51,341 bases of DNA from Bacteroidota bacterium (GTDB lineage Bacteria > Bacteroidota > Bacteroidia > AKYH767-A > 2013-40CM-41-45): positions 130,590-181,930 of the forward strand of contig QQVM01000009.1 of the NCBI GenBank assembly GCA_003389385.1. The letters run 5' to 3'. How positions within the stretch are numbered: position 1 is the stretch's first letter; each line of letters opens with the position of its first letter. The notes beneath the pieces were generated by a model, which was not told where the DNA came from, did not search any database, and saw nothing but the letters and a program-made list of their open reading frames with translations. This document shows, piece after piece, positions 1-51,341 of the stretch. Position numbers and translations under genes: made by a program.

Positions 1-1
1 T

Positions 2-265
2 GCCGGTGCAGTAGTGATTGCAGTGATCATCAATTTTAAATGGAAGATCAGCATTCACATGATAGGCATCGGCGGACTTGTGGGAACTTTTTTCGGACTA
101 TCTACATTCCTGCTTGTGGATCTGCGAATGGCTATACTGGTTTCATTGTTAATTGCAGGAATACTGGGAACTGCCAGGCTCACTTTGGGTTCGCATACAC
201 CAAGGCAGATTTATTTCGGATTCTTTGTAGGTTTTTTCTGTGAATATCTGGTGCTGAGCATTTGA
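2..265 (+). CDS. C-terminal end of a PAP2-like integral membrane protein (5' truncated by window)
   Basis: The frame is open from base 2 and ends at TGA 263-265, so the gene starts outside the window. The visible 87 residues are very hydrophobic, with about three membrane segments. The motif ARLTLGSHTPRQIYFGFFVG resembles the last conserved block of PAP2-superfamily phosphatases (normally SR-x5-H-x3-D), in the form seen in Bacteroidota PA-phosphatase-like proteins. Here the usual SR is AR and the final Asp is replaced, so activity is uncertain. A GTG at 14 is an internal codon, not a likely start. The membrane-protein call is firm; the family call is tentative. Confidence 0.5.
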   Translation, partial: AGAVVIAVIINFKWKISIHMIGIGGLVGTFFGLSTFLLVDLRMAILVSLLIAGILGTARLTLGSHTPRQIYFGFFVGFFCEYLVLSI

Positions 266-366
266 GTTCGGGGGGCGAGTTCGGAGTTCGTGACTGACCT
301 GGAAGATTTAAATACCCTTATATAATTTACAAATCTCAATCAATTTTAATAAGTGAACCTATTGCA

Positions 367-1047
367 TTAAAAAGTTAATGCAATTCCGACAGAATAAGGG
401 GTCATGTCCGGGCCTTTATTGTCTTTAAAAACATTGGACAAGCCGTAGTAACCTGAAATTCCTACCCTGCTATATCCAATTCGAAAAGTAGGGCCGTATT
501 GAATAGAACTGAGATTGTCTATGTCGTATGTTTTGATCTTGTCGTCTTTGTTTTTGAATTTTGTATGGCTTTGGACGAGAAGCCCACCTTTAAATCCCAG
601 GCTTATCTTGAATTTTTTTCCCTTGCTTCCTATAGGAGAGTGAAAGCGAAATTCAATTGCGGCATCGATGTAATTCAGGGATAGCTTATTCAGATCGTAC
701 TTTACAGAATCCGGAATCACCATCAGCTCGGTTTTATTACCTGTACTGTCTGGCCCCGGGAAGGCATTGCTATGAACATTGTGCGAGCTCATTCCGAATC
801 CGTAAGCAAATCCCAGTTTCCCTTTGCTGTTTTGTTTGTCATTCATAAAAAGAAATGCAAAGCCTCTTGATCGAAAACCTGCTGTCTCCACATTGCTTGG
901 CATGTCATTCCAGTTATCCCAATTAAAGAATAAAATAAAATTGTCGTTTGGAGAATACAATTTAGTCGCAGTTTTTTTCTCTTGTCCTGACACGTTAATG
1001 TTTACAAGGAACAATACGCAAAAAATTAAGTACAGAATTTTTCTCAT
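367..1047 (-). CDS. outer-membrane beta-barrel protein, PorT-like
   Basis: 226 residues. Residues 1-21 form a signal peptide ending in VSGQ, cleaved just before or after the Gln as is common in Bacteroidota. The rest alternates polar and hydrophobic residues in short strands (for example KISLGFKGGLLVQ and YSVGIALTF) and ends in a C-terminal Phe, as expected for an outer-membrane barrel of 8-10 strands. No catalytic motif is visible. It lies downstream of tRNA-CAU on the same strand but is separated from it by a terminator, so it is probably transcribed alone. Specific function unknown. Confidence 0.7.
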   Translation of the reverse strand: MRKILYLIFCVLFLVNINVSGQEKKTATKLYSPNDNFILFFNWDNWNDMPSNVETAGFRSRGFAFLFMNDKQNSKGKLGFAYGFGMSSHNVHSNAFPGPDSTGNKTELMVIPDSVKYDLNKLSLNYIDAAIEFRFHSPIGSKGKKFKISLGFKGGLLVQSHTKFKNKDDKIKTYDIDNLSSIQYGPTFRIGYSRVGISGYYGLSNVFKDNKGPDMTPYSVGIALTF

Positions 1048-1114
1048 GACATGTATTTTATCAAAAACAAGGTAACAAATTAATATCTAAAGGAATTTCA
1101 GGCCTAAATAAATT

Positions 1115-1141
1115 AAAACGCCCGGTCATGCCGGGCGTTTT
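1115..1141 (-). terminator. rho-independent terminator of tRNA-CAU
   Basis: AAAACGCCCGG, loop TCATG, CCGGGCGTTTT: an 11-bp perfect stem lying directly 3' of the tRNA on the minus strand and ending in a T-run. It also separates the tRNA from the barrel gene that follows. Confidence 0.85.
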
Positions 1142-1217
1142 GGTGGGCCCTGTTGGAATCGAACCAACCACCCACAGATTATGAGTCTGTTGCTCTAACC
1201 GAATGAGCTAAGGGCCC
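1141..1217 (-). tRNA. tRNA with CAU anticodon (elongator Met, or Ile2 with lysidine)
   Basis: Full cloverleaf on the minus strand: acceptor GGGCCCT paired with AGGGCCC, discriminator A, encoded CCA (TGG at 1141-1143), D-arm with GGTTAGAGC, anticodon stem ACAGA/TCTGT around loop CTCATAA (anticodon CAT), and a T-arm containing GGTTCGATTCC. The first base pair is G-C, so this is not the initiator. CAU tRNAs with a GGGCCC acceptor may be elongator Met or lysidine-modified Ile2; sequence alone does not decide. The tRNA is divergent from the HAD gene. Confidence 0.93.
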
Positions 1218-1291
1218 TTCGAGCGAAAACTCTGGGTTTGCGCTGCGAAATGGGCCACGAAGTTATATTTTTACAGGCAAATTCTAAAATT

Positions 1292-1942
1292 GTGGGTAAA
1301 ATCAGGAATATCATCTTTGATCTGGGCGGAGTACTCTTCGACATTGACTATCATAAAACTGCAGATGCCTTTAAGGATTTGGGACTCAAAGATTTCACTC
1401 AACTATATACCCAGTTGAAGCAACATCATCTGTTTGATGAACTGGAAACTGGTAGGATCAGCGCGGAAGAGTTTCGCAGGCAAATTCGTGATCTTTCCCA
1501 TAAGAATTTATCTGATTCGGAGATAGACTCTGCATGGAACGCTATTCTCATTGGCATCCCGGATCGAAATGCCGTATTGCTTGAAAAGCTTCAAAATGAG
1601 TTTGACTTGTTTCTGCTCAGCAATACGAATGAAATACATGAGAGAGCTTTTCGGGGATTTGAAGGAAAAAACTATGGCTTTGATAAAATCGAAGATCACT
1701 TCAACAAGGTTTATCTCTCTCATCACATTGGCATGAGAAAACCGGATCAGGAAATTTTTATGCATGTGCTCAAAGAAAATAACTTGTCTCCGCATGAAAC
1801 GATATTCATTGACGATTCTCCTCAACATGTAGCCGGAGCGCTGAAACTAGGGATAAGGGCTTTGCTTTTATCAAAGGGAGAATGGGTTGGTGATTTGCTC
1901 TCTAAATATATGAAAGAAGAAGCTGTCAGGAACAACCATTGA
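1292..1942 (+). CDS. HAD-family hydrolase (YihX-like phosphatase)
   Basis: HAD phosphatase of subfamily IA. Motif I is FDLGGVLFDID at the N-terminus (the first Asp is the nucleophile), motif II is LLSNTNE, motif III is the Lys of GMRKPD, and motif IV is IFIDDSP. A cap domain lies between motifs I and II. The reading frame opens at ATG 1238, but that start is only 20 bp from the divergent tRNA. A start at GTG 1292 gives MGKIRNIIFDLGG, the usual HAD N-terminus, and a 216-residue protein, so I prefer it. The likely role is small phosphometabolite dephosphorylation; the substrate cannot be read from the sequence. Confidence 0.85.
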   Translation: MGKIRNIIFDLGGVLFDIDYHKTADAFKDLGLKDFTQLYTQLKQHHLFDELETGRISAEEFRRQIRDLSHKNLSDSEIDSAWNAILIGIPDRNAVLLEKLQNEFDLFLLSNTNEIHERAFRGFEGKNYGFDKIEDHFNKVYLSHHIGMRKPDQEIFMHVLKENNLSPHETIFIDDSPQHVAGALKLGIRALLLSKGEWVGDLLSKYMKEEAVRNNH

Positions 1943-2033
1943 GTTTGGAACAGAAAATCCGGAATCAGACATTCCTGTCTCTTTTTATACATATATATAT
2001 GTGTGTAAGGACAGGCGGTACTTCAATTCAGCG

Positions 2034-2438
2034 CTAACGAATCTCCTGGCAAAGTTCCACCAGCACACCATTTGTACTTTTAGGATGAAGGAAACAAATT
2101 AGTTTGTTGTCTGCACCACGTTTGGGTTCATCATTCAGCAACTGAAAGCCATTGTTTTTAAGCTTAGTCATCATGGCATGTATGTCTTCCACTTCAAAAG
2201 CAACATGATGAATGCCTTCTCCTCTTTTCTCAATAAACTTTGCAATGGGACCGTCAGGTCTTGTCGATTCCAATAACTCGACTTTGCTTTCTCCAAGTGC
2301 AAAAAAAGAAGTAGTGACCCCTTCGCTTTCCACCGATTCGGATTTGTATGATTCTTTTCCAAGCAACAATGAGAAAAGCCTGTTTGCTTCTTCGAGGTTC
2401 TTCACTGCAATTCCAAGATGTTCGATTTTCAGTATCAT
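2034..2438 (-). CDS. mce: methylmalonyl-CoA epimerase
   Basis: 134 residues, the usual length for this vicinal-oxygen-chelate enzyme, which interconverts (R)- and (S)-methylmalonyl-CoA in the propionate/succinate pathway in the cytoplasm. Two beta-alpha-beta-beta-beta modules are visible: IEHLGIAVKNLEEA (metal ligand His7) and GEGIHHVAFEVEDI (HH 77-78), ending in NGVLVELCQ (ligand Glu128). It is convergent with the HAD gene across a 91-bp gap that contains an AT-dinucleotide palindrome but no clear terminator. The methylmalonyl-CoA mutase genes are not in this window. Confidence 0.92.
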   Translation of the reverse strand: MILKIEHLGIAVKNLEEANRLFSLLLGKESYKSESVESEGVTTSFFALGESKVELLESTRPDGPIAKFIEKRGEGIHHVAFEVEDIHAMMTKLKNNGFQLLNDEPKRGADNKLICFLHPKSTNGVLVELCQEIR

Positions 2439-2462
2439 GCTGAAATAATTTTTAGACGAATT

Positions 2463-4484
2463 TCAGTATTGAGTATCCGGAATAAATATATAAAAACTGG
2501 TTCCGTGATTTTCAGCACTCAGGAAATTTATCTTTCCGCCCATTTTGTCAATAGCGCTTTTCACGATAAATAAGCCAAGCCCGGATCCTGAAGAATCAGG
2601 ATGACCCCTGTAGAACATTTCAAAGACTTTGTCACGCACCGTCTCAGGAATACCCGGGCCATTATCTCTCACCTCTGCCTGAATTCCGTCCGCAGTGCGT
2701 TCGCAACTCACAAATAACTCAGGTGCATTAGCATCACCATAATTGATCGCATTGTGAATGAGATTTTGAAAAACAGAAAGAACCAGGATCTTGTCTGCCC
2801 GGATCATTGCATCAGCGCCTATTTGTAATTCAGTTCGCACTTTTTCAAATCGGGGAAGATGTGACAAGGAAGAAAAAACTTCATCCACAAGCTGCTGTAC
2901 ACTGATGTCTGAAATCTTGCTGTTCCCTTTTCGCGTTCTCGCCAATTCAATCAGATCCAGGAGTGTATTGTCGAGTCTTCGGATGCTTTTCTCAATCAAA
3001 TCAAAATACTGGTGCAAGTGATTGTCCGGATTCTCAAGTCGCGCCAGATTCACAATTCCCATGACGCTTGCAAGCGGACCCTTCAAGTCATGGGAAGCCT
3101 TATAGAAAAATGTATCCAGCTCACGATTTGATTCCAACAATTCTTTTTCCGTTTGCTTCCTGTCGGTGATTTCTGTTTGTACTCCCCAGGTTCTGATGAG
3201 CATTCCTTTTTCCACTACTCCGGTGTTGTTGTTCAGCATGTAGCGGATTTTACCGTTTCGGTCCAGTTCTTTTGATTCGGCATTGCTGATTCTGTAGTCA
3301 TTTCCGATAAACTCCTTCATCAATGATGTCGTTTTCTCTTCGTCAAAATTGTTTTCGATGTAGTAGAAGTCGCGGATTCTCCTTCCCAGGAGTTCGGAGG
3401 AAGATTTGTAGCCATACATCTGTGCCATAAACTCGTTACATTCTGCGATTCTCCCTGTGTCAAGAAGAAGTCGAACCTGTTCATCAGGCGGAAGGGCCGT
3501 CGAGATCGGATTGCTGTATTCGGCGCGCCAGATTCCAACCGCACTTTGCTCAATAAATGTCTTATAGCCCTCTTCCTTTTCTTTCAGCATTGCCTGAGTT
3601 TTTTTTAGCGCGCTGATATCGGAGAGGACCAGCATATAACCGAGCTTGTTCCCGGATTCATCTGTGAATGGTGATCCGTTCATGTGGAGCCATATTTTTT
3701 CTGATTTTGATGTGATCAGTCCGCATTCGATACGGTCAGATATACCGGAATCTATGTTTGCTAAAAATTTCCTGATGCCTGCATTCTCTTTGCCTTCAAT
3801 CTCCAGATCCCGGATACTTTTTCCCGTCCATGCTGCAGCTTCCTTACCGCTGATTCTGCAGAATGCATCATTCACCAGCCGGATCTTTCTCTGGTTGTCG
3901 ATGTAAATCATTCCGTCATTCATATTCTCAAGCAGCGAAGTATACATCAGCTCCTGCTTCTGAATTTCATTTTTGTAATCTTCTTTTCGCTTTTGGATTT
4001 GGTCTGCAAGAATAGCGGCAGTAAAAATGGTCACAAGTGTGACCGTATGCTCAGTTTTCCATTCATGATGAAAGATGAGAAGGACAAGCAGGATCGTGCT
4101 AATGCTGAAAATGAACATCAGACTCTTGTAAAATTTGTTAAAAATGAGTGAAAAGGTTAAGATGGAAATGGACAATGGCAGCAAATACTGCAAGTCAAAA
4201 TTTTTCTGGAAGGTGACATAGATTGCCCAGAAATGAATCAGAAACACTCCAAGATAACTCAGATTAGTGAACTGATTTTTTACAAAGGGAATGTAAAAAG
4301 ACAAAGCAAAGTTTAGGATAAGCAATCCCGAAACAACATAAGCACTGAGAAGAATGCCCTGCGGACGGAATTCATCCTCGCTGATTAGTCCAAGAAATAG
4401 AATGATGATCGCTGAACTGAGGTTAAGCAGCCGCAGGTTGCGTCTTTCGATATCGGTGAGCCGGTCTTGAAGTGTGATGAACAT
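2463..4484 (-). CDS. membrane-bound PAS-domain sensor histidine kinase
   Basis: 673 residues. About six membrane segments fall within residues 20-162, followed by a short linker helix, PAS domain 1 (about 180-295), PAS domain 2 (about 303-442), and the kinase core. The phospho-acceptor is His465 in YKASHDLKGPLA; the N-box is FQNLIHNAINYG (572-583), G1 is DNGPGIP (607-613) and G2 is GSGLGL (633-638). All catalytic boxes are intact. No response regulator is adjacent on either side; the nearest are the receiver-only genes at 8.5-9.3 kb, so it counts as an orphan kinase. The signal is unknown; the PAS domains suggest a small ligand or redox input. It ends 24 bp from the mce start on the same strand. 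Confidence 0.92.
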   Translation of the reverse strand: MFITLQDRLTDIERRNLRLLNLSSAIIILFLGLISEDEFRPQGILLSAYVVSGLLILNFALSFYIPFVKNQFTNLSYLGVFLIHFWAIYVTFQKNFDLQYLLPLSISILTFSLIFNKFYKSLMFIFSISTILLVLLIFHHEWKTEHTVTLVTIFTAAILADQIQKRKEDYKNEIQKQELMYTSLLENMNDGMIYIDNQRKIRLVNDAFCRISGKEAAAWTGKSIRDLEIEGKENAGIRKFLANIDSGISDRIECGLITSKSEKIWLHMNGSPFTDESGNKLGYMLVLSDISALKKTQAMLKEKEEGYKTFIEQSAVGIWRAEYSNPISTALPPDEQVRLLLDTGRIAECNEFMAQMYGYKSSSELLGRRIRDFYYIENNFDEEKTTSLMKEFIGNDYRISNAESKELDRNGKIRYMLNNNTGVVEKGMLIRTWGVQTEITDRKQTEKELLESNRELDTFFYKASHDLKGPLASVMGIVNLARLENPDNHLHQYFDLIEKSIRRLDNTLLDLIELARTRKGNSKISDISVQQLVDEVFSSLSHLPRFEKVRTELQIGADAMIRADKILVLSVFQNLIHNAINYGDANAPELFVSCERTADGIQAEVRDNGPGIPETVRDKVFEMFYRGHPDSSGSGLGLFIVKSAIDKMGGKINFLSAENHGTSFYIFIPDTQY

Positions 4485-4901
4485 ATCTCAGGTGGGTGAA
4501 GATACAATAAGTAATCAGCAGCTGAAATGTGACTGATGGTTGTGTCGGGTTGCACATACAAGTATCATCTCATCATGCTTTTGCATTTTTTCGACCTCGT
4601 TTTTCCAATTGAAGTCATTTCAAAGTGCAAATCGGTATGATCAAAAACAGTTTTTCAGGAATTTTGTGTAAGTGACTTGCTTGAGGTTATTAACATTTTT
4701 TTCTCGGAGCTCTTTCTCGCTTAAAATCATTTTGCAGTTTCATTTTGAAAAAATATTTTATCGTGTCTTCTGAACGTCGCAACTGATCAATGTTTCCAAA
4801 GGTTTGTAAAATTAAAATCAAAAATAATTTCTCTTCATCAGCAGAAAATGTTGCGTTCCAAAATCCACACTTCGATGTTAAAAAACTTTTTTTACAAAAT
4901 G
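4485..4901. other. intergenic region, AT-rich, no gene recognised
   Basis: About 420 bp between the divergent histidine kinase and the Lys/Ala peptide. It contains many T- and A-runs but no supported reading frame, tRNA or strong hairpin. It presumably carries the kinase promoter on the minus strand. Confidence 0.5.
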
Positions 4902-4931
4902 TTGTAACCTTTTATTGATTTGCTAAGTTTG
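4902..4931 (+). promoter_or_regulatory. Bacteroidota-type promoter for the Lys/Ala peptide
   Basis: TTG at 4902-4904 and TAAGTTTG at 4924-4931 with a 19-bp spacer match the Bacteroidota sigma consensus TTG-N19-21-TAnnTTTG. Predicted transcription starts a few bases after 4935, giving a leader of about 25-30 nt before ATG 4964. Confidence 0.6.
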
Positions 4932-4963
4932 AATAGTCATAACATTCAAAAAAACCAATAACT

Positions 4964-5047
4964 ATGGCAAAAGCAAAAAAAGCTGCTAAGAAAGCTACAA
5001 AGAAAAAAGCTACAAAGAAAAAAGCAGCTAAGAAGAAGAAGAAGTAA
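4964..5047 (+). CDS. 27-residue Lys/Ala-rich histone-H1-like peptide
   Basis: A very short gene encoding 27 residues that uses only Met, Ala, Lys and Thr. It begins MAKAKKAAKKATKKK, repeats the ATKKK block once, and ends in five lysines (AAG x5). Seventeen of the 27 residues are Lys. It resembles the basic tails of histone H1/Hc1-like bacterial DNA-binding proteins, so nucleic-acid binding and charge neutralisation are the natural inference. Support for a real gene: a good upstream promoter match, an ATG at sensible distance, a TAA stop, and a rho-independent terminator 35 bp after the stop. It could be a relic of a longer protein, but nothing in frame upstream suggests so. Confidence 0.65.
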   Translation: MAKAKKAAKKATKKKATKKKAAKKKKK

Positions 5048-5081
5048 CTTCACGCTTCCCGCAAACGCGGTTCGAAAAAAG

Positions 5082-5115
5082 TCCCCCGGTCTGATGACAG
5101 GGGGATTTTTCTTTT
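5082..5115 (+). terminator. terminator of the Lys/Ala peptide gene
   Basis: TCCCCC (5082-5087), a 12-nt loop, GGGGGA (5100-5105), then a T-rich run. It lies between the peptide gene and the epimerase-like gene. The longest open frame of the next gene (from ATG 5094) begins inside this hairpin, which argues for its later start. Confidence 0.75.
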
Positions 5116-5153
5116 TATACTATTCCCATACGGACTATGATTATTTTTACAGC

Positions 5154-6161
5154 ATGATGCGTTGGTCAATTCATCCGGTCAGTCTTGAACTGAAGTTTAC
5201 CTGGAAAATTTCACGGAATACAAGCGATGTCAAACATAACTTGATCGTAAGAGTCAGCGATGGAAAGTTTTCCGGATTCGGAGAAGCCGCACCGAATATC
5301 CGGTACGGTGAAAGTTCTGATTCGCTTTTGGAAGAGTTCCAGATCTTTCTGGAAAACCAAAACGGTACAGATGAGCTCTTGCTGAGGGATGAGATGAACC
5401 TGTCGTACGCACTCAGGTTTGCGATCGATTCTGCCTGGACTCATCTTCAGGCAATGAAGAAAAATCAAAGCATACCTCAATTAAAAGGCCTGGCAACTCC
5501 TGAACAGATCGACACCGCTTTTACGATTCCGATCATGGATCCTGCGGCATGCAGAGTCTTTTACATGGAAAACGATCTGAAACGATTCAGGTATGTGAAA
5601 TTGAAAATAAAGGGAACAGAAGGCTACGACACGCTGCATTACTTGTCCACTTTCACATCAGGTCGTATTATCCTTGATCCAAACGAATCCTTTCATGATG
5701 TGGATGAACTGATACGATTCAGTGAAAAGATCAGGAAACTCCCCGTTGAATTTCTTGAACAGCCTATGCCGGATGGAATGGACATCGAGTACCGCTATCT
5801 TAAAAAGTATGTTCATCAGCCTGTATTTGCAGACGAAAGTATTCATCACGATTGCGATTTCGACCGGCTGAAAGAAATGTTTGACGGCATCAACGTAAAA
5901 TTGATGAAAGCCGGGAGTTACTACACTGCCATCAGGCAACTTCAAATGGCAAGGGAAAGAAAAATGGGAACCATGATCGGATGCATGGTGGAAACCACCT
6001 TGGGGATTTTTTCCGGAATGAATCTCACTTCATTGTGCCACTACGCGGACCTCGACAGTTTCCTTTATATAAAAAAAGAACCTTTTCAAATGATTGATGA
6101 AGATTCGGGTTGCCTTATGTTCAGGAACTCAGGAATACCCGTTGAACTTAATCTTGAATAA
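5154..6161 (+). CDS. enolase-superfamily dipeptide epimerase-like protein
   Basis: 335 residues from ATG 5154 (ATG 5157 equally possible; ATG 5094 lies inside a terminator). The MLE subgroup fold is shown by FGEAAP near the N-terminus, the general base motif KLKIKG (K-x-K), metal ligands in ILDPNESF, EQPM and ADES, and the second catalytic Lys in NVKLMKAG. This set fits L-Ala-D/L-Glu epimerases, which isomerise dipeptides from peptidoglycan turnover; o-succinylbenzoate synthase is a less likely alternative because no menaquinone genes are nearby. It is convergent with aspS, and its stop codon directly abuts the aspS stop codon. Confidence 0.78.
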   Translation: MMRWSIHPVSLELKFTWKISRNTSDVKHNLIVRVSDGKFSGFGEAAPNIRYGESSDSLLEEFQIFLENQNGTDELLLRDEMNLSYALRFAIDSAWTHLQAMKKNQSIPQLKGLATPEQIDTAFTIPIMDPAACRVFYMENDLKRFRYVKLKIKGTEGYDTLHYLSTFTSGRIILDPNESFHDVDELIRFSEKIRKLPVEFLEQPMPDGMDIEYRYLKKYVHQPVFADESIHHDCDFDRLKEMFDGINVKLMKAGSYYTAIRQLQMARERKMGTMIGCMVETTLGIFSGMNLTSLCHYADLDSFLYIKKEPFQMIDEDSGCLMFRNSGIPVELNLE

Positions 6162-7922
6162 TTAAACAGAATCTTTGGCGCTCTCAACACGGAGTTTCAG
6201 TTCAGCCAGCTGCTCTGATGAAATCTGTGAGGGGCTGTCGATCATTACATCGCGTCCCGAATTATTTTTAGGGAAAGCAATGTAATCCCGGATGGAGTCC
6301 GAGCCCCCGAAAAGGGAGCAAAGACGGTCGAAGCCGAAAGCTATCCCACCGTGCGGTGGTGCTCCGTAACGGAATGCGTTCATCAAAAACCCGAACTGAG
6401 CCAAAGCATCCTCATCGCTGAATCCAAGAATTGAAAACATTTTCTGCTGAAGCGATTTGTCGTGAATGCGAATCGATCCGCCGCCCACTTCCACGCCGTT
6501 AATGACCATGTCGTATGCATTTGCTCGCACAGACCCCGGATCGGAAGAAAGCTTTTCCATATCTTCCGGCTTAGGTGAAGTGAAAGGGTGATGCATTGCA
6601 TGCCAGCGCTTATGCTCCTCGCTGTATTCAAGCAAAGGGAAATCAGTAACCCATAGTGCTTTGAATGTTGTCCGATCGCGTAAACCAAGGCGCTCACCCA
6701 TCTCAAGGCGCAGCTCACTCATCCCCTTCCTGGTTTTGTTTTCTTCTCCGGCCAGAATCAAAATAAGATCGCCGCCAGAAGCATCACAGGCTTCTGCCCA
6801 TTTCTTAAGATCCTCTTCGCCGTAAAACTTATCAACGCTCGACTTGAATGTTCCGTCAGCATTCACTCGCAAGTAAACCATTCCGTTAGCTCCGATTTGA
6901 GGACGTTTGACCCAGTCAGTGAGTTCGTCGATCTGCTTTCGGGTATATGCTGCGCATCCTTTTGCGCAAATGGCCAGAACTGTCTGCGCATCATCAAATA
7001 CTTTGAAGTTTTTTCCGGCTGTGAGTGTTTTAATATCCTTCAGTTTCATCTCAAACCTGATGTCTGGCTTATCGTTTCCGTAATGCTTCATGGCATCAGC
7101 ATACGACATGCGCGGAAGAGTGCCGATATCTGTATTTTTAATCTTGATAAAAAGTTGGCGAATCAGTCCCTCAAACATTGAAAGCACATCCTCCTGTCCG
7201 ACGAAACTCATCTCGCAATCAATTTGGGTGAATTCAGGCTGGCGGTCAGCACGCAGATCTTCATCACGAAAACATTTCACGATTTGATAATAGCGGTCCA
7301 TTCCTGCAACCATCAGCAGCTGTTTGAATGTCTGAGGAGACTGCGGCAGGGCATAAAACTCTCCCGGATTCATTCTGGATGGCACCACAAAGTCACGTGC
7401 ACCTTCAGGCGTTGATTTTATCAGCACAGGTGTTTCAACTTCAGCGAATTTTTGATCGTTCAGATAGACACGAGTTTCGGCGGCCACTTTTGCACGAAGA
7501 AGGAGCGCCTCTTTTACAGGATTTCTCCTGATATCAAGATAACGATATTTCATTCGAAGGTCGTCACCTCCGTCAGTATTATCTTCTATTGTAAACGGAG
7601 GAAGTTCGGAAGGGTTAAGCACTTCCAGCGATTGAACAATAATTTCAATTTCTCCGGTTGGAATCTTAAGATTTTTATTACTGCGTTCTGCGACTGTTCC
7701 TTTGGCACGAATCACAAATTCACGCCCGAGTTTTCTTGCCTCCTCGCAAAGGCGGCTGTCTGTTTCCATGTTGAACACAAGTTGTGTAATCCCATAGCGG
7801 TCGCGAAGATCAATGAATGTCATGCCTCCCAGGTCACGGGATCTTTGCACCCATCCGCATAGCTCAACGCTTTTATTGATGTCATTCAGGTTTAATTCGC
7901 CGCAGGTATTTGTCCTCAACAT
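6162..7922 (-). CDS. aspS: aspartate--tRNA ligase
   Basis: 586 residues, the normal bacterial length. The order is an N-terminal OB-fold anticodon domain ([20 protein letters not shown]), class II motif 2 ([18 protein letters not shown]), a GAD insertion domain (about 280-420) and motif 3 ([15 protein letters not shown]). It charges tRNA-Asp in the cytoplasm. It is divergent from tadA with about 120 bp between, and tail-to-tail with the epimerase with zero intergenic bases, so no terminator fits between the two genes. Confidence 0.97.
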
Positions 7923-8041
7923 GCTGTCAGATTTTGGTCAGCGAAGTTAAAAAATTAATTTCGGCTGCCTTGTTTGCAGGAATTCAAATGAGGGAACTAA
8001 AGGCCTTAATGCAGCTTGCTTATCTTCGCCAATAAAGAATC

Positions 8042-8488
8042 ATGATGCTGGAAACAGATTTTTCAAGATATATGAATGAAGCGCTCAAAGAGGCGCGCCT
8101 GGCATATGAAGCTGATGAAGTGCCTGTAGGAGCTGTGGTAGTATGCAGAAACAGAATCATAGGACGAGGCCATAACCTGACTGAACGCCTGAATGATGTC
8201 ACCGCGCATGCAGAGATGCAGGCATTCACTGCTGCGGCTAATTTTCTTGGCGGAAAATATCTTGACGAGTGCACACTTTATGTAACTCTTGAGCCATGCG
8301 TAATGTGTGCAGGCGCCGCTTTTTGGACTCAGATAGGGCAAATAGTTTTTGGTGCAAGGGATGAGAAAAGAGGCTTTATGAGTGTTTCAAAAGGAATCAT
8401 TCATCCAAAAACAGTATTGACAGGAGGTATCCTGGAAGAGGAATGTGCCGGGATTATTAAAGAGTTTTTCAGGAAGAAGCGTCAGTAG
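8042..8488 (+). CDS. tadA: tRNA-specific adenosine deaminase
   Basis: 148 residues. The zinc/catalytic motifs of the cytidine deaminase fold are intact: HAE at 56-58 (His ligand, Glu proton shuttle) and PCVMC at 85-89. TadA converts A34 to inosine in tRNA-Arg(ACG). A start at ATG 8042 or ATG 8045 is possible. Its last 20 bases overlap the 3' end of a convergent response-regulator gene. Confidence 0.93.
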   Translation: MMLETDFSRYMNEALKEARLAYEADEVPVGAVVVCRNRIIGRGHNLTERLNDVTAHAEMQAFTAAANFLGGKYLDECTLYVTLEPCVMCAGAAFWTQIGQIVFGARDEKRGFMSVSKGIIHPKTVLTGGILEEECAGIIKEFFRKKRQ

Positions 8489-8942
8489 TTGTCCTGACAG
8501 ATGAAGCCAATGCCTTCAAAGATTGCTGAGTGAGGGGCTTTTCTAATTGTGAATGCACAAAAGGACTTGTGAGTACTTTTTCAAGCAATTCTTTTTTCTG
8601 AAAGGCGGACAGGATCACTATCCTGCATTTGTTTTTTATAAAATTGGGTAAAGAGGAAAAGGACTCGACAAACTCATAACCGCTTATGCCCGGGAGATTC
8701 ATGTCAAGAAAAATCCAGTCCGGAACCTCTTCGGAATTGCGGCATTCGTTTTTGAAAAATTCAAGAGCTTCTTCAGCGGATGAAGTAATAATCACAGAGG
8801 AAGCAAAAGATGTAAGTTCAATGAGGCGTCGGTTAACCAATAGGTCAATCTCCCCGTCATCAATCAGCATGACTTTAGTAAAAAAGTACTCTCTGCTCAT
8901 GGAAAATTTTAACCAGGAATCCTTTGATTCGGAATCAGACAT
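8469..8942 (-). CDS. receiver-only response regulator A
   Basis: 157 residues, a single CheY-like receiver with no output domain: acidic pair DD (28-29), phospho-acceptor Asp80 in WIFLDMNLPG, and conserved Lys135 in LEKPL. The start used is ATG 8942, which overlaps the stop of the upstream regulator by 8 bases, typical of translational coupling; Met15 (8900) is an alternative. Its 3' end overlaps tadA by 20 bp tail-to-tail. It probably relays a phosphate from an unlinked kinase to another protein. Confidence 0.88.
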   Translation of the reverse strand: MSDSESKDSWLKFSMSREYFFTKVMLIDDGEIDLLVNRRLIELTSFASSVIITSSAEEALEFFKNECRNSEEVPDWIFLDMNLPGISGYEFVESFSSLPNFIKNKCRIVILSAFQKKELLEKVLTSPFVHSQLEKPLTQQSLKALASSVRTTTDASS

Positions 8943-9336
8943 TTATTGCTTCAAGCACAGCTTTATTGAGCGGCTTGTTAAGAAATTTTGAAACGTATTT
9001 GTTTTGATTGGCTTTATTCAGATCCTTGAAGCTTTCAGAAGTTGAAAGCATAATAACTCTACATGAGTTGCGAATCTTTTCATCAAGCTTGCCGAACTCT
9101 TCCAGGAAACCAAAACCGTCCATATGAGGCATCATGATATCAAGGAAGATGATGTTCGGAAGAGCCGTTGAACCGGAAGCGCGCTTTTTCAATTCGTCGA
9201 GTGCCGACTGGGCAGATATCTGCACAATCACTTCGGATGCGAAATTCTCGTTCTCAATTAGTTTTTTGTTGATGAAATTATCCAGCTCATTATCGTCCAC
9301 AAGCATAACAACAGGATATCTCGAAGAATTGCTCAT
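8935..9336 (-). CDS. receiver-only response regulator B
   Basis: 133 residues from ATG 9336, which gives MSNSSRYPVVMLVDDNELDN; an upstream ATG at 9396 would add 20 residues unlike any receiver N-terminus. The receiver is complete: DD (14-15), phospho-acceptor Asp66 in IIFLDIMMP, and Lys in LNKPL. It is clearly a paralogue of regulator A (shared VDD/IDD-x-E-x-D, NKKLIE/NRRLIE and a long alpha2-beta3 region) and is the first gene of the pair. Neither carries a DNA-binding domain. Confidence 0.88.
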   Translation of the reverse strand: MSNSSRYPVVMLVDDNELDNFINKKLIENENFASEVIVQISAQSALDELKKRASGSTALPNIIFLDIMMPHMDGFGFLEEFGKLDEKIRNSCRVIMLSTSESFKDLNKANQNKYVSKFLNKPLNKAVLEAINV

Positions 9337-9440
9337 AATCAGGAAATTTGAGCGTAAAAATATAAATTTGAATGATGGTTCAAGCAATGTATCCAATTAA
9401 TTTGAGAACACCTCGTTGAAGCATTAAATGAATCAAATCA

Positions 9441-9740
9441 ATGACCACCAGGATCAGTGAAAACAGGGAGTGGCAGATTTACCTGCTGATATCCCTTCTA
9501 ATTACCTTGTTCCTCTTCTATACTGACGAAGGTTATTATAATTTTAACTGGATGAAAGATCCGGGAGCGTGGATCGCTTTTGTCGTATATGCCTTTTCTA
9601 TTTTCGCAGCGCAACTGGCATCAGCATTGCTTTTTAACAAACTAAAGCTAAAAGGCGGCATCAGGATTTTAGTTTCCAGTTTCGCGGGCATAATCGCAGG
9701 GATCATTTTTGTGATCAGTCTGATTTTCACCCGCTGGTGA
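9441..9740 (+). CDS. small integral membrane protein, unknown function
   Basis: 99 residues with three predicted membrane segments (about 13-27, 43-63 and 74-96) and a basic loop KLKLKGG between the last two. I do not recognise the family. The start at ATG 9441 gives a short polar N-terminus and no signal peptide. It is divergent from the response regulators and convergent with the T9SS type B gene, with 21 bp between stops. Confidence 0.6.
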   Translation: MTTRISENREWQIYLLISLLITLFLFYTDEGYYNFNWMKDPGAWIAFVVYAFSIFAAQLASALLFNKLKLKGGIRILVSSFAGIIAGIIFVISLIFTRW

Positions 9741-9761
9741 TGTAAAATAAAATCCGGATTA

Positions 9762-10199
9762 TTATCGAACCAGCGTCACAGAGCCGTTTCTCGCTTTTTT
9801 ACCTATGCCGGATGCAAACACCTGGTAGACATAAGTGCCTTGCTCAGCCGGTCTTCCGCCATAATATCCGTCCCAGTGTTCGTTTGGATTGCTGGTTTCA
9901 AATATCTTTTCTCCCCAGCGATTGTATATGAACAGACGAAAGTTTTTAATTCCTTCACCTTTTACACCGAAAGTGTCATTCAGTCCGTCACCATTTGGCG
10001 TGAAGGCATTTGGAATGTAAATGCTTGTCGGAGGTGTCACCTCTGCATAGTTAGATGTGCTGCTGACATGGTTGGCTCCTTTCTTATATGCCGTTACCCT
10101 GTATACTTTGTCCGGTAAAATGTCCTGTGCCTGTATTCTGTTGTGGAGAATGCAGACTGTAAACAATAAAAAAGTTCTGATTATAATTCCTGTGTGCAT
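9762..10199 (-). CDS. near-minimal T9SS type B secreted protein (gliding-motility-associated C-terminal domain)
   Basis: 145 residues from Met at 10199, giving a signal peptide MHTGIIIRTFLLFTVCILH ending near IQAQ. About 35 residues of linker follow, and then essentially only the type B sorting domain (CHU_C/TIGR04131-like): IYIPNAFTPNGDGLNDTF, LFIYNRWGEKIFET, WDGYYGGRPAEQGTYVYQV. This domain is normally a tag at the end of proteins many times larger, so the protein is nearly all tag. It may be a remnant of a bigger gene or a genuine small T9SS substrate. The longer frame to 10238 adds an unlikely N-terminus. Confidence 0.82.
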   Translation of the reverse strand: MHTGIIIRTFLLFTVCILHNRIQAQDILPDKVYRVTAYKKGANHVSSTSNYAEVTPPTSIYIPNAFTPNGDGLNDTFGVKGEGIKNFRLFIYNRWGEKIFETSNPNEHWDGYYGGRPAEQGTYVYQVFASGIGKKARNGSVTLVR

Positions 10200-10416
10200 G
10201 TGTGTGTTGATGATACCATGCAAGATAACCCTGCACATAGGACAAGGGAGCGCATTCGGCTAAAGGCCTTTCAGATGTAAGGAATCAAACTTTTATGGCT
10301 TTTGGCTGTTTACAGAGTGCGATTATCAGGCAAAAACGAAGCTTGATGAAAATGAAAGAAATAAATTAAAGCTTAATTTTGTCGTCTGAATAAAGGAAAC
10401 AATAAAACAATCAATC

Positions 10417-10833
10417 ATGCCTTACCCCGAATACATTTGCGCCCCGATGCGTGAAGAACTTACGAGCAGCGGATTTCAGGAACTGAAAACTCCTGAGGAT
10501 GTCCAAAATACTATACCCCAAAGCAAAGGGACAATGTTATTAATGATCAATTCGGTTTGCGGTTGCGCAGCCGGGACAGCCAGACCAGGAGTACGGATTG
10601 CTGTAAAAAATGCCAAACACCCTGATAAGCTCGTCACGGTTTTTGCCGGTCAGGATGTAGAAGCCACGGCTGAAGCCAGAAAACACACGGTTCCTTATCC
10701 TCCATCCTCGCCTTCTGTTGCACTGTTTAAAGACGGAAAACTTGTTCACTTCCTTGAAAGACATCATATCGAAGGAGCCTCAGCAGAGATGATTGCCGAA
10801 AATTTGAGAGCGGCATTTGAAGAATATTGTTGA
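10417..10833 (+). CDS. BrxA/BrxB-family bacilliredoxin
   Basis: 138 residues with the diagnostic CGC motif (Cys48-Gly-Cys50) in INSVCGCAAG, preceded by the family N-terminus YPEYICAPMREEL. Bacilliredoxins remove bacillithiol from S-bacillithiolated proteins after oxidative stress, so the gene implies that the host makes bacillithiol, as many Bacteroidota do. The length matches YphP/YqiW. It is convergent with plsC with one base between the genes. Confidence 0.92.
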   Translation: MPYPEYICAPMREELTSSGFQELKTPEDVQNTIPQSKGTMLLMINSVCGCAAGTARPGVRIAVKNAKHPDKLVTVFAGQDVEATAEARKHTVPYPPSSPSVALFKDGKLVHFLERHHIEGASAEMIAENLRAAFEEYC

Positions 10834-10834
10834 T

Positions 10835-11659
10835 TCAGGCAGACAAGTTTTGTCTGCTGCGAACATCCCCTTGAACTTTATGCTTTTCCGCAGAAAATTC
10901 GAGGGGATATTTTTTTCTGAGAGGAGCTGCCATTGCTTCAAAGACCTTGGCCTTGAGTTCTTCAATGTCATCATCCTTCATGCCCAAGGTTGGAATAGGC
11001 TCATGCACAATCACTTTGGCAATTCCTGGGTGGCCCGGGTATCGATGAAAATCATCCGGAAGCAAATCCCAATTATTTAAAAAGGTAACTGGAACTACTG
11101 GTACCTGCTCTTGTATAGCCAAGCGGAAGGGACCATTTTTAAATCTACCGATTGTTGGACCGTTGTGCACAATTGTACCCTCAGGGAAAAGGGTTACGCT
11201 GATGCCTTCGCGGACATCAGATGCTGCCCTCAAAAAAGCCCTGTGTGAATCCATTTTACTCTTCCTATTTACAGGAATGTTCATTTTATCGAAAAAACGA
11301 CCAAAGAATGGCACCTTTCGAAGCTCCGCCTTTCCTATCGTATGAAAATAATTCGGGATGCTAATATATATAAGCATGATGTCCAGGTAAGAGGTATGAT
11401 TTGGGCAGAAAACATAAGCCTGTCCTTTTTTCGGAACGAACTGGCTTTCAATTCTATAGAAAATAAAAGTAGGGAACAGGATAAAATGCGCCCAGATCTT
11501 TTTAAGCCTGAAAACTAGCGGGAACCACTTTTTTTTCATCAATAAAACTGCGAAAAATGGGAAAAACAGAAAAAAGGTAATGACAGCATTGATGAAAAAG
11601 AAGCTTCGCCACAGCCATGCGAGAGGAAACAACAAATATTTGAGCAATTTTTTCATCAA
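10835..11659 (-). CDS. plsC: 1-acyl-sn-glycerol-3-phosphate acyltransferase (PlsC-like)
   Basis: 274 residues. Two N-terminal membrane segments (about 9-45) precede the acyltransferase domain. The catalytic HX4D motif is His88/Asp93 in CPNHTSYLD, and the glycerol-phosphate site is FPEGT. It adds the second acyl chain to lysophosphatidic acid at the inner membrane. It ends one base from the bacilliredoxin stop on the opposite strand. The fatty-acid genes plsX and fabH lie 1-3 kb away but are divergent from it. Confidence 0.88.
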   Translation of the reverse strand: MMKKLLKYLLFPLAWLWRSFFFINAVITFFLFFPFFAVLLMKKKWFPLVFRLKKIWAHFILFPTFIFYRIESQFVPKKGQAYVFCPNHTSYLDIMLIYISIPNYFHTIGKAELRKVPFFGRFFDKMNIPVNRKSKMDSHRAFLRAASDVREGISVTLFPEGTIVHNGPTIGRFKNGPFRLAIQEQVPVVPVTFLNNWDLLPDDFHRYPGHPGIAKVIVHEPIPTLGMKDDDIEELKAKVFEAMAAPLRKKYPLEFSAEKHKVQGDVRSRQNLSA

Positions 11660-11828
11660 TTATCGAATCGCGAAAGTAAGCACGGAATCATGAAAAAATA
11701 TTAGACTGGAAAATATAGTTCGCTGGTCGAATACTAACTCATTCCTGCCGGATTTTTAGGCAATTAGTATTGATTATTTGCATTGTTTTTCTACCTTTGT
11801 GCCCCTTAAATTCAGGACGGGAAGGAAA

Positions 11829-12368
11829 ATGTCAGCATCGAAGGAATTTGTGATTGATTTTGGTTCACTGGAGCCCGGAGAGCATGAATTTGAGTTTGAA
11901 GTTAAGGATTCGTTCTTTCAGGAATATCCGGATTCTCCAGTACTCAGGGCAAACCTGGATGTACTGGTTACTATGGATAAGAGTGAACAGATGATGTTGC
12001 TGGACTTTAATATCGCGGGCGATCTTTCGGTGAATTGTGACCGATGCCTTGAAGAACTCGAACTGGAACTGGAGACCTTCAACGAACTGATTGTAAAGTT
12101 CGGAGAGTCAGAAGAGGAGGATTCGGAAGATGTGATTATTATTCCGGCTTCAGAACATGAAATCGATGTAAGCCGATTCATCTATGAATACATCACTGTA
12201 CTGATACCGATGCGTAACGTACACGAAGACGAGGAGGGAAATCCGCAATGTGATCCTGAGGCGCTGAAGAATATCGAGAAGTACATCAAAACTGAAAAGG
12301 AAGAAGGGAAAGACGATGACGACAATGATCCAAGATGGGACGCGTTGAGAAACATCAACCTGAATTGA
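11829..12368 (+). CDS. yceD: DUF177 / YceD-family protein
   Basis: 179 residues from ATG 11829 (MSASKEFVIDFGSLEPG); the longer frame to 11778 adds residues unlike the family. The family signature Cys70-x2-Cys73 in VNCDRCLEELE is present, as is a very acidic C-terminus (runs of EEEDSED and KDDDDND). In E. coli YceD affects 23S rRNA accumulation. It lies directly before rpmF (39-bp gap), the pairing conserved across bacteria, and heads the rpmF-plsX-fabH operon. Confidence 0.85.
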   Translation: MSASKEFVIDFGSLEPGEHEFEFEVKDSFFQEYPDSPVLRANLDVLVTMDKSEQMMLLDFNIAGDLSVNCDRCLEELELELETFNELIVKFGESEEEDSEDVIIIPASEHEIDVSRFIYEYITVLIPMRNVHEDEEGNPQCDPEALKNIEKYIKTEKEEGKDDDDNDPRWDALRNINLN

Positions 12369-12407
12369 CAAGAGAAATTAATAAAGAAACAATAATTACT
12401 TAATACA

Positions 12408-12599
12408 ATGCCAAATCCTAAACACCGCCATTCGAAATCGAGAAGAGACAAGAGAAGAACGCACTGGAAAGCGGAAGCTCCAACTGTAGCGACTGATCCT
12501 ACAACCGGACAGCCTCATTTATATCACCGCGCTCATTGGTACGAGGGCAAGCTTTACTACAAGGGTAAAGTGGTGATGGAAAAGAACGAAACCGCCTGA
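12408..12599 (+). CDS. rpmF: 50S ribosomal protein L32
   Basis: 63 residues beginning [20 protein letters not shown], the L32 hallmark, with a very basic N-terminal half. It sits between yceD and plsX as usual. A strong hairpin follows, so rpmF levels can be set separately from plsX and fabH. Confidence 0.97.
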
Positions 12600-12616
12600 T
12601 TTGTTCAGGTTAAACC

Positions 12617-12656
12617 AAAAGCAGCTGAATACGCAAGTCGTTTCTCAGCTGCTTTT
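12617..12656 (+). terminator. terminator/attenuator after rpmF
   Basis: AAAAGCAGCTGA (12617-12628) pairs perfectly with TCAGCTGCTTTT (12645-12656) and a further T-rich stretch follows. It lies inside an otherwise conserved operon, so partial read-through to plsX is likely. Confidence 0.8.
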
Positions 12657-12703
12657 TGTTCTTTTATTAATTTGTTTAAAATTGTGCTCACATATCAGGC
12701 AAA

Positions 12704-13657
12704 ATGAGAATTGGAATTGACATAATGGGTGGAGATTTCGCACCGCTTGAAACCACACTTGGTGCGATTGCCGCTCAGAAAGAGTTGAAGTCTGATACAC
12801 GCCTTGTGCTCATCGGTGACAAGGCTGAGATTATTAAAGTGCTGAATCAGGAAAACGTTTCTACTGACCTTTTCGAAATCGTGCACACCTCGGAAGTGAT
12901 CTCCATGTCAGATCATCCGACAAAAGCATTTCAGCAGAAAACGAATTCAAGCATCACAGTCGGTTTTCATCTCTTGAAAGAAGGAAAGATCGACGCATTC
13001 GCATCCGCAGGAAATACCGGAGCAATGCTGGTTGGATCCATGTTCACAGTTAAAGCCGCGCCTGGAATTTTACGCCCGGCAATCGCCTCACTGCTTCCAA
13101 AGGAATCTGGAGGATGGGGACTGATTCTCGACGTTGGCGTAAATGCAGATTGCAAGCCAGAAGTGCTGCAGCAATTCGCGGTTTTAGGGCATATTTACGC
13201 ACAAAGCATTCTTCAAATTAACAATCCCGCCGTTGGGCTGTTGAGTATAGGCGAAGAAGAAGAAAAAGGCAATTTAATTGTGAAAGAAGCGCATCAGCTG
13301 CTTCGTGAAACGAAAGAAATTAATTTCATCGGAAATGTGGAGGGACGCGATCTCTTCAATGACAAAGCTGATGTGGTAGTCTGTGACGGATTCACAGGAA
13401 ATGTAATTCTGAAAGAAGCAGAATCATTCTATGCAATGATTAAAAAGAGAGGCATCAAAGATGCTTACTTCGACCGCTTTGATTACGAAGATTACGGAGG
13501 CACGCCGATTCTTGGAATCAATTCAAATGTGATCATCGCTCACGGAATCAGTAAGGCTAAGGCAATCAAAAACATGATTCTTCTTGCGGGCAATGTTTGT
13601 GAGGCATCACTTTCTGTCAGGATCGCCAAAGCTTTCAGCAGGGAAATCGTGTCCTGA
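12704..13657 (+). CDS. plsX: phosphate acyltransferase PlsX
   Basis: 317 residues, normal family length. It starts MRIGIDIMGGDFAPLETT and contains the conserved AFASAGNTGAML and VCDGFTGNVILK blocks. PlsX turns acyl-ACP into acyl-phosphate for PlsY at the start of phospholipid synthesis. An 81-bp gap separates it from fabH on the same strand. Confidence 0.96.
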   Translation: MRIGIDIMGGDFAPLETTLGAIAAQKELKSDTRLVLIGDKAEIIKVLNQENVSTDLFEIVHTSEVISMSDHPTKAFQQKTNSSITVGFHLLKEGKIDAFASAGNTGAMLVGSMFTVKAAPGILRPAIASLLPKESGGWGLILDVGVNADCKPEVLQQFAVLGHIYAQSILQINNPAVGLLSIGEEEEKGNLIVKEAHQLLRETKEINFIGNVEGRDLFNDKADVVVCDGFTGNVILKEAESFYAMIKKRGIKDAYFDRFDYEDYGGTPILGINSNVIIAHGISKAKAIKNMILLAGNVCEASLSVRIAKAFSREIVS

Positions 13658-13738
13658 TATATTCATTGATTAGTCAGGATTGAGATTAAACAGTCCTGCA
13701 GACTGGGAATAGTACAATAAAAAAATTCAATCGATAAA

Positions 13739-14728
13739 ATGTCAAAGATCACAGCTGCAATCACCGCTGTCGGCGGATATGTTCCAGAATTTGTTTTGAG
13801 TAACGGAATTTTGGAGAAGATGGTGGACACAACCGACGAGTGGATCACAAGCCGCACCGGAATCAAAGAAAGAAGAATCTTGAAAGGTGAAGGAAAAGGT
13901 ACATCCGACCTGGGAGCGCCTGCCGTGCTTGAACTCTGTAAAAAGGCCGGCATTGATCCGTTGGAAATTGATATGTTGATTTGTGCAACTACCACACCGG
14001 ACTTTGTGTTTCCTGCGACCGCAAACATCATTACTGATAAAGTTGGCGCCAAGAATGCTTTTGGCTACGACATCTCAGCGGCTTGCTCCGGATTTTTGTT
14101 TGCGTTGGTCACAGGATCCAAGTTCATCGAGTCAGGACAATATAAAAAAGTTGTGGTTGTCGGCGCTGATAAAATGTCCAGTATCACGGATTACACAGAC
14201 CGCACAACCTGTGTTCTCTTCGGTGACGGAGCCGGGGCGGTATTGCTCGAACCAAATACTGAAGGTTACGGAATTAAAGATTCGATACTCAGAAGTGACG
14301 GCTCAGGAAGAGTGTACCTGCATCAGAAATCAGGAGGATCCGTGAGCCCGCCTTCATACAAAACCATTGACGCAAAAGAGCATTTTGTATATCAGGACGG
14401 CCAGCCTGTTTTCAAATCAGCGGTGGTGAATATGGCGGATGTAAGTGCGGAAATTATGGAGCGCAATAATCTGCAGGGATCTGATATCGCCTGGCTTGTT
14501 CCTCATCAGGCCAACAAAAGAATCATTGATGCTACCGCAAGAAGGATGGAGATCAGTGATGAGAAAGTCATGCTGAACATTCAGCGTTATGGAAACACCA
14601 CCAGCGGAACTATTCCCCTTTGCTTATGGGAATGGGAAAAGACCCTGAACAAAGGTGACAATCTGATTCTTGCCGCATTCGGCGGTGGATTCACCTGGGG
14701 AAGTGTATGGCTCAAGTGGGCTTACTAA
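13739..14728 (+). CDS. fabH: beta-ketoacyl-ACP synthase III
   Basis: 329 residues. The catalytic triad is intact: Cys116 in DISAACSGF, His256 in [10 protein letters not shown], and Asn286 in RYGNTTSG. FabH condenses acetyl-CoA with malonyl-ACP to start fatty-acid elongation. It is the last gene of the yceD-rpmF-plsX-fabH group and is followed by a terminator. Confidence 0.96.
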
Positions 14729-14758
14729 GCTGAACTTTCATTAAAATAACTCATTTAG

Positions 14759-14784
14759 AAACCGGGAACTTCTCCGGTTTTTTT
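14759..14784 (+). terminator. terminator after fabH
   Basis: AAACCGG, 8-nt loop, CCGGTTT and a T-run; 31 bp after the fabH stop. Confidence 0.85.
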
Positions 14785-14934
14785 ATTGTCATTTCTTCCG
14801 AATTGTGCATTTATAAAGGGAATGATGATTTATATTAAGTTTTTCTTATCAGATTTTTTGCAAGAATTCTGCGCTTTTTCACTCAACACTAATACTTCTG
14901 ATCAGTTTAATAATAGAAACAACATCAGTTTCTC

Positions 14935-16242
14935 ATGAAAAAGCAAATCATTTCAGGAATATTATTTCTCGCATTCTGTTCGACTTCATTGATCGCAAAT
15001 GCGCAAATGGACAATCTCGCTAATCTCAGTCCGGAATGGATTCGCAGCGGAGCAAGAAACAGCGCGACCGATGCATCTGATGCAGTTGTGTACAATCCTG
15101 CAGGCTTGCACAAGCTGGGGAATGGTGTCCATCTGAATATCGGCAATCAGAGCCTCTTCAGAAAGCCAACACATACCTATGACTTCGGATTAGGTCATGG
15201 AGAAAAATCCTATGCTCAGGACGGTGCAGATCTTCTGCTTCCGAATATATACGGAGCTTGGGTGAAGAACAAATGGACTGTCTTCACCGGAGTATATGTT
15301 TCGGGCGGAGGAGCAACAATGAATTATCCGAATGGTTCCATTACCACAGACCTGATCGGTCTGCAGTCTGTAATGGCTGCCGGTGGTGCATATGCTGATC
15401 ACAAGGACGCATATCTGAAGGCAAGTTCCATGTATCTGACAGGTACAATTGGAGTGTCATATACATTCAGTCCTAAATATTCATTCGGAATAGGTATTCG
15501 ACACATCAGTGCGTCAAACACGGCTGAAACCGGAATTTCGCTGACAAGCTCGCCAATGGATCTGCCTGACATGCCACTCGCTTTGGAAATGGAAGAAAGC
15601 GCGAGCGGAACAGCATATACTCTGAGCATGAATTTTTCTCCTTCAGAGAAACTCAACATGTCAATGCGATATGAGTCAGCTGTAAAACTTGATTTCAAAA
15701 CAAAACAGATCAAGGATGATTTTGGTCTGACAAAAGACGGTGACATGAACAGGCGCGACCTATCCTCAGTCTATGCATTGGGTCTGTCGTACTATATCAA
15801 TGATAAGATCCAGCTTTTTACCGACTATACTTTTTATGCACAGGAGAATGCAAACTGGGGTGAAACCAGTTGGGGCAGTACCGTAAGATCATGGTCTGAC
15901 ATGGCTGGCGATGCATATACAATTGCCGCAGGTGCAAAATACCAGATTACACCAACTTTCGCAGCCAGTTTTGGCGGAGGGTATACGAATTTCTGTTATG
16001 CAGATAAGGACGCTTACTATACTAAACTGGGAAGTTTCGAAGTGATCTATGACAATAATGTGAATCTGAACAGTGGATTTTCTATCCACGCCACCGAAAA
16101 AGTTGACCTCAACTTCGGATACATGCATGCATTCTGGTCGGATCAAACGGTAAAAGCACTGAGTGCATCACCAATGGATGTAGATGTAAAACTGAAGAAC
16201 TCCATGGATGCAATTGCCATAGGAGCGCAGATCAGGTTCTGA
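14935..16242 (+). CDS. OmpP1/FadL-family outer-membrane transporter
   Basis: 435 residues. The signal peptide is residues 1-23 (cleavage at ANAQ), followed by the FadL-like hatch region SGARNSATDASDAVVYNPAG, then about 14 amphipathic strands and a C-terminal IRF. FadL-type barrels take up long-chain fatty acids and other hydrophobic compounds by lateral diffusion. It follows fabH but after a terminator and a 150-bp gap, so it is a separate transcription unit. Confidence 0.88.
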   Translation: MKKQIISGILFLAFCSTSLIANAQMDNLANLSPEWIRSGARNSATDASDAVVYNPAGLHKLGNGVHLNIGNQSLFRKPTHTYDFGLGHGEKSYAQDGADLLLPNIYGAWVKNKWTVFTGVYVSGGGATMNYPNGSITTDLIGLQSVMAAGGAYADHKDAYLKASSMYLTGTIGVSYTFSPKYSFGIGIRHISASNTAETGISLTSSPMDLPDMPLALEMEESASGTAYTLSMNFSPSEKLNMSMRYESAVKLDFKTKQIKDDFGLTKDGDMNRRDLSSVYALGLSYYINDKIQLFTDYTFYAQENANWGETSWGSTVRSWSDMAGDAYTIAAGAKYQITPTFAASFGGGYTNFCYADKDAYYTKLGSFEVIYDNNVNLNSGFSIHATEKVDLNFGYMHAFWSDQTVKALSASPMDVDVKLKNSMDAIAIGAQIRF

Positions 16243-16263
16243 TATACACAGAAAAGAATATTG

Positions 16264-16295
16264 AAACGGGAACCGGTATGGTTCCCGTTTTTTTT
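16264..16295 (+). terminator. terminator after the FadL-family gene
   Basis: AAACGGGAACC, loop GGTAT, GGTTCCCGTTT: an 11-bp perfect stem followed by T's. Confidence 0.9.
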
Positions 16296-16478
16296 AGATC
16301 TGCTGTAGAGATGTTTTGTAAAGACAAATCGAAGACCTGAGTTTTAAAATCCCCCTAATTCTGAACTTCATAAGTCAAACTTTCTGTTAACGTTCACCTA
16401 ACTTTTCCACAAATTACTTACCTCTGTGAACGAAACTCTGAGAAAGCGTATATTCGTCACTCAATCTCAGATTTCATC

Positions 16479-17228
16479 ATGTCGTTGCGTTCAGGCAATA
16501 TTGCCTTCTTTATAATACTCTTTGTATTTTCTTTTTTCACACCTGCTCAAGCGCAGGTGTCAATGGGCGAAAGAAGTCCATTTGCCTTCACGGTTCGCGG
16601 AGGATTGCTTTCCAACAACGGTGATCTTGCCACATTGCTTCGGCTAAAGACGGAGTGGGACAAGACCTGGTCTCTGAATACATTTTACTCCACACATGCT
16701 GAAGCTGTGCTTGGAATTGATTTGATCCGCTTGCGCACCACAGACATAGTGCTTCATCTCTCCGCACTCGGTTCAGAACCAGAAATTCTTGCGAAGGATC
16801 AGTTCAGCGAACACAGAGTGGCCATGAGCCGTCTGGGAATGGCCAGGGCCACACTTACATTTTCTTTCAACTCCGACGGATACAAAATGTTCAGTATGCC
16901 TTGGCATACTAATCATGAGGCAATTCTGGGTGTAACAGGTGCATACATGTATGCTACCGATATCGTCATGACGGATTTTGCCAAGGACAGTCTGGGAATC
17001 ACGCAAATCAGAGCGAAGAAACCGGTCAAGTCAGTCGGACTTACTTTCGGATGGAACTGGAGAATCGCCAGCAGCGGCTGGGTAATTGGATTGAATGGTT
17101 CAGTGATGTGGTTTGCTGATGAAAATCCTCTTATGCGTTTTGAGACCGATGAGGCCTCACTTTATACTTCCGGATATCTGACATTCGCTCCGAGAATTTT
17201 GCAGGCAGGAATCGGATATCACTTTTAA
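16479..17228 (+). CDS. outer-membrane beta-barrel protein, unknown function
   Basis: 249 residues. The signal peptide ends near PAQAQ (about residue 26); alternating strands follow (FAFTVRGGLLSNNG, KSVGLTFGWNWRIAS) with a C-terminal GYHF consistent with barrel insertion. I do not recognise a named family. Its last 4 bases overlap the convergent small basic gene. Confidence 0.65.
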   Translation: MSLRSGNIAFFIILFVFSFFTPAQAQVSMGERSPFAFTVRGGLLSNNGDLATLLRLKTEWDKTWSLNTFYSTHAEAVLGIDLIRLRTTDIVLHLSALGSEPEILAKDQFSEHRVAMSRLGMARATLTFSFNSDGYKMFSMPWHTNHEAILGVTGAYMYATDIVMTDFAKDSLGITQIRAKKPVKSVGLTFGWNWRIASSGWVIGLNGSVMWFADENPLMRFETDEASLYTSGYLTFAPRILQAGIGYHF

Positions 17229-17407
17229 TCCTCTTCCTGTTTTACTTTTTTACGGGCAAGTTTTTTTTGCCTTTCCTTCTTCTTGTCGGGAATTCTTTTT
17301 TCCATAAACCTTCCGTCATAATAACCCTGTTGTTTGGCAAGCTTCCTTTGCAGTTGCTTTGCAAGCCTGTCCGGGTCATCCTTTTCCTTTTTTTTCTTTT
17401 TCGACAC
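17225..17407 (-). CDS. small highly basic protein, unknown
   Basis: 60 residues from GTG 17407 (VSKKKKKEKDDPDRLAKQ); a longer frame to 17449 adds 14 residues without basic character. Almost half the residues are Lys/Arg. The centre, GYYDGRFMEKRIPDKKKE, looks like a conserved block rather than random composition, which is why I keep it. An RNA- or ribosome-associated role is possible but not shown. It overlaps the preceding barrel gene tail-to-tail by 4 bases. Confidence 0.5.
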   Translation of the reverse strand: MSKKKKKEKDDPDRLAKQLQRKLAKQQGYYDGRFMEKRIPDKKKERQKKLARKKVKQEED

Positions 17408-17627
17408 GGAGTAATTGTTGTTTAAAAATGAATTGTATGTCAGAAGCAAATTAACATTAAATCATTCGCCTTTGTATGCTGAAAATCATTTACACAATGA
17501 TGTAAACTGATTTTCTTCGGAAAGGAATTCAATCTTTATAAATGAAGGTTTAGGATAATAGAACCTGAAACAAGCTAAAATAAAGGAAAAATGACGAATC
17601 TAAAACAGAAATAGGGCCCCTTGTCTC

Positions 17628-17659
17628 TTGACTAATTAAACGGAAATGTCTTAAATTTA
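17628..17659 (+). promoter_or_regulatory. possible promoter for the EF-G paralogue
   Basis: TTG at 17628-17630 and TAAATTTA at 17652-17659 with a 21-bp spacer, one mismatch from TAnnTTTG. It would give a leader of about 115 nt before ATG 17783. Confidence 0.35.
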
Positions 17660-17782
17660 GGCTTAGATTTTCTTTTATGACTAAAAATGTTTTTCTCTCG
17701 ACTCTGAATCGCTTTTTGCTCCGCACTCTATGTGAACCGGAGTACATTATTCAATTGTTCAATCCTAAAAAAATTCTGGCTT

Positions 17783-19909
17783 ATGAAAGTATACGATGAC
17801 AAACACATTAAAAATGTGGTTCTGGTCGGAGCCACGAAATCCGGCAAGACAACACTGGCAGAGACCATGTTGTTCGAGGCCGGACTTATCAACAGAAGAG
17901 GTACTGTGGAAGAGAAAAACACCGTATCCGATTATCACGAAATAGAACACGAAAGAGGGAGCTCGGTCTATGCAACCACTCTTCATACTGAGTGGAAAGA
18001 TTATAAGATCAACATCATTGATACGCCCGGACTGGATGATTTCATAGGAGAAGTGATCTCCTCTTTGCGTGTGGCCGATACCGCAGTAATGCTGCTCAAT
18101 GCAGAAAATGGAGTTGAAGTCGGAACAGAGCTGATTTGGAAATATGTAGAGCAGTTTCAGAAGCCTATCATATTTGCTGTAAATCACCTTGATCATTCCA
18201 AGTCTGATTTTGACAATACTGTTGACATGGCACGTAAGCGCTTTGGAAAAGCGATTACACTTATGCAGTATCCGGTTGCTCAGGGAGAAGGATTCAATGC
18301 AATCATTGACCTCTTGAAAATGGTCATGTACAAGTTTCCGGCTACAGGCGGAAAGCCTGAGAAGTTGCCAATTCCTGATGATGAAAAAGAAAAAGCAGAC
18401 AAGCTGCACAATGAATTGGTTGAAAAAGCAGCGGAGAATGACGAAAAACTGATGGAGCTTTACTTTGAAAAAGGATCATTGGACGAAGACGAGCTTCGCA
18501 TCGGACTGAAGAAAGGAATGCTTCATCACGATGTATATCCTGTTTTCTGTTTGTCTGCAAAAAAGGATATGGGCAGCGGGCGATTGATGGGCTTTATAGA
18601 TAATGTAGCTCCTTCGGCCACTGAACTTCTTCCGGAGAGTCTGGAAGGAGGAGGAGAACTGCCTTGTGATCCGAAGGGGCCTCCCGCAATTTTTATTTTC
18701 AAAACAATCATCGAACCTCATCTGGGCAAACTGTCATTCTTCAAAGTGATGTCCGGCGAAATCACTGCGGGTATGGATTTGGAAAACACGAGTACCGGAC
18801 ATGTAGAACGGCTAAATCAGCTTTTCATTATGGACGGAAAGAACCGTAATCCCATCAACAAATTCACGGCAGGAGATATCGGAGCAACACTGAAACTGAA
18901 AGACAGTCAGACCAACCACACACTTTGCAAAGAGGGCAAGGATATAACTTTTGAAAAAATCCATTTCCCTGAGCCAAGACTGAGGGTGGCTGTTGTTGCA
19001 AAAAATAAATCGGATGATGAAAAACTCGGCACGATACTTAATGAAATTCATCAGGAAGATCCAACATTGATGGTTGAGTTTTCCCGTGAGCTGAAGCAGG
19101 TGATTCTGTCCAGTCAGGGTGATTTGCATTTCAACGTGATCAAGTGGAAGCTTGAGAAAATTTACAAAGTGGAAGTGGACTTTATCAAGCCCAGAATTCC
19201 ATACAGGGAAACAATCCAGAAAACATCACTGGCTTCATACAGGCATAAGAAACAAAGTGGGGGAGCGGGACAGTTTGGCGAAGTGTATATGAAGATTGAA
19301 CCATACTTCGAAGGCATGCCTGAGCCAACCGGGCACAGCATCAGAGAAAAGGAAGTGATCGAACTGAGTTGGGGAGGGAAACTGGTCTTCTATAACTGCA
19401 TCGTTGGCGGAGTGATTGACCAACGCTTTATTCCATCAATACAAAAAGGTGTGATGGAGAAAATGCAGACGGGTCCATTGACTGGTTCTTATGTGAGGGA
19501 TGTCAGGGTAATTGTTTACGACGGGAAAATGCATCCGGTTGATTCCAATGATATCTCTTTCAAAATAGCAGGTATGATGGCATTCAAGGAAGCTTTCCAT
19601 CAGGCGGATCCTAAAATACTGGAGCCTATTTACGAAGTGGAGATTCTTGTTCCGGAAGAGTTGATGGGAGACGTTGTGACAGATCTTCAGACACGCAGAT
19701 CAATCATCATGGGCATGGATTCGAAAGGAAATTATCAGGTAATCAAGGCAAGAACACCACTGGCTGAACTTGACAAATACAGCACATCACTTCGATCCAT
19801 CACACAGGGAAGAGGCAGTTATACAGGCCGCTTTTCTGATTATGCACCAGTGCCTTCAGACATACAAAGGAAGTTAGCGGAAGAATATAAGGACACGGAA
19901 AATCACTGA
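17783..19909 (+). CDS. elongation factor G paralogue lacking the catalytic His
   Basis: 708 residues from ATG 17783 (MKVYDDKHIKNVVLVGATKS); 17 codons further upstream are open but unlike EF-G. All five EF-G domains are recognisable, including a complete domain IV tip (GKMHPVDSNDISFK). The GTPase domain diverges: the P-loop is GATKSGKTTL (16-25) instead of HIDAGKTT, G3 is DTPGLDDF (80-87) so the catalytic His is Leu84, switch I reads ERGSSV instead of ERGITI, and G4 is NHLD (134-137) instead of NKMD. It is therefore a second EF-G rather than the housekeeping one, with probably weak or absent GTP hydrolysis. It is monocistronic. Confidence 0.88.
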   Translation: MKVYDDKHIKNVVLVGATKSGKTTLAETMLFEAGLINRRGTVEEKNTVSDYHEIEHERGSSVYATTLHTEWKDYKINIIDTPGLDDFIGEVISSLRVADTAVMLLNAENGVEVGTELIWKYVEQFQKPIIFAVNHLDHSKSDFDNTVDMARKRFGKAITLMQYPVAQGEGFNAIIDLLKMVMYKFPATGGKPEKLPIPDDEKEKADKLHNELVEKAAENDEKLMELYFEKGSLDEDELRIGLKKGMLHHDVYPVFCLSAKKDMGSGRLMGFIDNVAPSATELLPESLEGGGELPCDPKGPPAIFIFKTIIEPHLGKLSFFKVMSGEITAGMDLENTSTGHVERLNQLFIMDGKNRNPINKFTAGDIGATLKLKDSQTNHTLCKEGKDITFEKIHFPEPRLRVAVVAKNKSDDEKLGTILNEIHQEDPTLMVEFSRELKQVILSSQGDLHFNVIKWKLEKIYKVEVDFIKPRIPYRETIQKTSLASYRHKKQSGGAGQFGEVYMKIEPYFEGMPEPTGHSIREKEVIELSWGGKLVFYNCIVGGVIDQRFIPSIQKGVMEKMQTGPLTGSYVRDVRVIVYDGKMHPVDSNDISFKIAGMMAFKEAFHQADPKILEPIYEVEILVPEELMGDVVTDLQTRRSIIMGMDSKGNYQVIKARTPLAELDKYSTSLRSITQGRGSYTGRFSDYAPVPSDIQRKLAEEYKDTENH

Positions 19910-20245
19910 AAATTATTTGCAGTAATTCAGTGGCCTTAGAGTTTCAATTATCATTTATTATAAGGTGCTTCTAATGAAAGTAAAAGGCTGGTAAATGATA
20001 TTACAAAGCAGAATTTTCTTACAATTCAGGGACCTGGTCTTTGCAGGATTTTAGCTAAAAAATACCGGTTTTATGTAGTATAGTTTTAACCTGAAAATGC
20101 TTACATTATTAAATAGTTCTCAAAAATGAGCGATTCATCCTGATTGTGGATTGATTCACCATCATGTGGGTTAAATTCACCATAATCACAGATTTTTCGC
20201 TTGTTTATAGTTTAATTTTACATCATTCACTCTAATCATCTGTTT
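19910..20245. other. intergenic region upstream of the giant T9SS genes
   Basis: 336 bp without a supported gene. It holds a weak inverted repeat just after the EF-G paralogue (CACTGAA 19904-19910 / TTCAGTG 19926-19932, no T-run), the three 21-bp iterons listed separately, and a possible -7 element TAATTTTA at 20213-20220. Confidence 0.6.
20133..20195 (+). promoter_or_regulatory. three 21-bp iterons upstream of the T9SS giant
   Basis: Three direct repeats start at 20133, 20154 and 20175, exactly 21 bp (two helical turns) apart: ATTCATCCTGAT, ATTCACCATCAT, ATTCACCATAAT. The first two also share TGTGG followed by a TT-rich tail. They end 50 bp before ATG 20246, a typical position for an activator array. 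Spacing of one repeat per two turns is used by LytTR-type and other regulators that bind direct repeats; the protein is unknown. Confidence 0.55.
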
Positions 20246-23200
20246 ATGAAGAATCCCGTCAGGTATTTAGTTCTCGTATTGTTTGCAATCTTATCCATGC
20301 ATGCTGATGCACAAATTGTATTCAGTAAAGAATATGGCGGATCTGGGAATGAAGACGGAAGATGGATGGAGCAGCTTCCTGACAGCGGTTACATCATGGT
20401 TGGAAAGACTGATACCTACAGCAACGGGCAGTCTGATATTTGGGTAGTTAGAACAGATGCAAACGGAAACGTAATGTGGACTAAATCCTATGGCGGAGCT
20501 CAGTTTGAGTTTGGAAACATGATCAAGTTAACAAGCGACGGAGGTTTCATTATCGCTGGTTTTACAAATACAATCGGAGCCGGAGGCAATGATGCATGGC
20601 TCATCAAGACAGATCATCTTGGAAATGTAATCTGGGACAGAACTTTCGGAGACAGCGGTCTTCAGGAATTTGAAGCAGTCATTCAGACAAGTGATGGTGG
20701 ATATGCTGCACTTGGCGTTGATCAGGGTCCGAATTCACAATGGTATGACTTTTACATGGTGAAGGTCAATGCTGCAGGCACTACACAATTCATTAAAAGA
20801 TTCGGCGGACAAGGCTATGAGATTGGCAACAGCATACAACAGACTCCTGACGGTGGATTCATTTTAGCGGGTCAGTCTTACAGCTATGACGGTGAAGATG
20901 GCGACTATTACATGGTGAAAACTGATTCATTGGGAAATTTTCAATGGATGAAAAATTACGCCATGCCCGGACTTCAAGAATGCCATTATGTTCAGGTGGT
21001 TCCTTCGGGAGGCTTCATTCTTGTTGGTGATGCGGATAATATGCCAAATTCATTGGGCAGCACAGATATCTGGATGATCAGAACCAATGACCTGGGGGAT
21101 ACACTTTGGACGAAACTCTATGGCGGTTCAAAAAAGGACGGCGGTAAGACTGTAGAGAATACCAGCGACGGTGGATTTGTCGTAGCAGGAATCACCAGGA
21201 GTTTCAATCTTATCAACCCGAATTACTATCTCTTCAAAACAAACAGCAACGGTTTTCTGGAATGGTCCAATTATTCATATGGCACTGCATATCATGATCA
21301 TGCTTACCGAGCAATCGAAACATCCGATGGCGGTTTTGCCGAGTTTGGCTATTTCAGAAACGCCTCCGGTGCGATGAATTATGCGCTGGTAAAACTTGCT
21401 CCCAATGGCGGCGTCACTAAAGACGTGGCAATTGATAACTTCAACACTCCCCTGCAGACCGTATGCCGCAGCCTGAATTCAACAGTGTCAATCACTCTTA
21501 CGAATTACGGGCAAACCAATGAAACGAATATCCCGGTAACGCTCCAGATTGCTAATGCAAGCACAACACTGTTTACTTTGGATGACACGCTGCGTTCACC
21601 GTTGGCTCCCGCGGCAAGTTCAAACTTGTCATTCACGCAGAAAATAACTTTCCCTTCCGCCGGCACCTATTATCTTACCGCATACATCCATCACAGAAGC
21701 AGCGACATTTCCTACACCAATGACACAAGTTATCTGACAGTAACTGTAGTTGATCCGGTTCAGCTTCCTACCACAGTTCCCGGTCTGAATTGTTCTTCCG
21801 GAACAGTGACAATTTCTGCCACTCCTGCATCTCCTTCTGATTCGCTTTTCTGGTATACCGCTGCTACTGGCGGAGATTTAGTCTATATGGGTAGCACATA
21901 CACTACTCCATCGCTTTCATCCAGCACTACATATTATGTAGAAGCACTAAGAGGTGTGGGAAACAAAGCGGGTCCAGCAGACAATACAATTGGCGGTGGT
22001 GGTACAAGCACCAGCAGTTATCTCAAATTCGACAGCCGCACAAACTGGATTCTTGTTTCAGTGAAAGTGTATGCGAGCACAACCGGCAACCGTACAATTG
22101 AATTCCGTAATGCTGCAGGAACCGTGTTGCAGTCGAAAACTGTAAATCTTCCTGTAGGTGAAAGCCGGGTTTATCTGAACTTCAATATTCCTCCCGGTAA
22201 TGATTTCCAGCTAGGACTTGGTTCAGGTAGCGGAGCCCTCTTCAGAAACAATTCAGGAGTGAGCTATCCTTATGCTGTATCACGTGTTCTAGAAATCTAC
22301 GGTTCAAGCGGAGGGTCTGGCAGTTATTATTATTTCTACGATTGGCATGTATATGTTCCTTATGAAAACTGCGGAAGTTCCAGACGTGCTGTGACAGCCC
22401 AGATCGGTTCGGGATCCACAACTGCATTTGACCAGAGCCGTTGCGGCACAGGCACGGTTACACTAAGAGCCAATTCATCGAATCCTCTTCAGTGGTATAG
22501 TGCACCAAGCGGAGGTACTCTGCTTGGAAGCGGAAGCACCTACACCACTCCATCAATCAGCTCAACTAACACCTACTACCTGGATGCCGGCAGCTGTTCT
22601 AATCGAATTGCTGTTCAGGCGATTGTCAATGCTGTGTCTGCAGCCCCATCTGCTTCCAATGTTCAGAATTGCGGACCAGGAAGCGTAACTCTGAATGCTA
22701 CTGCAAGTGATCCTGTGTCATGGTTTGATGCAGCAAGCAACGGCCTCCTTCTTTCGGCAGGAAATTCCTACACAACACCTTATCTCACCTCTACTACAAA
22801 TTACTTTGCCGTCGCAGGAACAGTTTGTCCAAGTAGTCCGGTACAGGTCAGTGCCATAATAAACTCAGCAGCTCCACCAACAGTCACCAATGCCAGTGCA
22901 TGCGGACCGGCTTCTGTTACGTTGACAGCGAGTTCTTCTAATCCGATTGAATGGTACAATGCACCCAGCGGAGGTTCCCTGGTCGGAACTGGTCCTTCAT
23001 TTACTACTCCGGTACTTAATTCTACTGCAACATACTACGCACAAAGCGTGAGCACCTGCGTGAGCGCAAGGACAGCTGCAACAGCCACCATTACAGTAGT
23101 TGATCCGCCAACCGGAAGCAATGCATCCCGTTGCGGTACCGGATCCCTGGTTGTATCTGCAGCGTCGATTGACCCTGTAACCTGGTGGAGTGCTGCAAGC

Positions 23201-24511
23201 GGCGGCACGCAGCTTGGTTCCGGAATCAATTTTACCACTCCGGTCATTTCTTCAACTACTACATACTATGCTCAGGCAAGCAACAGTGGTTGCAACAGTG
23301 CAAGAACCGCTGTGTTGGCACAGATCAACGTAACAGCTCCGCCTGTGGCAAGCAATGTTTATCGCTGCGGACCCGGACAAGTAGTACTGACTGCAAGTTC
23401 ACCCGACAGCATTTCATGGTACGACGCGCCTAGTGGCGGCAACCTGCTTGGAACCGGTTCGAGTTTTACCACTCCTAATCTTTCGAGCACCACTACTTAT
23501 TACGTTCAGGCTGGTGTTTCATGTCTGAGCGCCCGTGTTCCAGTGGATGCCGTTATTTCAAGTACTTCTGCAAATCCGACAGTTACAGCCGGTTCGAGGT
23601 GTGGCAGCGGAAGCGTGCAACTTTCCGCCAGCTCCCCGGATCCGCTGTCATGGTTCGATGCCCCCAACGGAAATCAGCTGGGAAGCGGCGGCACATTCAA
23701 CACTCCGAGCATCAGCACAAATACAACGTATTATGCAGTAGCAGGAGTCCCGGGTTGTTACAGCAGTTTCATCCCTGTTACCGCCACTGTCAATCCGCTC
23801 GCTCCATCACCTTCTGTTACCAATGCACAAAGTTGCGGAGCAGCCATGCTTACCCTCACTGCGACCGCAACTAATCCAATTACATGGTATGATGCTGCCA
23901 CCGGAGGTAACGTGATCGGTACAGGTAACACTTATCAAAGCACTTTCAGTGTAACTACTACTGTATATGCACAGGCGTTTAACGGTACTTGCCCAAGCAA
24001 TCCGATTCCTGCGACTGCCACAATACACCCTGTGCCCAACGTAGTACTGGGACCAGATACTATCTTCCTGCTCACAGGTCAAAACACCACACTGAATGCC
24101 GGTCCGGGTTATACAAACTACCTTTGGAATACAGGAGCAACTAGTCAGACTTTGCTTGTGACCAGTTCTGGAGTATATAACGTAACTGTAACAGACCCGA
24201 ACGGATGTACCGGCATGGGATCCATAGTAGTGAATTACATCACTGGCATCAATGAGCCGGGAAATGAAGTGCTTGTAACTGTTTATCCCAATCCAACTTC
24301 CGGAAAGCTGAACATGCAATTTAAACGTTTCCAGGGAGAAATGAATATCCGGATTGTGAATGCTGTGGGTCAGACGGTTTTCACAGAAACATTGCAAGGC
24401 GGGGCACAAGCTGAGAGGGAAATAGACCTTTCTTCAGAAGCAATAGGAGTATATTATCTCAGAATATTTTCCAATGACGTAATTGAAACCCGGACAGTCA
24501 TTATTCAGTAA
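20246..24511 (+). CDS. giant T9SS type A secreted protein with Ig-like modules
   Basis: 1421 residues. Signal peptide 1-22 (ending ADAQ). Residues about 23-400 hold some eight 50-residue repeats with SDGG(F/Y)hhhG ... KTD-x-x-GN-x-x-W-x-x-x-(Y/F)GG, probably a propeller-like domain. About 400-505 is a CARDB-like domain. About 508-1265 holds eight Ig_7-type modules (CG-x-G-x-V-x-L-x-A ... WYDA-x-(S/T)GG ... TP-x-(L/I)SS-x-T-Y-Y). A PKD-like domain starts at NVVLGPDT, and the last 75 residues are a type A sorting domain (VYPNPTSGKLN ... GVYYLRI). Module 1 has a 130-residue insertion with its own beta-rich domain. It is exported by Sec, then T9SS, to the cell surface or medium; an adhesin or matrix role is inferred. 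An intact paralogue follows. Confidence 0.88.
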   Translation: MKNPVRYLVLVLFAILSMHADAQIVFSKEYGGSGNEDGRWMEQLPDSGYIMVGKTDTYSNGQSDIWVVRTDANGNVMWTKSYGGAQFEFGNMIKLTSDGGFIIAGFTNTIGAGGNDAWLIKTDHLGNVIWDRTFGDSGLQEFEAVIQTSDGGYAALGVDQGPNSQWYDFYMVKVNAAGTTQFIKRFGGQGYEIGNSIQQTPDGGFILAGQSYSYDGEDGDYYMVKTDSLGNFQWMKNYAMPGLQECHYVQVVPSGGFILVGDADNMPNSLGSTDIWMIRTNDLGDTLWTKLYGGSKKDGGKTVENTSDGGFVVAGITRSFNLINPNYYLFKTNSNGFLEWSNYSYGTAYHDHAYRAIETSDGGFAEFGYFRNASGAMNYALVKLAPNGGVTKDVAIDNFNTPLQTVCRSLNSTVSITLTNYGQTNETNIPVTLQIANASTTLFTLDDTLRSPLAPAASSNLSFTQKITFPSAGTYYLTAYIHHRSSDISYTNDTSYLTVTVVDPVQLPTTVPGLNCSSGTVTISATPASPSDSLFWYTAATGGDLVYMGSTYTTPSLSSSTTYYVEALRGVGNKAGPADNTIGGGGTSTSSYLKFDSRTNWILVSVKVYASTTGNRTIEFRNAAGTVLQSKTVNLPVGESRVYLNFNIPPGNDFQLGLGSGSGALFRNNSGVSYPYAVSRVLEIYGSSGGSGSYYYFYDWHVYVPYENCGSSRRAVTAQIGSGSTTAFDQSRCGTGTVTLRANSSNPLQWYSAPSGGTLLGSGSTYTTPSISSTNTYYLDAGSCSNRIAVQAIVNAVSAAPSASNVQNCGPGSVTLNATASDPVSWFDAASNGLLLSAGNSYTTPYLTSTTNYFAVAGTVCPSSPVQVSAIINSAAPPTVTNASACGPASVTLTASSSNPIEWYNAPSGGSLVGTGPSFTTPVLNSTATYYAQSVSTCVSARTAATATITVVDPPTGSNASRCGTGSLVVSAASIDPVTWWSAASGGTQLGSGINFTTPVISSTTTYYAQASNSGCNSARTAVLAQINVTAPPVASNVYRCGPGQVVLTASSPDSISWYDAPSGGNLLGTGSSFTTPNLSSTTTYYVQAGVSCLSARVPVDAVISSTSANPTVTAGSRCGSGSVQLSASSPDPLSWFDAPNGNQLGSGGTFNTPSISTNTTYYAVAGVPGCYSSFIPVTATVNPLAPSPSVTNAQSCGAAMLTLTATATNPITWYDAATGGNVIGTGNTYQSTFSVTTTVYAQAFNGTCPSNPIPATATIHPVPNVVLGPDTIFLLTGQNTTLNAGPGYTNYLWNTGATSQTLLVTSSGVYNVTVTDPNGCTGMGSIVVNYITGINEPGNEVLVTVYPNPTSGKLNMQFKRFQGEMNIRIVNAVGQTVFTETLQGGAQAEREIDLSSEAIGVYYLRIFSNDVIETRTVIIQ

Positions 24512-24576
24512 AGAAATAAACCATGACGAACTGGCCGGCTTGCCGGTTTGTATATATACATAGCTTAATCCTACAA

Positions 24577-27516
24577 ATGAAAAAAACATTTTTATCCCTG
24601 CTTGCTCTGGCTTTTTCTTTATTTATTCCTGAGCTACTCAGCGCCCAGATTACATGGGAAAAGTTGTTCAGCAAGAAAAGCACAGACGTATTTAGAGATG
24701 TTGCGGAGGTTCCTGCCGGTGGATATATCCTGGCAGGATATACGGCCGATTCCAGCGTGAACGATACCGACGCATATGTAGTTCGAATGAATCTTGCTGG
24801 CGATACACTCTGGACAAGAAGGTACAACGGTCCAAACAGCGGAAAGGATCTTCTTTACAAAGTAATCAATACTTCAGACGGAGGATTTGTATTTTGCGGT
24901 TACTCCACCAGTTTTTCCGGTGGATTTTCTGATGACGCTTTCTGGATGAAAATGGATTCAAACGGAAATATCATCTGGACTCAGTTCTGGGGAGGAACAG
25001 GAAGAGACCGCGCGCAGGATATTATACAAACAAGCGACGGGGGATTTGCAATTGCAGGCTATACTACATCTTCGCCTGCCCAGTATTTTGATGCAATGCT
25101 TTTAAAGACCAACAGTGCAGGCGTGTTGCAGTGGAGCAAACTTTACGGCACTTCTGTATTTGATGATGCCAACACCTTGCTACAGCTTCCTGACGGTGGA
25201 TACATGCTTGGAGGACAAAGTACCAATGGGGCGAACGGGCTCGATATGTACATGGTCCGAACTAATCCTAACGGGGATACATTATGGACTAAAAAATTCG
25301 GGACGGCGGCCGGAACAGATAATATAGAATCCATTATCCGCCTTAGCGATGGTTCATATATACTTGCCGGTGGTACAGATAATCCCGGTGGACTAGGAGG
25401 GAATGACGGAAATCTTGTAAAGACGGATTCATCCGGAACAGTGTTATGGTCAAAAATCTATGGAGGAAATTCTCAGGATGACTTTCATAAAGTATTTCGC
25501 ACAACAGACGGCGGTTTCATTCTCAGCGGTACATCCAGAAGCTATGGCCCCCCTGTGCCTGCCATGTGGATGATGAAGACAAATGCCAACGGCGATTCCA
25601 CCTGGTCAAGAATTTATGGTGGCTTGAATCATGACCATGGATACGCAGCTGTTCAAACTTTGGACGGAGGTTACATCTTTACAGGATACAGCAGCAGTTT
25701 CGGATTCAATTATGAAGAAGCTTATGTAGTGAAAACCAATTCAACCGGAGGAATCACAGACTTTCTGACTTATACCAGCGTTTCGGCTGTGGTAACACCG
25801 AATTCGGGTACATGCGGTTCAGCAGGAGTAAACGTGAGAGTCATAGTCAGAAATTTCGGAAGAGACACAGTGCCAAATGTTCCTGTGAATATCCAGATCA
25901 CAGGAGCATTGACTCAAACACTAAATCAAACTTATTCTGGCGCTTTGCATCCGAACGATGCGGATACCTTAATGTTCACTACAAGCATCAATACCAGTGG
26001 AGGAGGTATTTTGAATTTTCTATGCACTACTTCAAATAACAATGATGTATATCCGAAAAATAACACCTACCAGACTTCTGTTTACATTCCTATTGTAAAT
26101 CCTGCGCCTTCCGGCACAAACGGTGCCAGATGCGGAACCGGAAGCGTAATGCTTGGTGCTTCAGGTGCAGACACAGTGTTTTGGTATAATGCTCCTTCCG
26201 GAGGTACTCTTCTTGGTTCCGGTTCTACATTCAATACACCATCCATCAGCTCGACAACCATATATTATGCCCAGACAGGTTCGACTTGTCCGAGTGCTAC
26301 ACGCACAGCCGTTACAGCGAGTATTCTGACACAACCATCTCCTCCTTCAACAACTTCTGCACAACGATGCGGCAACGGAACAGTCACCCTGACGGCGAGC
26401 GCATCGGATCCTGTGAGATGGTTCACCGCGCTTTCAGGCGGAACTCAGGTAGGCACCGGAAATTCATTCACGACACCTACCTTGTCTTCAACAACGGTAT
26501 ATTACGCGGAGGCATACAATGCCGGTTGCGGCAGTTCCAGAGTGAGTGCAACTGCCACCATAAATCCTCAATCAGCTGATCCTTCTGGTGGAGCTGCTTC
26601 CCGTTGCGGCCCTGGCACATTAGCCCTCACAGTTACCGCTTCTGATCCGGTCACTTGGTATGATGCACAAACCGGCGGTAATGTGATCGGAACGGGGAAT
26701 TCTTACAATACCCCTTCACTTTCTTCGACTACGACCTATTATGCGCAAGCCAGCAATGGCACATGTCCAAGCAATCTAGTCGCTGTAACAGCCACCATTC
26801 ATCCCATCACTCCTGATCCTTCGGTCACAGGCGCGTCCCGCTGCGGCCCTGGTACCGTTGGCCTCAGTGCAAGCAGTTCTGATATTCTTATATGGTATCC
26901 GACATCAAGCGGAGGAACCCAGCTTGGCATCGGACCTAATTTCACAACTCCGTTTATCAACAGCAGCACCACTTATTATGTGCAGGCAACCAACGGACTT
27001 TGTCCGAGCGCCTACATTCCTGTACAGGCTGTGATAAACAGCAATCCTTCAGTCAATCTTGGCCCTGATACAGTGTACATTTTCAGCAGCAGTCATGTAC
27101 TTGATGCAGGTGCAGGATTTTCTCAGTATGCATGGACAGGAGGAAGCACATCGCAAACTCTCAATATCACATCCTCAGGATCTTATTGCGTGACTGTTAC
27201 TGATGCCAATGCTTGTACCGCAACGGACTGCATTTTCGTGGAGCTGATCACAAGCATTAACTCTGGCGAAGATCTGTCACGAATTGAAATCTATCCTAAC
27301 CCATCCACAGGCAGGTTCGCGATATCCTATCCCGAGACAGCAGGATTACAGAGCATCATGATTATTTCTTCTGACGGAAAAATTGTTGCTGAGTATTCTG
27401 CTAATGCCGGTGCCGGAAAGACTGATGTTGATTTATATGGGATTTCGTCCGGAGTTTATTTTGTAAAAATTGTTGGAAGGGAATCTTCAGTAATTCGAAG
27501 GGTTTTAATAAAATAA
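24577..27516 (+). CDS. second giant T9SS type A secreted protein, paralogue of the preceding gene
   Basis: 979 residues from ATG 24577 (MKKTFLSLLALAFSLFIPEL, cleavage near LSAQ); the frame opens earlier at 24523 without a signal peptide. The domain order matches the preceding protein: SDGG repeats (25-410), CARDB-like domain (415-530), four Ig_7 modules instead of eight (about 535-870), PKD-like SVNLGPDT block, and type A sorting domain (IEIYPNPSTGRFAI ... GVYFVKI). Only 65 bp separate the two genes, so they are probably cotranscribed. Differences in module number point to gain or loss of modules after duplication. Confidence 0.88.
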   Translation: MKKTFLSLLALAFSLFIPELLSAQITWEKLFSKKSTDVFRDVAEVPAGGYILAGYTADSSVNDTDAYVVRMNLAGDTLWTRRYNGPNSGKDLLYKVINTSDGGFVFCGYSTSFSGGFSDDAFWMKMDSNGNIIWTQFWGGTGRDRAQDIIQTSDGGFAIAGYTTSSPAQYFDAMLLKTNSAGVLQWSKLYGTSVFDDANTLLQLPDGGYMLGGQSTNGANGLDMYMVRTNPNGDTLWTKKFGTAAGTDNIESIIRLSDGSYILAGGTDNPGGLGGNDGNLVKTDSSGTVLWSKIYGGNSQDDFHKVFRTTDGGFILSGTSRSYGPPVPAMWMMKTNANGDSTWSRIYGGLNHDHGYAAVQTLDGGYIFTGYSSSFGFNYEEAYVVKTNSTGGITDFLTYTSVSAVVTPNSGTCGSAGVNVRVIVRNFGRDTVPNVPVNIQITGALTQTLNQTYSGALHPNDADTLMFTTSINTSGGGILNFLCTTSNNNDVYPKNNTYQTSVYIPIVNPAPSGTNGARCGTGSVMLGASGADTVFWYNAPSGGTLLGSGSTFNTPSISSTTIYYAQTGSTCPSATRTAVTASILTQPSPPSTTSAQRCGNGTVTLTASASDPVRWFTALSGGTQVGTGNSFTTPTLSSTTVYYAEAYNAGCGSSRVSATATINPQSADPSGGAASRCGPGTLALTVTASDPVTWYDAQTGGNVIGTGNSYNTPSLSSTTTYYAQASNGTCPSNLVAVTATIHPITPDPSVTGASRCGPGTVGLSASSSDILIWYPTSSGGTQLGIGPNFTTPFINSSTTYYVQATNGLCPSAYIPVQAVINSNPSVNLGPDTVYIFSSSHVLDAGAGFSQYAWTGGSTSQTLNITSSGSYCVTVTDANACTATDCIFVELITSINSGEDLSRIEIYPNPSTGRFAISYPETAGLQSIMIISSDGKIVAEYSANAGAGKTDVDLYGISSGVYFVKIVGRESSVIRRVLIK

Positions 27517-27534
27517 ACAAAGCCAATAATATTG

Positions 27535-27561
27535 AAGCCGTTCACACAGAACGGCTTTTTT
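27535..27561 (+). terminator. terminator after the T9SS pair
   Basis: AAGCCGTT, 7-nt loop, AACGGCTT and a T-run, 18 bp after the stop of the second T9SS gene. It also rules out the earliest possible start of hrpB (27532), which lies just before this hairpin in the same frame. Confidence 0.85.
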
Positions 27562-27594
27562 ATTTCCGCTCCTTATTCTTACTATTTTGCAGTC

Positions 27595-30069
27595 ATGAGC
27601 GGGAAATTGCCGATTTACGATGTGGCTGATGAGGTTTTAAAAGGACTTGAAAGCAAAGGTGCCGTGCTTCTCACGGCTCCTCCAGGTGCAGGGAAAAGTA
27701 CTGCTCTGCCGTTATTGCTGATGAATGAAAATTGGTTGGATGGAAAAAAAATTATCATGCTTCAACCAAGGCGTCTCGCAGCAAAAAATATTGCTCACAG
27801 GCTTTCTGAACAATTGAATGAACAAGCAGGTGAAAGCTGCGGTTATAGAATCAGGTTTGATACTAAGGTAGGTGCCAGGACTAAAGTCGAGGTGGTAACT
27901 GAAGGAATTCTGACCAGAATTTTACAGAAAGACAATGCACTTGAAGAATACGGACTTGTGATATTCGATGAGTTCCATGAGCGGAATCTCAATTCGGATC
28001 TTGCTCTTGCACTTTGTCTTGAAACCCGGTCTGTGTTGAGACCTGATCTCAGGCTGCTGATCATGTCAGCAACCATCAGTACAGAATCCTTGTCAGAGCT
28101 CCTTCCTGAAGCTGAGGTGGTAAAATCGGAGGGAAAGCTTTTTCCAGTTGACATACGATATGCAGAACAGGAAGCTGAGCACGATATCGGTTTGGCCACG
28201 GCCCAAACAGTGAAGAAGGCATTGTCTGAGAATCCGCATGGCGACATCCTGGTTTTTCTTCCCGGAGCGGGGGAAATCAGACGCAGCGCTGAACTGTTGC
28301 GCTCCGAAGAAATACAGGTTGAAATACATGAGTTATACGGAGACCTCCCTTACCGATTACAGGAGGCAGCCATCCTTCCTGATCCTCACGGCAGGAGAAA
28401 AATAATTTTATCTACCTCGATCGCTGAAACAAGTCTGACCATTGAAGGAGTAAGCATTGTGGTTGACAGTGGCTATTCAAGAACATCCAGCTTTGATGCT
28501 GCAAGCGGAATGAGTCGTCTTGTAACACATCGTTTAACGAAAGATTCTGCGGATCAGAGAGCAGGCAGGGCAGGCCGTCTGGGTCCTGGTACATGTTACA
28601 GAATGTGGCATAGGGGAACACATCAGCATCTTCGTGAACACAGGCTACCTGAAATTGCTGAGGCCGATCTTTGCCAGCTCTTGCTGGAACTATTCAAATG
28701 GGGTTGCAGTGATCCTTATAAACTTAAATGGCTCAGTCCGCCACCGAACTCTTCGGTTGACTATGCCCGAAGCATTCTTGAAAGCCTGGGCGCCTTGCAA
28801 TCAGGCAAGATCACCCGACAGGGTATGCGTTTGCTTGACATGCCCACTCATCCCAGGATTTCGCACATGCTTTTATATGGTGAAGAGCATGGTATTGGAA
28901 GGCATGCAGCAGACATTGCCGCTGTTCTTGAAGAGCGAGATCCTTTAAAAGAAAAAGGCTGCGACATCAACCTTCGTCTTGAAGCGCTTTGGAAATGGAG
29001 AAAGGGTGGACGTGTGGACGCCGACAGAAGGGCTCTTGAAAGAATTCAAATGCTGTCAGACCAGTGGATGAAATACATGGAAAAACAGAATGAGGAAAAT
29101 CTGAATGCTGAAAATACCGGACTCTTACTTTTTCAGGCATATCCTGAACGCATTGCAAGGAAAGATTCGCGTAAGGGGAAGTTTCGTCTAGCCAACGGGA
29201 AAGCCGGACTGATTCCTGAAACTGATCATATGCATAATGAAGAATGGATAACGGTGTCACACATGGATTTCAGACATGATAAAGGAAAAATATTTCTTTC
29301 CGCAGCAATTGATCCCTCAGAACTTTTAGCTGAATTGAAATTTGAGAAGAATGTTTTTTGGGATTATCAAAATGACACACTCATCAGTGTGAAAGAAAAA
29401 AGAATCGGAAGTCTTCTTGCGGAAACTCGTCCGGATCCATCACCTGAGATTGAAAGGACATTGGATGTCCTTGTTGAAGTGAGCAGAAAGTATGGAATGA
29501 AATTATTCAGCATGGACCAGAAAGCAGAACAATTCAGATCAAGAGTGATGAGTGTAAAAAAGTGGAACAAAGATGATGAGCTGCCTGATTTATCCGACGA
29601 ATCCCTGCTGCGCAATCCTGAAGTCTGGCTTGCGGAATTTGCTGGAAAAATTAAAGTAAGAGCAGATTTCAATAAAATACCGATGGAGGAAGTATTCAGG
29701 AATATGATCAGCTGGGATCAGACACAAAAAATCGGAAGGCTTGCACCTGAAAAAATTGAAGTGCCGAGCGGATCTTCAGTGAGTGTGGAGTATTTTCCTG
29801 ACGGATCTGATCCGGTGCTTGCAGTGCGACTGCAGGAGATGTTTGGATTGGCCGACACTCCTTCTGTCAATGACGGGAAAGTCAAATTGTTGCTTCATCT
29901 TTTGTCTCCAGGTTACAAACCTGTTCAAGTGACACAGGATCTGAGAAGTTTCTGGAACAACACATATCAACAGGTACGTAAAGAGTTGCGTGTGCGCTAT
30001 CCTAAACACTCATGGCCGGAAGATCCATGGACGGCAGTAGCTGTGAGAGGAGCAAGAAGAAGTAAATAA
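27595..30069 (+). CDS. hrpB: ATP-dependent helicase HrpB
   Basis: 824 residues from ATG 27595 (MSGKLPIYDV), the family's usual N-terminus. DEAH/DExH helicase motifs: Walker A APPGAGKST (28-36), motif Ia LQPRRLAA, motif II DEFHERN, motif III SATIS, and motif VI QRAGRAGRLGPGTCYR. The HrpB-specific C-terminal domain follows to the end (PGYKPVQVTQDLRSFWNNTYQQV, here split as PGYKPVQVTQDL and RSFWNNTY). It probably remodels RNA or ribonucleoprotein; the exact bacterial role is poorly known. It is monocistronic between two hairpins. Confidence 0.93.
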   Translation: MSGKLPIYDVADEVLKGLESKGAVLLTAPPGAGKSTALPLLLMNENWLDGKKIIMLQPRRLAAKNIAHRLSEQLNEQAGESCGYRIRFDTKVGARTKVEVVTEGILTRILQKDNALEEYGLVIFDEFHERNLNSDLALALCLETRSVLRPDLRLLIMSATISTESLSELLPEAEVVKSEGKLFPVDIRYAEQEAEHDIGLATAQTVKKALSENPHGDILVFLPGAGEIRRSAELLRSEEIQVEIHELYGDLPYRLQEAAILPDPHGRRKIILSTSIAETSLTIEGVSIVVDSGYSRTSSFDAASGMSRLVTHRLTKDSADQRAGRAGRLGPGTCYRMWHRGTHQHLREHRLPEIAEADLCQLLLELFKWGCSDPYKLKWLSPPPNSSVDYARSILESLGALQSGKITRQGMRLLDMPTHPRISHMLLYGEEHGIGRHAADIAAVLEERDPLKEKGCDINLRLEALWKWRKGGRVDADRRALERIQMLSDQWMKYMEKQNEENLNAENTGLLLFQAYPERIARKDSRKGKFRLANGKAGLIPETDHMHNEEWITVSHMDFRHDKGKIFLSAAIDPSELLAELKFEKNVFWDYQNDTLISVKEKRIGSLLAETRPDPSPEIERTLDVLVEVSRKYGMKLFSMDQKAEQFRSRVMSVKKWNKDDELPDLSDESLLRNPEVWLAEFAGKIKVRADFNKIPMEEVFRNMISWDQTQKIGRLAPEKIEVPSGSSVSVEYFPDGSDPVLAVRLQEMFGLADTPSVNDGKVKLLLHLLSPGYKPVQVTQDLRSFWNNTYQQVRKELRVRYPKHSWPEDPWTAVAVRGARRSK

Positions 30070-30093
30070 AAAACCCCGGATTGACCGGGGTTT
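30065..30093. terminator. bidirectional terminator between hrpB and a convergent small gene
   Basis: AAACCCCGG (30071-30079), loop ATTGA, CCGGGGTTT (30085-30093). The T-run is longer on the minus strand (complement of 30065-30074), so it mainly ends the small gene at 30111-30440, but it also directly follows the hrpB stop. Confidence 0.8.
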
Positions 30094-30110
30094 CGCATAA
30101 ATGGAAAGCT

Positions 30111-30440
30111 TCATTGGGTTCGGACACCTTTCTCCAATTGTTCCAAATTGCCGTTAATTCCCTTTTCAGAATACGGCTTCACATTGAAAATAACATTCAT
30201 GCCGCCCTTGTCATCACTCATGATTTCTTTTCCGGACAGGGCGACCTCTTTGCCTGTGAAAGGAATGTTTGAGATTCCTTCAGAGAATTCAGGCTGGCAG
30301 CTTATGTGTGTTTCGTTAAACTTCAATAACGGCATAAGCTCCGGAAAAGGAAAATCAACAGAAAGTTTTTTTACAATGTTGCTCCAATTTCTGAATTCCA
30401 TTTTATCAGATAAATCGTATGTCAACTCAGCTATACCCAT
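30111..30440 (-). CDS. small soluble protein, unknown function
   Basis: 109 residues, mixed charge, no signal peptide and no membrane segment. It contains EFRNWSNIVKKLSVDFPFPE and a Gly/Lys-rich C-terminal half. A competing frame on the other strand (30148-30456) is hydrophobic and low in charged residues, as expected for an antisense shadow. A bidirectional terminator follows the minus-strand stop. I do not recognise a family. Confidence 0.55.
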   Translation of the reverse strand: MGIAELTYDLSDKMEFRNWSNIVKKLSVDFPFPELMPLLKFNETHISCQPEFSEGISNIPFTGKEVALSGKEIMSDDKGGMNVIFNVKPYSEKGINGNLEQLEKGVRTQ

Positions 30441-30615
30441 TATGATAAAAGTTTAAATCCAAGTTCAGTTTAATCAACTGTAAAGTTAGCACCTCTGCTG
30501 TGAAATTGTATCGGTCATTTTTCAACAGCAGGTAATATGTGCTGTTTATAAATGTACAGACCGTTTCAAGATGCCCTCTGCATACTATTTTTCAAACATT
30601 GAGGGACTGTACAAA

Positions 30616-30653
30616 AAAACCTGTTGATAAAATGTAATTTATCAACAGGTTTT
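30616..30653 (-). terminator. terminator hairpin downstream of the S9 peptidase
   Basis: A 16-bp perfect stem, AAAACCTGTTGATAAA (30616-30631) and TTTATCAACAGGTTTT (30638-30653), with a 6-nt loop. It lies about 75 bp past the S9 peptidase stop on the minus strand and could act in both directions. The rest of the 30441-30727 gap shows nothing else. Confidence 0.65.
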
Positions 30654-30727
30654 CAATGTGTAATTATTTCCATGCGCAATTACATGGACGTTGTTTTAAG
30701 GCAATTTCAGGCAGCCCGGAAGTCAGA

Positions 30728-32680
30728 TTATTTTATCAGATGCTCTTGCAGAAAGAGCGCGATAGCGGCATAGGTGAATTCACGGTTCGGTTTTTTACCC
30801 AGGCCATGGCCTTCATCTTTTGCCATCACATACCAGACAGTCTTACCGTTTTTTGAAAGAGCATCCACAATCTGTTCTGATTCGCTTAAGGGAACTCTTG
30901 GATCATTTTTTCCCTGGTAGATAAAAATTGGTTTAGTGAATTTGTCCAGCTTGTTGAGTGGTGCGATTTCCTGAAGGAATTTTTCCATTGCAGGATCTCT
31001 CTCGTCTCCGTATTCAACTCTTCTCAAATCCTGTCTGTACGAGCTAGTGTTTTTCAGGAATGTAACAATGTTGCTGCTGCCAAAGAGATCCACTCCGCAA
31101 CGGATTTTATCTCCGAGTTCTGTCATGCACATGAGTACCATTGTTCCGCCATAAGAACCACCCATCACAGCAATTCTTGAAGCATCAAGATCGGGCTGTG
31201 TGCCTATCCACTGGATGAGATATTCTATGTCTTTCACAGCATCAAGTCGCAGGAATCCATTGTCGAGTGTAGTGTAAGTTTTGCCGTATCCGGTGGATCC
31301 TCGGATATTTGGTACCAACACCGCGATGCCCAGATCTTTTACCATGAACTGTGTGTTGGAGCTGAAGTTAGGAACCGATTGCGATTCAGGTCCGCCATGG
31401 ATTGAAATCAAGACAGGTAGTTTTTCTCCAGGTTCTGTTTTAGGTTTGTAAAGGAATGCAGGAATTTTTCTTGTCTGTCCGTTTACTTTATCGAAACTCG
31501 GATATTCAATCGCTGAGCAGCTCACAAAGCTGTTACGATCCAGGCTGCCCATTTCACTTTCAGTCCAGCGAGTGATTTTTCCACTCTTCAAATCATAGCT
31601 GTATGCATCCTGGCTCTGCGCGGAATTCTGGTAATTGAATCCCAGGCTCTGTCCGTCGCGGCTGAAACTGAAACTTCCTACAATGCCTTCAGGAAAACCT
31701 TTCATATTACTGTGGGTAAATGTTTTCGGATCAAGAGTGAATAATTCCGAGAAGCCGTTTTTATTCAGGCGGAAAATTATTTTAGTTCTCTCCCTGTTAT
31801 AATTCACTCCTTGCACATCCCATCCCATTTCAGGAAGCGACCAGGTATACTGCTTTTTTTTCAGATCGTAAAAGCTCAGGTATGAAAATTCTCTTCCCTG
31901 GTCTGATCCGATGAAAATTCCTGTACCGTCGCTGTTAAAGAATGCCACAGTAAATGCAATAATGTCATCTGTCAGATTAATCTGGCTAAGTTCACCTGAT
32001 TCCAGATTTAAAAGGTGGAGGTTGGACTGATTCACTGAAATATATTCCTGCAGAATCATGTACTTTTCATCCTTACTCCAGTCTGAGATTCCCCATCCGC
32101 CCCCTTTTCTCTCCAGAATCAATTTAGCATCCGAAGGATTGGCAAGACTTGCTATGTACAGATCCATGTCCGCGGGATTTCTTCTGTTGCTTGTGTATGC
32201 AAAACGTTTTCCGCTATGGCTCCATTGAAGTGAGCCATGCTTGGATTTTCCGTCAGTCAGCAAACGGCTTGAAGAATTATCAAGATTAAAATAGTGAAAC
32301 TGAAAATTTTCATTTCCGCCTACATCTTTGCCATATATAAAACCATTGACGCTTGTGTCAGGACACACGGAAGCCCAATTCACAGGTTCTTTCTCAAAAG
32401 TAAGCTGCTTGCGCATTCCCATTGGCTCCTTCACAAGGTGAATCTGATTCGTTTCACCAAAGCGGGTAACTACAAGCATGCCCTTTTCTTTTTTCAGCCA
32501 GCCTGTGAATGTAGCGGTACGGATATCATTATACCGGTTCATTTGTTCGGTCAGTGATTCCGGAATTTTTGGAATGTTTTGCGTAAGGAGATTACCTATT
32601 TCTGCCTTTTGGGAAGAAACCGTTGGACTCTGCATTAAGAATGCAATTATGCAGGCACTCAGTATTTTTTGAATACTCAT
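30728..32680 (-). CDS. S9-family prolyl oligopeptidase-like serine peptidase, exported
   Basis: 650 residues from ATG 32680, chosen because it begins a signal peptide (MSIQKILSACIIAFLMQSPT ... VSSQ); upstream codons to 32839 add an unlikely extension. An N-terminal beta-propeller (about 50-390) precedes the alpha/beta-hydrolase domain. The oxyanion region is ISIHGGPES, and the triad is Ser509 (GGSYGG), Asp593 (GKNDPRVP) and His625 (DEGHGLG). Enzymes of this group cleave short peptides, often dipeptides after Ala or Pro, in the periplasm. It is monocistronic with a terminator hairpin downstream. Confidence 0.92.
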   Translation of the reverse strand: MSIQKILSACIIAFLMQSPTVSSQKAEIGNLLTQNIPKIPESLTEQMNRYNDIRTATFTGWLKKEKGMLVVTRFGETNQIHLVKEPMGMRKQLTFEKEPVNWASVCPDTSVNGFIYGKDVGGNENFQFHYFNLDNSSSRLLTDGKSKHGSLQWSHSGKRFAYTSNRRNPADMDLYIASLANPSDAKLILERKGGGWGISDWSKDEKYMILQEYISVNQSNLHLLNLESGELSQINLTDDIIAFTVAFFNSDGTGIFIGSDQGREFSYLSFYDLKKKQYTWSLPEMGWDVQGVNYNRERTKIIFRLNKNGFSELFTLDPKTFTHSNMKGFPEGIVGSFSFSRDGQSLGFNYQNSAQSQDAYSYDLKSGKITRWTESEMGSLDRNSFVSCSAIEYPSFDKVNGQTRKIPAFLYKPKTEPGEKLPVLISIHGGPESQSVPNFSSNTQFMVKDLGIAVLVPNIRGSTGYGKTYTTLDNGFLRLDAVKDIEYLIQWIGTQPDLDASRIAVMGGSYGGTMVLMCMTELGDKIRCGVDLFGSSNIVTFLKNTSSYRQDLRRVEYGDERDPAMEKFLQEIAPLNKLDKFTKPIFIYQGKNDPRVPLSESEQIVDALSKNGKTVWYVMAKDEGHGLGKKPNREFTYAAIALFLQEHLIK

Positions 32681-32842
32681 GTTGTGATGAATTTTGTTTG
32701 TCGTAAATATCTTAATTAATAGTTTAATATGTCTGTTAATATAAATGGGGAACTTCAGATTTATCTTTTCTTTAACTTTTATATTCATCCTGTAACCAGA
32801 TAAACAGGAAAGCGTAAGAATGCCAATAAAAACAACCAAACC

Positions 32843-32923
32843 ATGACAAGGAACGAATTCTGGCTTCGCGCAACTATACTTTTTTTTATTGCAACATGTA
32901 CTGTGGTTTCTGCCATAGTCTGA
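32843..32923 (+). CDS. possible 26-residue single-span membrane peptide
   Basis: ATG 32843 to TGA 32921-32923 encodes a short basic/polar head (MTRNEFWLRA) and then 16 hydrophobic residues (TILFFIATCTVVSAIV). The topology fits a small one-pass inner-membrane peptide. It lies in the gap between the divergent S9 peptidase and purD; no SD or terminator supports it, so it may be chance. Confidence 0.3.
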   Translation: MTRNEFWLRATILFFIATCTVVSAIV

Positions 32924-33003
32924 TTTTTATTCCGTTATAATTAGGAGAAATAGCCAGTTCTGAGAGGGAAAATTCTTTTCTTTGTAAGTAAATTTACAGG
33001 GAA

Positions 33004-34302
33004 ATGAATGTACTGATACTTGGATCCGGAGGCCGCGAGCACGCCTTCGCATGGAAAATTTCCCAAAGCCCTTTGTGTTCCAGTCTGTTTATTGCACCCG
33101 GCAATGCAGGCACATCAGAACTTGGCGAGAATCTTGACATCAGGGTAAGCGACTTTGAATCGATCAGAACCGCAGTGTTGAAGTATAAAATTGACTTTCT
33201 GCTGGTGGGCCCTGAAGAACCATTGGTAAAAGGCATTCGCGATTTTTTTGAATCAGATCCCGATTTGCGTAATATTCCACTGCTGGGCCCCGGTTCTGCT
33301 GGCGCGCTTTTGGAAGGCAGCAAGGATTTTGCGAAAGCATTCATGCAAAGACATTCAATTCCCACAGCGTCATATAAAACATTCAATAGGGGAGATTATG
33401 AATCTGCAACAGCTTACCTCGACGAAATTCCTGCCCCATATGTGTTGAAAGCTGATGGTCTTGCTGCCGGTAAGGGTGTTCTCATCTGTGCTACGAGAGA
33501 TGAAGCAAAAACGGAACTCGGGAAAATGATGCTCGAATCTCGTTTCGGTAATGCAACAAACAAGGTTGTGATTGAAGCATTTCTTGACGGAATTGAGCTT
33601 TCGGTATTCGTACTGACTGACGGTAATACATACATGCTTTTGCCTGAAGCCAAGGATTATAAAAGAGTCTACGATGAAGATCAGGGGCTCAACACAGGTG
33701 GCATGGGTGCTGTTTCACCTGTGCCATTTGCTGATCCCTCTTTCATGAAAAAGGTCGAGGAGAGAATCGTGATTCCTACTGTTAACGGATTGAAAAAGGA
33801 TAAAATTCCTTATTGCGGATTTGTTTTTATCGGACTGATGAATGTAGCGGGTGATCCTTACGTGATCGAGTATAATGTCAGAATGGGAGATCCGGAAACG
33901 GAAGTCGTGTTGCCCAGAATTAAAAGTGATCTTCTGGAACTGCTTTCATCCTGTGCTCAAAAGAAACTGAGCAGAGCCAATCTTGAAGTGGATGAGCGAT
34001 GCGCTTTAACCGTCATGCTCGTAAGCGAAGGTTACCCAGGAGATTATTCAAAAGGAAGAGAGATAAAGATTCAGGAGAAACTGAATGACAGTCTTGTCTT
34101 TCATGCAGGCACAAAGAAAAATCAGTCAGGCATGACAGTCAGTGACGGCGGACGGGTGATTGCTGTTACTTCCCTGGCTTCAGGCATTGAGGAGGCCAGA
34201 GAAAAAACATATCAAAGTATAAGCCACATATATTTTGATGGAATGCATTATAGAAAGGATGTCGGGCTTGATCTTCTGAAGGATTATGCCGCTAAAAAAT
34301 AA
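33004..34302 (+). CDS. purD: phosphoribosylamine--glycine ligase (GAR synthetase)
   Basis: 432 residues. N-terminal Rossmann-like MNVLILGSGGREHAFAWK, the GPEEPLVKGI block, then an ATP-grasp domain with ADGLAAGKGV and YNVRMGDPETE. It catalyses the second step of purine synthesis. It is followed by a bidirectional terminator. Its DUF6341-like and DUF6427-like neighbours match an arrangement I know from other Bacteroidota. Confidence 0.97.
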   Translation: MNVLILGSGGREHAFAWKISQSPLCSSLFIAPGNAGTSELGENLDIRVSDFESIRTAVLKYKIDFLLVGPEEPLVKGIRDFFESDPDLRNIPLLGPGSAGALLEGSKDFAKAFMQRHSIPTASYKTFNRGDYESATAYLDEIPAPYVLKADGLAAGKGVLICATRDEAKTELGKMMLESRFGNATNKVVIEAFLDGIELSVFVLTDGNTYMLLPEAKDYKRVYDEDQGLNTGGMGAVSPVPFADPSFMKKVEERIVIPTVNGLKKDKIPYCGFVFIGLMNVAGDPYVIEYNVRMGDPETEVVLPRIKSDLLELLSSCAQKKLSRANLEVDERCALTVMLVSEGYPGDYSKGREIKIQEKLNDSLVFHAGTKKNQSGMTVSDGGRVIAVTSLASGIEEAREKTYQSISHIYFDGMHYRKDVGLDLLKDYAAKK

Positions 34303-34335
34303 AAACCCGCGCAATGGCGGGTCAAGATTTTTTTT
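34301..34335. terminator. bidirectional terminator between purD and the small membrane protein
   Basis: ACCCGC (34305-34310), 6-nt loop, GCGGGT (34317-34322), with A-run before and T-run after on the plus strand and the mirror arrangement on the minus strand. Confidence 0.75.
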
Positions 34336-34347
34336 ACTTAATCAATA

Positions 34348-34515
34348 TCAGTCAAATTTTTCAACTTCCTTTTGCTTGCTCATATAGTTGAGCCATAGAA
34401 AGAAAGCGATGAATCCGATTACGATCAGAAATTTGTTGAACCACAATCCGAAGAATGGAACAACCTTGAAGATTGCCTCAAAGAAGCTTTGGAGAAAATA
34501 CCAGAATCCGTCCAT
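34348..34515 (-). CDS. DUF6341-like small membrane protein
   Basis: 55 residues from ATG 34515 (MDGFWYFLQSFFEAIFKVVP); a longer frame to 34578 adds 21 codons overlapping the promoter zone of the divergent gene. An amphipathic N-terminal helix, one membrane span (about 29-43) and a charged tail (SKQKEVEKFD). Size, pattern and position beside purD and a DUF6427-like gene fit DUF6341 of Bacteroidota. Function unknown. Confidence 0.6.
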   Translation of the reverse strand: MDGFWYFLQSFFEAIFKVVPFFGLWFNKFLIVIGFIAFFLWLNYMSKQKEVEKFD

Positions 34516-34588
34516 GATTTTATTATTATTGTTGCAAATATAGGATGAATTACGAGATTCACACCAAATCAGGCACAATTATCCGAGG

Positions 34589-35572
34589 ATGATTCGTTTT
34601 TTCAAATCTCCGCAACCGGCGGCCTTGTTTATTATCCCATTCTTTGTCATGTTATTATGGGGCAGAGGAGTCTTTGGAATTGATATATGGCAGGGATCTT
34701 CGGAAAATCACTTATGGAATCTGCTTATCGGAGTCTTTCATTCGCTGCCTTCCTGGCTGAACACTTTGATCATGGCATCGATGATTTCCTTCCAGGCGAT
34801 ATATTTCAACCTTGTACTCAATAAGCATGAGGTTCTTTACAGGAACTCATATCTTCCTTCACTGTTTTTTGTGCTGTGTATTTCTTCATTTTCTGAGTTC
34901 ATACAGGTTCATCCTGCTCATTTTGTGAACCTGATTATGATACGTGTTTTTGATAAATGCTTTTCTATGTTCAAGAATGAAAAAGCAATGAGCGAGATTT
35001 TCGATTGTGGTTTTTTAATATCGATAGCTGTGCTCTTGTATTTTCCGGCAGTGCTGTTTGTGCTCGTTCCTATGAGTGCCATTGTAGTCTTGAGGGCTTT
35101 TAACATGCGTGAATACATTGTGCTAATCACAGGTCTGGCTTTGCCATTTTTCTTTGTAAGTGTAGCCATGTTTTGGGGCGGCAATCATATTGCTTTTTGG
35201 AACAGCCTGATTTCCGGATTCAGGAATCCGAATTACAGTTTGGAGTTGAACCTGGACAATGCCACAAAAGCGGTCATTTACATGTTTGCCGTCATGCTTC
35301 TCCTCTCTCTTATCAGGATCCGCAAAAACTACTATAAGAACGCTATCAGGACAAGGTCTTACCAGCAGATTATTTTCTTTTACCTGCTGCTAGCCATCAC
35401 CACTTTTGTATTCGTGAAAGGAATGGTAATTGCGCATTTGCCGGTACTTTCCATACCAGCAGGAGTTCTGCTGGCTTACTTTTTTCTGACATCCAAAAAG
35501 AGACCAATGCTCACTGAGGTATTATTCTGGACTATGTGCGCGATTATTGCCTGGTCCAACTTCTCCGTGTAG
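34589..35572 (+). CDS. DUF6427-like polytopic membrane protein
   Basis: 327 residues with about nine hydrophobic spans and few charged residues. It begins MIRFFKSPQPAALFIIPFFV, like the DUF6427 N-terminus of Bacteroidota, and contains SLFFVLCISSFSEFIQVHP followed by a cytoplasmic loop. No transporter or enzyme motif is visible. Neighbours purD and DUF6341-like match the conserved gene set. It ends 9 bp before the ybeY stop on the opposite strand. Confidence 0.65.
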   Translation: MIRFFKSPQPAALFIIPFFVMLLWGRGVFGIDIWQGSSENHLWNLLIGVFHSLPSWLNTLIMASMISFQAIYFNLVLNKHEVLYRNSYLPSLFFVLCISSFSEFIQVHPAHFVNLIMIRVFDKCFSMFKNEKAMSEIFDCGFLISIAVLLYFPAVLFVLVPMSAIVVLRAFNMREYIVLITGLALPFFFVSVAMFWGGNHIAFWNSLISGFRNPNYSLELNLDNATKAVIYMFAVMLLLSLIRIRKNYYKNAIRTRSYQQIIFFYLLLAITTFVFVKGMVIAHLPVLSIPAGVLLAYFFLTSKKRPMLTEVLFWTMCAIIAWSNFSV

Positions 35573-35581
35573 GTGCCAGGT

Positions 35582-36040
35582 TTACTTTGCTCTTGCTTTG
35601 AACTTGTTTTTCAGATAATCATCCAGCCACAAATCTTCCAGTTCTCTCATTTCTAATTTTTCTTTTAAAGTTTTATCCTTCTGACCGAACAAGTGTAAAA
35701 GACCGTGTACCATTACTCTCAGCAACTCATTTCGAAATGTGGTTTTGAAATGTTCCGCGTTCTTGCGTACGCTGTCTGCTGATATATATATATCTGCAGA
35801 AATCTCGCTTTTGACTTCTGAATTGTCAAATGTGATGATATCTGTATAATAATTGTGCTTGAGGAATGTCTTATTCAAACGAAGAATTTCTTTGTCGGAG
35901 CAAAAAATGTAATTCAGGGTTCCGGTCTTCCCTTTGTTTTTCTTTATTATTCGGTGCAACCATTTTTTGACGCCTTCTTTGTCATGGAAACGAAATGAAA
36001 CTTTGTCTTTGAAAAATCGGATAGGATCTTTGCCACTCAT
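35582..36040 (-). CDS. ybeY: rRNA maturation endoribonuclease YbeY
   Basis: 152 residues. The metal motif is HGLLHLFGQKDK: His112 and His116 are present, and the third position, His in HGxLHLxGYDH of most bacteria, is Asp122. This variant is what I expect in Bacteroidota, so activity is probably kept. The DIITF block is also conserved. YbeY helps mature the 16S 3' end and supports ribosome quality control. It is divergent from the barrel gene at 36098. Confidence 0.9.
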   Translation of the reverse strand: MSGKDPIRFFKDKVSFRFHDKEGVKKWLHRIIKKNKGKTGTLNYIFCSDKEILRLNKTFLKHNYYTDIITFDNSEVKSEISADIYISADSVRKNAEHFKTTFRNELLRVMVHGLLHLFGQKDKTLKEKLEMRELEDLWLDDYLKNKFKARAK

Positions 36041-36097
36041 ACTTTGTAAATTTAACCAATGATTTCCGGATGTTCGTACATTTATGCAAATTAATAC

Positions 36098-37003
36098 ATG
36101 AGGAAGAGTCTTAAACTGATCATCCTGATTTTATTGTCGCACGTTCACGTGCGTGCGCAGGATGAATTTCTCTGGTGGGTGGAAAAGCACGACTGGGACG
36201 GAATCAGTCATTGGTCGAGGTACATGACATTTTCAACTTCATTCATGGGGCCTTCGGCACTTCCTGTTCCTGAAGTAAGAAAAGGTAATTTTGAAAAGCG
36301 CTTTGAAGTAGAACAGATGGCCGGTGCACATTTCAGCAAGGGCGAAAATACTCTGGATTTCTTTTCGAGAGTATTGCTCCCGATCGCTGAATCAAAAGCT
36401 GCATTGGAATTCTTTGTAATGCCACTCGAATTTTTTGACACTGATACCATCACCAGAGATGTAAGAGCTGCCCGGACAAGAGAAGGAAAGGGACATTCCG
36501 GTGGAGATATATATATAGCAAGTCTGATTCAGATTGCCTCGGGGCGAAAAAATTTTCCGGATATCATGCTCGAACTCACTTTGCGGACTGCATCCGGAAC
36601 CAGGCTAAGGGATGCCCGTCACACGGATGCTCCCGGATATTACATGAATCTTTCTTCAGGAAAAACTATATCCCTGGGTCAGGACAGAAAAGATTCACTC
36701 AGGCCGCATGTGATGGCTGGGTTCTATTCATGGCAAACCAATGATCCCGATCATTTTCAAAACGACGCTTTTTTGTACGGTGCCGGTTTGGATTACATCC
36801 GGGATGCCTTTTCTGTTTCCGCTACCTTGTCAGGCTATTCAGGCTACCTCAATAATGGTGACAGTCCACTCGTATTTCGTGCGGAAGGAAAATGGGGATT
36901 CAGAAATAAAGACATAAAACTTTGGTATAGAAAAGGCCTGAAAGATTTCGATTATCAGAGCATCCGTGTAGGTGTGATTCTGCATTTCAGTATGAAGAGT
37001 TGA
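36098..37003 (+). CDS. outer-membrane barrel-like protein, unknown function
   Basis: 301 residues. Signal peptide 1-20 (HVRAQ). The mature part has long amphipathic strands, and the last 60 residues (FSVSATLSGYSGYLN ... IRVGVILHFSMKS) look like closing barrel strands, although it ends MKS rather than in an aromatic. Trp-rich near the N-terminus (FLWWVEKHDWDG). I do not recognise a named family. Confidence 0.6.
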   Translation: MRKSLKLIILILLSHVHVRAQDEFLWWVEKHDWDGISHWSRYMTFSTSFMGPSALPVPEVRKGNFEKRFEVEQMAGAHFSKGENTLDFFSRVLLPIAESKAALEFFVMPLEFFDTDTITRDVRAARTREGKGHSGGDIYIASLIQIASGRKNFPDIMLELTLRTASGTRLRDARHTDAPGYYMNLSSGKTISLGQDRKDSLRPHVMAGFYSWQTNDPDHFQNDAFLYGAGLDYIRDAFSVSATLSGYSGYLNNGDSPLVFRAEGKWGFRNKDIKLWYRKGLKDFDYQSIRVGVILHFSMKS

Positions 37004-37291
37004 ATACCCGGCCATTTTAATTCGGAAAGATTTATTCATATCCGGCTCAAATTCATTTGGAATTCTTCAAATTTAATATCGGGTATACATCTTCGAGAAA
37101 TTACTTACATCAGTATTTTGTTTAATTCTTGTTCCCTCAGACAAGATCACTTAAATAATCCAATATTTCCAGTTAAATGTGATTAAATAAAGGAAAGCCT
37201 CTTGCATTCAGATGGCTTTGTCTTCAATGCCTTTCTGATTGAGGATTTCCGAGGCTAGCTTGTAATACTCAATCTAATAAGCTAAGGATTT

Positions 37292-38423
37292 ATGAAATTA
37301 CAATTCTCTAATTCAAATTGGTATCACTACAGCATTTACAGTTTAAAACTGATTGCAAGCCTGACGCTTGTCATCTTACTTGGTGCTCAGAATGCAACTT
37401 ATGCATATGGAGCCATCAGTTACTATTCAAGAATATCAGGCGGTTGGAATAGTTCTATATGGTCTACGGTTTCTTCTTCAAGTCCTTCCTGCTCATGCAA
37501 TCCAGGTTGCTCAACCACAGATCAGATTGATGTGTATCATGATGTGACCATTTCAGATTGCAGTCCGTTCAGGCTGACCGGAAACGTAAAGGAATAGGTT
37601 CGCAACGGAAAAAAACTTATTATAAACGGGACATTGGAAATGTCCGGAACCAGTATTGTGGATATAGGGACTGGAAACATCCTTATAGTAAACGGGAATG
37701 TTAATATGACTGGTAATGCAAGCATGCAGATTGCAGGTCATTTTCGCATCAACGGCAATCTGAATATGGATGGAAGTACTTCAGTCTGCGGTTCAGGGAT
37801 TGGCAATGTATCCAGGACAATCACAGGCAGCTGATGGTGATTTGCTCAGCCATTGCCGGTACAGTTGACATTTTTCAGTGGTATGCAGACACTGAACACT
37901 CAGGTCATACTTTCCTGTCAAACTGCCAGCGAACAGAACTGTGATCGTTTTATTTTGAACGATCGCCTGAGGGGCGTGCTTATCATATGATCGGTGAAAT
38001 AGGAGCTGCAGGAAACTCCACAGTTATCAGAAATTATTCTTTCCCGATTTAAGACCCATGCCCGGGTATAATTATTATCGGCTGAAACAAGTGGATTATA
38101 ACGGAGTGGTAGAATATTACATGCTTGAATATGCCATACACTTAAAAAAAGTTCAAGGAGTAGCTGTTTTGTATCCAAACCCTTTAGCAAGAGGGAGGAA
38201 TATTTCAATTCAGTTGTCTCATCAATCTACTTCGCTTCGATTGTTAATTCATGATCACAGCGAAAAAGTTTTAATCGAAAGTATTCCGCAGAGTAATGTA
38301 AGTTCCAACATATATGCTTTGCAGACAGATCATTCCCAGTTGCCGAAAGGATTTTATCATTACACACTGATGGAAGAAAGGAGTATTATTTCTAATGGTA
38401 AACTAAGCGTTTCAGGAAATTAA
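37292..38423 (+). pseudogene. broken T9SS type A secreted protein
   Basis: One gene in pieces. It starts with a signal-like N-terminus (ATG 37292) and a Ser-rich stretch, then TAG at 37595. The same frame continues through Asn/Gly-rich repeats (NGNVNMTGNASMQIAGHF) to TGA 37832 and TGA 37838, then reads LPVQLTFFSGMQTLNTQVIL, the family's usual LPVELLSFTA block. Near 37957 a single-base loss moves it into the next frame (ERSPEGRAYHMIGEIG), and near 38046 a second loss moves it again (DLRPMPGYNYYRLKQVDY). The type A sorting domain is intact (LYPNPLARGRNISIQL ... GFYHYTL). Both losses fit a missing G from a GG pair. Product almost certainly not made. Confidence 0.85.
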
Positions 38424-38445
38424 TCGGGAATTGTTGAGGGGTTGC

Positions 38446-38479
38446 AAAAAAAAAGAGGAGCCATGATGGACTCCTCTTT
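38446..38479 (-). terminator. terminator downstream of the anti-sigma-type gene
   Basis: AAAGAGGAG (38452-38460) pairs with CTCCTCTTT (38471-38479) around a short loop that can extend by CC/GG. The T-run (complement of 38446-38454) is on the minus strand, 20 bp past the stop. Confidence 0.8.
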
Positions 38480-38499
38480 GCTTTATGTAAACCTAAAGA

Positions 38500-38937
38500 T
38501 CAGGCGTTCGCTATTCTGAAATTCATTTCAACCACTCTTCCGTTTTCGGAAAAGATAAGCTGGTCAGTGAGATGCTTCATCAGAAAAATCCCTCTGCCGC
38601 ATTCCTTCTCAATATTTTCAGGTGAGGTGGGATCGGGGAGATTGTAATAGTCAAATCCGGGACCCTGGTCAGTAATAGTGAATGTGATTGAATGAGGGTT
38701 GTGCATCACAGTTACATGAACCTTTTTTGAAGGATCTGATTTATTGCCGTGATAGATGGCATTGGTCACCGCTTCGGTGATAGCCACCAGCATATTGCCG
38801 TACATATCTTCGCTGACATTGTACTTGTCGCGTACCTCGTCAATCATCCTCTCAACGGCTGAAATGCTGTCAGGACTTGAGTTTAGTTCCATAGTCTGAC
38901 TTTCACCGTCCACATGCATAATTGTGCTATTTTTCAA
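38500..38937 (-). CDS. RsbW-like anti-sigma / GHKL ATPase
   Basis: 145 residues, single GHKL ATPase domain. N-box AITEAVTNAIYHGN (Glu55, Asn59), G1 DQGPGF (90-95), and G2 GRGIFLM (114-120). The lid DYYNLPDPTSPENIEKE is typical of the RsbW/SpoIIAB-like serine kinase group. Such proteins usually bind a sigma factor or phosphorylate an antagonist; no partner gene is nearby. Its start overlaps the end of the DUF4175 gene by 11 bases, so translation of the two is probably coupled. Confidence 0.85.
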   Translation of the reverse strand: MKNSTIMHVDGESQTMELNSSPDSISAVERMIDEVRDKYNVSEDMYGNMLVAITEAVTNAIYHGNKSDPSKKVHVTVMHNPHSITFTITDQGPGFDYYNLPDPTSPENIEKECGRGIFLMKHLTDQLIFSENGRVVEMNFRIANA

Positions 38938-41900
38938 GAGATTGGAAATATTCGTTTACTTTTTGTTTGTAATAGGAGTTCAGTGATGGAGGAACAGTTT
39001 TGAGCAGTTCCATCTCCTTTAACTTAAGTTTCTTATACTCCTCAAACTCCGCAGGGTTACGCTGAAAGAGATTTTTTGCTTCATTGGATTTGCGCTGTTC
39101 GTCCTGATCTCTTTCCCGCTCTGCGCGCTCGCTTTCAAGCAAACGGGTTAGAATATCCTGCTGGCGTTTCAATGTCTGCTCGGAAATCATGCGGTTAACA
39201 ATGTCTTTTTCAGACTCTTCCATTCTCTTTGCGATATCTTCAAGGTTACCGAGGGCATTGCGGCCGTCCTTGTTTTCTTCCTGATTCAGTTTCTGCAGTT
39301 CACGACGGATGAATTCCTGCTGGGCGGCCATTTTGGCCAGTTCCTCACTCCAGCCTTGTCCGCGCGCCTTCTGGCCAGGCTTATTGCCTTCCTTCTCCAT
39401 TTTCTCCTTCATCTTCTGCATGTTCTTATTCAACTCTTCCTGCATTTTCCGCATTTCAGAAAGACTTGGCTTTGAATTACCTGGCTTGTTGCAATTGGCT
39501 GTTCCCGGTTTTGATTTCGCCATTTGCTGTTGCATTTGATTCAGTGCCTCGCTCAGCATCAGCGTGAGGTTGTTCACTGAAGTCATGATAAATTGCTGCC
39601 TGCTTCTACCCTGAGGAACCATGCGGTCCTCAATGTTTTTCAGGGCTTCGGCCATGTTCATGTTGATGGCGGAAATTTCCTGATTCACTTTTGCCTGAAT
39701 TTGAATCACTCTTTTACTCAGCGCAAACAGTGAATCTTCGATCATCTTCGCGTTGTCTTTCAGTTTTCTTTGTTGCTGTCCGACTTTAAGGTATTGAGGA
39801 TTGTTGATGTCCATGCTACGGAGGTCCTGCATCAGCTTTTCCTGGTCGAAGGAGAGGCGGAGCAGATTTTCAAGCAGCGCCCTCAAAGCCTGCATGTCTT
39901 CTTCCTGTTGCTCCTGCTGCATGTTCTGTTGCATCTGCTGCATTTGCTGGGCCATTTTCTCCATCTTCTGGGTAGCGTCCTTCTGAGATTTTCCTGCCTT
40001 GTTATTTTTCTTTTGCTCCAGCTGATCGGAACTGTTCTTCATGTCCTGCTGAATGCTTTGCTCCTGGTTTTCGGTGTCAGGCAGATTCTGCTTTTCTTCC
40101 AGTGCATCATTCTTCTTCGCCAGATCGTCCATGTCCTTACGGAAATCTTCAAACTCCTTGTTCAGCTGGTCCTGCTTCTCTTTTAGGTCCTGACTGTCGG
40201 CGTTTTTCTCATCTGATTTTTTAGCAAGCTCATCCTGCTTTTTTGCAAGCTCATTGAGTTTATCAATATTTTCCTGAAGCTTTTGTTCGAACTCAAGCTG
40301 CTTGAAATGTTCAATTGCCCGCTCAAGTTCTTTCTGAAGATCTTTGTTGTCCATCTTCAATTCGCTAAGCTGCTCCTGAAGCCGGCTTTTGTCCACATTC
40401 TCCATCAGCTTTTCCAGTTCTTCCATGAGCTTTTGCATTTCAGGTGACATCACCTGATCCATCAGTGCCTGAAGTTGTTCCTGTTTTTGAAGGATGTCTT
40501 CATTAACCCGTTTGTACTCCTGTTCCTGTTTGTTTTTCTGTTCAAACTTCTTTCTCATTTCTTCTAGAAGTTTTTCCAGTTCTTTCTGTTTTTTCAGCAG
40601 ATCTTCAGCTTTCTTTTTGTCTTCCCAGCTGAGTTCTTTTTTGTCCAGAAGTTTTTTATTGAGATCATTCAGTTCTTTCTGAATCTGCTCAGCTGTTTTC
40701 ATGCTCTTCTTCAGGTCATCCTTGATGCTTTGACTGCTTTTCTCCGAGTTCTCTGCAATCTCTTTCAGTGTAGGAGCTTTGAAAACCTGTGTCTGAGAAC
40801 GAGTGCTTTTCGGACCCGCCAGACCGTCGTTGTCGGATATCTCAAAGTAATATTCAATCTCATCACCTGCCATCAGATTCACTTGTGCAAGATCCCAGAA
40901 ATAGAAAAACTGATCGCTCGTATTGCTCTTGCTTACGGCAATTTTATCTGTGAAAGATTTGTTCCTTTTATTTTCGAGTGTGTCGTTCGATTTGAGAAAA
41001 CGATAATGAAATGCCAGTCCGCTGAAACCATAATCGTCTTTCACTAAACCTTTGAAATAAGTCCGCTTGGTTGAAAACGAATCGCGCTGTTGTTCCACTG
41101 AAATTGTTGGATACAAATCCGGAATCACCGACACCCCAAAACGAATCGAGTCCTTGTTGGAAAGAAATTGGTTACTCGTAGTAATGATATAAGCATCATT
41201 TCTGAAAAACTTCCTGTTATAAGCGAACGCATTCTGTCCGCTTCTATCAAGGCGGATGACGGTGTCTTGAAACACCATTCTGATAAAATCCGTGTTCTGA
41301 GTGTTGAAATTCCAAATGACTTTTGTCCCAGCTGGAATCACAAGGTCGCCTGTATTTTGTAGGGATTCATTTTTCCTTCCGAGATATGCGGGGTATTCCA
41401 GGCTCACCTGAAAATTCATCAGCACCGGGTTGGGTAATGCTTCGAGTGTGTATGCACTGCTGTAAAATCCGTCTGCAAAAAGGCGGAATGACTGATTGCC
41501 CTGTATGTTGCGGAAATGATGATGAAAGGCATTGATGTTTTCCTTTTCAAGTCTGATCAGGTTCCCGTCAATCTCAATGAATGCTTCAGCGGGAATCTCA
41601 TTGCCTTTTGTTTCAATCTTCAGTTCGAAATCCTGTTGCTGAATTGCCTGAAGCTTTTCATTCAACACGACAAATTCGAATGGAGCTGGTTTTTCAAACT
41701 GCGTACCATGACGGATAAGTCTCTGTGTACTGTCCTTGATCATGGACGGAGCAGAAAAAAGTATGATGAAAAATGCCAGCAGGGGAATGGCTGCATATTT
41801 CAGGTACTTTCTGTTCTCGGAAATGTTGATGGCATTTACGAAAGGAACCGGTTTGATCTCCTTAATTTTCTGGTCAATGCTGGCATGAATCAGCATTTCA

Positions 41901-42286
41901 TTGTTTGTTTCAGATGCGCTGATCTCCGACTGTTTTTTTAGCTGCAGAATATTGAGCAGCTTATCCTGCACATCAGCGAAATGCTTACCAATGATTTGCG
42001 CCGCCTGCTCATAGGAAATGATTTTTCCGAATCTGTAAAGATGTGCTAAGGGAACAGCGATGAACTTTCCCATGATGAAAAGCATTCCTGCCAGGAATGT
42101 GTAGAAGAGGATTGTTCTTGGTAAGGGAGCAAGATGACCAAAATGTTCAACCGCAGCTACTATAAGGAAAAAAGCCAGGACAAGGGCAAAGGAATAGATT
42201 AGTCCTTTAATCAGCTGATTCTTATAATACTTGCGGATAAAACCGTCAAGCTTATTAATTAGATCATTATAGTTGTTGTTCGTCAT
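38927..42286 (-). CDS. DUF4175 giant membrane/coiled-coil protein
   Basis: 1119 residues. Membrane segments at about 27-47, 57-75 and 163-181; a beta-rich extracytoplasmic-type region to about 520; then some 550 residues of almost uninterrupted coiled coil rich in Gln, Lys, Glu and Met (LEKLLEEMRKKFEQKNKQEQ), and a C-terminal RDQDEQRKSNEAKNLFQRN region. This layout is that of DUF4175 proteins of Bacteroidota, whose function is not established. It is the first gene of a two-gene unit with the anti-sigma-type ATPase. Confidence 0.85.
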   Translation of the reverse strand: MTNNNYNDLINKLDGFIRKYYKNQLIKGLIYSFALVLAFFLIVAAVEHFGHLAPLPRTILFYTFLAGMLFIMGKFIAVPLAHLYRFGKIISYEQAAQIIGKHFADVQDKLLNILQLKKQSEISASETNNEMLIHASIDQKIKEIKPVPFVNAINISENRKYLKYAAIPLLAFFIILFSAPSMIKDSTQRLIRHGTQFEKPAPFEFVVLNEKLQAIQQQDFELKIETKGNEIPAEAFIEIDGNLIRLEKENINAFHHHFRNIQGNQSFRLFADGFYSSAYTLEALPNPVLMNFQVSLEYPAYLGRKNESLQNTGDLVIPAGTKVIWNFNTQNTDFIRMVFQDTVIRLDRSGQNAFAYNRKFFRNDAYIITTSNQFLSNKDSIRFGVSVIPDLYPTISVEQQRDSFSTKRTYFKGLVKDDYGFSGLAFHYRFLKSNDTLENKRNKSFTDKIAVSKSNTSDQFFYFWDLAQVNLMAGDEIEYYFEISDNDGLAGPKSTRSQTQVFKAPTLKEIAENSEKSSQSIKDDLKKSMKTAEQIQKELNDLNKKLLDKKELSWEDKKKAEDLLKKQKELEKLLEEMRKKFEQKNKQEQEYKRVNEDILQKQEQLQALMDQVMSPEMQKLMEELEKLMENVDKSRLQEQLSELKMDNKDLQKELERAIEHFKQLEFEQKLQENIDKLNELAKKQDELAKKSDEKNADSQDLKEKQDQLNKEFEDFRKDMDDLAKKNDALEEKQNLPDTENQEQSIQQDMKNSSDQLEQKKNNKAGKSQKDATQKMEKMAQQMQQMQQNMQQEQQEEDMQALRALLENLLRLSFDQEKLMQDLRSMDINNPQYLKVGQQQRKLKDNAKMIEDSLFALSKRVIQIQAKVNQEISAINMNMAEALKNIEDRMVPQGRSRQQFIMTSVNNLTLMLSEALNQMQQQMAKSKPGTANCNKPGNSKPSLSEMRKMQEELNKNMQKMKEKMEKEGNKPGQKARGQGWSEELAKMAAQQEFIRRELQKLNQEENKDGRNALGNLEDIAKRMEESEKDIVNRMISEQTLKRQQDILTRLLESERAERERDQDEQRKSNEAKNLFQRNPAEFEEYKKLKLKEMELLKTVPPSLNSYYKQKVNEYFQSLEK

Positions 42287-42442
42287 TAAAGGCCCTTCAG
42301 ATATGGCATTCAGGGAATTACAAATGTACGAAATAACGTAAGAAAGGCTTCATTTATTGAGTGTTAATCAAGGTTAATGATCCACATTAAGTTTTGAATT
42401 CATATTTTTTTTCCACTAAACTGAATCTTTTACCTTCGCTGC

Positions 42443-43324
42443 ATGCATCTTTTAAGCCCAGATGGTTTTGATGATTACGAGCTCATTGATTGCGGGAACT
42501 TCCTGAAACTTGAGCGTTTTGGTAAATATGTTACGATTCGCCCGGAACCGCAGGCTGTTTGGGATCCTGTACTCAGTGAAAAGGAATGGAATAAAACGGC
42601 CCATGTGAGATTTGTGCCAAGATCAAGTTCTTCCGGTGACTGGAAAAAGCTCAGGGAAATGCCCGATCGATGGAATGTCCGGTATAGTCTGAAAAACAAG
42701 AACAAGACTAAGGCGGCAGATATTAGTTTTCGTCTTGCCCTTACTTCATTCAAACATGTAGGCATTTTCCCGGAGCAGGCCTGCAATTGGGATTTCATAC
42801 ATGAGAGCATTGGCAAAATGAAAACAAAGCAGGCCAGAGTGCTGAACCTCTTTGCATATACTGGAGGCGCTTCACTCGCTGCAAGGTCAGCAGGAGCAGA
42901 TGTGGTTCATCTGGATTCGATCAAACAGGTGGTAAGCTGGGCGAAAGACAATATGGAATTATCAGGATTGAGTGATATTCGTTGGATAGTGGAAGACGCC
43001 CTGACTTTTGTAAAAAGGGAAGTGAAGCGGGGTAAAAAATATCACGGGATTGTACTTGATCCTCCTGCATACGGTCACGGTACTGGCGGACAAAAATGGA
43101 AGCTCGAAGACATGATCAATGAAATGATTGCCCTGGTGAAGCAGTTGCTGGAACCAGAGGAGCACTTTCTTTTGCTGAACACTTATTCTTTGGGTTTTTC
43201 TTCCCTGATCGTGGAGAATTTACTTAAGGGTCCGGCTGCTCTCCAATGCGGCGAATTATTTCTTAATTCATCTCAGGATACAAAATTGCCTTTGGGGGTA
43301 TTTGGCAGATATCTTCAAACCTGA
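42443..43324 (+). CDS. class I SAM-dependent methyltransferase (rRNA methyltransferase-like)
   Basis: 293 residues. A PUA-like or other small N-terminal domain (1-100) precedes a Rossmann methyltransferase: motif I LNLFAYTGGASLAA (134-148), the acidic residue of VVHLD (153-157), and motif IV LDPPAYG (around 205). DPPxYG motifs occur in RlmI/RlmK-type RNA m5C/m2G methyltransferases. The substrate, probably 23S rRNA, is inferred from family. It is divergent from the DUF4175 gene. Confidence 0.85.
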   Translation: MHLLSPDGFDDYELIDCGNFLKLERFGKYVTIRPEPQAVWDPVLSEKEWNKTAHVRFVPRSSSSGDWKKLREMPDRWNVRYSLKNKNKTKAADISFRLALTSFKHVGIFPEQACNWDFIHESIGKMKTKQARVLNLFAYTGGASLAARSAGADVVHLDSIKQVVSWAKDNMELSGLSDIRWIVEDALTFVKREVKRGKKYHGIVLDPPAYGHGTGGQKWKLEDMINEMIALVKQLLEPEEHFLLLNTYSLGFSSLIVENLLKGPAALQCGELFLNSSQDTKLPLGVFGRYLQT

Positions 43325-43480
43325 TTGTATAGATCTTTGATTTTTTAATCAGGATTTTGATTTTCATGCGCATGAAACTTTTCCACAATTGCAGAATCAA
43401 TTGAATGGAAACTTACATTTATACCATCATTTTATTAAATTTAAATATAGATAAAGGGAAAATATAAGGAGAAGACATAA

Positions 43481-44248
43481 ATGACTATTGAAAGTTTACA
43501 GCAAAAGCTTGAAAATCAAAAGCGCTACATTGCGCAATTAACTGAAGAAAACGAGGAATTGTATCATCAATTCAATCATCTGATGATCAGAAACACCAAA
43601 TTGCTAAAGCGTGTGGATGACCTTCAGAAAATCATTGACGACCTGCACATCCGGATTGAAGAATTGCAGCTCATCAACGGAAACATGATGCAGCTGAATG
43701 ACAACCTGAGGAAAAGAACGGAGAATGCCATCAAAACCGGAAGTGATATTCAAAAGATACATGGTGTTATTTCAAATGCTTATAATGATGATATAAAGTA
43801 TTTCAGCACCCTTGCCAATATTCAGGATCCTGCCGACCAGTTTGATCTCGATGATTTGTTCGACCGCTGGAAGAATTATCCCGGACAGCAATCGCAAAAC
43901 GCTCCTAACCTGAGAAAGCAGGTGCTGATGATGGTGCATCTATACAATAACAAGTCTTTGCGTGCTTCCGATCTGTTCAACCTGACCGGTGTGGGTGGAG
44001 TGACAGGTGCACGTTATGTGTCAACCTTGAAAAAGCACGGGCTAATCCAGTATACCGGAGCCAGGAAGAAAGGGCATTATCAGATCACTCAGTCGGGCAG
44101 GGATTTTATTGAAGGAAAAAACCAGCCTCAGAAATCTCCTCTGACTCGCGATCTGGAAGTATCCAATGCCATGCCGCATGGGAGAAAAGATCCTCTGGTT
44201 CATACAGCCACGGAAGGCGAGTCCTTCCATATGTCTGAAGACCTGTAA
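43481..44248 (+). CDS. coiled-coil / winged-helix protein, unknown
   Basis: 255 residues. Residues 1-85 form a regular coiled coil (TEENEELYHQFNHLM ... RVDDLQKIIDDLHIRIEEL). About 140-212 look like a winged helix-turn-helix (LRASDLFNLTGVGGVTGARY, VSTLKKHGLIQY, KKGHYQITQSGRDFIEG). The tail is polar. Probably a dimeric DNA-binding regulator; no ligand domain is seen. Unusually for this window, an AGGAG sequence lies about 9 bases before ATG 43481. It is followed by a terminator. I do not recognise a named family. Confidence 0.65.
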   Translation: MTIESLQQKLENQKRYIAQLTEENEELYHQFNHLMIRNTKLLKRVDDLQKIIDDLHIRIEELQLINGNMMQLNDNLRKRTENAIKTGSDIQKIHGVISNAYNDDIKYFSTLANIQDPADQFDLDDLFDRWKNYPGQQSQNAPNLRKQVLMMVHLYNNKSLRASDLFNLTGVGGVTGARYVSTLKKHGLIQYTGARKKGHYQITQSGRDFIEGKNQPQKSPLTRDLEVSNAMPHGRKDPLVHTATEGESFHMSEDL

Positions 44249-44276
44249 AACAAATCTTTTGAAACACAATGCAGCT

Positions 44277-44303
44277 AAACCCGGACCAGAATTCCGGGTT
44301 TTT
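44277..44303 (+). terminator. terminator before gltX
   Basis: AAACCCGGA, short loop, TTCCGGGTTT and T-run, 29 bp after the stop of the coiled-coil/winged-helix gene. Confidence 0.85.
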
Positions 44304-44358
44304 GCTTAAAGGCTTTGTTCAATCATGAATCTCAATATGAAATCCTAAATTTGCCGGC

Positions 44359-45912
44359 ATGAGTTCGAGGAAAATCAGAGTGCGTTTTGCGCCCAGTCCG
44401 ACAGGCCCCCTGCATATGGGTGGAGTCAGGACGGCTCTTTATAATTATCTCTTCGCCAAAAAGCAGGGAGGCGATTTCATTTTGCGCATTGAAGACACAG
44501 ACCAGAACAGGTTTGTGAAGGGTGCGGAAGAATACATCATCGAGTCGCTTAAGTGGTGCGGAATTGAACCCAATGAGGGAATTGGTTTTGGAAACGGTCC
44601 CCATGCGCCGTACAGACAGAGTGAAAGAAAGGAACTCTACAGAAAGCACGTGGAAGAGTTGATAGCAAAAGGAAAGGCTTACTACGCATTCGACAGCGCG
44701 GAGGATCTGGACATTATTCGCAAGCAGTGGGAAGCTGAAAAGAAAACTTTTGCTTATGATTCTTCCACAAGATTGAATATGAAGAATTCGCTCACTCTGG
44801 ATGCCTTAAAGGTGAAGGACTTGATTTCATCAGGCGCTTCTTATGTGGTGAGACTTCTGGTTCCGGAGAACGAAGAAATTCACGTTCAGGATATCATTCG
44901 TGGTGAAGTGAACGTAAACAGTTCCCTGATTGACGATAAAGTATTGTTTAAGAGCGACGGCATGCCGACATATCATCTTGCCAATGTGGTGGATGATTAC
45001 CTGATGCAGATCACCCATGTAATTCGCGGAGAGGAATGGTTGCCATCGGCGCCATTGCATGTGCTGCTTTACCGTTCCTTCGGATGGGAAAGTGTGATGC
45101 CTCAGTTTGCGCATCTTCCATTACTACTGAAACCAGAAGGCAACGGAAAGCTCAGCAAACGGGATGGTGACCGTCTGGGATTTCCTGTCTTTCCGTTGGA
45201 GTGGAAAGACCCTGAAAGCGGAGAGGTTTCTTCAGGATACCGTGAGAAAGGATATTATCCCGAAGCTTTTATTAATATGCTGGCTCTGCTTGGATGGCAT
45301 GCAAGCGGTGATAAGGAGTTGTTTACCATGGAAGAGCTTATTCAGGATTTTACTCTCGAGAGAGTGCACAAGGCCGGAGCCAAGTTTGATCCGGAAAAAG
45401 CAAAATGGTTCAACGAACATTACCTGCGTTTAAAAAGCGATAAAGTACTTGCCGCTCATCTGAAGAAAATTGCTGCCGATGAATTCGGACTAAAAGGTGA
45501 TGATCATCGTTTGAAGGATGAGTTCCTGCTGAATGCGGTTCGTCTTCTGAAAGAACGTGTACAGTTTGAACACGAAATGGCAGAAAAAGGAGTGTATCTG
45601 TTCATGGCTCCCGCAGATTACGATCGTCCTCTGATTGAAAAAAAGTGGAAGCCTACGCACGGAGGATTTTTCCAGGCGCTTTTGAATTCCTTATCAGGAA
45701 TGTCTGGTTTTTCCGCGGCTGAGGTGGAAAGTGTTTTCAAGGAAACGGCTGCTGCGCAGGGCGTCAAGCCCGGTGAAGTGCTGCAGCTGCTTCGTGTTTT
45801 TGTGAGCGGACAGGGCGGAGGCGTAGATTTATTCGGAATGCTGTCATTGCTTGGAAAGGAAGAAGTGCTGGAGCGACTTGAGAAAGCAATGAGTACGGCA
45901 GTGAGTGTTTAA
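44359..45912 (+). CDS. gltX: glutamate--tRNA ligase
   Basis: 517 residues. Class I signatures: HIGH-type [11 protein letters not shown] at 12-22 and KMSKS-type KLSKRDGD. It charges tRNA-Glu. The C-terminal domain is of normal length. It starts the gltX-glnS-folB group, with 17 bp to glnS. Confidence 0.95.
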
Positions 45913-45929
45913 AATTTAATATTGAAATT

Positions 45930-47603
45930 ATGTCAACTGAAAAGGGACCGAATTTTCTGGAAGAAATAGTTGCGGAGGATGTCAAGAGCGGTAAACACGG
46001 AGGCCGTGTGCTTACTCGCTTTCCGCCGGAACCAAACGGATATCTGCACATCGGTCATTCCAAATCAATCTGCCTGAATTTCGGCCTTGCCGAGCAGTTC
46101 AACGGAAAAACAAATCTCCGCTTCGATGATACCAACCCCGAGACAGAAGAAACCGAATATGTGGAGAGCATCAAGGAAGATATCCGCTGGCTTGGATTTG
46201 AATGGGCTAATGAGTTTTACGCATCGGATTATTTTCCTCAACTGTATGATTTTGCTGTGAGTCTGATCAAGAAAGGATTGGCTTATGTAGACGATTCCAG
46301 CGCGGATGAAATTGCCTCCATGAAAGGTACTCCAACCGAACCGGGCCGCAACAGTCCTTTTCGAGACAGAAGCATTGATGAAAACCTCAACCTCTTTGAT
46401 CGCATGCGCAAGGGGGAATTCGAAGAAGGAAGCAGGGTGCTGAGAGCGAAGATAGACATGGCCTCACCGAACATGCACATGCGTGATCCCATCATGTATA
46501 GGATAAAGCATGCGCATCATCACCGTACGGGTGACAAGTGGTGCATCTATCCGATGTATGACTTTGCGCACGGACAGAGCGACTCCATCGAAAAGATCAC
46601 GCATTCTGTCTGCACACTCGAGTTTGAAGTGCACCGGCCTTTGTACGAATGGTTCATTGAAAAGCTGGAGATTTTTCCAAGCAAACAGTATGAGTTCGCG
46701 AGGCTCAACTTGAATTATACTGTGATGAGCAAGCGCAAGCTGCTGCAGCTCGTGAATGAAAAGCATGTAAGCGGCTGGGATGATCCCAGGATGCCAACCA
46801 TTTCCGGACTGAGAAGAAGAGGGTACACACCTGCGAGCATCCGCAATTTTGCAGAGCGGGTTGGTGTGGCAAGAAGAGAGAACATCATCGACGTGGGACT
46901 TTTGGAGTTTTGCATCAGAGAAGATCTCAATAAAATCGCATTGCGCAGGATGGTGGTACTGGATCCGCTAAAACTTGTGATCACGAATTACCCGGAAGGG
47001 AAAACTGAAATGTTGCCAGCAGAAAACAATCCGGAAGCGGAGGACAAGGGAGGAGAAAGAGAGATCCCTTTCAGCAGGGAGCTTTGGATTGAAAGGGAAG
47101 ATTTTATGGAGAATCCGGGAAAGAAATATTTCAGGCTCGGGCCCGGACTGAAAGTGCGCCTGAAACATGCTTATATCATATCCTGTGATTCATTTGAAAA
47201 AGATGAACACGGAAAGGTGACCCAGGTGAATTGCACATACATTCCGGAAAGCAAAAGCGGACATGACACCAGCGGCATCAATGTGAAAGGAACCATGCAC
47301 TGGGTGAGTATTCCGCAGGCGGTACCGTGTGAAGTGCGTTTGTACGACAGGTTGTTCAGGGTGGAGGATCCCGCTTCCGCCGAAGGAGATTTCAAGGATC
47401 ATTTGAATCCGGAAAATCTGACTGTTGTAAAGCAGGCGATGGCTGAGCCTTCTCTGCTAAATACTTCTGCAGGAGATAAATTTCAATTTATCAGAAAGGG
47501 ATATTTCTGCACTGATAAAGATTCGAGTGAAGGCAAACCGGTGTTTAACCGCACGGTTACATTAAAGGACACCTGGGCAAAGATTGCCGGAAAGGATAGT
47601 TAA
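45930..47603 (+). CDS. glnS: glutamine--tRNA ligase
   Basis: 557 residues, full-length. HIGH-type [15 protein letters not shown] (about 31-45) and KMSKS-type VMSKRKL. It charges tRNA-Gln directly, so the cell need not use the GatCAB route for Gln. Directly downstream of gltX with a 17-bp gap, and 9 bp before folB. Confidence 0.95.
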
Positions 47604-47612
47604 CCCGGGAAA

Positions 47613-47972
47613 ATGGTCATCGAATTAAATAATCTGCGCTTTTATTCTTTTCACGGATGTCTTGAAGAAGAATCCGTGATCGGCGGTCATTACACTGTGG
47701 ATGTGAAAATTTTCACTGATCTGGATAAGCAGAAAATAAAAGATGAGCTTTCCGAAACGGTGGATTACTGCGACATCTTTGAAGCTGTAAAAAAAGAGAT
47801 GGCAATCCGTTCCAAGCTGATTGAACACGCAGCACAAAGAATAGCCGGGTCACTGCTAAGTATAAATGAAAAAATTACAGATGTTGAAGTCTGCGTGACC
47901 AAGATCAGTCCGCCAATGAACGGAGACGTGGGGAGTGTGAGTGTCAGGCTACGCGCTTCGCGCTCCGTGTGA
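47613..47972 (+). CDS. folB: dihydroneopterin aldolase
   Basis: 119 residues with the family blocks YSFHGCLEEE (catalytic region), YCDIFEAVKKEM and KLIEHAAQRIA; the catalytic Lys is in VCVTKISPP. It makes 6-hydroxymethyl-dihydropterin in folate synthesis. The last few codons (RLRASRSV) are encoded by a GC-rich CGCGCTTCGCGCT palindrome-like stretch, so the C-terminus may have been altered by a small repeat. Confidence 0.92.
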   Translation: MVIELNNLRFYSFHGCLEEESVIGGHYTVDVKIFTDLDKQKIKDELSETVDYCDIFEAVKKEMAIRSKLIEHAAQRIAGSLLSINEKITDVEVCVTKISPPMNGDVGSVSVRLRASRSV

Positions 47973-48228
47973 TGAGTGTGGGTGCGGGTGTGAGGGAGTG
48001 ATTGTTCACTCTCACTGTTTCTCAATCTTACACTTGAAATTTATTCCATGTATACACACTACTTGCTTCGTTTGGTGAAAGAGGGTGGGTAAAGAGTTCG
48101 TGGAAAGGGTTTGGAGTTCGGGTAGGCACTTAATATATTGGCGTATTGATATGCAGATTTATCATATTTGCCTCAATGCCTTTTGTCCTTTCTGGCTGGG
48201 AACCAATAAAATACCACAAAACTTTAAA
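47973..48228. other. intergenic region after folB
   Basis: 256 bp, no gene seen. It contains a GT-rich stretch and GAGTTCG repeats (48090-48121) like those at 264-290, which suggests a dispersed low-complexity repeat. Confidence 0.4.
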
Positions 48229-48259
48229 TTGACTTAAGCGAAAGCTATGCTTATATTTG
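48229..48259 (+). promoter_or_regulatory. Bacteroidota promoter at the tRNA-Cys locus
   Basis: TTG at 48229-48231 and TATATTTG at 48252-48259 with a 20-bp spacer, a perfect match to TTG-N19-21-TAnnTTTG. It ends 16 bp before the first GGTCCTG acceptor end, the place expected for a tRNA promoter, but the intact tRNA-Cys begins 130 bp further on. Confidence 0.7.
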
Positions 48260-48274
48260 CATTCCTTTGAAAAA

Positions 48275-48391
48275 GGTCCTGCTTGTCCTTCAGAGCAGCT
48301 TGATGCGACGAAGTACCGCCTACGCTAAAGCTACAGTTGGCAGGGAGGTCAAACCACCTGGTGGTTGACACAGCGGTTCAAATCCGCTATA
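48275..48391 (+). pseudogene. decayed/interrupted tRNA-Cys-like copy
   Basis: It starts with the same GGTCCTG acceptor end as the intact tRNA-Cys and ends with an almost identical T-arm (CAGCGGTTCAAATCCGCT versus CAGCGGTTCGAATCCGCT), and shares GGCAG and AGGTC blocks near the anticodon region. The middle is replaced by about 50 bp with no cloverleaf, and no complementary acceptor 3' strand follows (ATAAAA). It lacks the GCA anticodon. Probably an old tandem copy of tRNA-Cys broken by an insertion. Confidence 0.55.
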
Positions 48392-48404
48392 AAAAATTTG
48401 AAAT

Positions 48405-48475
48405 GGTCCTGTGGCCGAGTGGCTAGGCAGAGGTCTGCAAAACCTTGTACAGCGGTTCGAATCCGCTCGGGACCT
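48405..48475 (+). tRNA. tRNA-Cys(GCA)
   Basis: 71 nt: acceptor GGTCCTG/CGGGACC, anticodon loop CTGCAAA (anticodon GCA), T-arm AGCGGTTCGAATCCGCT, and discriminator U73, which is an identity element of tRNA-Cys. CCA is not encoded. Its last 12 bases and the next 3 are repeated at 48661-48675. Confidence 0.93.
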
Positions 48476-48478
48476 CAA
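48464..48478 (+). repeat. att-like direct repeat, left copy (tRNA-Cys 3' end)
   Basis: CGCTCGGGACCTCAA, covering the tRNA-Cys 3' T-stem, acceptor strand, discriminator and three flanking bases. An identical copy is at 48661-48675. Confidence 0.75.
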
Positions 48479-48480
48479 TA

Positions 48481-48608
48481 AATGAAAAGCCCCGTCCGCC
48501 ATTTGGCGGGCGGGGTTTTATTTTATTCCAGGCAGATCAAAGCAAGCTTTGACTGCCTGGAATAAAATAAAACCAGGCTGCGAAGCAGCACTGGGGCTTA
48601 TTCATTTT
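48481..48608. repeat. four-armed palindromic element
   Basis: Nested inverted repeats: outer arms AATGAAAAGCCCC / GGGGCTTATTCATT; side hairpin 1 GTCCGCC-ATTT-GGCGGGC; long inner stem from GGTTTTATTTTATTCC with AGGCAG and TCAAAGC, paired with GCTTTGA, CTGCCT and GGAATAAAATAAAACC; side hairpin 2 GGCTGC-GAA-GCAGC. The half at 48485-48519 also serves as the tRNA terminator. It sits inside the att-like duplication and encodes nothing. Confidence 0.75.
48485..48519 (+). terminator. terminator of tRNA-Cys
   Basis: AAAAGCCCCGTCCGCC, loop ATTT, GGCGGGCGGGGTTTT: a strong GC-rich stem with T-rich tail starting 10 bp after the tRNA. It is the left part of the four-armed palindrome. Confidence 0.85.
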
Positions 48609-48660
48609 GACTTTAGCTGCAATGCGGATCATGGAATAATCCCTGCCTGCAGCAAGCAGG

Positions 48661-48675
48661 CGCTCGGGACCTCAA
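48661..48675 (+). repeat. att-like direct repeat, right copy
   Basis: Exact copy of CGCTCGGGACCTCAA from the tRNA-Cys 3' end, 197 bp downstream, with no tRNA body attached. This is the typical footprint of site-specific integration into a tRNA gene. Confidence 0.75.
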
Positions 48676-48686
48676 GTTTCATCCCA

Positions 48687-48761
48687 TTAGGGTTCGTTAG
48701 GCTTCTTTAGGCTAAAACGGGCCCTTCTGCTTTTCATTAGGGCTCGTTAGGAGCCGTTAGG
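48687..48761 (+). repeat. helically phased TTAGG array
   Basis: TTAGG begins at 48687, 48697, 48707, 48737, 48747 and 48757: two groups of three with exact 10-bp spacing, and 50 bp from group to group, so all six lie on one face of the helix. Units resemble TTCGTTAGGC/CTCGTTAGGA. The position right after the att-like repeat suggests arm-type recombinase or regulator sites. Confidence 0.65.
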
Positions 48762-48771
48762 AGACACAACT

Positions 48772-48814
48772 GATTCGCTGTAGATTCGCTGATAGCCCAA
48801 GGAACGATTCGCTG
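48772..48814 (+). repeat. three GATTCGCTG direct repeats
   Basis: Exact 9-mers at 48772, 48783 and 48806 (spacing 11 and 23 bp), directly after the TTAGG array and before the left inverted repeat of the RES cassette. No gene overlaps them. Confidence 0.6.
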
Positions 48815-48900
48815 GACGAAAGTGTCTGCGGAAAAAAGGCGGGTGGCAGCAAGATTTCTTCGGATGAAATTTTGAAATTATTCAAAGCCAATGAGCCTTG

Positions 48901-48950
48901 AACAGTGGATGAATATCCACGGCTCAAAGGTAACGGACGAATGTTCGTCG
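48901..48950 (+). repeat. left inverted repeat of the RES cassette
   Basis: 50-bp element made of two palindromes, GTGGATGAATATCCAC (48905-48920) and GACGAATGTTCGTC (48936-48949). The reverse complement of 50120-50169 matches it at 43 of 50 positions without gaps. Confidence 0.85.
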
Positions 48951-49051
48951 AAACTTCGTTAGTTTTTTAAAATGTATAGCACATGGAAAATGGCTGACAG
49001 GTTCGACGCAGCAGGGTTATTAAATGTAGTTAAGTACTCTTATATTGTGGT

Positions 49052-50041
49052 ATGTCGTTAAGCGATTCTATTAATTCTATACCTGACTTAGAGGAGTACA
49101 AAAAGCTATTGGACAAGTTATTCCAAAGGACCAGGACAATGACTGTCGTCGATGAAATAGGAAATTTGTTTTATGATACAGTGCGGATCAACCTCAAAAT
49201 GGTTAGGCTACTACCACAACAGGCCGCAAACAATTTCTATGTCTACAGATCCCGAGAAATTAAAAAAGAGCTCACTGCTAATCTTTCGTCTGTGGGGACA
49301 TTTGCCTATCCTCCGTCTTCTGATTGCACGGAGAACGGGCGATTGAACTTAGCGGGGTATCCTGCATTCTATGGTTCAGACCAAGTTAGTACTGCTTTAG
49401 CCGAAACCCATCTAACCGAGGCTTGTGTTCGGTTTTTAAGTGTATGGTCTATTAGCTCGCCCGAAGATGTTGGATCTTCGTCATTCCTGACGAAGCAACT
49501 GCCGGAAAGAAATTTGTGGAAAATGTTTGTTCCGAGCAACTACAATGAGATGATAAAGATGGCAAGAAAGACTGCTCCCGATAAAATACCACAACTTGAA
49601 TACGGGTACAATTGGATAAACCGTCTTTTCGAAATTGAGAACGAACCTTATCCGCTGACGTCCTGCCTAGGTCATGACTTGCTTTATCAAACAAATGCAA
49701 TGATACAGATGGGAGCGATCTTCAAGAGAGCAAAGGTCAATCTGGTAATTTATCCCAGTTATGTCACAAGAAGAAATACCTGCAACATTGCTATAAACCC
49801 AGGCTTTGTTAATAGGCACATGAGACTGCTCCGAGTTTATAGGCTTTACATCTCAAATGTCACTGGTGATAATTTCAGTTATGAGGTAATGAGTGTGGGA
49901 ATAAGAGATAGAAATCATATATCTTGGCACGAGGCTACGGAACAAGAAAAGATAGACGGAATAAAAACTCCACGCAAAATAAAGGGGAAACTCGTTTGGG
50001 TTCCAACTAAAAAACAGATTCCTCAAGACGGAGCCCGGTAG
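49052..50041 (+). CDS. RES-domain protein (NAD-degrading toxin family), no adjacent antitoxin
   Basis: 329 residues. About 60 N-terminal residues precede a RES domain recognised by FYVYRSRE (Arg66), GRLNLAGYPAFYGSD (Tyr107), TALAETH (Glu118) and a C-terminal VIYPSYVTRRNTCNIAINP (Ser236, Asn245), matching the Arg/Tyr/Glu/Ser pattern of RES toxins. RES toxins of Xre-RES systems degrade NAD+. The protein is about twice the length of typical RES toxins. No Xre/Mbc-type antitoxin gene is present on either side; the preceding 375 bp carry only repeats. It is enclosed by 50-bp inverted repeats. Immunity, if needed, must be encoded elsewhere, or the protein is inactive or conditionally active. Confidence 0.78.
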   Translation: MSLSDSINSIPDLEEYKKLLDKLFQRTRTMTVVDEIGNLFYDTVRINLKMVRLLPQQAANNFYVYRSREIKKELTANLSSVGTFAYPPSSDCTENGRLNLAGYPAFYGSDQVSTALAETHLTEACVRFLSVWSISSPEDVGSSSFLTKQLPERNLWKMFVPSNYNEMIKMARKTAPDKIPQLEYGYNWINRLFEIENEPYPLTSCLGHDLLYQTNAMIQMGAIFKRAKVNLVIYPSYVTRRNTCNIAINPGFVNRHMRLLRVYRLYISNVTGDNFSYEVMSVGIRDRNHISWHEATEQEKIDGIKTPRKIKGKLVWVPTKKQIPQDGAR

Positions 50042-50119
50042 CACGTAATGTACACTACTGCTCTTCTCCCCTGCTGTGACGGACTTACTTCCCCTTTCTT
50101 TCAAAACGTGGAGCTGATC

Positions 50120-50169
50120 CGACGGACATTCGTCCCTTGTTTTTGAGTGGTGGATATTCATCCACTGTT
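50120..50169 (-). repeat. right inverted repeat of the RES cassette
   Basis: Inverted, 86%-identical copy of 48901-48950, with the palindromes GACGGACATTCGTC and GTGGATATTCATCCAC. The unit bounded by the two repeats is about 1.27 kb and contains only the RES gene. The rest of the 50042-50356 gap shows no gene. Confidence 0.85.
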
Positions 50170-50356
50170 AACCACTCATCGACTTTCATAAAGTAATGCA
50201 CAATGTAAATGATTTTAATTTCATAGCCGGCACAAAACAACCATTCATTTATAACATCAAATAATATCTTGACAGGAAATGTCAAAGGCTATTGCCCGGA
50301 AAATATCACTGGGCGGCGAAAACCATTAAATTGTTTTGCACTATCATTAATGATTC

Positions 50357-50839
50357 CTACCTCAAAATCGTTATCAACTTCTTATTAATATAAAGCTGAT
50401 ATTTCCCCAACCCCTGATGTTGCAGGAATTTATTTTCTGTCAACTGTTTTAAGTAACGGGTCGCTGTTGTGTAGTGAATGTCCATCAGGCTACCGAGTTT
50501 TACCGGTGTAATAATTGGGAATGAGAACAAAATCTCAGCCAAATCGGAAGAATAAATATTCGGACATTTTTTTTTGATGTCAATTTTATATAGGTACAGA
50601 AGGTCTCGTACTTTTAGTAATTGTTCTTTCGTTTCCTTCGCCTGTAGATAAAAACCCCGAAGCATGTACTCGATGTACTCGCACCAATTCCCTTCCTCGC
50701 TTACTTGTTTGAGTAAACGATAATATTCAGCACGGTTACGATTAATATATCCACTGATGAATAAGATTGGATAATGAAGCAATTGCCCCGCTCGGCGGAA
50801 TGTTTGCGTGTAGGCCGGAACGTAGGGGCATTCCGCCAC
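50357..50839 (-). pseudogene. Fic-family protein fragment (C-terminal half only)
   Basis: 160 codons. From about residue 18 it matches the C-terminal half of Fic proteins (LLHYPILFISGYINRNRAEY, then WCEYIEYMLRGF and AKETKEQLLKV), then a winged-helix domain (SLMDIHYTTATRYLKQLTEN). The catalytic HPFxDGNGR core and the N-terminal domains, which should lie upstream, are missing. The first 17 codons (MAECPYVPAYTQTFRR) fall inside a REP-like hairpin, so the gene was cut there. AMP-transfer activity is lost; the remaining winged helix might still bind DNA. Confidence 0.75.
50794..50837. repeat. REP-like hairpin at the break in the Fic gene
   Basis: GGCGGAATG (50794-50802) and CATTCCGCC (50829-50837) are perfect inverted arms; the loop holds two GTAG tetranucleotides (GTGTAGGCC, ACGTAGGGG). 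GTAG next to a short palindrome is the mark of REP elements moved by RAYT transposases, and a RAYT-like gene starts 108 bp away. Confidence 0.6.
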
Positions 50840-50944
50840 ACACAGTACTTCAATTTAGATCTGTCGCTTCATACAATAACACTTAGACAAATTCTCCTAA
50901 TATAATGGCTGAAAATCCTCCGCTGTCGATAGTATTTTCATCGC

Positions 50945-51220
50945 ATGCCATATGCTTATCAAATTCACAAGCAGGAAGCCGCTTATTTCATGACCCTTAC
51001 TTCGATTGATTGGGTTGATATATTTACAAGGGACTCATACAAACAACTGCTCTGTGATAGCCTGAATTATTGCGTTGAAAAGAAAGGGCTTGAAATATTT
51101 TGCTATATCATTATGACCAGCCACATGCACATGTTTGCAAGAGCAAAAAATTATGATCCCCCGCTGCGCAGGATTTGCAATCAGTACTGTTCGAAACAAT
51201 CATCAACATTTGAATTTTGA
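50945..51220 (+). pseudogene. truncated REP-associated (Y1/HUH) transposase, RAYT-like
   Basis: 91 codons. The N-terminus fits the family (YQIHKQEAAYFMTLTSIDWV, DIFTRDSYKQLLCDSLNYC), and YIIMTSHMHMFARA contains the HUH pair His60-Met-His62. The family is about 170-190 residues; here the frame ends soon after residue 80 with a diverged DPPLRRICNQYCSKQ, so the catalytic Tyr helix is gone. An IS4-like gene begins 52 bp further on, suggesting that IS insertion removed the rest. Confidence 0.7.
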
Positions 51221-51272
51221 TAAAAAACCCTGAAAATTTATTACTTGAATAATTTGGACACGTACAATTTGT

Positions 51273-51341
51273 ATGCGTGCCAAAGAACTTCTTCAATTAA
51301 TTCCCGAAGAGGAATTAGATGTATTTGCAGTTGAAACACGA
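51273..51341 (+). mobile_element. start of an IS4-like transposase gene (3' cut by window end)
   Basis: 23 codons in an open frame from ATG 51273 (MRAKELLQLIPEEELDVFAV) continuing past the window edge. This N-terminus resembles Bacteroidota IS4-type transposases (KDVLSLIPEE-type). The 52 bp upstream would hold the left IS end; I could not define its terminal repeat without the other end. Confidence 0.5.

Follow-up and report, generated by a model that had tools for sequence, protein, structure and literature searches.

The RES-domain gene near the end of the window, by which we mean the whole analyzed stretch of 51,341 nucleotides (positions 130590-181930 of contig C10 in genome G000, ending at the contig end), is flanked by two inverted copies of a two-hairpin repeat. 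These arms belong to a low-copy, dispersed REP-like family in which single copies are the rule. We think it probable that they are orphan REP-like units, spread singly by a cognate RAYT and now flanking a RES gene that came with a genomic island. The original prediction had seen in the arrangement a mobile 1.27-kb toxin cassette, and this proposal did not hold up well: the unit was found once, the RES homologues found lack such repeats, and the repeat usually occurs alone. The striking picture of a gene held between inverted double palindromes is thus explainable by a low-copy Bacteroidota REP-like family.

Positions 48901-48950 and the reverse complement of 50120-50169 are identical at 43 of 50 positions without a gap, as had been noticed from the letters. 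The homology reaches further outward, to 48884-48950 (left unit, plus strand) and 50120-50186 (right unit, inverted, minus strand), with 81% identity in 67 nt (E 2.3e-11 in a search of the entire own genome), and 48884 and 50186 are better outer limits of the pair than 48901 and 50169. An ungapped extension of the homology covers 88 nt at 74% identity, and the distance between the arms is 1127 nt. DNA folding gives two hairpins per arm, a bulged one and a second one, in agreement with the two palindromes originally described. In the left arm, hairpin 1 (approximately 48893-48925) consists of the outer stem GAGCC/GGCTC, a 7-nt bulge and the inner stem GTGGAT/ATCCAC, and hairpin 2 lies at approximately 48933-48948. 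In the right arm, hairpin 1 (approximately 50145-50177) has the outer stem GAGTG/CACTC, and hairpin 2 (approximately 50122-50137) is terminator-like on the plus strand behind the RES gene. The left arm folds with a z-score of -4.45 (0 of 200 shuffles equally good) and the right arm with -2.94 (2 of 200). A copy of the repeat from the related genome G003, folded alone, gives -1.80 (14 of 200), and a cluster on contig C8 of the own genome that contains a partial copy gives 0.58 (143 of 200).

The stems vary in a manner consistent with a conserved fold. The outer stem of hairpin 1 differs between the left and right arms by two compensated pairs and reads GAGCT/AGTTC in the G003 copy, and at the inner pair of hairpin 2 seven copies have C-G and two have T-A. 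In an alignment of nine copies, which omits five G002 copies with a different hairpin 2 and in which stem 1 was scored on three of the nine rows, 92.9% of 99 cells are paired, and both-sided changes occupy five cells on three pairs. When the stem partners were slid by 1-3 columns, 21-48% of the cells still paired. Among 500 shuffles, none matched the both-sided changes by cell count, 18 did so by pair count and 100 by pair types, in a test in which related sequences can exceed shuffles without any structure. A reading of the arms as coding remnants was rejected because a stop interrupts the frame of the left arm (by reading) and a fold accounts better for the compensated changes in the stems; the right arm lies inside a 66-aa minus-strand ORF with no Pfam match. 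Hairpin 2 of each arm also has a terminator-like score for transcripts that run out of the RES gene, although the six terminator-like sites are a weak excess over a shuffle mean of 2.7 (sd 2.1).

The alternative offered in the original prediction, a dispersed palindrome family, was borne out. The own genome contains three copies: besides the arms themselves there is a partial one at C8:107640-107684, in which the 5' arm of hairpin 1 is missing. G003 has two, on C43 and C168 (one search gave three match places), and three genome-wide searches of G002 gave 16 distinct places, six of which are 23 nt or shorter. No copy was found in G010, the genome of the same genus. Matches at E up to 1 occur in nine of the 11 genomes of the family sample, and matches at E up to 0.05 in eight of 42 genomes; where these were approximately 15-30 nt long and came from genomes other than G000, G002 and G003, they were taken as chance, as were matches of 14-25 nt on C7, C17 and C2 of the own genome, the one on C7 being borderline (25 nt, 88%, E 0.04). 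An exact pattern scan of genome_contigs returned 11 stretches; three belong to a single uncultured Bacteroidetes bin, and the other eight come from scattered taxa, near the estimated chance level; the scan of viral_contigs returned one stretch. The second G003 copy (L100:1501-1595) has an extra palindrome, CCTGCCTGC...GCAGGCAGG, in the loop of hairpin 1.

Pairs of facing repeats are scarce. No facing pair within 3 kb occurs among the 16 places in G002, where the distances between opposite-strand neighbors on the same contig are 5.4 and 7.1 kb. The G002 stretches that were fetched gave three more local hits outside these places. One of them, a weak match at C113 (approximately 53989-54016, minus strand, 28 nt, hairpin 2 only, E 0.01 in a small local database), would form a pair with the full copy at C113:56284 around a 613-aa gene, in the orientation opposite to that of the RES pair, but this match is absent from the genome-wide searches; the other two hits are at C113 (approximately 41922) and C59 (approximately 18267). 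The distribution that had been named in advance as contrary to a cassette, repeats that are everywhere single with no inverted pairs, is therefore largely what is seen, the one weak facing pair in G002 being the exception.

Hairpins of a comparable kind have been described for the Bacteroidetes TnpA-Y1 subclass 2.6, whose members, according to the part of the source available, carry a WQ and YIHQNP signature and are flanked by atypical hairpins without a GT[AG]G foot, with copies elsewhere in the genome (PMC6006769). The window repeat resembles these in its atypical form, in the absence of the foot, in having copies elsewhere in the genome, and in that one copy lies beside a RAYT with this signature: the C43 copy of G003 begins 37 nt behind the stop codon of an intact 197-aa RAYT in which WQ and YIHQNP can be made out by eye. 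It departs from the published outline, as far as the available portion goes, in the very few copies in its own genome, where no cognate RAYT was found, and in the HuH motif of the G003 RAYT, which is SHMH rather than NH[LIV]H; the likeness is one of motif reading, not of profile. The link between the repeat and a RAYT comes from this one locus, and no repeat was seen upstream of the G003 RAYT on a contig that starts 128 nt before the gene. Unlike canonical GTAG REPs, the window repeat has no unpaired GT[AG]G foot at its 5' side; GTGG is present but within the paired inner stem. In the aligned copies, hairpin 2 is followed by CGTCG, part of which lies within the stem; CGTC-tagged REPs are defined by an unpaired CGTC tag at one end, a stem of 8-9 bp and a loop of 4-5 nt. 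The longer, wholly or partly self-complementary inverted repeats beside Y1 transposase genes, termed TIRtrons or double palindromic TIRs, are similar in form to the arms in the accessible part of their description (PMC3733652), but the gene between the window repeats encodes a RES protein and not a transposase.

A RAYT had been proposed as the enzyme that moves the RES gene, since one lies nearby. This gene (50945-51220, plus strand), 758 nt beyond the right arm, encodes a 91-aa N-terminal fragment that matches NCBIfam REP_Tyr_transpos with an E-value of 6.3e-11, below the curated cut-off, and has no match in PHROGs. The HuH part is present (SHMH), and the fragment ends before the tyrosine motif, as judged by reading. 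Over 66-71 residues it is 58-61% identical to the RAYTs of C11 in the own genome and of G007, and 53% identical to the G003 RAYT. Because it is truncated and closer to RAYTs that accompany other repeats, the nearby helper appears broken and is probably not cognate to the repeat of the arms, so that its candidacy as mover lapses. RAYT matches occur in 11 of the 42 genomes of the order. In the own genome they are found at three places, two on C11 (one with an internal TAG) and the window fragment. The C11 RAYTs are approximately 42-43% identical to that of G003 and carry their own, different repeats; the arm-type repeat gave no match at these two loci, and no intact RAYT flanked by it was found in the own genome. 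Inverted repeats that flank the RAYT on both sides, with their arms approximately 560-950 nt apart, were seen at seven of the ten loci examined in the order; in this search the locus L036 is represented by the best 5 of 58 pairs, and the pair at L035 (30 nt, 80%) may be chance. A weak palindrome upstream of the window RAYT fragment (50794-50837, no strand assigned) does not fold above shuffles (z -0.37), and 12 nt from 50786 (CCCCGCTCGGCG) recur in the repeat that accompanies a different RAYT in the own genome.

As originally read, the RES gene is the only one between the arms. It is the sole ORF there with a match to a known family: at 49052-50041 on the plus strand it encodes 329 aa and hits Pfam RES with an E-value of 2.1e-7, which passes the curated cut-off. 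The smaller ORFs tested between the arms have no Pfam match. RES toxins (Xre-RES systems) degrade NAD+, in agreement with published abstracts. An alignment with other RES proteins shows that R66/R68, E118 and S236 are kept, S236 in five of five rows and the R and E residues in all four rows that cover them. The structure model of the protein is weak (pLDDT 57, pTM 0.57); searched with Foldseek it finds NatT first (E 0.017), and after re-alignment with VIA-align RES toxins occupy all of the top eight rows, with Z from 8.6 down to 6.4, diphtheria toxin being next (6.0). The RES domain and these residues are shared with ParT, VPA0770, the P. putida RES protein, NatT and MbcT, whose fold the protein may also have, to judge by the weak model, and it probably keeps their NAD-cleaving activity. 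It differs from these toxins in its length of 329 aa, with approximately 60 residues preceding the RES fold, and in having no recognized antitoxin gene adjoining it. A Pfam search with nine small ORFs around the gene, which covers families known to Pfam, gave nothing up to E 1, and no ORF longer than 60 aa lies between the upstream tRNA-Cys gene and the RES gene. A sequence-profile search of the PDB gave no match up to E 1, and neither PADLOC nor PHROGs gave any.

Relatives of the RES protein are rare and distant. Homologues occur in two of the 42 genomes of the order and in four of 395 in a sample of the phylum (the own genome is counted in both), at 26-36% identity. Nine of ten other genomes of the family have no match, and the tenth, G006, has a distant fragment. 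A search for relatives in genome_contigs and viral_contigs gave no result, the protein has no match in plasmids and phages, and the stretch 48884-50186 has none as DNA in phages and plasmids. Hairpin repeats of the window kind are absent around the homologues of G426 and G006, whose flanks contain just AT-rich arms of 24-25 nt at 75-76% identity that look like chance. The occurrence of RES genes in relatives without the repeats, which had been put forward as evidence against a cassette, is thus largely seen for the homologues found, but these are too distant to represent the same gene in the same place.

The surroundings of the gene suggest an origin at a tRNA locus. A tRNA-Cys (GCA) gene at 48405-48476 (plus strand), the only Rfam match that passes its gathering score, is probably an integration site. 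Thirteen nucleotides of its 3' end (48465-48477) recur 197 nt downstream, at 48662-48674 on the plus strand, as a putative att-like copy. Between G003 and the stretch 48405-48836 there is an alignment of 72% identity, and parts of the stretch align with G009 and G007, directly behind tRNA-Cys. RES and the repeats are absent from that G003 contig (4013 bases), in a genome that is 85% complete, and in G010 the tRNA-Cys gene is followed by protease-like, reverse-transcriptase-like and other genes, as judged by reading. The tRNA-Cys gene looks like an integration hotspot, and a patchwork island, or the debris of one, appears to have its edge here; such an island at tRNA-Cys would have brought the RES gene. 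The search for empty sites in relatives, suggested with the original prediction, gave no clean one for the arm-to-arm unit, because the flank past 48836 does not align.

Several smaller features lie in the same region. A piece of the T-arm is present upstream of the tRNA-Cys gene, at 48375, and the 13-nt copy is followed by iterated 8-mers with the words GATTCGCT and CGTTAGGA; related words occur behind tRNA-Cys in other genera. On the far side of the RES gene, a C-terminal fragment of a Fic-type protein with a SoFic-like C-terminal domain (50357-50839, minus strand) is cut off near the weak palindrome and adjoins the RAYT fragment, and in G003 a different Fic fragment adjoins the RAYT and its repeat. 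Just behind the window RAYT fragment, the last nucleotides before the contig end (51273-51341) appear, by reading, to be the start of an insertion-sequence transposase gene.

In the course of events that we favor, a cognate RAYT would have copied single units, acting on single-stranded hairpins, and two of these would have ended up in opposite orientation on either side of the RES gene, in its two spacers; the gene itself may have arrived with the island at tRNA-Cys. The present role of the arms is most likely confined to the locus, as hairpins or putative terminators at both edges of the gene. When three copies were placed at random in a crude model with 2925 slots, a neighboring inverted pair arose in approximately 0.1% of trials, so that local clustering or an old event at the locus is needed in addition, and the low chance keeps gene capture under consideration. 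Clustering of the repeat is indeed seen on C8 (L074:3560-3840), where the partial copy, hairpin-2-like pieces (one found by BLAST, one by reading) and a repeat of the C11-RAYT type lie within approximately 200 nt. It is unlikely, even with this cluster as a precedent, that an inverted local duplication of one unit, or clustering of repeats, simply left the RES gene between the arms by chance; the arms differ by 19% and show compensated stem changes, so any duplication must be old. Quite unlikely in our estimate is a former REP-RAYT-REP locus (REPtron) in which the RES gene replaced the RAYT. Inverted repeats around RAYTs are common in the order, with approximately 560-950 nt between the arms at the seven loci against 1127 nt here, and RAYT debris lies nearby, but this debris is outside the arm pair and closer to other RAYTs, and in G003 the RAYT borders its repeat on the hairpin-1 side, whereas both arms turn their hairpin-2 side to the RES gene.

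A mobile insertion cassette consists of two inverted ends around a non-transposase gene, an outline that the window unit shares; it differs from such cassettes in that neither an element of origin nor another copy of the unit nor an empty site was found. That the arms are the ends of a non-autonomous RES element, mobilized in trans by a RAYT or a related Y1 enzyme, would agree with the bracketing of a single RES gene by inverted, folded repeats, with the rarity of their inverted pairing under random placement, and with the scarcity of RES in a variable place. We nevertheless regard it as very unlikely: the own genome has the unit at a single location, the RAYT of the window is truncated, the two other RAYTs of that genome are approximately 42-43% identical to the G003 enzyme and have other repeats, the arms are 19% diverged and no clean empty site was found. 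No target duplication was seen by eye; to our knowledge, IS200/IS605-type enzymes make none, and its absence is therefore a weak point of evidence. REP-RAYT loci, moreover, do not appear to transpose as units, in so far as the available part of the published survey covers this (PMC6006769), and among the matches listed in our literature searches, with sources available in part, there was no description of a non-transposase gene held between REP units. The most specific form of the proposal, in which a RAYT acting in trans, now or formerly, would cut out the single-stranded DNA that lies between facing repeats and insert it again, here with a toxin gene, appears highly improbable. If it were true, the unit would be a cargo-bearing REPIN-like element and RAYTs would move genes and not repeats alone; trans-mobilization of the RES element would, more generally, give RAYTs a role in gene transfer.

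With the arms understood as singly spread REP-like units, the locus adds a two-hairpin repeat family with visible compensated changes, tied to a RAYT in one relative, and a branch of RES proteins of which two homologues adjoin restriction-modification-like genes. In G426 (region L054:50-2238) the RES gene overlaps the end of a TaqI_C-type gene, and in G006 (region L112:7646-11427) the RES fragment adjoins an HTH gene and methyltransferase-like genes, with functions by reading. These neighborhoods hint at a defense role for this RES branch.
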